The notes under the pieces are model-generated. The model had not been told where the DNA came from. It did not search any database and saw only the letters and a program-made list of their open reading frames with translations. This document shows, one piece after another, positions 1 to 48,582 of a DNA stretch of 48,582 nucleotides. The position numbers and the translations under genes were made by a program. Origin of the DNA: Clostridia bacterium. Its GTDB lineage: Bacteria; Bacillota; Limnochordia; DTU080; RSA5. The DNA lies in assembly GCA_002919235.1 (NCBI GenBank), contig PKEX01000029.1:1-48582 (forward strand), in the 5' to 3' direction. The stretch's first letter is position 1. Each line of letters opens with the position of its first letter.

Positions 1-234
1 AAACGTGAGGTCGCCCGTGCCGCAGCAGACATCCAGCGCGGTCTCCCCGGGGGCGAGGCGGGTCTGCCGTAAAAACGCGCGGTGCCACAGGGCGAGCAGC
101 CCTCCGGTCATGATCCAGTTCATCCGGTCGTAATCCTCGGCGATGGTGTCAAAGAGCTCCTTGACGTACTGGGGCTTGTCCCCGGCGATGATGGACTTCA
201 GCTCTTCCCGGGGATGACGCGCTTTGGGGCTCAC
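1..234 (-). CDS. menG: Demethylmenaquinone methyltransferase MenG/UbiE, N-terminal part
   Basis: The last step of menaquinone synthesis is an SAM-dependent C-methylation of demethylmenaquinone by this soluble Rossmann-fold enzyme. Only the first 78 codons are present; the gene runs off the left edge. Visible are the family's N-terminal signature (FDTIAEDYDRMNWIMTGG) and the SAM-binding motif I (LDVCCGTGDLTF) that immediately follows. The GTG start is chosen because it follows a GGAAAGGAG ribosome site and its GTGA overlaps the stop of the upstream MFS gene, so the two are probably translationally coupled. Menaquinone agrees with the respiratory genes elsewhere in the window. The family (MenG/UbiE) is clear; the exact quinone substrate is inferred from the Firmicutes background. 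Confidence 0.88.
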   Translation of the reverse strand, partial: MSPKARHPREELKSIIAGDKPQYVKELFDTIAEDYDRMNWIMTGGLLALWHRAFLRQTRLAPGETALDVCCGTGDLTF

Positions 235-1460
235 GCGCTGATGCTCCTTTCCTCTAGGGAGACCTTGCGCTCGTGGATGTGGAGGTATGCGCCGCCGGCG
301 AGGAGCACCAGGCCGGTGGCCCAGAAGGCCGCGGCGTTGCCCAGCCGCGCGCTGACGAAACCGGCCAGGGCGGGGCCGAGGAGGCCGCCGACGGTGTTGG
401 CCGCCTGCTGCATGCCGAAGGCGCGCCCCCGGAATTCTTCATCGATCTGTTCGGAGATGATGGCCCCGGTCACCGGCCGCAGCCCGGCCAGGCAGGCACC
501 CTGCAGGAAAAAGAGGACGGCGAAGAGGGGCAGGGAGCGCACCAGCCCCAGCGCGACCCCGAGGGCGCCGCCGCCGGCGAGGGACCAGAGGACCGCCGCG
601 TCGTACCCCCGCCGCTGCCCGATGCGGACCCAGGCGTTGGCGGTGAGCACCAGGGCGATGCCCGGCAGGGCGTAGACGACGCCGGCAATGGCCGTGGCCC
701 GGGAGGGATCAGCCGCCAGCTCGCCCACGTACACCGTGAGGATGGGTTGGATCGAGACGGTGCCGATCATCGCGAGGATGGTGATGCCCATCACCCGCAC
801 CAGGGCGGGGTTGTGCAGCGCAGTGGAGAAGTCTTCCAGCAGCGTGGACTTCTTTTCGGGCGCGACCTTGTTGCGCTCTTCCACCAAGACGATGACCAGG
901 ATCACCGAGAGCAAGACGTTGGCGGCCGAGAGAAACAGCGCTCCCCGGATGCCCGCCAGCGAGGCCAGCACGCCGCCGATGACCGGCCCGGCGACGCTGC
1001 CGGCGGCCGACGCCGTCTGGAGCAGCGCTACGTAGCGGGCGGCCAAGTGCTGGGGAGTGTTGGTGGCCACCAGGGACATGGAGCTCGGGATGAAACCCGT
1101 CAGCGCGCCGTTCAAGAACCGCAGCACCGCCACGTGCCAAGGCGCGGTGGCAAGGCCCGTGAGGAAGTAGATGGCGCTGAGGCACAGCCCGGCCCGGATG
1201 GTCATGAGCTTGCGGCCCCGCTGGTCGGCAATCTTGCCCCAGATGGGCGCCATGACCAATCCCCCGGCAAACTGCATGGAAACCACGAGGCCCGACCACT
1301 GGGCCAGATTCTCCGCGACGCCGAGCTCTTGGAGGTAGAGAGGAAGAAACGGGACGACCTGCGTCCAGCTGGCTGACGCGAGAAACGTTGTAATCCAAAG
1401 GACGATGAGATTGCGCCGGTAGTACGGCAACTCCGCACGCGCCTCTTTTCCGCTTTTCAC
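231..1460 (-). CDS. MFS transporter (drug-efflux-like)
   Basis: A polytopic inner-membrane major facilitator superfamily protein of about 409 residues with roughly 11-12 hydrophobic segments. The conserved loop 2-3 motif is visible (GKIADQRGRKLMTIRAG), as is the motif-C-like helix 5 segment (AAGSVAGPVIGGVL) typical of drug/H+ antiporters, and a repeat of it in helix 11 (NTVGGLLGPALAG). The substrate cannot be read from sequence. The start is taken as GTG at 1460, which gives the normal family length; longer readings upstream add residues with no membrane character. A sigma-A-like promoter lies just upstream. The gene ends in a 4-bp overlap with menG, so they form an operon; a role in quinone biology is not implied. 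Confidence 0.8.
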   Translation of the reverse strand: MKSGKEARAELPYYRRNLIVLWITTFLASASWTQVVPFLPLYLQELGVAENLAQWSGLVVSMQFAGGLVMAPIWGKIADQRGRKLMTIRAGLCLSAIYFLTGLATAPWHVAVLRFLNGALTGFIPSSMSLVATNTPQHLAARYVALLQTASAAGSVAGPVIGGVLASLAGIRGALFLSAANVLLSVILVIVLVEERNKVAPEKKSTLLEDFSTALHNPALVRVMGITILAMIGTVSIQPILTVYVGELAADPSRATAIAGVVYALPGIALVLTANAWVRIGQRRGYDAAVLWSLAGGGALGVALGLVRSLPLFAVLFFLQGACLAGLRPVTGAIISEQIDEEFRGRAFGMQQAANTVGGLLGPALAGFVSARLGNAAAFWATGLVLLAGGAYLHIHERKVSLEERSISA

Positions 1461-1489
1461 AGTGGTCTCATGTAAGCCCGTCAATGTCC

Positions 1490-1518
1490 ATTGTATCAGG
1501 TCGCCGCACGACCAGCAA
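1490..1518 (-). promoter_or_regulatory. Sigma-A-type promoter for the MFS-menG operon
   Basis: On the minus strand TTGCTG (1513-1518) and TACAAT (1490-1495) are separated by 17 bp. Transcription would begin near 1483, leaving about 22 nt before the GTG start. Prediction by consensus only. Confidence 0.6.
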
Positions 1519-1589
1519 ACGGCGGGAGATTCCCGGATCGACGCCCGAATATCGATGAAGGAGGATGCCGGGAAGCGGAGGTGGGACCG

Positions 1590-2141
1590 GTGCGCCGGGC
1601 GGGAGTCGGGCGCCTGCTCGCGATGGTCTTGGCCGGGGCGCTGTGGGGCGCTCAAGCCGCGACGCCGGGCGGCGAGGCGCCGGCCAGCGTGGAGGCCGTC
1701 ATCGACCTGGCCCCGGGGTACGAAAAACGCTCGTCGCTGGGGATTTTCCCGCCGACGGAGGTGGTGAGCGCCGAGGCCCGCCGCGCCCTTGGGATCAAGG
1801 AAGTGCCGGAGGAAGCGCTGCCTCCGGGCCTTTTCATCGAGACGCGCCGGGGGCCGGACGGCGCCTTCGTCACCCAGTTTGGAGACGACCTCTTCTTGAC
1901 GCAGAGAACGCGCGAGGATTCCCGGGAGCCCTGGACCCTGCGGGTGCCCCACGGGGCCCGGGGGACGCTCCGCGTGGTGGCCGCGGCCTTGGGGGAGGGC
2001 GCTGTCGGCCTGGGGGTGGAGCGCCCCGGGGAGTTCGCGCGGCTTGAGTGGACGGACGGCCCGTGGCGTTTGGTGCTTTTCGACGTCAGCGGCGGCTGGG
2101 GGCTGGACCGCTTGGTGGAGCTGGCCCGCGCCGTCAGGTAG
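1590..2141 (+). CDS. Secreted protein of unknown function
   Basis: About 183 residues. The N-terminus has a basic stretch, a hydrophobic core (LLAMVLAGALWG) and an AQA/A signal-peptidase-like site near residue 23, so the product is probably exported. The GTG start is supported by GGAGGTG six bases upstream. The mature part is mixed alpha/beta in character with no catalytic motif I recognise; the ending (WRLVLFDVSGGWGLDRLVELARAV) recalls the C-terminal segment of DUF4367/RseB-like domains, but this is a weak impression. It is divergent from the MFS gene and precedes a second secreted protein in the same direction, so the pair may be cotranscribed. I do not assign a function. Confidence 0.6.
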   Translation: MRRAGVGRLLAMVLAGALWGAQAATPGGEAPASVEAVIDLAPGYEKRSSLGIFPPTEVVSAEARRALGIKEVPEEALPPGLFIETRRGPDGAFVTQFGDDLFLTQRTREDSREPWTLRVPHGARGTLRVVAAALGEGAVGLGVERPGEFARLEWTDGPWRLVLFDVSGGWGLDRLVELARAVR

Positions 2142-2270
2142 GGCCCGGCCGCGCCCACCGGGAAGCGCGCGGCAGGGCATGGCCGGCGCCTATGGAACTC
2201 TTCAGGGCGCGGCGGCGCGTTCTCGGTCCGCCGCGACGATCGAGTGCCGTCTTTTCGAGGAGGTCGTCTT

Positions 2271-3374
2271 TTGTTTTCCCGCCGAGATGGAGATCGTTCC
2301 GCTGCTGTGTTTCGAAGACCGAGCGCTGCCTGGGTCCTGGTGGCGTGGATCGCCGCCTGGCTGGTTGCGGCGCCCGCCGCGGCTCAAGCACCGAGCCTTG
2401 AGACCTGGCGCGATCCCCAAGTGGAAGTGGCCCTACCGGCTGGCTGGCACCGGCTGGAGACCGCCTGGGTCGCGGAGCGAATCCTCCTCGCGACCCCGTC
2501 ACCGGTCGAGGCAAACGACGTGGCGGCGCTGGACGCCCTGGACGTGGAAGCGGCTCTCCACGTGAAGATCGATGCTCTCGACCCCGTGCTGCAGAGCCTC
2601 TCGCTGGACGCCATCGCCGACGCCATGCTGCAGCAGCTGGAGGAGCGCCTGCGGGGCTCGGGCCTCGAGCTTCAGGTGATCGGGCGCGGCGAGACCTGGG
2701 TGAGCGGCTACGAAGCCGTGGTGGTGAGCACCCGGCAGGATACCACCGTCAGCCACGCGCTGTTGGCCCGGACGGATCGATACCTCTACGAAGTGGCGCT
2801 GACGTACGAGTCGGCGGTGGCCGACCGCTACCAGGTGCTGGTCCAGCCCGTCCTCTCCTCGGTGCGCCTCAAAGACGGCGAAGGGGCCCCCGTCGCGCTG
2901 GAAGAGCATTCGACCCTCCTCGGGAGCCTCCGGGCCCCGGCAGGTTGGCACCCGTATGCGGAGGAGGGCGACGTGCCGAGAGTGGTGATCAGCCGGGAGC
3001 CGGTCCAGGGAGAGGGCAGCCGGTACCTGGCCGGGGTGGCGCTCCTCAAGCTCCCGGGTTACCGGCGCCAGCTGCCTCCGGATGCCGGGCTGGAGGCGAT
3101 TTACAGATCGTGGCTGGACGCGTACGTCCAGGCCATCTCCGAGACGCCGTACCGGCTCCTCAATGCCGGTGTGGTCTCCCACGAAGCAGGTCCGTCCCTC
3201 TTTATTGAAGCCTCGTTTCAGGACGGTGCCACAGGCCGCTTCGTCCAGCTGTTCAACCTGGTCACCCTGGTGGGCGACGATTTCTACATCGCGGTGTACG
3301 AAGCGCCCGTCGAGGAGTTTCACTTGTTCCGCGACGCCTATCTCGAAAGCCTCATGAGCCTCCGCTGGCGCTGA
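2271..3374 (+). CDS. Secreted protein, possible PsbP/DcrB-like domains
   Basis: About 367 residues with a long signal peptide (hydrophobic core AAWVLVAWIAAWLVAAPAAA, then AQA/P). A TTG at 2271 is preferred as start because GAGGAGGT lies six bases upstream; an in-frame GTG at 2244 has no such site. The mature part seems to contain two related halves: each begins with a short 'P-[AV]-GWH' phrase (ALPAGWHRLE near residue 50 and RAPAGWHPYA near residue 215) followed by beta-rich sequence and a long alpha segment, the pattern seen in PsbP/Mog1/DcrB-like extracytoplasmic domains. That similarity is inferred by eye and could be wrong. It follows the other secreted gene and ends before a strong hairpin terminator. 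Confidence 0.62.
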   Translation: MFSRRDGDRSAAVFRRPSAAWVLVAWIAAWLVAAPAAAQAPSLETWRDPQVEVALPAGWHRLETAWVAERILLATPSPVEANDVAALDALDVEAALHVKIDALDPVLQSLSLDAIADAMLQQLEERLRGSGLELQVIGRGETWVSGYEAVVVSTRQDTTVSHALLARTDRYLYEVALTYESAVADRYQVLVQPVLSSVRLKDGEGAPVALEEHSTLLGSLRAPAGWHPYAEEGDVPRVVISREPVQGEGSRYLAGVALLKLPGYRRQLPPDAGLEAIYRSWLDAYVQAISETPYRLLNAGVVSHEAGPSLFIEASFQDGATGRFVQLFNLVTLVGDDFYIAVYEAPVEEFHLFRDAYLESLMSLRWR

Positions 3375-3406
3375 GACGGCGCAGCGGGAAAGACCGCCGA
3401 AAAGCT

Positions 3407-3434
3407 GCGGAGGCCGGGCTGTCCCGGCCTCCGC
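3407..3434. terminator. Bidirectional hairpin terminator
   Basis: A perfect 12-bp stem (GCGGAGGCCGGG with its complement) around the tetraloop CTGT lies between two convergent genes. On the minus strand it is followed by a short T-run (AGCTTTTC), so it best serves the permease gene; the plus side lacks a U-tract. Confidence 0.7.
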
Positions 3435-3463
3435 GCGTTAGGTTTCCGTACGAGCGAGCGGGG

Positions 3464-4306
3464 TCAGCGGGCGGCCTTGAACCGCGCCGCCGCCTTGGCC
3501 ACCCACGCCTTTCGCGGCGAGAGCGCGTAGGCGGCGAAAAAGAGCAGGGCGAGGACCAGCACGATGCTGGCTCCTGAGGCCACGTCGAGGTAAAAGGAGA
3601 TCACCAGGCCCGCGACGCTGGCCGTGACGCCGGCCGCGACGCTGACCGCGAGCATCCTGCGGTAATCCTTCACCAGTTCAAAGGCGATGGCCGCCGGAAT
3701 GACCAGGAGCGCCGAGCTCAGGACGATCCCCACCGCCTTGACCGTGACGATGACGGTGAGGGCGATCGCCGTGAGCAGGCCGAAGTAGAGGAACCCCACC
3801 GGCAACCCGTCCGCCCGGGCCAGCTCCTCGTCAAAGCTCATGGTGAGCAGCTCCTTGAAAAACACACCGATGAAGAGCAGGACCGCCGCGCTCACCGCTG
3901 CGAGGCTGATCAGGTCCGCTTCGGTGATGGCCAGGATGTTGCCGAACAAAAAGCTCATCAAGTCCGCAGTGTAGGTGCGGGCCAGGCCCAAGAGGACCAC
4001 GCCCAGGGCCATGGACGCGGAGAAGAAGGTGCCGATGGCCGTGTCCTCGCTCAAGTTCCCCTTGCGGCTCACCCACCCGATGGCCCACGAGATCAGCGCG
4101 GCGAAGAGGCCGCCGGTAATGAGAGGATCGACCCCCGTCACCACCCCCAGCGCGACGCCGCCGAGGGCGGAGTGGGAGACGCCCACCCCGACGAACGAGA
4201 GCCGCTTGAGGACGACGAAAAAGGCGACGACGGAGCAGAGGGCGCCGGTGATCACCGCGGCGACCAGCGCCCGCTGCATGAATCCGTAGGACAGCATCTC
4301 CAGCAT
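3464..4306 (-). CDS. znuB: Zinc/manganese ABC transporter permease
   Basis: A 280-residue integral membrane protein of the ABC-3 family (ZnuB/MntB/TroC), with eight or so hydrophobic helices and the family's signature stretches SFVGVGVSHSALGGVALG near residue 35 and ALLVIPAAIAFEL near residue 200. It forms the channel through which the metal ion, delivered by the binding protein, crosses the membrane. The start lies 3 bp after the ATPase stop with GGAGGGGTG inside the ATPase end, so the two are coupled. The metal is inferred to be zinc because of the His-rich binding protein and the adjacent Fur-family regulator; manganese or iron cannot be excluded. Confidence 0.85.
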   Translation of the reverse strand: MLEMLSYGFMQRALVAAVITGALCSVVAFFVVLKRLSFVGVGVSHSALGGVALGVVTGVDPLITGGLFAALISWAIGWVSRKGNLSEDTAIGTFFSASMALGVVLLGLARTYTADLMSFLFGNILAITEADLISLAAVSAAVLLFIGVFFKELLTMSFDEELARADGLPVGFLYFGLLTAIALTVIVTVKAVGIVLSSALLVIPAAIAFELVKDYRRMLAVSVAAGVTASVAGLVISFYLDVASGASIVLVLALLFFAAYALSPRKAWVAKAAARFKAAR

Positions 4307-4309
4307 CGC

Positions 4310-5077
4310 TCACCCCTCCGGACGCTGGCGGGCCAGCGCGAACTGCTCCACTTCACACCCGTACACCTGCTCCAGCAAGGAGGTTTCGCCCACGTCGGCA
4401 GGCGCCGCGTGGATGTGGAGCCGCTTGTTGATGCACAGGATGCGGTCGGCGAACTGGCTCACTTTCGCAATGTCGTGAGAGACCACCACGATGGTGAGCC
4501 CGTGCTGGTGCTGGAGATTGTGCAGGAGCTCGTAAAAGCGGTTCTGGGATGCCACGTCGAGCCCGGTGTTGGGCTCGTCCAGCAGCAGGAGCCGGGTGTG
4601 GCTGCAGAGCGCGCGCGCCAGGAACACCCGCTGCTGCTGCCCGCCGCTGAGCTCGCCGATGGGGCGGTCTTGGAGGTCCAGAGCGCCCACCAGCTCCAGG
4701 CTCCGCAGCGCCGCCTCCCGGTCCTCGCGGGTCAGCCGCCGGCCCAGGCCCCTGCAGGCGACCCGGCCCATCATCACCACGTCCAGGACGCGCGCGGGAA
4801 AGCGCCGGTCGAAGTCGGAGCGCTGGGGGACGTATCCGATCATGTGCCGCCGGTCCCCCAGGCGGGCGGGGGGCTCGCCGAACACCAGGAGGCTCCCCTC
4901 GTACGTGCGCACCAGCCCGAGGAGGGCGCGAAGCAGGGTGGTCTTGCCGGCCCCGTTCGGACCGATGACGGCCACGAATGAGCCGGTCTCAATGTCAAAC
5001 GTGAGATCTTCCAGGACTTTGTGGCTGCCGAGCCACACGGACAGGTCTCTCGCCTGCACGGCGACGGTGTCCGCCAT
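4310..5077 (-). CDS. znuC: Zinc/manganese ABC transporter ATP-binding protein
   Basis: A 255-residue cytoplasmic ABC ATPase. Walker A is GPNGAGKT (about residues 39-46), the Q-loop is YVPQRSDFD, the ABC signature is LSGGQQQR, Walker B is LLLLDEP, and the switch histidine is in VVSHD. The spacing and the 'VPQR' Q-loop match the metal-chelate ABC-3 subfamily (ZnuC, MntB, TroB). It hydrolyses ATP to power the adjacent permease. An AAGGAGG ribosome site lies just before the ATG, 17 bp after the binding-protein stop. It is the middle gene of a three-gene operon. Confidence 0.88.
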   Translation of the reverse strand: MADTVAVQARDLSVWLGSHKVLEDLTFDIETGSFVAVIGPNGAGKTTLLRALLGLVRTYEGSLLVFGEPPARLGDRRHMIGYVPQRSDFDRRFPARVLDVVMMGRVACRGLGRRLTREDREAALRSLELVGALDLQDRPIGELSGGQQQRVFLARALCSHTRLLLLDEPNTGLDVASQNRFYELLHNLQHQHGLTIVVVSHDIAKVSQFADRILCINKRLHIHAAPADVGETSLLEQVYGCEVEQFALARQRPEG

Positions 5078-5094
5078 CCAGGACCCCTCCTTAA

Positions 5095-6054
5095 TTAACG
5101 GGCGGCCGCCAGCGCATCCGCGAGCATCCCGGCGTTGTAGCGCAGGAGGTCGCTGTATCGCTCCCTGCCGGCCAGGCCGGGCCCGCCGATGGGGTCCATC
5201 ATGAGGACCCGGCCGCCGATCTCGCGGGCGATGGTCTCTGCCGCCTTGGGACTCAGCTGTGGCTCCGCAAAGATCACGGTCACCCCGTGCTCACGCGCGG
5301 TCCGCACCACGTCCGCGACCCAGCGGGCCGAGGGCTCGCGGCCGGGAAATCCGGCCACCGTCGCCACTTCCTCCAAGCCGTAGCGGCGGGCGAAGTAGCG
5401 CCAGGCCGAGTGGTAGCTGATGAACGCCTTCGAGCCGGGGAAGGAGAGCAGCCGCGCGATGTCGGCGTCCAGCCGGGAAAGCTCCTCCTGGAAGGCGCGC
5501 AGGTTGGCCTCGATCTCCGCCTCGCGGCCGGGCAAGACGGCCGCGAGCCGCCGGGCGATGGCCGGGGCGATCACGTCCCGCACCAGGACGGGATCGAGCC
5601 ACACGTGGGGATCGATGGCGCCGCCGTGGCGGTGCGGGTCCTCGGCCGGTTCGCCGTGGTGGTGTTCCTCGTCTCCGGAGAAGTCGATGCCCAGTCCCGC
5701 TGCCGCAACCTCATCGCCCACCAGCAGGACGTCCGCGCGCTGCGCCGAGCGGGCCAGCTGGAGCGCCCAGTCGTCCAATCCCTGGCCGACGGCGATGATG
5801 AGCGAGGCGCCCGCAAGGGTCCTCATCTGCCCCGGCCGGGGTTCGAACGTGTGCGGGCTCGCACCGGGAGGAAGGAGGGTGTGCCCGTCGATCCAGTTTC
5901 CGGCCAGCTCGCGGGCGATGGCCGTCAAGGGATGGATGGTAGCGACCACCACCGGCTCGCCGGCGGCGGCCGCCGGGCGTGTCACCCCGCAGGCAAACGC
6001 GAGCACCACCACCAGCAAGAGCCCGCGCCTCAGCCGCTCCCAAGGCCGCGCCAT
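5095..6054 (-). CDS. znuA: Zinc/manganese ABC transporter substrate-binding protein
   Basis: A 319-residue exported protein of the cluster A-I (ZnuA/TroA) family. The N-terminal 31 residues form a signal peptide; a cysteine at position 22 lies in a poor lipobox (AFAC), so lipid anchoring is uncertain. Likely metal ligands are His68 (SPHTFEP), His150 (DPHVWLDP) and a later His in the YHSAW segment, with an acidic residue near the C-terminus. A flexible loop rich in His and acids (about residues 128-143) sits just before the second ligand, a feature typical of the zinc-specific ZnuA branch. The start is supported by AAGGAGG. It leads an operon expressed from a promoter overlapping that of the divergent Fur-type regulator. 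Confidence 0.87.
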   Translation of the reverse strand: MARPWERLRRGLLLVVVLAFACGVTRPAAAAGEPVVVATIHPLTAIARELAGNWIDGHTLLPPGASPHTFEPRPGQMRTLAGASLIIAVGQGLDDWALQLARSAQRADVLLVGDEVAAAGLGIDFSGDEEHHHGEPAEDPHRHGGAIDPHVWLDPVLVRDVIAPAIARRLAAVLPGREAEIEANLRAFQEELSRLDADIARLLSFPGSKAFISYHSAWRYFARRYGLEEVATVAGFPGREPSARWVADVVRTAREHGVTVIFAEPQLSPKAAETIAREIGGRVLMMDPIGGPGLAGRERYSDLLRYNAGMLADALAAAR

Positions 6055-6067
6055 GCCTTCGACCTCC

Positions 6068-6096
6068 TTGTGTCCCGGGAAACTTTCAGGTATAAT
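6068..6096 (+). promoter_or_regulatory. Sigma-A-type promoter for the Fur-family regulator
   Basis: TTGTGT (6068-6073) and TATAAT (6091-6096) are 17 bp apart. The -10 box is interleaved with the divergent znuA promoter and lies inside the imperfect palindrome at 6089-6114, so one bound repressor could block both genes. Confidence 0.65.
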
Positions 6097-6114
6097 CGCT
6101 AATAAGAATATACC
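6089..6114. promoter_or_regulatory. Candidate Fur/Zur-family operator
   Basis: An AT-rich 26-bp imperfect palindrome with outer arms GGTATA and TATACC and partial inner symmetry (8 of 13 pairs). It covers the -10 boxes of both divergent promoters. It does not match the B. subtilis Zur, Fur or PerR consensus exactly, so assignment rests on position and symmetry. Confidence 0.45.
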
Positions 6115-6133
6115 TATTTACTGATTCCGTCAA
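6105..6133 (-). promoter_or_regulatory. Sigma-A-type promoter for the znu operon
   Basis: On the minus strand TTGACG (6128-6133) and TATTCT (6105-6110) are separated by 17 bp, pointing toward znuA. The -10 lies in the same palindrome as the regulator's -10. Confidence 0.65.
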
Positions 6134-6168
6134 GATCCGGGGGCAGCAGGAGGAAAGGCCGGGAAAGA

Positions 6169-6666
6169 ATGGAACTTCCGGCGAGGAATCGCGTAAACAG
6201 CAGAGAGGATGGGGCAGCGGCGATGGAGGTGAGCCGGGTGGACTCGGTCCAGGGAGTTCTTGAGCTCTTGCGGGAGCGGGGATACCGGCGCACGCCCCAG
6301 CGGGAGTGCATCGTGGAGATCCTTTGGGAGAGCGACTCCCCGCTGACCGCGCGCGAGGTGCACCAGCGGGTGAGACAGGCCTTCCCCCACGTGAGCCTCG
6401 ACACCGTCTACCGGAACCTGGAGCTGCTGCGCGAGGCGGGGCTCGTGAGCCAGATCAACCTCCAGAGCCGGGAGAGCGCCCGCTTTGAACTCCTGCGGGA
6501 CGGCGCCCACCACCACCACTTGGTCTGCCTTGCCTGCGGCGACTCCTTCTGCCTGCCTGTCTGTCCCGTGGATCTCGAAGAGCTCGAGCGCTGCCACGAA
6601 GAGGATTTCGTCGTGGTGAGCCACGCCTTTGAGCTCTACGGCTACTGCAAGAGCTGCCGCCCCTAG
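6169..6666 (+). CDS. Fur-family metal-responsive repressor (Zur-like)
   Basis: A DNA-binding repressor of up to 165 residues. The N-terminal winged helix contains GYRRTPQRECIVEIL and the recognition region VSLDTVYRNLELLREAGLV. The C-terminal dimerisation and metal domain has a HHHH stretch leading into CLACG, a further Cys pair region (FCLPVC) and a final GYCKSC; the two CxxC pairs are the structural zinc site of Fur proteins. Context (divergent from a ZnuABC-type importer) suggests zinc-dependent repression, but Fur- or PerR-type specificity cannot be excluded. Two starts are possible: ATG 6169, ten bases after AGGAAAGG, and ATG 6223; the conserved domain begins after the second. Confidence 0.85.
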   Translation: MELPARNRVNSREDGAAAMEVSRVDSVQGVLELLRERGYRRTPQRECIVEILWESDSPLTAREVHQRVRQAFPHVSLDTVYRNLELLREAGLVSQINLQSRESARFELLRDGAHHHHLVCLACGDSFCLPVCPVDLEELERCHEEDFVVVSHAFELYGYCKSCRP

Positions 6667-6840
6667 CCCGTGCTTGCCGGGCGCTCCGGCGCCCTCTCCG
6701 CCCGCCGCGAGCTTTCCTTCCGCAGCGCATCGCAGGCGCCGCTCAACAACTCCTCCCGCGTCCTTGAGTATATATACCCTTGATCCCGTGGGCTTTCCGT
6801 CTTCTCCCCGCTACCATTCCACGAGGCAGGTGCGTCGCCC

Positions 6841-7851
6841 ATGGCTGAAGCGGCCCGTCCCCCGCGCACGGCCGACGAGGTGCTGGACTGGCTCGAACAG
6901 GGGAAACTCTCGCCGGCCGAAGCGTTTGAACACTTCTGCACCCTCGACCGGGATCGCCGTGCCGCCGGGCTGCGGCCGGCGGCACGCGAGATGACCCGTG
7001 AGGCCGCCGACGCGGAAGAGGCGAGGAAGCTCCGCCTGCGGCAAGCGATGGAGGAGCTCGACGCCTTGATCGGCCTCGAGCCCGTAAAAGAGCTGGTACG
7101 AGAGGTGCAGGCGTTCGTCGAAATCCAGCAGCGCCGCTCCAAGGCTCGCCTCGCCACCGAACCTCTGGCGCTGCACATGATCTTCAAGGGAAACCCCGGA
7201 ACGGGGAAGACCACGGTGGCCCGGATCTTCGGAAAAATGTTCGAAGCCATGGGCGTCCTGCCCCGGGGCCACCTGGTGGAGTGCGAGCGCGCCGACCTGG
7301 TGGGTGAGTACATCGGCCACACGGCGCAGAAGACCCGGGAGCAAATCCGGCAGGCCCTGGGAGGGATCCTCTTCATCGACGAGGCGTACTCCCTGGCCCG
7401 GGGAGGCGAGAAGGACTTCGGCAAGGAGGCCATCGACACGCTGGTCAAGGCGATGGAGGACAAGAAGGACCAGCTGGTCCTGATCCTCGCCGGCTACCGG
7501 CGGGAGATGGAGCTCTTTCTCCAGACCAACCCGGGGCTGCGCTCCCGTTTTCCCATCCACATCGATTTTCCCGACTACACCACGTCCCAGCTCCTGCGCA
7601 TCGCCGACCTCATGCTCAGCCGCCGGGAGTACCGGCTCACCGACGGGGCCAGGCGGCGGCTCCGCGACATCCTGGAGCAGAAGGTACGGGCGCAAGACCC
7701 CAACCTGGGCAACGCCCGCATGGTGCGGAACATCATCGAGCGGGCCATCCGCCGCCAGGCGGTCCGCTTGGTGCGGCGCGCCCACGTCACCCGGGAGGAC
7801 CTGGTCTTGATTACCGAAGCCGACATCGAGGAGGTGCCGGGCGCGCGTTGA
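6841..7851 (+). CDS. spoVK: Stage V sporulation protein K-like AAA+ ATPase
   Basis: A 336-residue AAA+ ATPase of the SpoVK/CbbX group. After an N-terminal helical region (about 1-75), the AAA core shows Walker A GNPGTGKT (117-124), the pore-loop-like segment LVGEYIGHT (153-161), Walker B LFIDEAYSL (177-185), sensor 1 in LVLILAGYR and the arginine-finger region NPGLRSRFP. A C-terminal lid carries sensor 2 around NARMVRNIIERA. Bacillus SpoVK is needed for spore maturation; the relative CbbX remodels Rubisco, so a protein-remodelling activity is expected. The target is unknown. Its stop overlaps the start of a GTPase gene by four bases, and the two are likely to act together. Confidence 0.88.
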   Translation: MAEAARPPRTADEVLDWLEQGKLSPAEAFEHFCTLDRDRRAAGLRPAAREMTREAADAEEARKLRLRQAMEELDALIGLEPVKELVREVQAFVEIQQRRSKARLATEPLALHMIFKGNPGTGKTTVARIFGKMFEAMGVLPRGHLVECERADLVGEYIGHTAQKTREQIRQALGGILFIDEAYSLARGGEKDFGKEAIDTLVKAMEDKKDQLVLILAGYRREMELFLQTNPGLRSRFPIHIDFPDYTTSQLLRIADLMLSRREYRLTDGARRRLRDILEQKVRAQDPNLGNARMVRNIIERAIRRQAVRLVRRAHVTREDLVLITEADIEEVPGAR

Positions 7852-8456
7852 AGCGGTGCGTGGTGATCGGCAAAGCCAACGTGGGCAAGACCCTCTTCGT
7901 GATCCAATTCGCCGCGTACCTGGGCGTCCGGCAGCTGGAATTCACGTTTGAAGAGCCGGGCGGCGGCCGGCGCACCGCCGTCTACACCGTGGAGGAGGCC
8001 CGGCGCGTCCTTTCCTCCGAGGAGCCTCACCAGACCCGCTGCCTGCAGTCCGTCCGCCTGGAGCTGCCTGCGGGGAAGGGCGTCAAGCGTTTTGAGCTGG
8101 TGGACACCAGCGGGCTGATGGACGGGATCCACGGCGACGCCAAGGTGCGCAAGGCCATGGCCCAAAGCCTGGCGGCGGTGCGGGACGCCCACCTGATCCT
8201 GCACCTGGTGGACGCCTCTCGCGCGGGAACCCACGGCGTGCTGCGGGCGGTGGGCGACGTGGATTACCAGGTGGCCCAGTTCGCCCAGATAAGAGACGGC
8301 TACGTGATCCTCGCCAACAAGATGGACCTTCCCGGCGCCCAGGAGGGTCTTGAGCGGATTCGCCGGGAGTTCAGCGGACATGCCGTGATCCCCGTCTCCG
8401 CCCTTCACAGCCAGGGGTTTAAAGAGGTGAAACGGTTTGTTTGGCGTTGGATATGA
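7848..8456 (+). CDS. Small GTPase of the TRAFAC/Era-like type, linked to SpoVK
   Basis: A 202-residue soluble P-loop GTPase. G1 is GKANVGKT (8-15), G3 is DTSG (86-89), G4 is NKMD (157-160) and G5 is SAL near residue 184, all in the right order and spacing for a single G domain. Between G1 and G3 lies a 70-residue region with a beta-rich insert and no clear G2. There is no KH, coiled-coil or membrane domain, so it is not Era, Der or FeoB. The TTG start overlaps the spoVK stop (TTGA), and its own end overlaps the next gene by 20 bp. Function is unknown; the operon suggests a regulatory or assembly role with the AAA+ protein in spore formation. Confidence 0.8.
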   Translation: MKRCVVIGKANVGKTLFVIQFAAYLGVRQLEFTFEEPGGGRRTAVYTVEEARRVLSSEEPHQTRCLQSVRLELPAGKGVKRFELVDTSGLMDGIHGDAKVRKAMAQSLAAVRDAHLILHLVDASRAGTHGVLRAVGDVDYQVAQFAQIRDGYVILANKMDLPGAQEGLERIRREFSGHAVIPVSALHSQGFKEVKRFVWRWI

Positions 8457-9063
8457 TCCGGCGGATGCCTGGTCCCTGCTCCGGGAAGCGGCGGCCATCC
8501 TGCTGGTGGGCGGCGCGATCAAGCTGATGGACGACTTTCTCGACTTGCGCTACGACGTCTTCGAAGGCGAACCCAGCCTGGCCGTGCGCTTGGGGGAGGG
8601 GACCCTGGCCTACGCGCTGCTGCTGTTCGCCCTGGCGGCGCTGGCCGACGCCCGGGCGTCTTGCGCGCTCTTTCTCGGCGCCTATGCGGCGGGCATGGCT
8701 GGCGACTTCGACCGGCAGCTCCCTTCGGGGCTCTACGGTTACCAAGAGGCAGCGGCGGCGCTCGTGGCCGGCCTGCTTTTCCTCCCGTGGCCGTGGGCGC
8801 TTTGGGGGCTCAGCGTCATGGTGGCCGTGCAGGCGGTGGACGACCTCGAGGACTTGGCCCCCGACCACGCCAGCGGCAACCCCAACCTGGCGCGGCGGCT
8901 CGGCGTCGTGGAGACCCAGCTCCTCGGCGTCCTGACGCTGTTCCTGGCCGCCCTCTTGCGGCCGGTCTCGACGGCAGTGGTCTTCGTCGCCGTGCCGCTC
9001 CTCCTCTGGGCGGCGCGGGCTTTGGTCTGGCCCGCCCGGCGGGCGGGGAGGTGGGAGCGCTGA
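8437..9063 (+). CDS. Short UbiA-like membrane protein with two Asp-rich motifs
   Basis: A 208-residue protein with about six hydrophobic helices. Two aspartate-rich motifs, DDFLDLRYD (32-40) and DDLEDLAPD (135-143), both fit DDxxDxxxD, the metal-diphosphate binding pattern of UbiA-superfamily prenyltransferases, and lie about 100 residues apart as in that family. The protein is shorter than the usual 280-300 residues: only one helix precedes the first motif and few follow the second. It may be a reduced member or a divergent relative; substrate and activity cannot be predicted. The TTG start has AGAGGTGA six bases upstream, within the GTPase coding end. Confidence 0.65.
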   Translation: MFGVGYDPADAWSLLREAAAILLVGGAIKLMDDFLDLRYDVFEGEPSLAVRLGEGTLAYALLLFALAALADARASCALFLGAYAAGMAGDFDRQLPSGLYGYQEAAAALVAGLLFLPWPWALWGLSVMVAVQAVDDLEDLAPDHASGNPNLARRLGVVETQLLGVLTLFLAALLRPVSTAVVFVAVPLLLWAARALVWPARRAGRWER

Positions 9064-9317
9064 ACGGAGAGCTTTGGCCGGGAATCCCCTGGACCCTGGC
9101 GGCGGCCTTCTTCGCATTCTTCGCCGGCTTCGCTTGGGGACGGAGGCGGGGAAAGAACGAAGGATTTGCGGAAGGGCTGCGCTTCGCCCCGCTGGAACTG
9201 CGCCGCCGTGCTTGGGAGGAGGGCCGCTGCGCCATCTGCGGGGCGGGAGAGGAGCCGGGCAGCGGGCCCGCAGGGGCGGAGCCCCCGGAGGAGCCGCAGC
9301 CCGCTCTCGAACCGTGA
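9051..9317 (+). CDS. Small membrane protein with a C-terminal CxxC
   Basis: About 88 residues: one transmembrane helix near residues 12-31, a basic charged linker, and CAICGAG near residue 64 followed by a Pro/Glu-rich low-complexity tail. The GTG start at 9051 overlaps the preceding gene by 13 bp; a CTG at 9060 is an alternative. The single CxxC could bind metal only with a partner or through dimerisation. Nothing ties it to a known family. It closes the spoVK-GTPase-UbiA-like group and ends just before the trp promoter. Confidence 0.5.
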   Translation: MGALNGELWPGIPWTLAAAFFAFFAGFAWGRRRGKNEGFAEGLRFAPLELRRRAWEEGRCAICGAGEEPGSGPAGAEPPEEPQPALEP

Positions 9318-9353
9318 CGGCGGGAGCGGGGCGCGGGCCGGATCTTTTCTTTC

Positions 9354-9383
9354 TTGACAGGATTCGGCGCGTTGCGTTATGAT
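9354..9383 (+). promoter_or_regulatory. trp operon promoter
   Basis: TTGACA (9354-9359) and TATGAT (9378-9383) with an 18-bp spacer form a near-consensus sigma-A promoter. Transcription should start near 9390, about 240 nt before trpE, leaving a long untranslated leader. Confidence 0.8.
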
Positions 9384-9405
9384 GAGCGAAACTGGAAAAA
9401 CGAGA

Positions 9406-9428
9406 GGTGCGGTCCGGCGAGCCGCACC
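9406..9428 (+). ncRNA. 5' stem-loop of the trp leader
   Basis: GGTGCGG and CCGCACC pair perfectly (7 bp) around a 9-nt loop about 15 nt from the predicted transcript start. A 5' stem-loop in this place is a known component of the B. subtilis trp leader, where it aids TRAP binding; here the role is inferred from position. Confidence 0.55.
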
Positions 9429-9429
9429 G

Positions 9430-9504
9430 GAGTGAGCTGAGGGCCAGGCGGGCCACGGGGTGGACCGCCGGCCAGAGTCTGAGACGAGCCCGAGCAGAGC
9501 TGAG
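9430..9504 (+). promoter_or_regulatory. GAG-triplet array, candidate TRAP binding site
   Basis: Six GAG triplets occur at 9475, 9481, 9486, 9492, 9497 and 9502, separated by 3, 2, 3, 2 and 2 bases. Three more lie at 9430, 9434 and 9439. The two blocks are separated by a strong hairpin (9442-9473) whose folding would bring them together into about nine triplets. TRAP (MtrB) binds (G/U)AG repeats spaced 2-3 nt. No mtrB gene is in the window. Confidence 0.65.
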
Positions 9505-9549
9505 ACGTTTCGCACCGCTTCTGGTATCGCCGCTGCCGGAGATGCGCCT

Positions 9550-9590
9550 GCCGGGTTCTCGTGGGTCTTGCGAGAATCCGGCTTTTCTTG
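9550..9590 (+). terminator. trp attenuator terminator
   Basis: GCCGGGTTCTCG (9550-9561) pairs with CGAGAATCCGGC (9571-9582) as a 12-bp stem with one G-U pair and a 9-nt loop, followed by TTTTCTTG. It lies in the leader 40 nt before trpE, so it is an attenuator. Bases 9484-9492, inside the GAG array, can pair instead with 9552-9562 and would form an antiterminator. Confidence 0.75.
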
Positions 9591-9630
9591 TCGGAGCGTC
9601 GCTCTGCATGGGCCGCGAAAGGAGCTGCCC

Positions 9631-11190
9631 ATGGAGATGCCTGTCAGTGCCGTTTCCCCCGCCTGCCCGGCTGTGGTTCCCAGCCGGGAAGAGTACGCCC
9701 GCCTCGCGCGCCGGGCCACGCTGATCCCGGTCTACGCCGAACTGGTGGCCGACACGGAAACACCGGTCTCTGCCCTGTTGAAGCTGGGGCCTTCGCCGTA
9801 CCGTTTCCTCCTGGAGAGCGTCGAACGGGGTGAGCGCCTCGGCCGCTACTCCTTCGTCGGGAACACCGCCTCGCTGATCTTTAGGAGCAAAGGGACGCGC
9901 GTCGCCGTCGGGCGTCCGGGCCGGGAGTCCGAGACGGGCTTCGTCTTTTCCGAAGAGGAAGCCAGCGATCCCTTCGAGACCCTGCGCCGGCTTTTCAAGG
10001 CATACCGCCCCGCGGACGTGCCGGGCCTGCCTCGCTTTTACGGCGGAGCTGTCGGCTACCTCGGCTACGACATGGTCCGCTTCTTCGAACGGCTTCCCGC
10101 CGCAAAGCCCGATCCCATCGGCGCTCCCGACGCCTATTTCATCTTCACCGACACCGTGCTGATCTTCGACCATCTTCAGAGGACGCTCAAAATCGTGGTC
10201 AACACCCAGCCGGAGGGGAAGGATCCGGACCGGGCCTACGACGAGGCGCTGGCGCGCATCGAGGAGACGCTGGCCCGCCTCGAGGGGCCGGCGCCGTCCC
10301 GGCCCGCGCTGGTCCTAGACGGCGGGAGCGGAAAGGAGGCCGGCCTGCCCGAGGAAGCCCGCTCCAACTTCCAGCGTCCCGAATTTGAAGACGCCGTGCG
10401 CGCCGCGAAGGAGTTCATCCGGGCCGGAGACGTGCTTCAGGTGGTCCTTTCCCAGCGCTTCGAAGTTCCGGTCGCCGCAGCGCCCGTCGACATCTATCGC
10501 GTCCTTAGGACCGTCAACCCGTCGCCTTACATGTTCTGCCTCGAGTTTCCCGACCTGGCGGTGGTGGGCTCCAGCCCCGAAGTGATGGTCCAAGCGGAGC
10601 AGGGGGTGGCCCGCCTGCGGCCCATCGCGGGGACTCGCCCCCGGGGGCGGACGTCCGAGGAGGACGAGGCGCTGGCCCGGGAGCTCCTCCAAGACCGCAA
10701 GGAGATCGCGGAGCACGAGATGCTGGTGGACCTGGGCTGCAGCGATCTTGAGCGGGTCTGCCAGCCCGGCAGCGTCCAGGTGGACGAACGGATGGTGGTA
10801 GAGCGGTACTCCCACGTGATGCACATTGTCTCCGGCATTTCGGGGCGTCTGGCCCCGGACCGGGACCCCTTCGACCTGCTGCGGGCCACCTTCCCCGCGG
10901 GGACGGTCTCCGGAGCGCCCCGGCTGCGGGCGATGGAGATCATCGACCAGCTGGAGCCGGTCCGGCGGGGGCCGTACGCCGGGGCCATCGGCTATTTCGG
11001 GTTTTCCGGGAACATGGATTCTTGCATCGCCATCCGGACCGCGGTGGTCAAAGACGGGACCGCCTACGTGCAGGCGGGGGCCGGGATCGTCGCCGACTCG
11101 GACCCGGCCCGGGAGTATGAAGAGACGCTAAACAAAGCCCGGGCGATGCTCAAGGCCATCGCCCTCGCAGAGCGAGCTGCGGCGCGCTGA
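9631..11190 (+). CDS. trpE: Anthranilate synthase component I
   Basis: A 519-residue cytoplasmic enzyme converting chorismate and ammonia or glutamine-derived ammonia to anthranilate. The tryptophan feedback site is intact: LLES (60-63) and NPSPYMF near residue 293. Chorismate-binding sequences include RPIAGTRPRG, FPAGTVSGAPRLRAME and the QAGAGIVADSDP end. One oddity is DLGCSD at residues 368-373, where the family almost always has DLxRND. No glutamine amidotransferase domain is fused and no trpG is in the operon. The ATG has AAAGGAG seven bases upstream; in-frame sequence further upstream is leader RNA, not protein. Confidence 0.95.
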   Translation: MEMPVSAVSPACPAVVPSREEYARLARRATLIPVYAELVADTETPVSALLKLGPSPYRFLLESVERGERLGRYSFVGNTASLIFRSKGTRVAVGRPGRESETGFVFSEEEASDPFETLRRLFKAYRPADVPGLPRFYGGAVGYLGYDMVRFFERLPAAKPDPIGAPDAYFIFTDTVLIFDHLQRTLKIVVNTQPEGKDPDRAYDEALARIEETLARLEGPAPSRPALVLDGGSGKEAGLPEEARSNFQRPEFEDAVRAAKEFIRAGDVLQVVLSQRFEVPVAAAPVDIYRVLRTVNPSPYMFCLEFPDLAVVGSSPEVMVQAEQGVARLRPIAGTRPRGRTSEEDEALARELLQDRKEIAEHEMLVDLGCSDLERVCQPGSVQVDERMVVERYSHVMHIVSGISGRLAPDRDPFDLLRATFPAGTVSGAPRLRAMEIIDQLEPVRRGPYAGAIGYFGFSGNMDSCIAIRTAVVKDGTAYVQAGAGIVADSDPAREYEETLNKARAMLKAIALAERAAAR

Positions 11191-11263
11191 CGCGCCGGCG
11201 GAACGCGCCGGGCGCTGCCGTAAAGCCGCGGCGGGCCCCGGCGGCAAGCAGGAGGGAAAGTTG

Positions 11264-12283
11264 ATGATTCAAGAAGCGATCCGCAAGGCCGTAGAAGGGG
11301 TACACCTCACCGAGGATGAGGCGGCCGCCGCGATGGAGGCCATCATGGAGGGGGAGGCGACGCCGGCCCAGATCGCCGCGTTCATCACCGCGCTGCGGAT
11401 CAAGGGGGAGACGGTGGACGAGATCGCGGGCTGTGCCCGGGTGATGCGGGAGAAGGCGGCCAAGATCACCCCCCGCCGCACGCCGCTGGTGGACACGTGC
11501 GGCACGGGAGGGGACGGCGCCAACACGTTCAACATCTCTACGGCCGCGGCCTTCGTCGCGGCGGCGGCGGGCGCCGCCGTGGCCAAGCACGGCAACCGTT
11601 CCGTCTCGAGCCGCTGCGGCAGCGCCGACGTGCTGGAGGCGTTGGGCGTGCGCATCGACCTCACTCCCGACGCGGTGAGGGAGTGCATCGACCAGGTGGG
11701 AATCGGCTTCCTCTTTGCGCCGCTCTTCCATTCCAGCATGCGCCATGCGGTAGGTCCCCGCAAGGAGATCGGCATCCGCTCGGTCTTCAACGTCCTGGGG
11801 CCGCTCACCAACCCGGCCTCAGCTCAGGCCCAGGTGGTGGGCGTCTACGACGCCGCGCTCACCGAGCCGCTGGCCCGGGTGCTGGGCCGGCTTTCCGTCC
11901 GGGAGGCGTACGTGGTCCACGGGCAGCCGCGCCTCGACGAGATTTCCATCAGCGGCGAGACGCAGGTGTCGCACCTCAAGGACGGCGAGGTGCACACGTT
12001 CCGCATCCGGCCGGAGGACGCCGGGCTCAAGACCTGGCCCGCGGAGACCATCGCCGGCGGGGACGCCCAGCACAACGCGGCGATCATCCGCAGCGTCTTG
12101 AAAGGAAAGGAGGGCCCGCAGCGGGACGTGGTGCTGCTGAACGCGGCCGCGGCGCTGCTCGTGGCCGGCCTGGCCAAGGACCTTATGGACGGCGTGGCCC
12201 GGGCCGCGGAATCCATCGACCGCGGCCGGGCCTACGAGAAACTTGAAGCGTTGATCGAGTTCACCCGGAGTCGAGCGGCATGA
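11264..12283 (+). CDS. trpD: Anthranilate phosphoribosyltransferase
   Basis: A 339-residue enzyme that joins PRPP to anthranilate. Diagnostic elements are DTCGTGGDGANTFNIST (PRPP and anthranilate site, about 79-95), KHGNRSVSSRCGSADVLEALG and RSVFNVLGPLTNPA. Length matches the family. The ATG at 11264 is eight bases after GGAGG; a TTG codon directly before it is less well placed. The 73-bp gap from trpE is the only real gap inside the operon and shows no terminator. Confidence 0.96.
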   Translation: MIQEAIRKAVEGVHLTEDEAAAAMEAIMEGEATPAQIAAFITALRIKGETVDEIAGCARVMREKAAKITPRRTPLVDTCGTGGDGANTFNISTAAAFVAAAAGAAVAKHGNRSVSSRCGSADVLEALGVRIDLTPDAVRECIDQVGIGFLFAPLFHSSMRHAVGPRKEIGIRSVFNVLGPLTNPASAQAQVVGVYDAALTEPLARVLGRLSVREAYVVHGQPRLDEISISGETQVSHLKDGEVHTFRIRPEDAGLKTWPAETIAGGDAQHNAAIIRSVLKGKEGPQRDVVLLNAAAALLVAGLAKDLMDGVARAAESIDRGRAYEKLEALIEFTRSRAA

Positions 12284-13086
12284 GCATCTTGGAACGGATC
12301 TTGAGTCACAAGCGGGAAGAGGTGGCCCGGGCCAAGGAGCGGGTGCCGCCGGCGGTCCTCGAAAAGGAGGCGCTGGCCCGCGCGGCGCAGCCTGCGGAGC
12401 GGCCGCGCTTTGCCGACGCGCTGGCGGGGAGCGGCGGCGTGCGCATCATCGCCGAGATCAAGAAGGCATCGCCTTCCAAGGGCGTGATCCGCGAGGACTT
12501 TGACCCGGTTGAGCTGGCCCGCATCTACGAGGCCGAAGGCGCGGCGGCGATCAGCGTCCTCACGGACCAGCGCTTTTTCCAGGGAAGCCTCGACCACTTG
12601 GACGCGGTTCGCCGGTCCGTCACCCTGCCGCTCCTGCGCAAGGAGTTCATCATCGACCCGTACCAGGTGCTGGAAGCCAAGGTCCATGGCGCCGACGGGA
12701 TCCTCCTGATCGTGGCCGCGCTCGAGAGGCAAGAGCTCGCGGCGCTCCTGCGGATGGCAGGAGAGCTGGGGCTTGACGCCCTGGTGGAGGTGCATACCGA
12801 GGAGGAGCTGGAAGTGGCGCTCGACGCCGGCGCGGCCCTCATAGGGATCAACAACCGGGATCTCAACACCTTCCAGACCAGCCTGGAGACAACCGAGCGG
12901 CTGGCGGCCAGGATTCCCACAGGGATCGTCATCGTGAGCGAGAGCGGCATCTCCACTCCCCAAGACCTCCAGTACCTCGAGAGCCTGGGCGTTCACGCCG
13001 CCCTGATCGGCGAGGCGCTGACGCGAGAGCGGGACGTGGCGGCCAAACTGCGCGCCCTCACCGGGCGAAAGGAGCGGGTCTCGTGA
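12280..13086 (+). CDS. trpC: Indole-3-glycerol-phosphate synthase
   Basis: A 268-residue TIM-barrel enzyme that closes the indole ring. The active-site strands are all visible: IIAEIKKASPSKGVI (catalytic Lys and Ser region), SVLTDQRFFQGSLDHL, LLRKEFIIDPYQV, ALVEVHTEEEL, IGINNRDLNTF and VSESGI. It is not fused to TrpF, unlike in enterobacteria. Its ATG overlaps the trpD stop (ATGA). Confidence 0.96.
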   Translation: MSILERILSHKREEVARAKERVPPAVLEKEALARAAQPAERPRFADALAGSGGVRIIAEIKKASPSKGVIREDFDPVELARIYEAEGAAAISVLTDQRFFQGSLDHLDAVRRSVTLPLLRKEFIIDPYQVLEAKVHGADGILLIVAALERQELAALLRMAGELGLDALVEVHTEEELEVALDAGAALIGINNRDLNTFQTSLETTERLAARIPTGIVIVSESGISTPQDLQYLESLGVHAALIGEALTRERDVAAKLRALTGRKERVS

Positions 13087-13729
13087 CCGGGACAGCCACC
13101 CGGGTCAAGGTGTGCGGCATCACCAACGCGCGCGACGCCCGGCTGGCGGCGGCCTTCGGCGCGGATGCCATCGGGCTCATTTTCTGCGAAAGCCCCCGGC
13201 GGGTCGACGTGGACACGGCGCGCCGCATCGTGCGGGCGCTGCCGCCCTTCGTCACCCCCGTCGGCGTCTTCGTCGATGCGCCGCTGGACGACGTCCTGGC
13301 CGTCGCGGCCGAGGTGGGCCTGGGCGCGGTGCAGCTGCACGGGAGCGAGACGCCGGACTACGTCGAGGCCGTGGCGCAGCGGGTTCCGGTGATCAAGGCC
13401 TTCCGGGTGCGGGACGCGGGAGTCTTGGACCAGTGCCGGGCCTACCCGGCGGCGTCGGCCTTCTTGTTTGATGCGTACGTCGAAGGGCGGATGGGGGGAA
13501 CGGGGCATGCGTTTGACTGGTCGCTTCTCTGCCGCGAAGAGGAGACCCTGGGCCCCCTGCCCAAACCGTGGATCCTGGCAGGAGGGCTGCGCCCGGAGAA
13601 CGTAGAGGAAGCCGTCGCGCGGTGCCGCCCCTACGGGGTGGACGTGAGCAGCGGCGTCGAAAAGGAGCCGGGCATCAAAGACCCGGAAAAGCTGCGGCAG
13701 TTCATTTTGAAAGCGAGGCGCGTGGTGGC

Positions 13730-13733
<4 letters not shown>
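13083..13733 (+). CDS. trpF: Phosphoribosylanthranilate isomerase
   Basis: A 216-residue TIM barrel performing the Amadori rearrangement of PRA to CdRP. The catalytic cysteine lies in [12 protein letters not shown] near residue 10. QLHGSE, the Asp of FLFDAYVEG with the following GGTGHAFDW loop, the [14 protein letters not shown] strand and the phosphate-binding [14 protein letters not shown] are all present. The GTG start overlaps the trpC stop by four bases. Confidence 0.94.
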
Positions 13734-14925
<1,192 letters not shown>

Positions 14926-14929
<4 letters not shown>

Positions 14930-15747
14930 ACCGGTTTGCGCAAGGATTTGAACGGTGCCGCCGCGAAGGCCGGGCGGCGCTCATGCCGTATATGACGGCG
15001 GGCGATCCCAGCCTGGAATGGACGGAGCGGTTGATCGACGCCGCCGTAGAGGCGGGGGCCGACATGATCGAGCTCGGCGTGCCCTACTCGGACCCGCTGG
15101 CCGACGGGCCCACGGTGCAGGCGGCGGGCCAGCGGGCGCTGGCCGCGGGCGTCACCGTGGACGGCATCTTCGGCCTCGTCCGCCGGGTCCGGGCCCGCTA
15201 TCCCGCGCTCCCCTTGGCCCTCTTGGTCTACTACAACTGCGTCTTCCGGCGCGGGGAGCGCCGGTTCGTGGAGGACGCCGCTGCAGCGGGCGTCGACGGG
15301 CTGATCATCCCCGACCTGCCGCCGGAGGAGGGCGGCGGCGTGCAGGACGCTGCGGCCGAAGCGGGGATCGACGTGATCTACCTCGTAGCTCCTACCAGCA
15401 CGCCGGAGCGCATTCGCCTCATCGCCTCCCGGTCCACGGCGTTCATCTACTGCGTCTCCCTGACGGGCGTCACCGGGGCCAGAAGCCAGCTCTCGGCGTC
15501 CCTGGACGCCTTTTTGAGCCGGGTTCGCCGGGAGGTGCGGGCGGCCGGCAAGGAGCTGCCGCTGGCCGTGGGGTTTGGCATCTCCAAGCCCGAGCACGTG
15601 GCCGAGGTGAGCCGGCTGGCCGACGGGGTGATCGTGGGCAGCGCGCTCATCGACACCTTCCACGGGCAGGAGAACCTCGAGGCCGGCCTTGAAGCCTGCC
15701 GCAGCATGATCCAGGCGATGCGCTCGGCAGCGCTTCTTCCCGCCTGA
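14926..15747 (+). CDS. trpA: Tryptophan synthase alpha subunit
   Basis: A 273-residue TIM barrel that splits indole-3-glycerol phosphate. The catalytic Glu is in [15 protein letters not shown] (about residue 49) and the catalytic Asp in [23 protein letters not shown] and [11 protein letters not shown] bind the phosphate. The GTG start overlaps the trpB stop by four bases. It ends the trp operon; the following 76 bp contain repeated CCCGGG palindromes but no hairpin with a U-tract. Confidence 0.96.
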
Positions 15748-15823
15748 CGCCGGCTCCGGCGCGGCGGGCCCGGGAGGCCCCTGGCCCGGGAAGACCTGGA
15801 CAAGCGCCCTGCCAACGGACACA

Positions 15824-17134
15824 ATGGAGAGGAGACAAACCAGCGAAAGGGAAGACGGCAGGGTGCAGCAGGCATTGGACCGTCGTCAGGCCCGTGACGA
15901 CGCCATCGAAGCGCTGATCAAAGAAGGATGGGAGAAGCTCCGGCCCGCATGGGAGAGGCTGTACGCGATCGAGACGGCCAACCAGCGCCGGGTGATCGAG
16001 GCCTTTCAACAATGCGGGGTGCGGAGCTTTCACCTCCAGTCGGGAACCGGATACGGTTACGACGATCCCGCACGGGAGATCACCGAAGCGGTGTACGCCT
16101 CCGTCTTCCAAGGCGAGGCGGCCATCGTCCGGCCCCAGATCGCTTCGGGCACGCACGCGCTCTGGATCTGCCTCGACGCCTTGCTGCGAGACGGCGACCA
16201 CCTGCTGATGGTCTCCGGGCCCCCCTACGATACGCTGCGGCACGCCATCACCGGCCCGTCGCCTCACTCGCTGCGAAACAAGGGCGTCGCGTATTCCGAG
16301 GCGCCTCTGACGCCCGACGGCCGGCTGGACTTTGACGCCATCGGGCGGCTGGTCACCCCGAAGACCCGGATCTTGTTCCTGCAGCGTTCCAAAGGGTACA
16401 TGTGGCGGCCGGGGCTCGGCGCCGAAGCGGTGGAGGCCCTGGCGGCCTGGCGGGACCGGCACGCGCCCGGGGCCATCGTGATGGTGGACAACTGCTACGG
16501 CGAGTTCGTCGAAGAGCGCGAGCCGTGCGCCGCGGGCGCGGACCTGGCCGCGGGTTCGCTCATCAAGAACCCCGGCGGCACGCTGGCGCCCGCGGGAGGG
16601 TACATCGTCGGCCGCGGGGAGCTGATCGAAGTGATCGCCGAGCGGGTGACCGCCCCGGGGCTGGGGCTCCACGTCGGGCCGACCCTGGGCACTGCCCGAT
16701 CCGTCCTGCAGGGACTCTTTCTCGCGCCGCACCTGGTGGCCGAGGCTTTGGCCGGGCTCTTGCTGGCGTCATACACCATGGAAGCGCTGGGTTACGAGGT
16801 GACGCCGCGCCACGTGGAACCGCCCCGCGACTCGGTCCTGGCCGTCCGGCTGGGTGATCCCGAGCTCTTGCTGGCCTTTTGCCGTTCGGTGCAGGCTGCG
16901 TCGCCGGTGGACTCCGACGCCCGGCCCGAACCTGGCCCGCTCCCCGGATACGAGCACCAGGTGGTGATGGCGGCGGGGACGTTCGTCCAGGGCGCGTCCA
17001 GCGAGTTCACCGCCGACGGGCCGGTCCGCCCGCCGTTCGCGGCGTTTCTCCAAGGAGGCATCAGCCGGGTGCAGATATCGCTGGCGCTCCCTCGGATCCT
17101 GCGGGTCCTGGCCGCCCACCGGGCGGAGGGATAA
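15824..17134 (+). CDS. ynbB: YnbB-family PLP-dependent protein (methionine gamma-lyase-like)
   Basis: A fold-type I PLP enzyme of about 436 residues, of the family annotated as methionine gamma-lyase family or 'aluminium resistance' protein. Visible signatures are SGTGYGYDD, RPQIASGTHAL, the VDNCYGEF stretch with the PLP-ring aspartate, and the likely Schiff-base lysine in GSLIKNPGG (about residue 247). The true reaction is unproven in Bacteria. The ATG has a poor ribosome site, and a GTG at 15863 is an alternative start that keeps the conserved region. It may be read through from trp or from its own unseen promoter. Confidence 0.8.
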   Translation: MERRQTSEREDGRVQQALDRRQARDDAIEALIKEGWEKLRPAWERLYAIETANQRRVIEAFQQCGVRSFHLQSGTGYGYDDPAREITEAVYASVFQGEAAIVRPQIASGTHALWICLDALLRDGDHLLMVSGPPYDTLRHAITGPSPHSLRNKGVAYSEAPLTPDGRLDFDAIGRLVTPKTRILFLQRSKGYMWRPGLGAEAVEALAAWRDRHAPGAIVMVDNCYGEFVEEREPCAAGADLAAGSLIKNPGGTLAPAGGYIVGRGELIEVIAERVTAPGLGLHVGPTLGTARSVLQGLFLAPHLVAEALAGLLLASYTMEALGYEVTPRHVEPPRDSVLAVRLGDPELLLAFCRSVQAASPVDSDARPEPGPLPGYEHQVVMAAGTFVQGASSEFTADGPVRPPFAAFLQGGISRVQISLALPRILRVLAAHRAEG

Positions 17135-17212
17135 TTCTGGAAAAAGCGCTCCGCCCGGAGGGCAGAAGTTGCGGAAAACCCTTTGTCCATCGTGGTTTGC
17201 CGCCGCTTTTCC

Positions 17213-17240
17213 TTGACAACCCAAGTCGATCTGTTACAAT
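17213..17240 (+). promoter_or_regulatory. Promoter for speD
   Basis: TTGACA (17213-17218) and TACAAT (17235-17240) are separated by 16 bp, about 40 bp before the speD start. A strong sigma-A candidate. Confidence 0.72.
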
Positions 17241-17280
17241 GAACGGTGGTTGACTCCCCGGGGAAAGGAGGCGAGCTGGA

Positions 17281-17664
17281 GTGAGCGGTGCGCTTGGGCG
17301 CCACATCCTGTGCGAGGCGTTTGGTTGTGACCCCGGTCTCCTCAACGACCGCCGCGAGGTAGAGCGCATCATGGTGCAGGCAGCGCTGGAGGCCGGCGCC
17401 GAGGTGCGGGAGGTGGCTTTCCACCAGTTCAGCCCGCAAGGCGTCAGCGGCGTCGTGGTCATTTCCGAATCGCACCTCGCCATCCACACGTGGCCTGAAA
17501 TTGGGTTCGCCGCCATCGACGTGTTCACGTGCGGCGACTCGGTGGATCCGTGGGAAGCCTGCAACTTCCTGATCCGCAGTTTCAAGGCGCAAAACGCCAC
17601 CACCACCGAGGTCAAGCGGGGCGTGTTCCGGCACGAACCGGTTGGCCAGTTCGCCGAGACCTGA
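17281..17664 (+). CDS. speD: S-adenosylmethionine decarboxylase proenzyme
   Basis: A 127-residue class 1B AdoMetDC that supplies decarboxy-SAM for spermidine synthesis. The self-cleavage site is Glu-Ser in VVISESHLAIHTWPE (Ser near residue 63), which yields the pyruvoyl group; the downstream AIDVFTCGD holds the catalytic cysteine. The length matches the short bacterial/archaeal form. The GTG start follows AAAGGAGG. It is monocistronic between its own promoter and a good terminator; no speE is nearby. Confidence 0.94.
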   Translation: MSGALGRHILCEAFGCDPGLLNDRREVERIMVQAALEAGAEVREVAFHQFSPQGVSGVVVISESHLAIHTWPEIGFAAIDVFTCGDSVDPWEACNFLIRSFKAQNATTTEVKRGVFRHEPVGQFAET

Positions 17665-17712
17665 CTGGGGAGGCATGGACCATCCCGGCTCGGGAGGGTA
17701 ATCGGCTTATAG

Positions 17713-17750
17713 ACCTGGATCCGACTGGAGGGCGCGGGTCCAGGTTTTTT
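17713..17750 (+). terminator. speD terminator
   Basis: ACCTGGATCCG pairs with CGGGTCCAGGT (11 pairs, one T-G wobble) around an 11-nt loop and runs into six T residues. A clear intrinsic terminator. Confidence 0.85.
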
Positions 17751-17878
17751 CTTCTCTCGCATGAGAGGCCTTGCGGAAGCGGGAATCAACTGGGAAAATT
17801 AAAGGGAAGTATTCCGAGTGGTCGAATGGCGAATGGAGGATTTCCGTACCGCCGGTGAAGGATGGGAGTGATGAAGGG

Positions 17879-18523
17879 ATGAGCGGTGGAGTCCTGGCCG
17901 CCGGCGAGCAGGGGCAGCGGCGGCGAGTCGACTATTCCCAGATGACGGACGAGCAGGTGGTGGCCCTGGCCCAGGCCGGCGACGAAGACGCCGTCAACCA
18001 CCTATTGTATAAATACCAAAAGCTGGTCTATATCTGGACGCGCCCCTACTTCCTGCAGGGCGCCGAGGACGACGACCTGCTGCAGGAGGGCATGATCGGC
18101 CTCTACAAGGCGATCCGCGACTTCTCGCCTGGATCTTCGTCTTTCTGGTCGTTCGCGAAACTCTGCATCACGCGGAACATCATCAGCGCGATCAAGGGCA
18201 CCACCCGGCAAAAGCACATCCCGTTGAACTCGTATACCTCGCTCCACAAGCCCATCTACGACGCGGAAGGCGACCGGACGCTGATGGAGGTCCTGAGCAA
18301 CAACAAGGTGGACGACCCCGAGGCGCTGGTCATCGACAGGGAGAGGCTGTACAACACCCAGAAGCATATCAAAGAGGTGCTGAGCGAATTCGAGTACAAG
18401 GTCTTCCGCCTGTACATCAACGGGCTTTCGTACAAGGAGATGGCTGAGCGCCTCCAGACGCACACCAAGTCCATCGACAACGCCCTGTGCCGGATCAAGA
18501 ACAAGATCGAGTCGCGGTTTTGA
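17879..18523 (+). CDS. sigH: RNA polymerase sporulation sigma factor SigH
   Basis: A 214-residue sigma-70 family protein of the sigma-H type, which directs early stationary-phase and sporulation genes. Region 2 includes NHLLYKYQKLVYI, EDDDLLQEGMIGLYKAIRDF and SFWSFAKLCITRNII; region 4 includes SEFEYKVFRLYINGLSYKEMAERLQTHTKSI and the closing NALCRIKNKIE. The length is close to B. subtilis SigH (218). The ATG at 17879 is chosen because conserved sequence begins soon after; upstream in-frame codons are part of the leader. The FSPGSSSFWSF stretch is unusual, as relatives often read RPFRSFA-like sequence here. Confidence 0.92.
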   Translation: MSGGVLAAGEQGQRRRVDYSQMTDEQVVALAQAGDEDAVNHLLYKYQKLVYIWTRPYFLQGAEDDDLLQEGMIGLYKAIRDFSPGSSSFWSFAKLCITRNIISAIKGTTRQKHIPLNSYTSLHKPIYDAEGDRTLMEVLSNNKVDDPEALVIDRERLYNTQKHIKEVLSEFEYKVFRLYINGLSYKEMAERLQTHTKSIDNALCRIKNKIESRF

Positions 18524-18563
18524 CGCCTCCCCTTGCGCCGGCGGGTGCAGGCGCTCAAGAAGG

Positions 18564-18596
18564 CGCGGCCGGGGTCCCTGGCCGCGTTCGCTTTTT
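18564..18596 (+). terminator. sigH terminator
   Basis: CGCGGCC (18564-18570) pairs with GGCCGCG (18580-18586) around a loop that itself can pair GGG with CCC, followed after a few bases by TTTTT. Confidence 0.7.
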
Positions 18597-18699
18597 CCGT
18601 CCGTCTCACGCCCTCTTCCCGGCGGGAATACGATGGAGCACCTCCGGCCGGTTCAGGCGCGCGCTGCCGGCCGGGACTCAAGCTCCAGGAGGGATGGCC

Positions 18700-18918
18700 G
18701 TGGCCGGCGGGGCGGGATCTTGGACGGCGGTTTTGGGGTTGGTGGCCCTGCTGGCGCTCGCGGCTGCGATCCGGCTCTCAAACGGCGGGGAGGGGAACGA
18801 TGGCTCCCGGAGGGCGGCGGCAGCGGCCGGGTGGGTCGGCGTGGCGGCCCTCATCGCATTCAGCGCCCTGCTCTGCGGCCAATTGATCCGGGAGGTCTCC
18901 CGCTTTTTGGGCGGATGA
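18700..18918 (+). CDS. Small two-helix membrane protein
   Basis: About 72 residues with two hydrophobic helices (AVLGLVALLALAAAIRL and AAGWVGVAALIAFSALLCG) joined by a short Gly/Arg-rich loop, so both ends face the same side. The GTG start at 18700 has AGGAGG exactly six bases upstream; an ATG two codons earlier is too close to that site. No family is recognised. It stands between sigH and ypmA and could be expressed with the latter. Confidence 0.5.
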   Translation: MAGGAGSWTAVLGLVALLALAAAIRLSNGGEGNDGSRRAAAAAGWVGVAALIAFSALLCGQLIREVSRFLGG

Positions 18919-19062
18919 CGAGTGCCGCGGGCGGGCCCTGGGGCGGGATGCGCCCGGGCACGGGGTGGACGGGCCTTGAGCAGCTGATTGGCAAATCTTC
19001 ACGCCCCGTGGCAAGTTGAGGTAGGATAAAGGGGAGCGGAAATCGAAGGGGTTGAATCAGAG

Positions 19063-19242
19063 ATGTCCCAACAGGCGACCGGTCTCAAGGTGATCGGTGC
19101 GCAGACGTTCAGCCTCGACGGCGACGTCCACAAGCTGGTTACCTTCCTCAACCAGACGCTGAAGGACCGCGGCCTCTGCTTCGGGATCAGCAAGCGAGAC
19201 GGCCAGATGCAGCTCACGATTTACGATACCGGCCAGCGTTAG
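19063..19242 (+). CDS. ypmA: YpmA/DUF4264 family small protein
   Basis: A 59-residue soluble protein. The central DVHKLVTFLNQTLKDRGLCFG and the ending LTIYDTG match the pattern I recall for the YpmA family of spore-forming Bacillota (KIVDFLNKTLK, LMFGL, FTIYRT). The function of YpmA is not known. The ATG follows a modest GAAGGGG site. The upstream 144 bp show no gene. Confidence 0.75.
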   Translation: MSQQATGLKVIGAQTFSLDGDVHKLVTFLNQTLKDRGLCFGISKRDGQMQLTIYDTGQR

Positions 19243-19265
19243 CGTATTCCTTCCTGAACTGAGCG

Positions 19266-19456
19266 TATACTAACACCACTCCACGAGCCTTCCTACCGCG
19301 ATCGTTTCGAACGGCGCCCGGAGAGGCGCCGGCGAGGGGGGATGGCCTCCCGGACAGCCAGAATCCCGTCGAGACTTCAACCCGCGCGAACCAAGCGGTA
19401 GTGACGTTCCCCGGTTGGTGCCATCGACTGTTCACGCGCAAAAGGGGGAATCCGCG
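19266..19456 (+). ncRNA. Candidate structured leader RNA
   Basis: This 190-nt stretch holds no gene but several nested complementary pairs: CACCA/TGGTG (19274 and 19416), CTACCGC/GCGGTAG (19293 and 19395), a hairpin CGGCGCC/GGCGCCG with a 6-nt loop (19312-19331), and GGGGGG/CCTCCC with loop ATGG (19336-19351). Together they make a multibranched fold closed by the outer helices. A TATACT box lies at 19266 without a good -35. I cannot match it to a known riboswitch class. Confidence 0.35.
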
Positions 19457-19867
19457 TTGGTCCCTGTTCCCAAGGATGACGTGCTGCGGGCACTGAAGAA
19501 GTTCCGGCGCCTCGCCAAGCAGGATCTGCTGGCCAGTGAGCACACGCCCCGGCCAGAGTTCTGGAGGCGGCAGGCGGAGGCCCGGCGTGAAACATACGCC
19601 GTGCTGATCGAGAGCGTCAGCGAAAGAGGGGTGGACGCCGCGTACGAAGAGGCCGCGAGGGCCTACGCGGGTCTGCCCCTCTTGCGCGAAGGGCAGGATC
19701 CGGCCGTCGACGGTGCGGCCCAAGCGTTCGAGCTCTTCTTCCGGCTCGTGGGCGTCGACGAAAAGGAACTGACCCGGATGCGCAACAGCCGGCGCCGCCG
19801 CAGGGCCTCCGGAGAAGAGCGTCCCTTCCGGCGGGAGTCCTCGCAGGCAGTCGGGGCCGGCGTCTGA
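19457..19867 (+). CDS. Hypothetical helical protein
   Basis: About 136 residues, mainly alpha-helical and charged, ending in a basic run (RRRRRAS). The TTG start is preceded by GGGGGA at good spacing. The core (VLRALKKFRRLAKQDLL, and FWRRQAEARRETYAVLIE) has a regular hydrophobic pattern and third-position GC bias typical of real genes here. No family is recognised. It follows the candidate structured leader, which might regulate it. Confidence 0.55.
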   Translation: MVPVPKDDVLRALKKFRRLAKQDLLASEHTPRPEFWRRQAEARRETYAVLIESVSERGVDAAYEEAARAYAGLPLLREGQDPAVDGAAQAFELFFRLVGVDEKELTRMRNSRRRRRASGEERPFRRESSQAVGAGV

Positions 19868-20000
19868 CGCCCCGCCGGCCTTTTCCTCGCTCCTTCCGGG
19901 GACGCCGGGCGGCGGCGCTGCGCGAAGGGGTCTCAAAGGAGGCACCGCGGAAGGGAGAGGACCGTCCGTCCTCGAAGTGGGGCGGAGAGGTGGGACCCTG

Positions 20001-20333
20001 ATGTGGCGTACGCTAATAGAGCGCCTCTTCGGCCGCCGGCCCGGGAGGCAAAGGGGAAGCATTGTGCCGGGCATCGCCGACGTGGGCGACGCGCTCTTGG
20101 TGACGGTAGAGTGCGACCGCTGCCGCGAGGTGATCTCGGTGCGGCTCCGCAAATCCTCGGATATCCAGCGGAATTACGACGACCAGGGGGCGGAGTTTTA
20201 CGTCCGCAAGACGATTGTAGGAAAGAAGTGCTTCAACCGGATCGATCTCGAACTGGAGATGGACACGGCGTACCGGCCCGTCTCCACTCAGATCCGGGGC
20301 GGAAAGCTCCATCCCGGAGAGAGCTCGGCCTAA
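20001..20333 (+). CDS. Hypothetical protein with a CxxC motif
   Basis: About 110 residues. After a basic N-terminus (LFGRRPGRQRG) comes a beta-rich domain containing CDRCREVISVRLRKSS near residue 40 and a further Cys (GKKCFNRI). The spacing could form a small zinc site with three cysteines. I recognise no family, though proteins of this look occur next to lexA in spore formers. The ATG follows GAGAGGTGGG; a GTG at 19977 is an alternative start. Confidence 0.55.
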   Translation: MWRTLIERLFGRRPGRQRGSIVPGIADVGDALLVTVECDRCREVISVRLRKSSDIQRNYDDQGAEFYVRKTIVGKKCFNRIDLELEMDTAYRPVSTQIRGGKLHPGESSA

Positions 20334-20364
20334 TGCGCTGAACGCCGCGCCGCGGGCTCTCCGC

Positions 20365-20973
20365 TCACCGCACTTTCCGGAAGAGCCCGACCACCTTGCC
20401 CAGGATCTGCACGTCTTTTGCCCGGATGGGTTCAAGGCGCGGGTTTTCCGGTTGGAGCCGGATGTGGTCCGCCTCGCGATAGAAGCGCTTCACCGTCGCC
20501 TCGTCCTCGATGAGCGCGACGACGATGTCGCCGTTTTCCGCGTGAGACTGCTGGCGCACCACCACGAAGTCCCCGTCGAAGATCCCCGCTTCGATCATGC
20601 TGTCGCCCCGCACCCGCAGCATGAACACTTCCTCGTCGTAGTTGGCGAAATCTTTGGGCATGGGGAAGAAATCCTCGATGTTCTCGACGGCGAGGATGGG
20701 CTCGCCCGCCGTCACCTTCCCGACGATGGGCACGTTGATGATCTCTTTCCGCACGATGTCGCGGTCGATCAGCTCGATGGCCCGGGGCTTCGTGGGATCC
20801 CTCCGGATATAGCCCTTTTCCTCCAGTTTGCCCAAGTGGCCGTGGACGGTGGAGCTCGAGCTCAGACCCACCGCCTTCCCGATCTCCCGCACGGACGGGG
20901 GGTATCCCCGGGTCAGCACTTCCCGCTTGATGTAGCTTAGGATCTCGCGCTGGCGAGCGGTGAGGTCCTCCAT
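20365..20973 (-). CDS. lexA: SOS repressor LexA
   Basis: A 202-residue repressor with self-cleaving activity. The N-terminal winged helix ([33 protein letters not shown]) binds the SOS box; the C-terminal peptidase has the Ala-Gly cleavage site in KVTAGEPIL, the catalytic Ser in GDSMIEAGI and the Lys in [10 protein letters not shown]. The ATG is preceded by GGAAAGGGG. The gene is autoregulated, judged from the LexA boxes in the shared intergenic region. Confidence 0.97.
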
Positions 20974-21004
20974 GCGCCCACCCCTTTCCGCACTTTTCCC
21001 CGCC

Positions 21005-21033
21005 ATTATAGCACATGCGTTCGAAGGATTCAA
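21005..21033 (-). promoter_or_regulatory. lexA promoter
   Basis: On the minus strand TTGAAT (21028-21033) and TATAAT (21005-21010) have a 17-bp spacer, about 32 bp before the lexA ATG. A partial LexA box lies inside the spacer. Confidence 0.72.
21010..21023. promoter_or_regulatory. Partial LexA box near lexA
   Basis: The right half GTTCG is exact, but the left half (AGCAC) matches CGAAC only weakly. It sits between the -35 and -10 of lexA, so it could be a low-affinity autoregulatory site. Confidence 0.4.
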
Positions 21034-21067
21034 ACAAGAGTTCGGAGAGCAAGAGTTCGGTTGGGGC

Positions 21068-21096
21068 TTGACAAGAACACATGTTCGTGATAGGAT
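21068..21096 (+). promoter_or_regulatory. yneA promoter
   Basis: TTGACA (21068-21073) and TAGGAT (21091-21096) with a 17-bp spacer; a LexA box fills the spacer. Confidence 0.75.
21074..21087. promoter_or_regulatory. LexA box 1 of yneA
   Basis: AGAACACATGTTCG matches the Bacillus-type SOS box CGAAC-N4-GTTCG in all but the first base and lies in the core of the yneA promoter. Confidence 0.82.
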
Positions 21097-21112
21097 CAAA
21101 ACTGCCGGTGGG

Positions 21113-21126
21113 CAAACATGTGTTCG
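21113..21126. promoter_or_regulatory. LexA box 2 of yneA
   Basis: CAAACATGTGTTCG differs from CGAAC-N4-GTTCG at one conserved base. It lies just downstream of the yneA promoter and 17 bp before the ATG. Confidence 0.78.
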
Positions 21127-21142
21127 CAAGGAGGCCCGGACC

Positions 21143-21544
21143 ATGAGAATCACCGCTCTGTCTCGCGCTACGGATGACAGCTCGCCCGGGTACCGGCGGG
21201 AGGCCCGGCGGGCGTGCGAACGCCGGGACCAGGGCCGCACGCCGCGCGCAGCCAGGCGGGCGGCGCTGCTCGCGGGAGTTCTCTTCGGCGCGTGCATCAT
21301 CGTTCTCGGGTTGGGAGCAGTGCTGGACGGGCAGATCGCGGGCCTTTTCGCCAGCGGTGCAGATGAGGGCCGCTACGTGGAAGTGACGGTGAAACCCGGG
21401 GACACCCTGTGGCGCCTGGCAAGGGAACACGGGCCGCAAGGGAGGGACATCCGGGAGACCGTCGACCGGATCCGGACGGTCAACGGGCTTCACCAGCGGG
21501 CTGGGCTGGTACCGGGAGAGCGCCTGTTGATCCCCGTCCGCTAG
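21143..21544 (+). CDS. yneA: SOS cell-division suppressor YneA-like, LysM domain
   Basis: A 133-residue protein with a basic cytoplasmic N-terminus, one transmembrane helix (about 53-73) and an external LysM domain from [14 protein letters not shown] to GERLLIPV. This matches YneA/ChiA-type SOS division inhibitors of Bacillota, which halt septation after DNA damage. It is divergent from lexA and has two LexA boxes, as in Bacillus. The ATG follows AAGGAGG. The N-terminal region is longer than in B. subtilis YneA. Its stop is shared, as the palindrome CTAG, with the convergent recombinase gene. Confidence 0.86.
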
Positions 21545-22746
21545 CGGGACGGGGAGCGGCTTTCGGCCGCTTGCTCCGCGGGTTCGAGGCCCAGCGGGTG
21601 GCGGTCGATGGCGCGTTCGAGATCGGCTTTGCGGACCGTGGTATAGATCTCCGTGGTGGAAAGGTTCTCGTGGCCCAAGAGCTCCTGGATGTAGCGGATG
21701 TCGACGTCGCCCTGCAGGAGCAGCGTGGCAAAGGTATGGCGCAGCTTGTGCGGGCTGAGTTTCTTGCGCTTCTGATTGTCCAGGGCGAGGGCTTCTTTGG
21801 CGTAGCGCTTGATCAACTTCCGCACGGTGGAAGGGTCGATGCGGCGGCGGTGGCGGCTGACGAACAGGGGGACGCCGAGGGCGTCCCTTTCCGCGTCCGG
21901 CCTCACTTCCTTATATTTAAGGATGGCATCGAGGACCACCGGGTGAACGGGGACGTAGCGCTCCTTGCCGCCTTTTCCTTGGAACGAGATGCCCTGGGTG
22001 CCGGGGCCGAAGTCGTCCTCGTTGAGCCGCACCACCTCGGAGATCCGCAGGCCCATGTAGAGCATGACCAGGACGATGGCGTAGTCCCGCGGGTCCTTGG
22101 AAACCACCCGCAGGAAATCCTGGGCTTCTTCCCGTTCAAGGGCTATGGGCAGGCGCCGCTCGCGGCGGATGTCCATATCGTTCAGCTTCTCGAGGACCTC
22201 GGCGGGAACCGGGTACTTCTCCTTGACCAGAAGACCGATGAACCGCCGCAGCGACGCCAGGCGCCGCAGCAGCGTCGCCCGGGAGAGCGACTTTCCCGAT
22301 TCCAGGTAACCGAAATAGCCGACGATGTCCTCCTTGGTGAGCTGGGACAGGTCGAGGTCGAACTCGTCCAGGATGGCCCGGGAGCGCACCTCCAGGCGGT
22401 GCCGGCGCTGCGTGTACCGGGTGTCGAGCAGCTTGCCGCGGGCCTTGGCCAATTCCTCTTCGAGCCGTTCGATCCGCTCGGGATCGCCGCGCCGGATCAA
22501 GTGCCGGCGGTAGCGGACGAGATACAGCTTGAACTGCAAGAGGTCCATGTAGTACGCGTCCCGGGTCTGCTGCGAGCGGCCCGTGAGCGAGTCGATGAAG
22601 TATTCGCATGCCTGGTTGAACGAGACCACCGGTAGATCGCTCCTAAGGTCCGGGCCGCCGGGGCCTCCGGCGGCCGCTTCCGCCTGCATTTCCATCTTCG
22701 AGAGCCGGCCCTCGCTTCCTCTTGTCTTATTCCCGGAAATCAACAT
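21541..22746 (-). CDS. Tyrosine recombinase, XerC/XerD-like
   Basis: Up to 401 residues. The catalytic set is complete: Arg234 (MGLRISEV), Lys258 (QGKGGKERYVP), His333 and Arg336 (SPHKLRHTFAT), His359 (LLGHENLSTTEIYT) and Tyr368. The SAM-like N-terminal core-binding domain starts near residue 43 but carries an insertion of about 45 charged residues (roughly 80-125) that XerC/D lack. It could act in chromosome dimer resolution or be a separate family. The start is uncertain: the region 22744-22749 looks like a -10 box, which would favour ATG 22695 over ATG 22746. It lies where B. subtilis has the serine resolvase gene yneB. Confidence 0.85.
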   Translation of the reverse strand: MLISGNKTRGSEGRLSKMEMQAEAAAGGPGGPDLRSDLPVVSFNQACEYFIDSLTGRSQQTRDAYYMDLLQFKLYLVRYRRHLIRRGDPERIERLEEELAKARGKLLDTRYTQRRHRLEVRSRAILDEFDLDLSQLTKEDIVGYFGYLESGKSLSRATLLRRLASLRRFIGLLVKEKYPVPAEVLEKLNDMDIRRERRLPIALEREEAQDFLRVVSKDPRDYAIVLVMLYMGLRISEVVRLNEDDFGPGTQGISFQGKGGKERYVPVHPVVLDAILKYKEVRPDAERDALGVPLFVSRHRRRIDPSTVRKLIKRYAKEALALDNQKRKKLSPHKLRHTFATLLLQGDVDIRYIQELLGHENLSTTEIYTTVRKADLERAIDRHPLGLEPAEQAAESRSPSR

Positions 22747-22915
22747 TATCAGGAATTCATTCCAGGCGCAAGCCCGGCGCGCGTGAGCTCCCGCCGGCCG
22801 CGGCCGCCCTTGCGGCGCTCGGGCCGCCCCTCCTCGCGGGTCGATTGCGATTCACGACCGCACAGCACCGGCCCAGTGTGCAGGCCAGCTTCGGCACATG
22901 CCGCCAGGCATTTGG
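22747..22915. other. Intergenic region, nothing recognised
   Basis: This stretch separates the recombinase gene from the mnt promoter. I see no gene, RNA or repeat in it beyond a weak TTGCGC/GATAAT promoter reading toward the recombinase (22744-22771). Confidence 0.4.
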
Positions 22916-22944
22916 TTGACGCGCGGCCCGCGCTGGCATATACT
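22916..22944 (+). promoter_or_regulatory. mnt operon promoter
   Basis: TTGACG (22916-22921) and TATACT (22939-22944) with a 17-bp spacer. Transcription from about 22951 leaves a leader of about 195 nt before mntA. Confidence 0.75.
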
Positions 22945-22955
22945 AGTTCCAAGCA

Positions 22956-22975
22956 AAGTTGTAGGGATGCAAAAA
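22956..22975. promoter_or_regulatory. Candidate MntR operator 1
   Basis: AAGTTG-N5-ATGCAA lies at the predicted transcription start and matches 14 of 20 bases of the perfect repeat at 23087-23106. Its place makes it a likely repressor site. Confidence 0.5.
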
Positions 22976-22986
22976 AGTAAGAGCGC

Positions 22987-23094
22987 TGCAACTTTCGCTC
23001 TGGCCCCCGCGGCGAAGCGGCGGTTCTTGCCGCTTCAGGCCGGTGCCGGGCGTCGCCGGCATCGCTGGGGCTTTCGCACACCCCGAAAGTTGCA
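22987..23094 (+). ncRNA. Candidate structured leader RNA of the mnt operon
   Basis: An 11-bp perfect helix (22987-22997 with 23084-23094, core GCAACTTTCG/CGAAAGTTGC) encloses a second helix GCCCC/GGGGC (23003-23007 with 23067-23071), which encloses two hairpins: an 8-bp stem at 23014-23036 and a 6-bp stem at 23044-23061. The result is a compact three-way junction with an asymmetric internal loop. It does not show the conserved bases I know for the yybP-ykoY manganese or NiCo riboswitches. Confidence 0.45.
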
Positions 23095-23106
23095 TGTATG
23101 CAACTT
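23087..23106. promoter_or_regulatory. Candidate MntR operator 2 (perfect palindrome)
   Basis: AAGTTGCAT-GT-ATGCAACTT has two perfect 9-bp arms. It lies 38 bp before mntA and overlaps the 3' strand of the leader helix, so it may work at the DNA or RNA level. The regulator would be the MntR encoded at the end of the operon. Confidence 0.55.
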
Positions 23107-23144
23107 CTCTCATTCTCTAAGGATGTCTGGAGGAGCGTGAGCGA

Positions 23145-24092
23145 ATGACCTGCGGAAGACCGGGCTTCTCACCTCGAAGCGTCACGGCGGTGGCGGCGGC
23201 GCTGGTTCTTCTCTTGGCCGGAGCGCTTTTCTCTCCGTTTTCGGACCGGGCGGAGGCCCGGGTGCACGCCGTGGCCACCACGGGCATGATCGCCGACGCC
23301 GTCCGGGCCGTCGGCGGCGACCGGGTCGACGTGGTGGGCTTGATGGGCCCCGGAGTTGACCCGCACCTCTACCGGGCGTCTCAGGGCGACGTCCGGCGCC
23401 TGGCTTCCGCCGACATCATCTTTTACAACGGGCTTTCCCTGGAAGGCCGGATGGAAGAGATCCTGGAGCGAATGGCCCGCCAGAAGCCCACCGTCGCGGT
23501 GAGCGAGTCCATTCCCGCGGCGCTCCTGCTGGAGCCGGAGGGTTTCGCCGGCCAGTACGACCCGCACATATGGTTCGACGTCGCCTTGTGGAAAATGGCG
23601 GTGGAGCGGATCCGGGACGGCCTGATCCAGGTGGATCCGGAAGGCGAAGCGGTCTACCGCGCCAACGCCGAGGCTTACCTGGCAGAGCTGGACGAGCTGG
23701 ACGCGTACATCCGGCGCAAGGTGGCGGAGCTCCCCGCCCAGAGCCGGGTGCTGGTCACGGCTCACGACGCCTTCGGCTACTTCGGGCGAGCCTACGGGAT
23801 CGAGGTGGTCGGTTTGCAAGGGATCAGCACCGACACTGAGGTGGGCCTGCGGGACATTCAGAACCTCGTGGCCTTTCTCATCGAGCGCCGGATTCGAGCC
23901 GTCTTCGTCGAGTCCAGCGTGCCGCGGCGGGCGCTGGAGGCCGTCATCCAAGGAGCGGCCAGCCGGGGCCACACGGTGGCCATCGGCGGCGAGCTCTTCT
24001 CCGACGCCCTGGGCGAACCGGGCACACCCGAGGGCACCTATGCCGGAATGATGCGCTACAACATCGACACGATCGTGGCGGCGCTCAAGTGA
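23145..24092 (+). CDS. mntA: Manganese-type ABC transporter substrate-binding protein
   Basis: A 315-residue exported binding protein of the cluster A-I family, TroA/MntC branch. The signal peptide covers about residues 1-38; no lipobox cysteine is present, which is unusual for a Gram-positive binding protein. Metal ligands are probably His74 ([11 protein letters not shown]), His141 (YDPHIWFD) and the Glu of FVESSVP with a C-terminal Asp. The [10 protein letters not shown] pattern and lack of a His-rich loop suggest manganese or iron rather than zinc. The ATG follows GGAGGAG. It leads the mntABCD-mntR group. Confidence 0.88.
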
Positions 24093-24159
24093 GGACCGGG
24101 CTGCTTTGTCCTCGCCGGCCCCGCCGGCTCACTCCATTTGGAAGGAGGCGCCCTTCACG

Positions 24160-24975
<816 letters not shown>

Positions 24976-25012
24976 CGCGGCCCTGAACTCGTCAAAGCAA
25001 AGGTGAAGCTCC

Positions 25013-25936
25013 ATGGGAAACCTGCTGCTGGATCCCAACTTCCGCTGGGTGCTGGCCGGCTCGCTCCTCTTGGGCGCGTCGAGCGGGGCGATCGGCGCCT
25101 TCTGCCTGCTCCGCAAGAGGAGCCTGATGGGGGACGTCCTGGCCCACGCCGCCCTTCCCGGCGTCGGCGCCGCCTTTCTCCTCACGGGGTCCAAGGAGCC
25201 CCTTCCCCTCCTGGCCGGAGCAGCGGTGTCGGGGATCGCTGGCACCTGGTGCGTCGACTTCATCACCCGGCACTCCCGGGTGAAGGAAGAGACGGCGCTC
25301 GGCCTGGTGCTCTCGGTGTTCTTCGGGATCGGCGTCGTCCTGCTCACGTGGATCCAGCGCCGGGGATTCGCAGGCCAATCGGGGCTCGATTCGTTCCTCT
25401 TTGGCCAGTCGGCGGCCATGGTGCGCCAGGACGTGGTGACCATCGCGGTCGTCTCCGCGGTGCTGGTGGCTGCCGTCGCTCTCCTGTACAAGGAGCTCAA
25501 GCTTCTCTGCTTCGATCCCGCGTTCGGCGCGGGACTAGGGCTGCCCATGCGCTTCGTCGACGGCGTCTTGACGGCGCTGATCGTCCTCGCGGTGGTCATC
25601 GGGCTGCAAGCTGCCGGCGTGGTGCTGACGGCCGCCCTCTTGGTCACCCCGGCGGTCGCGGCGCGGTACTGGACCCGGCGGCTTCCCGTGATGCTGGTCC
25701 TGTCCGGCCTTTTCGGGGCCGCCTCCGGCGCCGCCGGCACCGTGGCCAGCGCCGTGGGCCCTCGCCTGCCGACCGGCCCCCTTATCGTGCTGGCGGCCAC
25801 CGCGCTGTTCCTGGTCTCGCTCGTCGCCGCGCCGGAACGAGGGCTCTTGGCCCGGGGCTGGCGCCGGTGGAGGCTCCGGCGGAAGGCGGCCCGGCCGGAC
25901 CTGGGGTCCCGCGGCGGCCAAGGAGGTGCCCGTTGA
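25013..25936 (+). CDS. mntC: Manganese-type ABC transporter permease 1
   Basis: A 307-residue ABC-3 family membrane protein with about eight helices. The conserved CLLRKRSLMGDVLAHAALPG loop near residue 31, GLGLPMRFVDGVLTAL and GVVLTAALLVTPAVAARYW near residue 200 identify it. The C-terminus is basic and extends past the last helix. It pairs with the next permease to make the heteromeric channel. Confidence 0.9.
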   Translation: MGNLLLDPNFRWVLAGSLLLGASSGAIGAFCLLRKRSLMGDVLAHAALPGVGAAFLLTGSKEPLPLLAGAAVSGIAGTWCVDFITRHSRVKEETALGLVLSVFFGIGVVLLTWIQRRGFAGQSGLDSFLFGQSAAMVRQDVVTIAVVSAVLVAAVALLYKELKLLCFDPAFGAGLGLPMRFVDGVLTALIVLAVVIGLQAAGVVLTAALLVTPAVAARYWTRRLPVMLVLSGLFGAASGAAGTVASAVGPRLPTGPLIVLAATALFLVSLVAAPERGLLARGWRRWRLRRKAARPDLGSRGGQGGAR

Positions 25937-25937
25937 G

Positions 25938-26837
25938 ATGGACAGCTACAGCGCGACGATCGTCGCCACCGGCGCGGTGGTGGCCGGGGCGTGCGGCTTT
26001 GTCGGGAACTTCCTGGTCCTGCGGCGCATGGCCTTGCTGGGCGACGCGATCAGCCACTCGGTGCTCCTCGGCGTCGTCCTCGCCTTTCTCATCACGGGCG
26101 ATCGGGGGATCGGGCCCATGTTCGCTGGCGCGGCTGTCTTCGGCTTGCTGACGGCGGTGATGGTGCAGGCGCTGGGCCGCGGCGGGGTCGCCGAGGACGC
26201 GGCCGTCGGCGTCACGTTCACCGCCTTTTTCGCTCTCGGCGTCGTGCTCCTCACCCTGTACGCGGGCCGGGTCCATCTCGATCTGGAGCACGTCCTTTAC
26301 GGGGAGATCGCTTACGTCCCGTGGGACACCATCGAAGTGGGCGGCATCTCGCTGGGCCCTCGAGCGCTTTGGACCATGGGAGCGGTGTTCCTCCTCAACC
26401 TTGCCGCCGTCGGTCTCTTCTACAAGGAATTTAAGATCTGCTCTTTCGATCCGGAAATGGCGGCCGCTTTGGGGATCCCCGTCGCCTTCTTCCACTACGT
26501 GCTGATGGCCCTGGTTTCCCTGACCACTGTAGCCGCCTTTGAAAGCGTAGGGGCAGTCCTCGCGGTCGCGATGCTCATTGCGCCGGGCGCCACCGCGTAC
26601 CTTCTCACCCACCGCCTCGGGTGGATGCTGGGATTGAGCGTGGTTTGCGGCGCCGCCAGCGCGGTGCTGGGATACGGGATGGCCGCCTGGCTGGACGTCT
26701 CCATCAGCGGCGCGATGGCGGCTGCCGCAGGCCTTCTCTTTGCTCTCGCCCTGCTGTTCTCCCCTTCCCAGGGCGTCGTGGTGAAGCGCCTGCGCCGGCG
26801 GAGGGTTGGGCTCCGGAAAGAAGATGTGCTACAATAG
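25938..26837 (+). CDS. mntD: Manganese-type ABC transporter permease 2
   Basis: A 299-residue ABC-3 family permease, related to but distinct from the preceding one. Landmarks are LRRMALLGDAISHSVLLGV (about 27-45), EFKICSFDPEMAAALGIP and VGAVLAVAMLIAPGATAYLL. The ATG at 25938 is preferred: AGGAGG lies 11 bases upstream, and the in-frame GTG at 25926 overlaps that site. Two different permeases in one operon is the MntABCD/TroABCD/SitABCD arrangement. Confidence 0.9.
   Translation: MDSYSATIVATGAVVAGACGFVGNFLVLRRMALLGDAISHSVLLGVVLAFLITGDRGIGPMFAGAAVFGLLTAVMVQALGRGGVAEDAAVGVTFTAFFALGVVLLTLYAGRVHLDLEHVLYGEIAYVPWDTIEVGGISLGPRALWTMGAVFLLNLAAVGLFYKEFKICSFDPEMAAALGIPVAFFHYVLMALVSLTTVAAFESVGAVLAVAMLIAPGATAYLLTHRLGWMLGLSVVCGAASAVLGYGMAAWLDVSISGAMAAAAGLLFALALLFSPSQGVVVKRLRRRRVGLRKEDVLQ
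26806..26835 (+). promoter_or_regulatory. Possible internal promoter for mntR
   Basis: TTGGGC (26806-26811) and an extended -10 TGC-TACAAT (26830-26835) with 18-bp spacing lie at the end of mntD. Transcription would start only a few bases before the mntR ATG, so it may be fortuitous. Confidence 0.3.
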
Positions 26838-26844
26838 AGGGGCA

Positions 26845-27366
26845 ATGAGCCACAAGAAGGAAATTCGCCGAACTTCCAAGACGCGCCGGCCTCGTCGAGG
26901 AAGTTCCGGCACGCCCACCGCCACCGCCGAGGACTACCTCGAGCGCATTTACGCGCTGATCGAAGAGAAGGGCTATGCGCGCGTGAGCGACATCGCCGAG
27001 GCGCTCCAGGTGCGTCCGTCGACGGTGACGCGCATGGTGCAGAAGCTGGACGAGCAGAACCTCCTCGAATACCAGCGCTATCGAGGGCTCTCCCTCACCG
27101 AGGAGGGCGAGCGCGTCGGCCGCTCGATCCATCGCCGTCACAAGGCGCTGGAGGCCTTCTTGCACCTCCTCGGGGTGCACGACCAGGCCACGGTGCAAAA
27201 TGATATCGAAGGGATCGAGCATCATCTGAGCTCCCGCACGTTGCACCGCCTGACGCAGATGGTCGAGTTTTTCGAGGCCCACCCCGACCTGTTGCGGCGG
27301 TTCCAGGAATTCCGCGACCGCCGGGAAAGCCGGGAGCCTGCCGGCGACGGCGAGGACCTGCCTTGA
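26845..27366 (+). CDS. mntR: Manganese-responsive DtxR-family repressor MntR
   Basis: A 173-residue DNA-binding regulator very close to B. subtilis MntR in its core (GYARVSDIAEALQVRPSTVTRMVQKLD and LTEEGERVG). All six known metal ligands can be placed: Asp30, Glu33, His99, Glu122, Glu125 and His126. The Asp in the first position (AEDYLERIY) marks the Mn-selective type. A basic N-terminal extension of about 22 residues is extra and could touch DNA. It ends the mnt operon, eight bases after mntD, so it should control its own importer. Confidence 0.93.
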   Translation: MSHKKEIRRTSKTRRPRRGSSGTPTATAEDYLERIYALIEEKGYARVSDIAEALQVRPSTVTRMVQKLDEQNLLEYQRYRGLSLTEEGERVGRSIHRRHKALEAFLHLLGVHDQATVQNDIEGIEHHLSSRTLHRLTQMVEFFEAHPDLLRRFQEFRDRRESREPAGDGEDLP

Positions 27367-27392
27367 CCGCCCTGCCTATCTGATGGTATACT
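27363..27392 (+). promoter_or_regulatory. tRNA-Trp promoter
   Basis: TTGACC (27363-27368) and TATACT (27387-27392), 18-bp spacer, 30 bp before the tRNA. The -35 overlaps the mntR stop codon. Confidence 0.72.
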
Positions 27393-27422
27393 GTAGGTGT
27401 TTCTAAGGCCTAACGGCCGCGC

Positions 27423-27498
27423 AGGGGAGTAGCTCAATTGGTAGAGCACCGGTCTCCAAAACCGGGGGTTGCGGGTTCGAGTCCTGTCTCCCCTGCCA
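27423..27498 (+). tRNA. trnW: tRNA-Trp (anticodon CCA)
   Basis: A full cloverleaf: acceptor AGGGGAG/CTCCCCT, D arm with AGCTCAATTGGTAGAGC, anticodon stem CCGGT/ACCGG with loop CTCCAAA (anticodon CCA), and T loop TTCGAGT. The 3' CCA is encoded. It has its own promoter and terminator and decodes UGG, the codon relevant to the trp operon upstream, though it is not linked to it. Confidence 0.96.
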
Positions 27499-27505
27499 GT
27501 CTTTT

Positions 27506-27540
27506 CGCCCGCTCCACGACACGTGGTGCGGGCGATTCTG
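27506..27540 (+). terminator. tRNA-Trp terminator
   Basis: CGCCCGC-T-CCAC pairs with GTGG-T-GCGGGCG (11 pairs with one T-T mismatch, 5-nt loop) and is followed by a T-rich tail (ATTCTGTTT). Confidence 0.75.
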
Positions 27541-27554
27541 TTTCGTGGGGGAAT

Positions 27555-27588
27555 TGTATACACGTATGCGCGTGTGCGCGCATACGCG
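27555..27588. repeat. 34-bp strictly alternating pyrimidine-purine tract
   Basis: Every base from 27555 to 27588 alternates pyrimidine and purine (TG, TA, CA, CG steps, 17 in a row). Such tracts can adopt left-handed Z-DNA under negative supercoiling. Within it lies a perfect inverted repeat CGTATGCGCG-TGTG-CGCGCATACG (27563-27586). Confidence 0.8.
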
Positions 27589-27589
27589 G

Positions 27590-27607
27590 ATACCCGTATA
27601 CGGGTAT
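27590..27607. repeat. 18-bp perfect palindrome
   Basis: ATACCCGTATACGGGTAT is its own reverse complement. It lies three bases after the inverted repeat at 27563-27586, suggesting a compact protein-binding or cruciform-forming site between tRNA-Trp and gdh. Confidence 0.75.
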
Positions 27608-27614
27608 ATCTTCG

Positions 27615-27888
27615 CAAAGCCCGATCTAGACGGAGGATCCGGCAATTTCCCCGCATAACATTAGAGAAACGTCACACCGGCCGCACGGGATTCGCGGGGG
27701 TGAGTCCCGGAGGACGCGCGGCTGCACTCGAGCACGCGAGCGACCGGAAAGACTTCCCGCCCGGGCCAAATCCCGGCCCACGCCTTCAATGTCCACCGAA
27801 AACGGGTGAGGCGCCGGGGCGCCTCAGAAGCCGCTCACGGGGCCTTGGCAGTCTTCCTGGGACGCGCGTGCGGGTAAGGAGGATCACC
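27615..27888 (+). other. Long leader of the glutamate dehydrogenase gene
   Basis: No gene is seen in these 274 bp. Several hairpins can form: CGGCCGC/GCGGCTG (27678-27724) enclosing CGGGA/TCCCG, and a 9-bp stem TGAGGCGCC/GGCGCCTCA with a 2-base loop (27807-27826). None has a U-tract. The region may be a regulatory leader, but high GC makes hairpins common. Confidence 0.3.
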
Positions 27889-29157
<1,269 letters not shown>

Positions 29158-29185
29158 CCGAACGCCGCGGTGGGAACGAATACAG

Positions 29186-29213
29186 AAAGCCCCTCGGTGA
29201 ACCGAGGGGCTTT
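29186..29213. terminator. Bidirectional terminator after gdhA
   Basis: AAAGCCCCTCGG pairs perfectly with CCGAGGGGCTTT around TGAA (12 bp). A and T tails on both sides let it end gdhA and the convergent TPR gene. Confidence 0.9.
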
Positions 29214-29232
29214 GCGTTTCCTTTTGGGGGGT

Positions 29233-31680
29233 TCAGCTCCACGCGGGCTCATGGGCCAGGAGCCGCGAGACCGGCAAGGGCTCCTCGAAGGCGAAAAGCT
29301 TCGGCATCTGGGTCCCGGGCAAGGGCAGCTCCCCCTGCTCTACCCGCTTCCGGTCGGCGGGATCCAGGGCCCCGGCGATGTAGAGCTGCCGCCGGATCCA
29401 GGAAAGGAGCTCCGCCTGCGGGTCGGCGGCGCGTCCTGCCGGCGTGTACCGCTCGACCCAACGGGCGGCCACCGACATCTCTCGCTCGTGGAACTCCGCG
29501 CGGTCGATCCGGCCGAAGGCCATCGCCCGCTCCAAGGCTTCCCGGAAGTACGCCGCGTCGGCCGCCGTCGCCATGTCGTTGGCCGCCGCGGCCGCTCGCT
29601 CCACCTGCTGGAGGGTTTCCCGGGCGTCGGCCCAGCGCCGCAGCGCAATCTCCTGTGCAGCCAGCAGCGTCCGGGCCCAGGTCGGCTCAGAGGAGAGCTT
29701 GAGGATCTCCATCATGACGGAGCGAGTCAACTCAGGATCGCCCAGCCACACGGAGAGCTGGCCGGCGCGGGCCAGGTGCAGCTCGCCGCTGCCCCGCCGT
29801 TCCAAAGCCCGGCGCAGGTACTCCACCGCCGCTTCCCGCCGGCCGCACTCCCAGCAGCGCTCCGCGATTTCGAGATCGGCGGCGCCGGTGGTGTCCAGCC
29901 GTACGGCCTCGCGAAAGAAGGTGAACGCCTCCTCCTCCTCGCCGGCCTCCAGCAGCCGGCTGCCGGCGAACAGGCAGGCCCTGGCCGATCCGCCGGCGTT
30001 GAGCGCGGCCGAGAAACACTTGCGCGCCGCGGGCAGGCGGCCCCGCTTCAGGTGGATGGCGCCGCACCACAGCCAGCTTTCGCTGTCGTCGAGGTCCTCC
30101 ACCAGAAGGCTGACGTAGCATTCCAGCGCCTGGTTGAGATTGCCTTCCTCCAGGTGTTTTTGCGCCAGCTTGAGGAGGCGCTGCCGCCACACGTGATACA
30201 CCCAGGGTTCGTCGCTGCCGTGCGCTGCCCGCCGCCAGGCCCGCTCCTGCTCCTCCAGGCTCTTTTCGGAAAGCTCCGCCGCGATGGCGAGGCCCACCAG
30301 GAGTTTCGGGTGCTCGCCGCATTCCTCCAGGGCTCGTTCAAAGAAGCCGAGGGCCGGCTGCCACTGGCCCATCTGGAGCAGGCAGCACCCCAAATACAGG
30401 AAGATTTCGTCGTCGGCGTCGATGTCGAGGAAACGGCCGAACGCCGCGGCGGCTTTGTCGAAGGCCCGCACCCGGACGTGCGCCAGCCCCTCCCGGCGCG
30501 CGGCTTCGAGGAGGAGGCCGGGATCGCCGGAGGGCGCCAGGTCGAACACGCTCTTCCACGCGCCGGCGGCGCCGGGCCAGTCGCCCAGCGCCTCGAAGAC
30601 GATGGCAAGGCGCACGGCCACGTCGGCGGAGGCCCGCCACCGCAGGGACGCGCCAAACCGTTCGGCGGCGGTCGTGTAGTCGCCCCGGGCCCAGGCGTCC
30701 TTGCCGAGGTAGAAATCGATCAACCCTTCGAGGTGGCGCACAGCGTCACCCGCGCCCAGCTCGTTTCCCAGGCGATGCCAGCGGACCGCGTCGTCGAGGC
30801 GCCCTTGGCGCAGGGAGTCTACGATCCGGCTCTCGCATGTCATCGCTACCTTGCTCGCCAGGCCCCTGGGATTTTCGCCGCACGTGGCCGCTTCGGCCCA
30901 GCAGCGGACGGCCTTCTCGTATTCCCCCATGCGAGCGTAGGCGTCGCCGCAGAGGGCCCAGAGCTCGCCCGCTTCCCTCTCTCCTGCCTTCTCCTCGACG
31001 GCGGGCAGGAGCGTTTCGACGGTCGCCAGCGTCTCGGGCGACGGCGAGGACGCCCGGAGCAGCGCGACGACGTCGTCGCACCAGACGGTGGCGGGGACGC
31101 CCGGCGGCGGCGCCGCGAGTTCGGCCAGGGCCTTGGGAATCTCGCCCGCAACCCCGAAGCACAGGGCGCGAAGCCGGCGCCACCAGCCGCCGTGGGCGGA
31201 TGTCTTTGGCGCCCGGTCGCACAGCTCCCGGGCCGCCTGGACGTCACCCCGGCGCAGTTTGACTGCGGCTGCATAATAGAGAGCCGTCTCTTCTGCCGGC
31301 GCGACCTGCAGCGTCCTGACCAGAGTTTGGTCGGCCCGCTCCAAGTCGCCGAGCCGGAGATAGCAGCGGCTGAGCTCGACCAGGTAGTTGGGGGCCTCTT
31401 CATACTTGACGGCCTGCCGGAGCCGCTCCACCGCGCGGAGCAGCGCTTTCCGGCTGGTCCGCCCTTTCGCTCGGAGCGCCTGGAGGCTGAGCCGGTAGTA
31501 GGTGGTCGCGATCTTGTTGCGGATCAGCTCGCCGGCGAGGAGCGCTTCCTCGCTCTCGGAGTCCAGGAGATCGCGCCATATCTGGATCGCCCGGCGGTAC
31601 TTGCCCCTCCGGGCCAAGAGATCTCCTCGGGCAATGGCGGCAGCGACGGCGCCGCCCGGAACGTCCAGTGAGTCGCTCAT
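29233..31680 (-). CDS. Large tetratricopeptide-repeat protein
   Basis: About 815 residues made of repeated helix pairs with the TPR pattern (examples: ALYYAAAVKLRRGDVQAA, DEIFLYLGCCLLQMGQW, ESWLWCGAIHLKRGRLPAA). At least a dozen such units can be seen from end to end, with no signal peptide, membrane helix or catalytic domain. It should be a cytoplasmic scaffold. The start at ATG 31680 fits the first helices; a GTG at 31752 would add 24 basic residues. The function is unknown, and neighbours give no clear lead. Confidence 0.7.
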   Translation of the reverse strand: MSDSLDVPGGAVAAAIARGDLLARRGKYRRAIQIWRDLLDSESEEALLAGELIRNKIATTYYRLSLQALRAKGRTSRKALLRAVERLRQAVKYEEAPNYLVELSRCYLRLGDLERADQTLVRTLQVAPAEETALYYAAAVKLRRGDVQAARELCDRAPKTSAHGGWWRRLRALCFGVAGEIPKALAELAAPPPGVPATVWCDDVVALLRASSPSPETLATVETLLPAVEEKAGEREAGELWALCGDAYARMGEYEKAVRCWAEAATCGENPRGLASKVAMTCESRIVDSLRQGRLDDAVRWHRLGNELGAGDAVRHLEGLIDFYLGKDAWARGDYTTAAERFGASLRWRASADVAVRLAIVFEALGDWPGAAGAWKSVFDLAPSGDPGLLLEAARREGLAHVRVRAFDKAAAAFGRFLDIDADDEIFLYLGCCLLQMGQWQPALGFFERALEECGEHPKLLVGLAIAAELSEKSLEEQERAWRRAAHGSDEPWVYHVWRQRLLKLAQKHLEEGNLNQALECYVSLLVEDLDDSESWLWCGAIHLKRGRLPAARKCFSAALNAGGSARACLFAGSRLLEAGEEEEAFTFFREAVRLDTTGAADLEIAERCWECGRREAAVEYLRRALERRGSGELHLARAGQLSVWLGDPELTRSVMMEILKLSSEPTWARTLLAAQEIALRRWADARETLQQVERAAAAANDMATAADAAYFREALERAMAFGRIDRAEFHEREMSVAARWVERYTPAGRAADPQAELLSWIRRQLYIAGALDPADRKRVEQGELPLPGTQMPKLFAFEEPLPVSRLLAHEPAWS

Positions 31681-31790
31681 CCTTGTCGCCGAAAGACGGC
31701 GCTCCCCCCGACGGTCCCCGTGGGACCGCAAGTTCAGCCGCAAGCGGCTCACTGGCTACGGTATGCAGGCCCGGCGCCGGCGGTCACCGG

Positions 31791-32183
31791 TCACACGTTG
31801 ACGCCCAGGATCCCGCCGGCGGCTCCGGAAACCAGGCAGCCCAGCGCTTTGGCCAAGGACGGGCCGGCCGTCAAGGCGTGCCACTCAAATCCCGGCTGGA
31901 AAAGGAAGGAAGCGGCGAGGAAGTACGCGGCGCCCACCGCCACGCCGTGAAGCCATCCCAGCTTGCGGCTGTGCCGGGCCGCGAGCATTCCCCCCAGGCC
32001 GATGCTGGCGTAGGCAAACCAGTGCGCGCCTGAAGTGATCCCTTCCCAGCGGGTAAGGTACACAGCGATGCCGAGAAAGACCGAGACCAGCAGCGTCGCG
32101 ACAAAGCTGAGCAGGACCCCTTTGGCCACGGCGCCCACGGAAAAAGACGCCGCGCCGTCGCCTTGGCCGCTCTTGAGCACCAT
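31791..32183 (-). CDS. TIGR04086-family membrane protein
   Basis: A 130-residue protein with four hydrophobic helices (GVLLSFVATLLVSVFLGIAV, FAYASIGLGGMLA, HGVAVGAAYFLAAS, ALGCLVSGAAGGILG). This layout and the GG-rich last helix match the YrzE/TIGR04086 family of Bacillota. Its role is not known. The second ATG is used because GGAGGG lies six bases before it. Confidence 0.7.
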   Translation of the reverse strand: MVLKSGQGDGAASFSVGAVAKGVLLSFVATLLVSVFLGIAVYLTRWEGITSGAHWFAYASIGLGGMLAARHSRKLGWLHGVAVGAAYFLAASFLFQPGFEWHALTAGPSLAKALGCLVSGAAGGILGVNV

Positions 32184-32289
32184 CCCCATCCCTCCGGGCC
32201 CAGGGTGAGCGAGCCTCGCCGGTGGGCTCGACGCGTCACAACGATATGCGGCCGGCGCACGGCTTAGAAGTCAAGCCCGGGTCTGCGGT

Positions 32290-32571
32290 TCAATAGCGAA
32301 TGTCAAACGAGGCGAACTCGCTGGTGGGCGGCTGGTCGCGCACGTCCAGCCGGTCGACGCGCGCTCGCCGGGGACCAGCTCTCAGCCCTTTGAGGAAGGT
32401 CTCAACGGCTTTGGGCTCTCCCTCCGCGACCGCTTCGACGCGGCCGTCGGGCAGGTTGCGCACGTAGCCTGCTACGCCGAGGCGGCGAGCCAGCGTCCGG
32501 GTGAACATCCGGAATCCCACGCCCTGGACGCGCCCCTCGACCAGGACGTGGACGCGGCGGAGAGGGCTCAT
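32290..32571 (-). CDS. acyP: Acylphosphatase
   Basis: A 93-residue enzyme that hydrolyses acyl phosphates such as acetyl or carbamoyl phosphate. The signature VEGRVQGVGFRMFTRTLARRL carries the catalytic Arg (about residue 21) and GYVRNLPDGRVEAVAEG the catalytic Asn (about 39). Length matches the family. Its ATG overlaps the stop of the upstream FG-GAP gene (ATGA). Confidence 0.93.
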   Translation of the reverse strand: MSPLRRVHVLVEGRVQGVGFRMFTRTLARRLGVAGYVRNLPDGRVEAVAEGEPKAVETFLKGLRAGPRRARVDRLDVRDQPPTSEFASFDIRY

Positions 32572-34022
32572 GGATACACCACCAACGTGCGGGAGAAGGG
32601 CTCCCAGAAGGTGTCGGCGCCGGCGATGCGGGCCACGTCGGCACCGATGTAGAGGACGCCGTCTTCGACGAAGGGGCGGCTCTCCGCGACCACCGTCCGG
32701 CCGTCGTAGAGCCATTCCTGCGCTCCCGGCCGGCCCAGGAGGAAGTGAAAGCCCCGAAAGCCGCTGATGGTGTTGGACGCGGCATGGTAGTGAAGGCGCA
32801 GGCCGAGCAGGGCTTCCCAGTCCTCCGCGCTCAAGTACGGCACCCCGTCGATGAACCGGGCCGGCTGGATCAGCGCGACGGGCGCGCCCCGGTGGATCAC
32901 GCGGACGTAGTGCGCCTCCTGCCTCGCAAGGAGCGCGAACCCCCACGGGCCGGCGACGATCAGGCGGCCGCTGCCGGGGTCCGGATGGGCGAAGAAGACG
33001 CCGGGCCGGGAGAGCTCGATCTCGAGGGTGCGGCTGATCCGGGAGCCGATGGACCAGGCGGCGAGGCCGGCGGGAGTCACTTCCGCCGCTTCCGCCCGGC
33101 CGTCGCCGTCAAAGTCGCCGGTTCCGATGAGCCGGCCGCCCAGGGAGTGCCATTCCACCGGCGTACCCACCGCCCGCAGGCCGCCGTCGTCTACGTATGC
33201 GAAATGGTGGGCCACCCTTTGCGACGAGGGGACCACGATCTCGGGCGCGCCTGCTCGGAAGGCGTCCACCATCAGCGCGACGTGCGCACCCCAGACGTAG
33301 TTCTCCCAGGCTCGCACCAGCCGGCCGCCGCCGTCCGCCTCCGAGCCGGTCCCGGCGGGCTGCCACTCGAGGACGACCACGTGGTTCTCACCCCTGGCCG
33401 CCACCAGTTCGTCCCGCCCGTCGCCGTCGAGGTCCGCGGCTTCGACGTGGCGGACGTCCTTCTCCAATCCCCCGAGGTCGAGCCGCACGTACCCCGCCGG
33501 CGTCCAGCGGAAGAGGACCAGCTCTCGCTGGGCGGTAAGGACGGCCAGATCGGTCCCGCCTTCCCCGTCGAAATCCAACGGGACCAGCCGCTGGATATCG
33601 CCCCAGGCGAAAGCGATGCGCTCGATCCGCTCGAGAGACCGGGTGGCGGCATCGAAGCGGAAGACGTAGGTGATCCCGGGGCTCCGGGTGCCCACCCACA
33701 CCGCAGCCTCCTGGTCCTGGCTGCGGCGGTGCACGGCCACCGCCGACGGCTGTTCGGGAACAGGGGGTAACCCCGCCAGAAAACGGGGACCGTCTTCCTC
33801 CAAAGCGTAGAGGGTCACGCCTTGCGAGTTCAGAGCCACCAGTTCGGGCCGGCCGTCGCCGTCCACGTCTCCCACCGCGACGCTTTCCAGCGTCCGGGAC
33901 GTCTCGTGGAGCCACAGCTCGATCCAGACGTCTGCGGCCAGCGCCGCCCCGGGCGGAGCCAAGGACGCGCCCAGGAGGCCGAGAAGGATCCACGCGGCCA
34001 GGGGCCGCACCTTCCCCTCCAT
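32568..34022 (-). CDS. Secreted FG-GAP/VCBS repeat protein with a stalk-like C-terminus
   Basis: About 484 residues. After a signal peptide (AAWILLGLLGASLAPPGAALAA) come repeats with calcium-binding DxDGDG loops: DVDGDGRPELV, DFDGEGGTDLAV, DLDGDGRDELV and DFDGDGRAEAAE, which indicate a beta-propeller of the FG-GAP type. The last 120 residues (IDGVPYLSAEDWEALLG to VEDGVLYIGADVARIAG) resemble paired copper-amine-oxidase N-terminal-like 'stalk' domains common on Bacillota surface proteins. It should be extracellular; the ligand is unknown. The ATG is set by the signal peptide; no strong ribosome site is visible. It overlaps acyP by four bases. Confidence 0.75.
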   Translation of the reverse strand: MEGKVRPLAAWILLGLLGASLAPPGAALAADVWIELWLHETSRTLESVAVGDVDGDGRPELVALNSQGVTLYALEEDGPRFLAGLPPVPEQPSAVAVHRRSQDQEAAVWVGTRSPGITYVFRFDAATRSLERIERIAFAWGDIQRLVPLDFDGEGGTDLAVLTAQRELVLFRWTPAGYVRLDLGGLEKDVRHVEAADLDGDGRDELVAARGENHVVVLEWQPAGTGSEADGGGRLVRAWENYVWGAHVALMVDAFRAGAPEIVVPSSQRVAHHFAYVDDGGLRAVGTPVEWHSLGGRLIGTGDFDGDGRAEAAEVTPAGLAAWSIGSRISRTLEIELSRPGVFFAHPDPGSGRLIVAGPWGFALLARQEAHYVRVIHRGAPVALIQPARFIDGVPYLSAEDWEALLGLRLHYHAASNTISGFRGFHFLLGRPGAQEWLYDGRTVVAESRPFVEDGVLYIGADVARIAGADTFWEPFSRTLVVYP

Positions 34023-34249
34023 CTTCTCAATGCCTGCCTGCGCTCTTGGATCGTGCGTCACCGCGACCCTGGACCTCCCGATCTGTGCAGCGTCGACCCG
34101 GATCCCCGCGTGATCTTCAGCACCCGCCGGGCCGGTACCTGCTCCGGCCCGGTCCGGGCTGTCCCAGGTCTTCGCCGGCTGTTGTATAATACTCCAGAAC
34201 AAGGGTGTGCCCACCCACGTCCGAGAAGAAGGCGGGCGATCAAGGCCTC

Positions 34250-34855
34250 ATGTACGAGAGCCAGAGACTTTCCCGGCAAATCGACTTTCTCATCGAGATC
34301 GACAAGGCAAAGAGGATCCTCCGGCAGTCGTTGATCGCCGACGGCTCCCGGCGGGAAAACGACGCGGAGCACTCCTGGCACCTGGCGCTGATGGCCGCAG
34401 TGCTCTGCGAGTACGCCGGCGAGCCCGTGGACCTGCTCCGGGTGATCAAAATGCTCCTCGTTCACGACCTGGTCGAGATCGATGCGGGCGACACCTTCGC
34501 CTACGACGACGCAGGCTACGAGACCAAGCTGGCACGGGAAAGAGCGGCCGCCGAGCGCATTTTCGGCCTTCTCCCGCCCGACCAGGCCGGAGAGTACCGG
34601 GCCCTCTGGGAGGAATTCGAAGCCTGCGAGACGCCGGAGGCCCGCTTCGCCGCCGCGCTCGACCGGCTGCAGCCGATCCTCCTCAACCACCGCACCCGGG
34701 GAGCGACGTGGAAGAAGCACGGCGTCACGAAGGAGCGGGTGCTGGAGCGAAACCAGGGGATCGCAAAGGGCTCCGCTGCCTTGTGGCGCCTCGCGCGCGC
34801 GCTGATCGAGGACGCCGCGGCCCGCGGCTACCTGGACGAGGACAGCCGGCCTTGA
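34250..34855 (+). CDS. HD-domain phosphohydrolase, YfbR/HDDC2-like
   Basis: About 201 residues. The metal-binding HD residues are visible: His in ENDAEHSWHLALM (about 41), the His-Asp pair in LLVHDLVEIDAGD and a later Asp in ALDRLQPILLN. The sequence matches the HDDC2/YfbR group, which includes 5'-deoxynucleotidases, so nucleotide monophosphate hydrolysis is a reasonable guess. The ATG at 34250 gives the normal length; a GTG at 34205 is an alternative. A TATAAT lies at 34186 but without a good -35. It is divergent from the FG-GAP gene. Confidence 0.85.
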   Translation: MYESQRLSRQIDFLIEIDKAKRILRQSLIADGSRRENDAEHSWHLALMAAVLCEYAGEPVDLLRVIKMLLVHDLVEIDAGDTFAYDDAGYETKLARERAAAERIFGLLPPDQAGEYRALWEEFEACETPEARFAAALDRLQPILLNHRTRGATWKKHGVTKERVLERNQGIAKGSAALWRLARALIEDAAARGYLDEDSRP

Positions 34856-34856
34856 G

Positions 34857-35735
34857 TCAAGACGCCCTGTACTCTTCGTCGGCGATGAGCGTGACCCGCT
34901 TGAGGAAGTCGAGGCGGCTCATGTCCCGCTGCAGCTCGTCCGGGCGCTGAAACCTTCCCACCACCGTGGCTTCCGCCCGCTCGGGATGGTAGGTGACCGA
35001 CGTCAGCTCAAGGTCCCTGCGGGAACGGCGAAGCCACTCGTAAAGGCCCCATTCGACGGTTCTCGGGCTGTTCTCCCCGTAGTAGAGCGCGAGCAAGGCG
35101 GTGTGCGTCGCGTCCCAGACGCTGTGAAAGGCCTTCCCCACCCAAAAGAGCAGGCAGCCGGCGATGAGCATCAGCGGGACGGGATTGGCGTCGGGGGCGG
35201 AGACCACCAGCCAAGCGACGACGATGACGGGCACCACCGCCTGGCTCAACCGGCGGTACGTCGCGTAGTACGTCCCCGAGCGGCTCTTCACCAGCCCTCC
35301 CCGTTGGAGCGTCCGCCGCTTTACAAGTCCCAGCACGGCGCCGTAGACCGCGAAGAGGCCCATGGCCGGCAGCAGCGAGCCCCGGGTGATGAAACCGGCC
35401 AGCGCCACGACGAACACCACCGCCGCCCCGGCGGCGGCGCCGGCCAGCGCCGTCACCACCGGATGCGCGTGGGCGCCGAGACCCAAGGCTTTGGGCAGCT
35501 CAAAATGGAGGGCGATGGCATCGGGGGCGATCGCCACCACGTCCAGGTCGCCCGAGCGAGTCCGGATCCAATAGCCGCTGACCGAGAGGACCAGGGCGAC
35601 CGCCATCAGCGCGAGGAAGCGGCTGGGGCGAGCTTGAAACAGCAGCGCGTAGGCGCCCGTCGAGCCGGCAAAGATCCCCACCACGATGAGAAAAGTTCCG
35701 AAGATTCGATAAAGCGGCGCGTACAATCGCCTCAC
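34857..35735 (-). CDS. Polytopic membrane protein of unknown function
   Basis: A 292-residue protein with about six hydrophobic helices (for example FGTFLIVVGIFAGSTGAYALL and VVPVIVVAWLVVSA) and a soluble C-terminal part of about 80 residues (EWGLYEWLRRSRRDLELTSV to DFLKRVTLIADEE). I recognise no family. The GTG start is preceded by GGTAAGCGG only. Its stop lies one base from that of the convergent HD-domain gene. Confidence 0.6.
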   Translation of the reverse strand: MRRLYAPLYRIFGTFLIVVGIFAGSTGAYALLFQARPSRFLALMAVALVLSVSGYWIRTRSGDLDVVAIAPDAIALHFELPKALGLGAHAHPVVTALAGAAAGAAVVFVVALAGFITRGSLLPAMGLFAVYGAVLGLVKRRTLQRGGLVKSRSGTYYATYRRLSQAVVPVIVVAWLVVSAPDANPVPLMLIAGCLLFWVGKAFHSVWDATHTALLALYYGENSPRTVEWGLYEWLRRSRRDLELTSVTYHPERAEATVVGRFQRPDELQRDMSRLDFLKRVTLIADEEYRAS

Positions 35736-35808
35736 CCGCTTACCAGGTTACACCCGGGAGCGCCCATCCCCTCCCGTCCCGTCGCCCGCGGCTTGCGCCA
35801 AAGAGAAA

Positions 35809-35836
35809 GCCGGTGGCGGATTTCCCCGCCACCGGC
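35809..35836 (-). terminator. Terminator of the pyruvate:ferredoxin oxidoreductase gene
   Basis: GCCGGTGGCGG and CCGCCACCGGC form an 11-bp perfect stem with a 6-nt loop; on the minus strand TTTCTCTTT follows. Confidence 0.8.
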
Positions 35837-35847
35837 CCCGTTCCTTC

Positions 35848-39399
<3,552 letters not shown>

Positions 39400-39443
39400 C
39401 CAGATCCCTCCAGCGGTCCGTTGTCGGGGTCGATCCCATCGAA

Positions 39444-39512
39444 TCGATCGAAGGCCGATCGAGTAGGCTGCCGATCTCCCGACATGAGGGTATCAGGTGC
39501 AGGAATCACCTG
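39444..39512. promoter_or_regulatory. Inverted repeats upstream of the PFOR gene
   Basis: TCGATCG-N5-CGATCGA (39444-39462) has perfect 7-bp arms, and CGATC recurs at 39431 and 39482. A second repeat, CAGGTG-N7-CACCTG, lies at 39494-39512. No convincing -35/-10 pair was found. They may be operators for a redox or carbon regulator. Confidence 0.35.
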
Positions 39513-39552
39513 GTAGAGTAATTTGTGACCCGCTGGAAGGGACGAATGTCAC

Positions 39553-39783
39553 CTATCGGCCGATCAGCTGTTCGAGCCGCGCCCGGTCGAAGCCCACCAC
39601 CGCCTCGCCGTCGATGAGCGTCACCGGAACGCTGTTTCCCAGCTTAAGCTTGAGGAACTCCGCATAGGCATCGGGGTCTTCGTCAACCCGCCGCTCTTCA
39701 AAGGCGACGTTCCTTTCCGCGAGAAACTCCTTTACCCTCACGCAGTACGGGCACGTTCCCGTGGTGTACACCTTGACGTCCAT
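39553..39783 (-). CDS. Glutaredoxin-family protein
   Basis: A 76-residue thioredoxin-fold protein with the redox motif CPYC (residues 11-14) and the cis-proline segment NSVPVTLIDGEAVVGFD. Length and sequence fit small glutaredoxin/NrdH-like proteins of Bacillota. It probably reduces disulfides or transfers thiols using thioredoxin reductase or bacillithiol; the partner is unknown. The ATG follows GGGAGG. It shares the intergenic region with the divergent SCO gene. Confidence 0.87.
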   Translation of the reverse strand: MDVKVYTTGTCPYCVRVKEFLAERNVAFEERRVDEDPDAYAEFLKLKLGNSVPVTLIDGEAVVGFDRARLEQLIGR

Positions 39784-39897
39784 CCTGGTTCGCCTCCCTT
39801 GTTTCGATCGCATGGTTCGCCCGGGCCTTTCCCTACTCTCCCCCGTCCGGGCGTTTGAAATCAGCAGCCCGCCCGGCTCTCCTTCGGCGCCCTTCTC

Positions 39898-39926
39898 TTG
39901 ATCCCTACATTGTGGTACAGTATATC
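39898..39926 (+). promoter_or_regulatory. Promoter for the SCO gene cluster
   Basis: TTGATC (39898-39903) and TATATC (39921-39926) with a 17-bp spacer, 54 bp before the SCO start. Confidence 0.6.
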
Positions 39927-39979
39927 CGGGCCTTAGCCCGAATGGGTGGTGCCCAGCACAGCCGGGGAGGTTATTCCAG

Positions 39980-40633
39980 TTGGCCTCGCGAAAGACGATG
40001 ATCTTTGCCGCCGCCGTGTTGGCCGTCGCCGCCGCGCTGGCGGCCGTGCGGTGGCTTCCCGTTTTGCGCGCGGACAAGCCGGAGGTGGTCACCCTCACCG
40101 CGGCGCCGTTCCACGGCGCAGTGGTCGATCCGGCGGTCCGGGCGCCCCAGATCGAACTGCTGGATCACCGGGAAAGGCCCTTCGACCTCCATGCCGAGAC
40201 CTCCAAAGGAAACGTCGTCGTGCTGTTCTTCGGCTACACCAGCTGCCCCGACGTATGCCCGACGACGCTGGCTCACCACAAGCAGGTGAAGCAGCTCATG
40301 GGCGACTTGGCCCAGCGGGTGCGCTTCGTGATGGTTTCGGTCGATCCCGAAAGAGACAGCCGCCAGCGGATGGCGCAGTACGTCGAAGCGTTTGACCCGG
40401 ATTTCATCGGGCTCACGGGATCCCTGGAAGAGCTCAAGCCGGTTTGGGACGCGTACAACGTGGTCCCGCGGAAAGAAGAAGTGCCCGGGTCGGCGCTGGG
40501 ATACGCCGTCTCGCACCCGGCCTTTACGTACGTGGTGGACCTGCAAGGGAACGTCCGGCTCGTCCACTTCCTCGGGATGCCCGCCGACGCCGTGGTCGAG
40601 GATCTCACCGCGCTCTTGAACGAGCGAGCGTGA
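39980..40633 (+). CDS. SCO1/SenC-family copper chaperone
   Basis: A 217-residue membrane-anchored thioredoxin-fold protein needed to build the CuA site of cytochrome c oxidase. One N-terminal helix (about 7-23) anchors it; the copper ligands are Cys89 and Cys93 (TSCPDVCPTT) and a His in GYAVSHPAF near residue 175. The TTG start has GGGGAGG upstream. It leads a run of copper and cytochrome genes in one direction. Confidence 0.93.
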   Translation: MASRKTMIFAAAVLAVAAALAAVRWLPVLRADKPEVVTLTAAPFHGAVVDPAVRAPQIELLDHRERPFDLHAETSKGNVVVLFFGYTSCPDVCPTTLAHHKQVKQLMGDLAQRVRFVMVSVDPERDSRQRMAQYVEAFDPDFIGLTGSLEELKPVWDAYNVVPRKEEVPGSALGYAVSHPAFTYVVDLQGNVRLVHFLGMPADAVVEDLTALLNERA

Positions 40634-40663
40634 TCCGGGGGCGAAGGGTTCCTTTCATTTCAA

Positions 40664-40676
40664 CTCATTCAATGAG
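40664..40676. promoter_or_regulatory. Short palindrome before the PCuAC gene
   Basis: CTCATT-C-AATGAG is a perfect 6-1-6 palindrome between the SCO and PCuAC genes. It may be an operator, but no promoter is evident nearby. Confidence 0.3.
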
Positions 40677-40701
40677 CGTTAATTTGAGGAGGTATCGCGC
40701 C

Positions 40702-41292
40702 ATGAGCCGCACTGCAGCCGCGGAGAGAATCACGATCCGGCGCGCGCCCCAGCGCATCCTTGCCGCGGTGGCGGCGCTCGCTCTCGCCGCCGCGGGGTGG
40801 GCCGCTCCGGCCGCACGGGCTCACGAGCTCCAGGTGGAAGTGGTGGACGCCTGGGCCCGTCCGGCTATCGCGCAAGGCAACGGGGCGGTCTATTTCACGC
40901 TGACCAACCGCGAGAGCGAACCGGTGACCCTGGTGGGGGCCAGCTCCGGCGTGGCCCGGTACACCGAGATTCACGAGACGTACGTCATCGACGCCGACGC
41001 TGCGGCCCACGAGGAGCACGGGCACGACCATGAACACGGCGCGCCCCACGATCACGGGGATCACGGAGCGGCCGCCCCCGCCGGGACGATGCTGGGCATG
41101 CGCAAAGTGGACGCCATCACCGTGCCTTCCGGGGAGACGCTGCACTTCGCGCCGGGCGGGTACCACGTGATGCTCATCGAACTCACCCAGGGCCTGGCCT
41201 GGGGCGAACGGTTTCCCGTAACGCTTTACTTCGCTGACGGCCACACCGTCACGTTTGAGGTGGAAGTGGGAGCCGGGCCAGCCCACCCGTAA
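40702..41292 (+). CDS. Periplasmic-type copper chaperone PCu(A)C with His-rich insert
   Basis: A 196-residue exported cupredoxin-like protein of the PCuAC/DUF461 family, which works with SCO in loading CuA. The signal peptide ends near ARA/H (about residue 41). Family ligands appear as His in TEIHETYV, two Met in GTMLGMRKV and the His/Met pair in GYHVMLIEL. Between the first two lies an insert of about 30 residues with around ten His, EEHGHDHEHG and PHDHGDHG, which should bind extra copper. The ATG follows GAGGAGG. Confidence 0.9.
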   Translation: MSRTAAAERITIRRAPQRILAAVAALALAAAGWAAPAARAHELQVEVVDAWARPAIAQGNGAVYFTLTNRESEPVTLVGASSGVARYTEIHETYVIDADAAAHEEHGHDHEHGAPHDHGDHGAAAPAGTMLGMRKVDAITVPSGETLHFAPGGYHVMLIELTQGLAWGERFPVTLYFADGHTVTFEVEVGAGPAHP

Positions 41293-41307
41293 CGGAGTGG
41301 CTGGAGC

Positions 41308-41874
41308 GTGGGGCCGACCGGTGGTGGCGCCGTGCAGCCGTTGACGTACTGGGATCACCTCCGCATTCTGGCCGGCACGTGGGGCGTGCTGTGGGTCCTT
41401 TTCGGCCTCGCCGCGGCGCTGGCCGGCGCGGGGATCTTGGCCGGCGAGGCGAGAAAGCCGCGGGAGCGGCGCTCCTCGGAGCGGGCCGCCGGCGGCCTCC
41501 TGCTGATCGCGGGCGGGCTACTCTGGAGCTACCTCCAGACGCTGGTGCCGACCCGGTACGCTGCCAATCCCCTCCGGGGCCTGAGCGCGGCGGAGGTGTC
41601 AGCCCGGGCGATGCCTATTTATCTTGAGCACTGCGCCGCTTGCCACGGCGAGAAGGGACGGGGAGACGGGCCCTTGGCGGAGTTCGTCACGCCCCGTCCC
41701 GCCGACTTCGGCACCCACGGGTGGCACCACCGGGAGGGCGAGCACTACTGGTGGATCACCCGGGGGATTCCGGGTACGGCCATGCCCTCCTTCGCGAGCT
41801 TTCTCACGGAAGAGGAGCGCTGGCTCCTGGCTCGTTACGTCAAGCAGCTGGGAAGAGAGGCGCGGCTACCATGA
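41308..41874 (+). CDS. Membrane-anchored c-type cytochrome
   Basis: A 188-residue protein with two N-terminal helices (about 20-45 and 61-80) and a C-terminal cytochrome c domain. The heme site is CAACH (109-113) and the likely axial Met is in GTAMPSF near residue 157, a class I mono-heme pattern. It would face the outside and pass electrons toward an oxidase. A GTG at 41308 is used; a GTG at 41332 is possible. Its stop overlaps ctaG by four bases. Confidence 0.88.
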   Translation: MGPTGGGAVQPLTYWDHLRILAGTWGVLWVLFGLAAALAGAGILAGEARKPRERRSSERAAGGLLLIAGGLLWSYLQTLVPTRYAANPLRGLSAAEVSARAMPIYLEHCAACHGEKGRGDGPLAEFVTPRPADFGTHGWHHREGEHYWWITRGIPGTAMPSFASFLTEEERWLLARYVKQLGREARLP

Positions 41875-42719
41875 CGCTGGGAGAATCGGTCGTCCTCTGG
41901 CTGTGCCGTCCCAATCTCAACGTTCCGGCGGCCCCTTCGGGCGCTTTCCGGCTGCACCCGGACGTGCTGGCCGGAGTGCTGATCCTGGCCGGGCTGTACT
42001 TCGCCGCGGCGGGGACGCTCCGTGCCCGGGGCATTCAACCCACCCGGCGCCAGCGGGTCTACCTGGCCCTGGTGTTCGTCATCCTCCTGGTCGCCGAAGT
42101 CTCCCCCCTCCATGACCTTTCGGAAGGCTATCTCTTCAGCGCCCACATGGTGCAGCACCTCTTGCTCATCTTGCTTCTCCCGCCCCTCCTCCTCTGCGCG
42201 CTGCCGGCCCAGCTGTTCGAGCCCATCCTCCGCAGGCCCTGGGCGTTCAAAGCGGCCAAGGTGCTGACCCACCCCCTGGTGGCCATCGTCGCCGGCAACG
42301 CCGTATACACCCTCTGGCACCTGCCCATGGCGTACCAGTCGGCGCTGGTCTGGCACGAGCTGCACATCGTCGAGCACGTGCTCATGATGGGCGGCGCCAT
42401 CCTGATGTGGTGGCCCATCTACCCGCCGGTGAAGGAGCTCGCCTCGCTGAACCCGCCGGCGAAGGCCCTCTACCTGTTTGCCATCAACTTGGCCCAGCTG
42501 GGGGTCTTCGCCTACGTCACGTTCTCCAACAAGGTGATCTACCCGTTCTACGCCTCGGCGCCCCGGCTTTTTGGCATCTCGCCCGACGTCGACCAGACGC
42601 TGGCGGGCGTCATCATGAAGGTGGGCATGGCCGTGGTGCTGATCCCCGTCCTGGCGGCCATCTTTTTCCGCTGGGCGAAGGAGGAAGAACGGGCTCCCGA
42701 CCTCGCGGCGCGGCCCTGA
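41871..42719 (+). CDS. ctaG: Cytochrome c oxidase assembly factor CtaG
   Basis: A 282-residue polytopic membrane protein of the CtaG/caa3-type assembly family, seven helices. The family's HMVQHLLLILLLPPLLLCA segment (about residues 94-112), TLWHLPMAYQSAL and WHELHIVEHVLMM carry conserved His residues likely to bind copper. It supports CuB/caa3 oxidase assembly. The ATG overlaps the cytochrome c stop (ATGA). No oxidase subunit genes are in the window. Confidence 0.92.
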   Translation: MTLGESVVLWLCRPNLNVPAAPSGAFRLHPDVLAGVLILAGLYFAAAGTLRARGIQPTRRQRVYLALVFVILLVAEVSPLHDLSEGYLFSAHMVQHLLLILLLPPLLLCALPAQLFEPILRRPWAFKAAKVLTHPLVAIVAGNAVYTLWHLPMAYQSALVWHELHIVEHVLMMGGAILMWWPIYPPVKELASLNPPAKALYLFAINLAQLGVFAYVTFSNKVIYPFYASAPRLFGISPDVDQTLAGVIMKVGMAVVLIPVLAAIFFRWAKEEERAPDLAARP

Positions 42720-42879
42720 TCCGCGGCCCGTGGACCCCGCCCCGCGCTTCTTCGCCTCCCGCACCGCCGCGGGCGGAACCGGCAGGAGCCGGGAGCCCGG
42801 GCGGGGAAACTGCAGGTCCAAGGTGGTCCCCGGCGGCTTTTACCCCGGGCGGCCTCTTCCCATAAGGAGTGAAAGGGCC

Positions 42880-43518
42880 TTGCTGCGCCGTCTCCTGATG
42901 CATCCCCGCTTGATCGTCCGGTTTGTGAGCCTGGAGGGGCTCGCCCTCATCGCCATGTACGCCGGGTGGTCCTTGGGCTATCTGTTCCTTCCCGAGGGCG
43001 TGCTCCGCATGAAGTCGGGCGCCGCGCTCCTCGCCGGGAGCGAGCCGGCGGCCTCCCTGTGGCTTGAGTTCGCCCGCATCGCCGCCATCAACCTGGCGGT
43101 GGTCGCGCTCTTCGTGCTGCTCCCCAACCGGATTCTCTCGGTGAACGGCTATCCGCTGGGCTACCTCCCGCCGCTTTTCTGGTCCGCACACTACGGCGCG
43201 CTCTTGGGCAGCAACTCCTTCACCTACCCAATGGCCCAGCGCCTTGCGCCCACGCTGGACGTCTTCGGCCGTTCCGGGGTGTACGAGATCGCCGCCTACT
43301 GCCTCGCGGCGGTGTCGACCCACGCGATGGCCGTGGCCGCGTCCCCGCGGCTGTTCAGCTTTGCCAGCGAGCCGGTGGAGCCGCGCCCGTCGCTCCGGCA
43401 AGGGATTCACCGGGGCGGCCTGGCCGTCGCTCTCCTGCTCCTGCTGGCCGCCTGCCTTTGGGAGGCGTACCGCATCACGGTGGAGATCGGTCCGGGCCTC
43501 TCAGCTGCGGGCCAGTAG
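42880..43518 (+). CDS. Membrane protein of unknown function in the copper/oxidase cluster
   Basis: About 212 residues with five or so helices. The region SNSFTYPMAQRLAPTLDVFGRSGVYEIAAYCLAA resembles the fold and the glycine/glutamate 'GxxE' helix of SpoIIM-like DUF95 proteins, but only weakly. The TTG start is suggested by AAGGAG eleven bases upstream; an upstream methionine would add a Pro/Gly/Arg-rich stretch without support. It ends in an 18-bp overlap with the convergent LysR gene. Function unknown. Confidence 0.55.
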   Translation: MLRRLLMHPRLIVRFVSLEGLALIAMYAGWSLGYLFLPEGVLRMKSGAALLAGSEPAASLWLEFARIAAINLAVVALFVLLPNRILSVNGYPLGYLPPLFWSAHYGALLGSNSFTYPMAQRLAPTLDVFGRSGVYEIAAYCLAAVSTHAMAVAASPRLFSFASEPVEPRPSLRQGIHRGGLAVALLLLLAACLWEAYRITVEIGPGLSAAGQ

Positions 43519-44373
43519 CCGCCGGACAAAGCGGCTGACGGCGGCGTCGGTCCGGTCCACGCTCCGGAAGACCAGCCAGATCTCGTTTTGCACCGGGCGG
43601 GAAGGCGTCCAAAGACGGCGCATCCGCCCCTCTTGGACCCGCCGTTCCACAAGATACGACGGCAGCACGCTGATGCCGGCGCCCTGCTCCACCAGGGCCG
43701 CGATGGCGTGAAGGTCGGGCACGATCAGCGACGCCGAAATCCCCGGTCGTTCTCCGAAGCTCTCCAGCCAAAACCGGCGGATGATGGGCAAGTCCTCCCC
43801 GTAGCTGATCCACCGCTGCGCCTCCAGCGCGGCTCGCACAGTCTCCGGGGTGTCCCGTGCCCCGGGCAGGGCGTCACCAGGCCCGCCCACAAGCCAGAAC
43901 TCCTCCGTGTCCAAGCGGGCGAAATGCAGTCCCCTCCGGCTGAGGTGCTGCGTCGCGACGACGGCGTCCAAGCGGTGGTCCGCCAGCAGGTCCAAGAGGT
44001 CCGCTGTCTTGCCAAAGGTGGCGATGATCCTCTCGTCGCACCGGGCAAGGCGCGCCGCGAGGCGTTCCTTGAAGTACTCGGGAGGAGCTCCCAGCCGGAT
44101 GGTGGCGCCTCGCGAGCCCTTCCGCAGCTCCGAGGTGGTCCGTTCCAGCCGGTCCACCGCGGGCGCCACTTGGTTGTAAAGCTCGATTCCCCGCTCCGTC
44201 GGCACCATCTTCCGCGGCCGCCGGATGAACAAAGGCTCCCCCACTTCCGCCTCGAGCGCCGCGAGGTGCTGTGAAAGGGCTGGCTGCGTCATGTGGCGGG
44301 CGGCGGCCGCCGCGGAGACCGTGCCCATCCGGTAGATGGCCACGAAGGAGCGGAACCATTCGAAGTCAGCCAT
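43501..44373 (-). CDS. LysR-family transcriptional regulator
   Basis: About 290 residues. The N-terminal winged helix-turn-helix is typical (FRSFVAIYRMGTVSAAAAARHMTQPALSQHLAALE), followed by a linker helix and a periplasmic-binding-like effector domain (from TIRLGAPPEYFKERL on; ISVLPSYLVE near the end). It is divergent from a DJ-1/PfpI gene, the usual arrangement for a LysR regulator and its target, so control of that gene is probable. The effector is unknown. ATG 44373 is preferred; a TTG at 44406 is an alternative. Confidence 0.9.
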   Translation of the reverse strand: MADFEWFRSFVAIYRMGTVSAAAAARHMTQPALSQHLAALEAEVGEPLFIRRPRKMVPTERGIELYNQVAPAVDRLERTTSELRKGSRGATIRLGAPPEYFKERLAARLARCDERIIATFGKTADLLDLLADHRLDAVVATQHLSRRGLHFARLDTEEFWLVGGPGDALPGARDTPETVRAALEAQRWISYGEDLPIIRRFWLESFGERPGISASLIVPDLHAIAALVEQGAGISVLPSYLVERRVQEGRMRRLWTPSRPVQNEIWLVFRSVDRTDAAVSRFVRRLLARS

Positions 44374-44407
44374 AAGTTTTCTTATTCCTCGCTCTGGATT
44401 TTGCAAT

Positions 44408-44436
44408 TTGTATTATAACCCATGTGCCGTTATGAT
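44408..44436 (+). promoter_or_regulatory. Promoter for the DJ-1/PfpI gene
   Basis: TTGTAT (44408-44413) and TATGAT (44431-44436), spacer 17 bp, in the intergenic region shared with the LysR gene. Confidence 0.65.
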
Positions 44437-44475
44437 AGGTGTCGCAAGAGACCTCGTGGGGAAGGAGTGGTTTTC

Positions 44476-45150
44476 ATGGCGAAAAAGCGTGTGCTGATGG
44501 TGGTGACGGGACACGGCGAGATGGCGCCCGGCCATCCCACCGGCATCTGGCTCTCGGAGTTCGCGGAACCGTACGCCCTGTTCCGGGAAGCAGGCTGCGA
44601 GATCACGGTGGCGAGCCTGCGGGGCGGCCCGGCTCCCGTCGATCCCCGCAGTCTCGAAGGGGTCTCCCGCGAGGGCGCAGCGGCCGCCCTCAAGGAGCTG
44701 GAGGCGACGGTGCCGCTGGGAGAAGTGGACACCGCGGGATTCGCCGCCGTCTTCCTGCCCGGCGGCCACGGTACCATGTTCGACCTGCCCGCCAGCCAAG
44801 AGCTGGCTCGTACCATCGTCTCGTTCTACGAGTCCGGGCGGGTCGTCGCCGCCGTCTGCCACGGCCCGGCAGGGCTCTTGGGCGCTACCTTGTCCGGCGG
44901 AGCGCCGCTGGTCCGGGGAAAGCGGGTCACCGGATTTACCAACGAAGAAGAGCGGGCTACGGGGCTCGACACGCTGATGCCGTTCCTCTTGGAAGACCGC
45001 CTGCGCGAGCTGGGCGCCGTCTTTGTCCCGGCGCCGATGTGGTCGGACCACGTCGAGCAGGACGGGCGGCTCATCACGGGTCAAAACCCGCAGTCCAGCG
45101 TGAGCGCGGCCAAGGCGGTCATCCAGGCGCTGGCTGAGACCGGAGAGTGA
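44476..45150 (+). CDS. DJ-1/PfpI-family protein (Hsp31-like)
   Basis: A 224-residue class I glutamine-amidotransferase-like protein. The nucleophile is Cys128 in the elbow AAVCHGPAGLL, preceded by VFLPGGHGTMFDL. The GIWLSEFAEPY segment places it with the HchA/Hsp31-like and YDR533C-type group, proteins reported as glyoxalase-III-type hydrolyases or chaperones. Detoxification of reactive aldehydes is a plausible role. The ATG follows GAAGGAG. It is probably controlled by the divergent LysR protein. Confidence 0.9.
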   Translation: MAKKRVLMVVTGHGEMAPGHPTGIWLSEFAEPYALFREAGCEITVASLRGGPAPVDPRSLEGVSREGAAAALKELEATVPLGEVDTAGFAAVFLPGGHGTMFDLPASQELARTIVSFYESGRVVAAVCHGPAGLLGATLSGGAPLVRGKRVTGFTNEEERATGLDTLMPFLLEDRLRELGAVFVPAPMWSDHVEQDGRLITGQNPQSSVSAAKAVIQALAETGE

Positions 45151-45158
45151 GAACGCCG

Positions 45159-45195
45159 GGCGCCCCGCAGGGCCTCCGGTGCGCTGCGGGGCGCC
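45159..45195. terminator. Bidirectional hairpin between convergent genes
   Basis: GGCGCCCCGCAG pairs with CTGCGGGGCGCC (12 bp perfect) around a 13-nt loop. It lies between the DJ-1 and CPBP stops. The U-tract is weak on both sides. Confidence 0.65.
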
Positions 45196-45199
45196 TTCG

Positions 45200-45814
45200 C
45201 TACATGGTCGACTGCGCCGCGGCGATCAGCGCGGTGGTGACGTTGGCAGCGGCGTGGACCATCCACGGGCCCAAGATCGAGCCGGATCGAAGGCGCAGCC
45301 ACCCCATGAAGAGCGCCACCGCCGCCACCGCCGCCATCATCGGCCAGAGCTCAGGTGCGACCAAGAGCGCGGGCAGGTGCAGCAGCGAAAAGACCAGCGC
45401 CTGCCCGAGGTTCGCCCACGGCAGCGGGAGGCGCCGGCCCAGGCTTCCGCCGATGAGCCCGCGAAAGACCAGCTCTTCGGTGAGGCCGGTCTGGATGCCG
45501 CCGTACACCAGCGCCGCAAGGACGGATTCCAGCGTAATCCCCGCTCCCGTGAACTGGCGCACCGCCAGCTCCTCGCGAGCGAAGAATCCCGGCGCCCCGC
45601 GGGAGGCCGCGACCAGCGCGGCGGCCACCGCGAGAGCGGCTGCCAAGGCGTAGCCAGCGTAGCGGAGGTCACCTGCGGAGAGCCCAGCCCGCTGGGCGAT
45701 CTCTCTCCAGCTCCTTTGGTGGCGGATCCGGTGGTAGAGGCCGTACAGGAGCAGCGGGACGCCGCCGAGGAGCAGCAGCTGGATCAGGGCCGAGGGTACG
45801 ACGTATGCCAGCAT
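45200..45814 (-). CDS. CPBP-family intramembrane metalloprotease
   Basis: A 204-residue membrane protein of the CAAX/Abi (CPBP) family. Motif 1 is EELVFRGLIGG (catalytic Glu pair and Arg), motif 2 the His in FSLLHLPALL, and motif 3 the GPWMVHAAAN segment with another His. Members cleave membrane substrates, some of them linked to bacteriocin immunity or signalling; the substrate here is unknown. The start at ATG 45814 is supported by GGAGGTG. Confidence 0.86.
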   Translation of the reverse strand: MLAYVVPSALIQLLLLGGVPLLLYGLYHRIRHQRSWREIAQRAGLSAGDLRYAGYALAAALAVAAALVAASRGAPGFFAREELAVRQFTGAGITLESVLAALVYGGIQTGLTEELVFRGLIGGSLGRRLPLPWANLGQALVFSLLHLPALLVAPELWPMMAAVAAVALFMGWLRLRSGSILGPWMVHAAANVTTALIAAAQSTM

Positions 45815-46002
45815 CGAGCATTCACACCTCCCGCCGTGCTCGCGCCGCTCCGCCAGGGCCAGGCCGCGCGGGGTGCTTTCAAGGCCCCTGCGAGCGGTCG
45901 AGCCGAGACGCCGGATTTCTTTGCCGAACCGGACCCCGGTCCCTTCATTGTCTTGACGCGGTCTTGACGCGCCGGGCACGGCGGCGCCGGGTGGGCAAGA
46001 AA

Positions 46003-46044
46003 AGAGGGGCACGACCCGGAACATCCTCCGGATCGTGCCCTCTC
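46003..46044 (-). terminator. tRNA-Pro terminator
   Basis: On the minus strand GAGGGCACGATCCGG pairs with CCGGGTCGTGCCCCTC (one bulge and one U-G pair) around an 8-nt loop and runs into TTTTCTTG. Confidence 0.85.
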
Positions 46045-46048
46045 GCCG

Positions 46049-46126
46049 TGGTCGGGCTGGCGGGATTTGAACCCACGACCTCTTGACCCCCAGTCAAGCG
46101 CGCTAACCAAGCTGCGCCACAGCCCG
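46049..46126 (-). tRNA. tRNA-Pro (anticodon GGG)
   Basis: Reading the minus strand, the acceptor CGGGCTG/CAGCCCG, D arm with AGCTTGGTTA, anticodon stem CTTGA/TCAAG with loop CTGGGGG (anticodon GGG) and T loop TTCAAAT form a full cloverleaf. CCA is encoded. It lies between lysC and a strong terminator. Confidence 0.95.
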
Positions 46127-46192
46127 ACGCGGCCGAACCTCCTCAATCATAACACAAGTTCGGCCAGCCTGCAAGGGACCTGAGCGCCCGCC

Positions 46193-47434
46193 TCACAGCG
46201 CCGCGCCGGCCTCTGGATCGGCTTGGGACAGGCCAAAGGCCTCGTGGACCACCCGCACCGCCTTCAGCACGTCCTCCGCCCGGACCAGGCACGACACTTT
46301 GATCTCCGAGGTGCTGATCACCTGGATGTTGATGTCCGCCTTGGCCAGGGCTTCGAACATGCGCGCCGCCACTCCGGGGTTGCTCACCATCCCTGCGCCG
46401 ATAATGCTCACCTTGGCCACGTTGTCGTTGACGATCACGTCCCGGGCGCCCAGCTCCTTCGCGACCGCTTCCACGATCTCTTTCGCCCGGGCCAGGTCGT
46501 CCCGGCTTACGCTGAAGAGCATGTCCGTGGTCTGCTGCTCTTTGGTGGTCTGCACGATCATGTCGACGTTGATGGCCTCTTGGGCCAGCGCCGAAAAGAT
46601 GCGGTACGCGACGCCGGGCCGGTCGGGCACGTCCAGGATCCCTACCTTGGCCACGTTGACGTCGTGCGCGACGCCGGTCACCACCAGATCTTTCTCCACG
46701 ACCCGTTCCTCCCGTACCAGTGTCCCGGTCTCCCGGCTGAAGCTCGAACGCACGTGGATCGGCACGTTGTACATCGCGCCCACCTCCACGGCCCGCGGCT
46801 GGAGGACCAGGGCTCCGAGGCTGGCCATCTCCAGCATCTCGCCGTAGGAGATGTCCGCGAGCTTGCGGGCGGACGGCACCACGCGGGGATCAGCCGTATA
46901 CACCCCGTCCACGTCCGTGTAAATCTCGCACTCTCGCGCCTTGAGCGCCGCCGCCAGGGCCACCGCCGTCGTGTCCGATCCGCCGCGCCCCAGCGTGGTG
47001 ATGTCGTAATCCGGCGTGACTCCTTGGAAGCCCGCCACGATGACGATCTTGCCGGCGGCCAGCTCCCGCCGGACCCGGTCGGTGTTCACGTGCAGGATCT
47101 TGGCCTTGGTGTGCGTGGCGTCCGTGATGATCCCGCCCTGACCGCCGGTGAGCGAGACCACCGGCCGGCCCAGTTCGTGGATGGCCATGGCCAAGAGCGC
47201 GATGGAGACCTGCTCGCCCGTGGCCAGCAGCATGTCCATCTCCCGTTTGGGCGGCCGTTCGCTGATCTGGCGGGCCAGGGCGATCAGCTCGTCGGTGGTG
47301 TCCCCCAGGGCCGACACGACCACGACCACGTCGTCGCCCCGGTCCTTCGCCTCGACCACCCGTTTCGCCACCGCCTTGATGCGTTCAGGATTGGCTACGG
47401 AACTGCCGCCGAACTTCTGCACCACAATGGCCAC
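46193..47434 (-). CDS. lysC: Aspartokinase
   Basis: A 413-residue enzyme that phosphorylates aspartate, the first step toward Lys, Thr and Met. The kinase domain shows [15 protein letters not shown] (5-19), [30 protein letters not shown] and [13 protein letters not shown]. Two ACT domains follow from about residue 265 ([17 protein letters not shown] and [19 protein letters not shown]), as in allosteric Bacillota aspartokinases. Start: GTG 47434 lies nine bases after GGAGG, better than GTG 47440 which overlaps the thrB stop. An internal start for a separate beta subunit, as in B. subtilis LysC, was not specifically identified. Confidence 0.93.
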
Positions 47435-47436
47435 GT

Positions 47437-48450
47437 TCACACGCCTCCAGAGAGTCTGCTTTCGTACTGCTCTCCCAGGGGGCGCCCGGCGAGACTGCCC
47501 TCTACCGCCACATGCGCCCCCTGGACGGTGGGACGGGTGATCAACGTACGGGCCGTCACGCCCACCTTCCGGAAGGCCCGGCTCATCGCCTCGCTGACCG
47601 GCCCGGCTCCCGACCGGCGGCAGAAGGCCGCCACCGACGGGCCTGCGCCGCTGAGGGCCACCCCCAGCGCGCCCGCGTCCAGCGCCGCGTCGAACACGTC
47701 CTTGAGCCCCGGGATCAACTGGCTCCGGTACGGCTGATGCAGGGCGTCTTCGGTGGCCACCTTGAGCGCCTCCAGGTCGCCCCGGGCCACGGCCGCCACC
47801 CACAGCGCGGCGCGAGACAGGTTAAAGACAGCGTCTTCCCGGGCCACCCGGTCGGGAAGCCTCATGCGGGAAGACCGGGTGTCTAGGTAAAAATCAGGAA
47901 CGGCGACGCACACCCAGAGCTCTTCGGGAACGCCGACGGAGACCGAGGTAACGAGCCCGTCGCCGTGCATCACGGAGACCACCAGGCCGCCCATGAGCGC
48001 CGGCGCCACGTTGTCCGGGTGGCCTTCGATGCGGGCGGCCAGCCGGACCAGGTGCGAGCGGGAGAGCTCTGCGGCCCGCAGGGCGTTGGCGGCCAAGAGA
48101 CCCCCGACGATGGCGGTGGCGCTGCTTCCTAGCCCGCTGGAAAGGGGCACCCGGTTGACGATGCGCAGCCGCACGTCCCCCCGGGGCGGCGCTTCGCCGG
48201 CAAAGCCCTCCTGGAAGGCCCGGTATACCAGGTTGCTCCCGTCCCTTGGCAGGACGTCGGCGCCTTCCCCTTCCAAGGCCACCTCCACCAAGCGCAGTGG
48301 ATCGGAGCCGGCCGGGATGCCGTCCGAAGGCCTCTCCTCCACCGTCACCTCGAAGCGGTTCCAGAGGTCCAGCGCCATCCCTAGGCAATCGAAGCCGGGG
48401 CCCAAGTTGGCCGTAGTGGCCGGCACGTGGACGACGACGCGGGCGCTCAT
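47437..48450 (-). CDS. thrB: Homoserine kinase
   Basis: A 337-residue GHMP kinase that makes O-phosphohomoserine for threonine synthase. The ATP motif is [21 protein letters not shown] (about 101-120) and the N-terminal [18 protein letters not shown] and C-terminal [13 protein letters not shown] are family landmarks. It overlaps the thrC stop by three bases (ATGA) and lies directly before lysC, consistent with one operon. Confidence 0.94.
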
Positions 48451-48582
48451 CGCACCGGCTCCATTTCCGTCACCCTGCCGGTGACCGCCGCATCCAGGAG
48501 CCGTTCGACGGAGGCCATCGTCGCATCGACAGTCTCCACCTTGCCGCCGATGGCCACGGCCCGGTCAGGGTCCTTGAGCCCG
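48447..48582 (-). CDS. thrC: Threonine synthase, C-terminal end
   Basis: Only the last 44 codons are in the window. The reading GLKDPDRAVAIGG matches the C-terminal GxGLKDPD region of PLP-dependent threonine synthases, and the position upstream of thrB in the same direction supports it. It could in principle be another PLP enzyme, but the operon context makes thrC likely. Its stop overlaps the thrB start. Confidence 0.72.
   Translation of the reverse strand, partial: GLKDPDRAVAIGGKVETVDATMASVERLLDAAVTGRVTEMEPVR

Follow-up and report, generated by a model that had tools for sequence, protein, structure and literature searches.

The tryptophan operon trpEDCFBA of a Clostridia bacterium (GTDB class Limnochordia) appears to be controlled by TRAP through a leader RNA whose GAG triplets are interrupted by two stable hairpins. 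The analysed stretch of DNA, here called the window, is 48,582 nucleotides long (contig PKEX01000029.1), and the leader within it extends from a putative transcription start to the trpE ATG at 9631. Because the genome encodes the TRAP protein MtrB, the leader carries the elements of a TRAP-responsive switch and related genomes carry comparable arrays, we put the probability of TRAP control of trpEDCFBA at roughly 0.9. A first-pass annotation, made from the letters of the window and their open reading frames, had already read the region as a TRAP attenuator, and that reading is now supported by mtrB, by the arrays of relatives and by the predicted loss of the antiterminator when the array is masked. 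The leader likely comprises two stacked switches, with its ten GAG triplets forming nearly one array once the hairpins are looped out. TRAP is a textbook protein-directed RNA switch, described chiefly in a handful of Bacillus species, where the 11-triplet site is unbroken. The gene logic seen here is that of known TRAP attenuation; the interruption of the site by conserved hairpins appears to be new, no hairpin-split TRAP site being described in the open-licence literature searched.

Organization of the trpE leader

The features of the leader and operon, all on the forward strand, are as follows.

9354..9383, +, sigma-70-type promoter (TTGACA, 18 nt, TATGAT), from sequence and an aligned promoter in the sister genus
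9402..9404, +, lone GAG, 1 nt (A9405) before the stem of hairpin 1
9406..9428, +, hairpin 1 (5' stem-loop), -14.8 kcal/mol over 8 bp, between GAG-a and g-GAG
9430..9441, +, three GAGs (9430, 9434, 9439) with spacers of 1 and 2 nt
9442..9473, +, hairpin 2, 32 nt, about -24 kcal/mol, directly adjoining the upstream GAG (0 nt) and 1 nt (A9474) short of the downstream one
9475..9504, +, main predicted TRAP array, six GAGs with spacers of 3, 2, 3, 2 and 2 nt (model R1, E 5.8e-4)
9484..9492, +, predicted antiterminator 5' strand, within the array, pairing with 9552-9562
9488..9500, +, array segment GCCCGAGCAGAGC, predicted to pair with 9601-9613 and free the trpE start (duplex also kept in L011, the sister genus)
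9550..9589, +, intrinsic terminator, 12-bp stem 9550-9561/9571-9582 followed by UUUUCUU, -22.5 kcal/mol
9601..9613, +, anti-sequestering strand GCUCUGCAUGGGC, predicted to pair with the array, or through 9607-9613 with 9627-9633
9607..9633, +, predicted start-codon hairpin CAUGGGC/GCCCAUG, with the Shine-Dalgarno sequence AAGGAG in the loop and the trpE AUG in the stem
9631..11190, +, trpE (anthranilate synthase component I, Pfam), first gene of the operon
9631-15747, +, trpEDCFBA operon

The near-consensus promoter proposed earlier is borne out, with TTGACA at 9354-9359 and TATGAT at 9378-9383 separated by 18 nt; the aligned position in the sister genus reads TTGACA/TATAAT, and transcription would presumably start near 9390. 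Within the operon, trpE, trpD, trpF and trpA were called by Pfam, and trpC and trpB were identified from their translations. Read along the RNA, the 5' part of the leader runs GAG (9402), A, hairpin 1, G, GAG (9430), U, GAG (9434), CU, GAG (9439), and the 3' part continues with hairpin 2, A, GAG (9475) and five more GAGs, with the terminator downstream.

The triplets of the main array start at 9475, 9481, 9486, 9492, 9497 and 9502, so that the six GAGs at 2-3 nt spacing described by the first-pass annotation are present as given. Its upstream block of three GAGs also exists, but the first two of these triplets are only 1 nt apart. Likewise, the array is indeed split, but the earlier count of about nine triplets had missed a tenth, the GAG at 9402. 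TRAP recognises 9-11 NAG repeats (PMC4347634); set against that rule, the leader offers six contiguous triplets and reaches ten only with the hairpins looped out and one spacer of 1 nt.

The regularity of the array is unusual. Elsewhere in the window the longest GAG chain with regular 2-3 nt spacing has three members, and a regular chain of six never arose among 4,000 Markov segments (4.86 kb each). The array model R1, built from relatives' arrays with the window array and that of L011 in its training set, scores significantly at a single site of the 2.24 Mb genome, namely 9475..9504. In the same genome, a secretin-like gene has a weak array-like run of seven triplets with spacers of 1-4 nt over its start (L121, G000:C7:12060-12078, E 0.49), which is probably due to chance. 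A high density of GAGs does not by itself count as evidence, because an equally dense stretch occurs on the minus strand near 36699, where 116 nt hold 12 GAGs without regular spacing.

TRAP and its apparent regulon in the class

The TRAP reading calls for an mtrB gene elsewhere in the genome, and a search found one (PF02081, 136 bits, E 7.1e-40, G000:C30). All six genomes of the order carry the gene, as do 54 of the 73 genomes of the class. The encoded protein aligns without gaps to the crystallised TRAP 1c9s; the E-K-L-D, K-x-R, T-R-G-x-D-T and Q-F-T-E-H-T-S stretches are identical. In Bacillus TRAP the E-K-L-D and K-x-R stretches bind RNA, and the residues contacting RNA and tryptophan are kept here.

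The leaders of relatives agree with the earlier expectation: GAG arrays precede their trp genes, and the array of the sister genus is split as well. Matches to array models across the class fall on the starts of trpE, trpD, trpB, trpB-like genes and trpP, with one trpP and two trpB-type proteins identified by Pfam and the others from translations. Arrays at or near the start were seen for trpP in L127, L128, L131, L132, L135, L139, L141, L142 and L145, for trpB in L133, L147 and L150, for trpB-like genes in L136, L144, L148 and L149, and for trpD in L125. Since the matches fall on tryptophan genes, TRAP control of these genes appears to be general in the class and to form a coherent regulon, as judged from sequence. 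Two more five-triplet arrays (L156 and L157, at G004:C141 and G004:C217) lie before genes in one member of the order.

A search for TrpP in the genome that contains the window came up empty. Anti-TRAP, an accessory TRAP partner that is not part of all systems, had no match in the 73 genomes with an approximate query that lacked a positive control. The operon carries no TrpG/PabA gene (window 11190-11261), and no TrpG/PabA glutaminase was recognised at the family cut-off in the 99% complete genome (G000). TrpE may therefore work with ammonia or with a partner that escaped recognition.

Hairpins within the triplet array

The 5' stem-loop (9406-9428) and the strong hairpin between the GAG blocks (9442-9473) had both been seen by the first-pass annotation; their exact abutment to the triplets had escaped it. 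Each hairpin is flanked immediately by a GAG on either side, leaving just 1-2 nucleotides unpaired, and the array would therefore be continuous if the hairpins loop out. When flanks were shuffled, an equally stable hairpin lying flush between a triplet and the array came up in 5 of 2000 cases for hairpin 2 and in 7 of 2000 for hairpin 1.

The sister-genus leader (L011) has the same arrangement, reading GAG-CU-GAG and a hairpin of 32 nt (-20.9 kcal/mol), followed by GAG, GAG, UAG, GAG, GAG, GAG. One unpaired base lies between its stem and the flanking GAGs, as in the window, and none of 2000 flank shuffles produced a hairpin as good. GAG-CU-GAG stands right before the hairpin in both genera, and the array ends are conserved in their triplets and in the CCC and CA spacers 3' of the hairpin. 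The hairpin itself has equal length and the same place with only 14 of 32 bases identical. Same length and place with differing sequence argues that structure rather than sequence is conserved, on the basis of two genera, the family comparison consisting of this one other genome.

As a rule for the whole class, the hairpin-split array was rejected, as the layout is otherwise almost absent from a survey of 63 arrays, which yielded isolated cases only. Weaker versions occur in L020 and L183, and most other leaders of the class have unbroken arrays. The survey missed L011 because its hairpin contains a GAG.

Two predicted switches

The intrinsic terminator noted before trpE is present and strong. 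The antiterminator proposed earlier, 9484-9492 with 9552-9562, can form with a 2-nt bulge, and in predicted folds with hairpins 1 and 2 preformed it pairs before the terminator is complete. Masking 9475-9504 as if bound abolishes this pairing in the predicted fold. In the full-length leader the terminator is 7.6 kcal/mol more stable than the antiterminator; at equilibrium the terminator would prevail, and the outcome must therefore be decided kinetically, with readthrough depending on timing. The proposed mutual exclusivity of the two structures is predicted with the upstream hairpins preformed, but is not seen in an unconstrained fold of the whole leader. There, hairpin 1 is opened by a long-range helix with about 9527-9549, masked or not, and the antiterminator is absent, which means that the transcription switch as modelled needs co-transcriptional folding. 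Across 10 leaders of the class, two of them from the same genus, complementarity of the array to the 5' arm of the terminator is moderately above chance in combination (Fisher p 0.012).

A second predicted switch, missed earlier, would act on the trpE start codon. The duplex of array segment 9488-9500 with 9601-9613 has an energy of -24.6 kcal/mol, matched by 57 of 2000 shuffles, and the region 9594-9640 folds at -22.4 kcal/mol. The probability of the start hairpin in predicted folds is 1.0 with the array masked and still 0.76 with the array free. In the sister genus the predicted start-codon switch is clearer than in the window: the minimum-energy fold of the free L011 leader pairs the array with GCUCUGUUUGGG and leaves the ribosome site open, and in the masked leader a hairpin GGGGCUC/GAGCUCCC forms. 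The L011 array duplex taken alone is no better than shuffles (710 of 2000), and support there therefore comes from the conserved pairing and the fold switch. The homologous terminator hairpin of the sister genus (L011:1420-1460) is weak and lacks a good U-tract, a state that would fit decay of attenuation with the translation switch retained. Given this degenerate terminator, translation may be the main control point in the sister genus. The same kind of translational control is known for Bacillus trpE, as PMC4347634 notes with reference to Du and Babitzke 1998.

Together, these elements suggest a working model in which both TRAP binding and the direction of control are what we infer for this leader. 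When tryptophan is plentiful, tryptophan-loaded TRAP would wind the GAG triplets round its rim; Bacillus TRAP is a ring of 11 subunits. Hairpins 1 and 2 would be looped outward between neighbouring subunits, so that the GAGs at 9402, 9430-9441 and 9475-9504 form nearly one array. TRAP on 9475-9504 would block the antiterminator, allowing the terminator stem 9550-9582 to form and stopping transcription before trpE. On transcripts that escape, it would block pairing of the array with 9601-9613, and the start-codon hairpin would prevent trpE translation. When tryptophan is scarce, the free array would pair with either partner and the operon would be expressed.

How TRAP might read the split site

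The best reading of the site, somewhat better than an even bet in our estimate, is that one TRAP ring spans the hairpins. We give even odds that the ring binds a discontinuous array in which stable helices replace the 2-nt spacers and bring distant GAGs into register. Folded RNA within the site would make TRAP recognition less strictly linear than the Bacillus 11-triplet rule. A rival account, which we regard as unlikely yet the most serious competitor, is an ordinary TRAP leader whose site consists of the six 3' triplets, the hairpins being 5' stem-loops and the upstream GAGs incidental. It draws on the fact that these six form a regular conserved block, five of them aligning with the sister genus, and on stem-loops directly before the array in L016 and L018 as well as the mapped 5' stem-loop of Bacillus (PMC3913778). 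Against this, six triplets fall short of the number cited for TRAP (PMC4347634), GAG-CU-GAG is kept before the hairpin in both genera, and hairpin 1 is GAG-framed at the same distance. The two blocks separated by a stable stem could instead hold two TRAP rings, or one ring that bridges both while the hairpin acts as a rigid spacer. We judge this improbable, since an upstream block of just three or four GAGs would probably not bind stably by itself, and the flanking gap of one unpaired nucleotide suits continuation on the same ring better.

Least probable, and very remote in our view, is control by a T-box or a leader peptide, the GAG repeats then being a coincidence. Several relatives do have a T-box leader before trpE, and nine relatives match the T-box covariance model; in the window this Rfam model found no match at the gathering score, and T-box attenuation was rejected for the leader on that ground. 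Leader-peptide attenuation was likewise rejected, the window leader having no short reading frame that combines clustered Trp codons with a ribosome site. The presence of mtrB in the genome and the recurrence of arrays on trp genes also speak against both.

Relation to known TRAP systems

Control by TRAP with the array split by hairpins, the reading preferred here, places the leader close to that of B. subtilis trpEDCFBA. Both have a GAG-type array, an antiterminator that overlaps it, a terminator and a 5' stem-loop, and a second switch, here predicted, by which the ribosome site of trpE is hidden. The gene order without trpG in the operon and the location of mtrB elsewhere in the genome are also shared. 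B. subtilis TRAP sites additionally cover the ribosome sites of trpG and trpP, and arrays of the class lie in like manner over the starts of trpP, trpB, trpD and trpE. Unlike those sites, the window array lies upstream and would act by the proposed refolding, with no direct coverage of the ribosome site. In the Bacillus trp leader, 11 (G/U)AG triplets follow one another without interruption at 2-3 nt spacing, and the attenuator hairpin is weak (PMC3913778). In contrast, the window leader has ten triplets, all GAG, in blocks of one, three and six split by stable hairpins, and its terminator stem is strong. The conserved in-array hairpin suggests that folded RNA can replace a spacer on the TRAP ring; if true, this would widen how TRAP sites are searched for.

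Tryptophan T-box leaders, absent from the window leader, govern trpE in relatives within the class. The survey of the class further suggests that TRAP controls trp genes far outside Bacillus, with both systems meeting in some leaders. In several trpE leaders of the class, a T-box comes first and a (G/U)AG array then covers the ribosome site and start of trpE (L022, L028 and L038 by Rfam; L024 and L033 with the T-box recognised by sequence motif). Since the two elements follow one another in a single leader, uncharged tRNA-Trp and tryptophan-loaded TRAP appear to act on the same trpE leader in some relatives.
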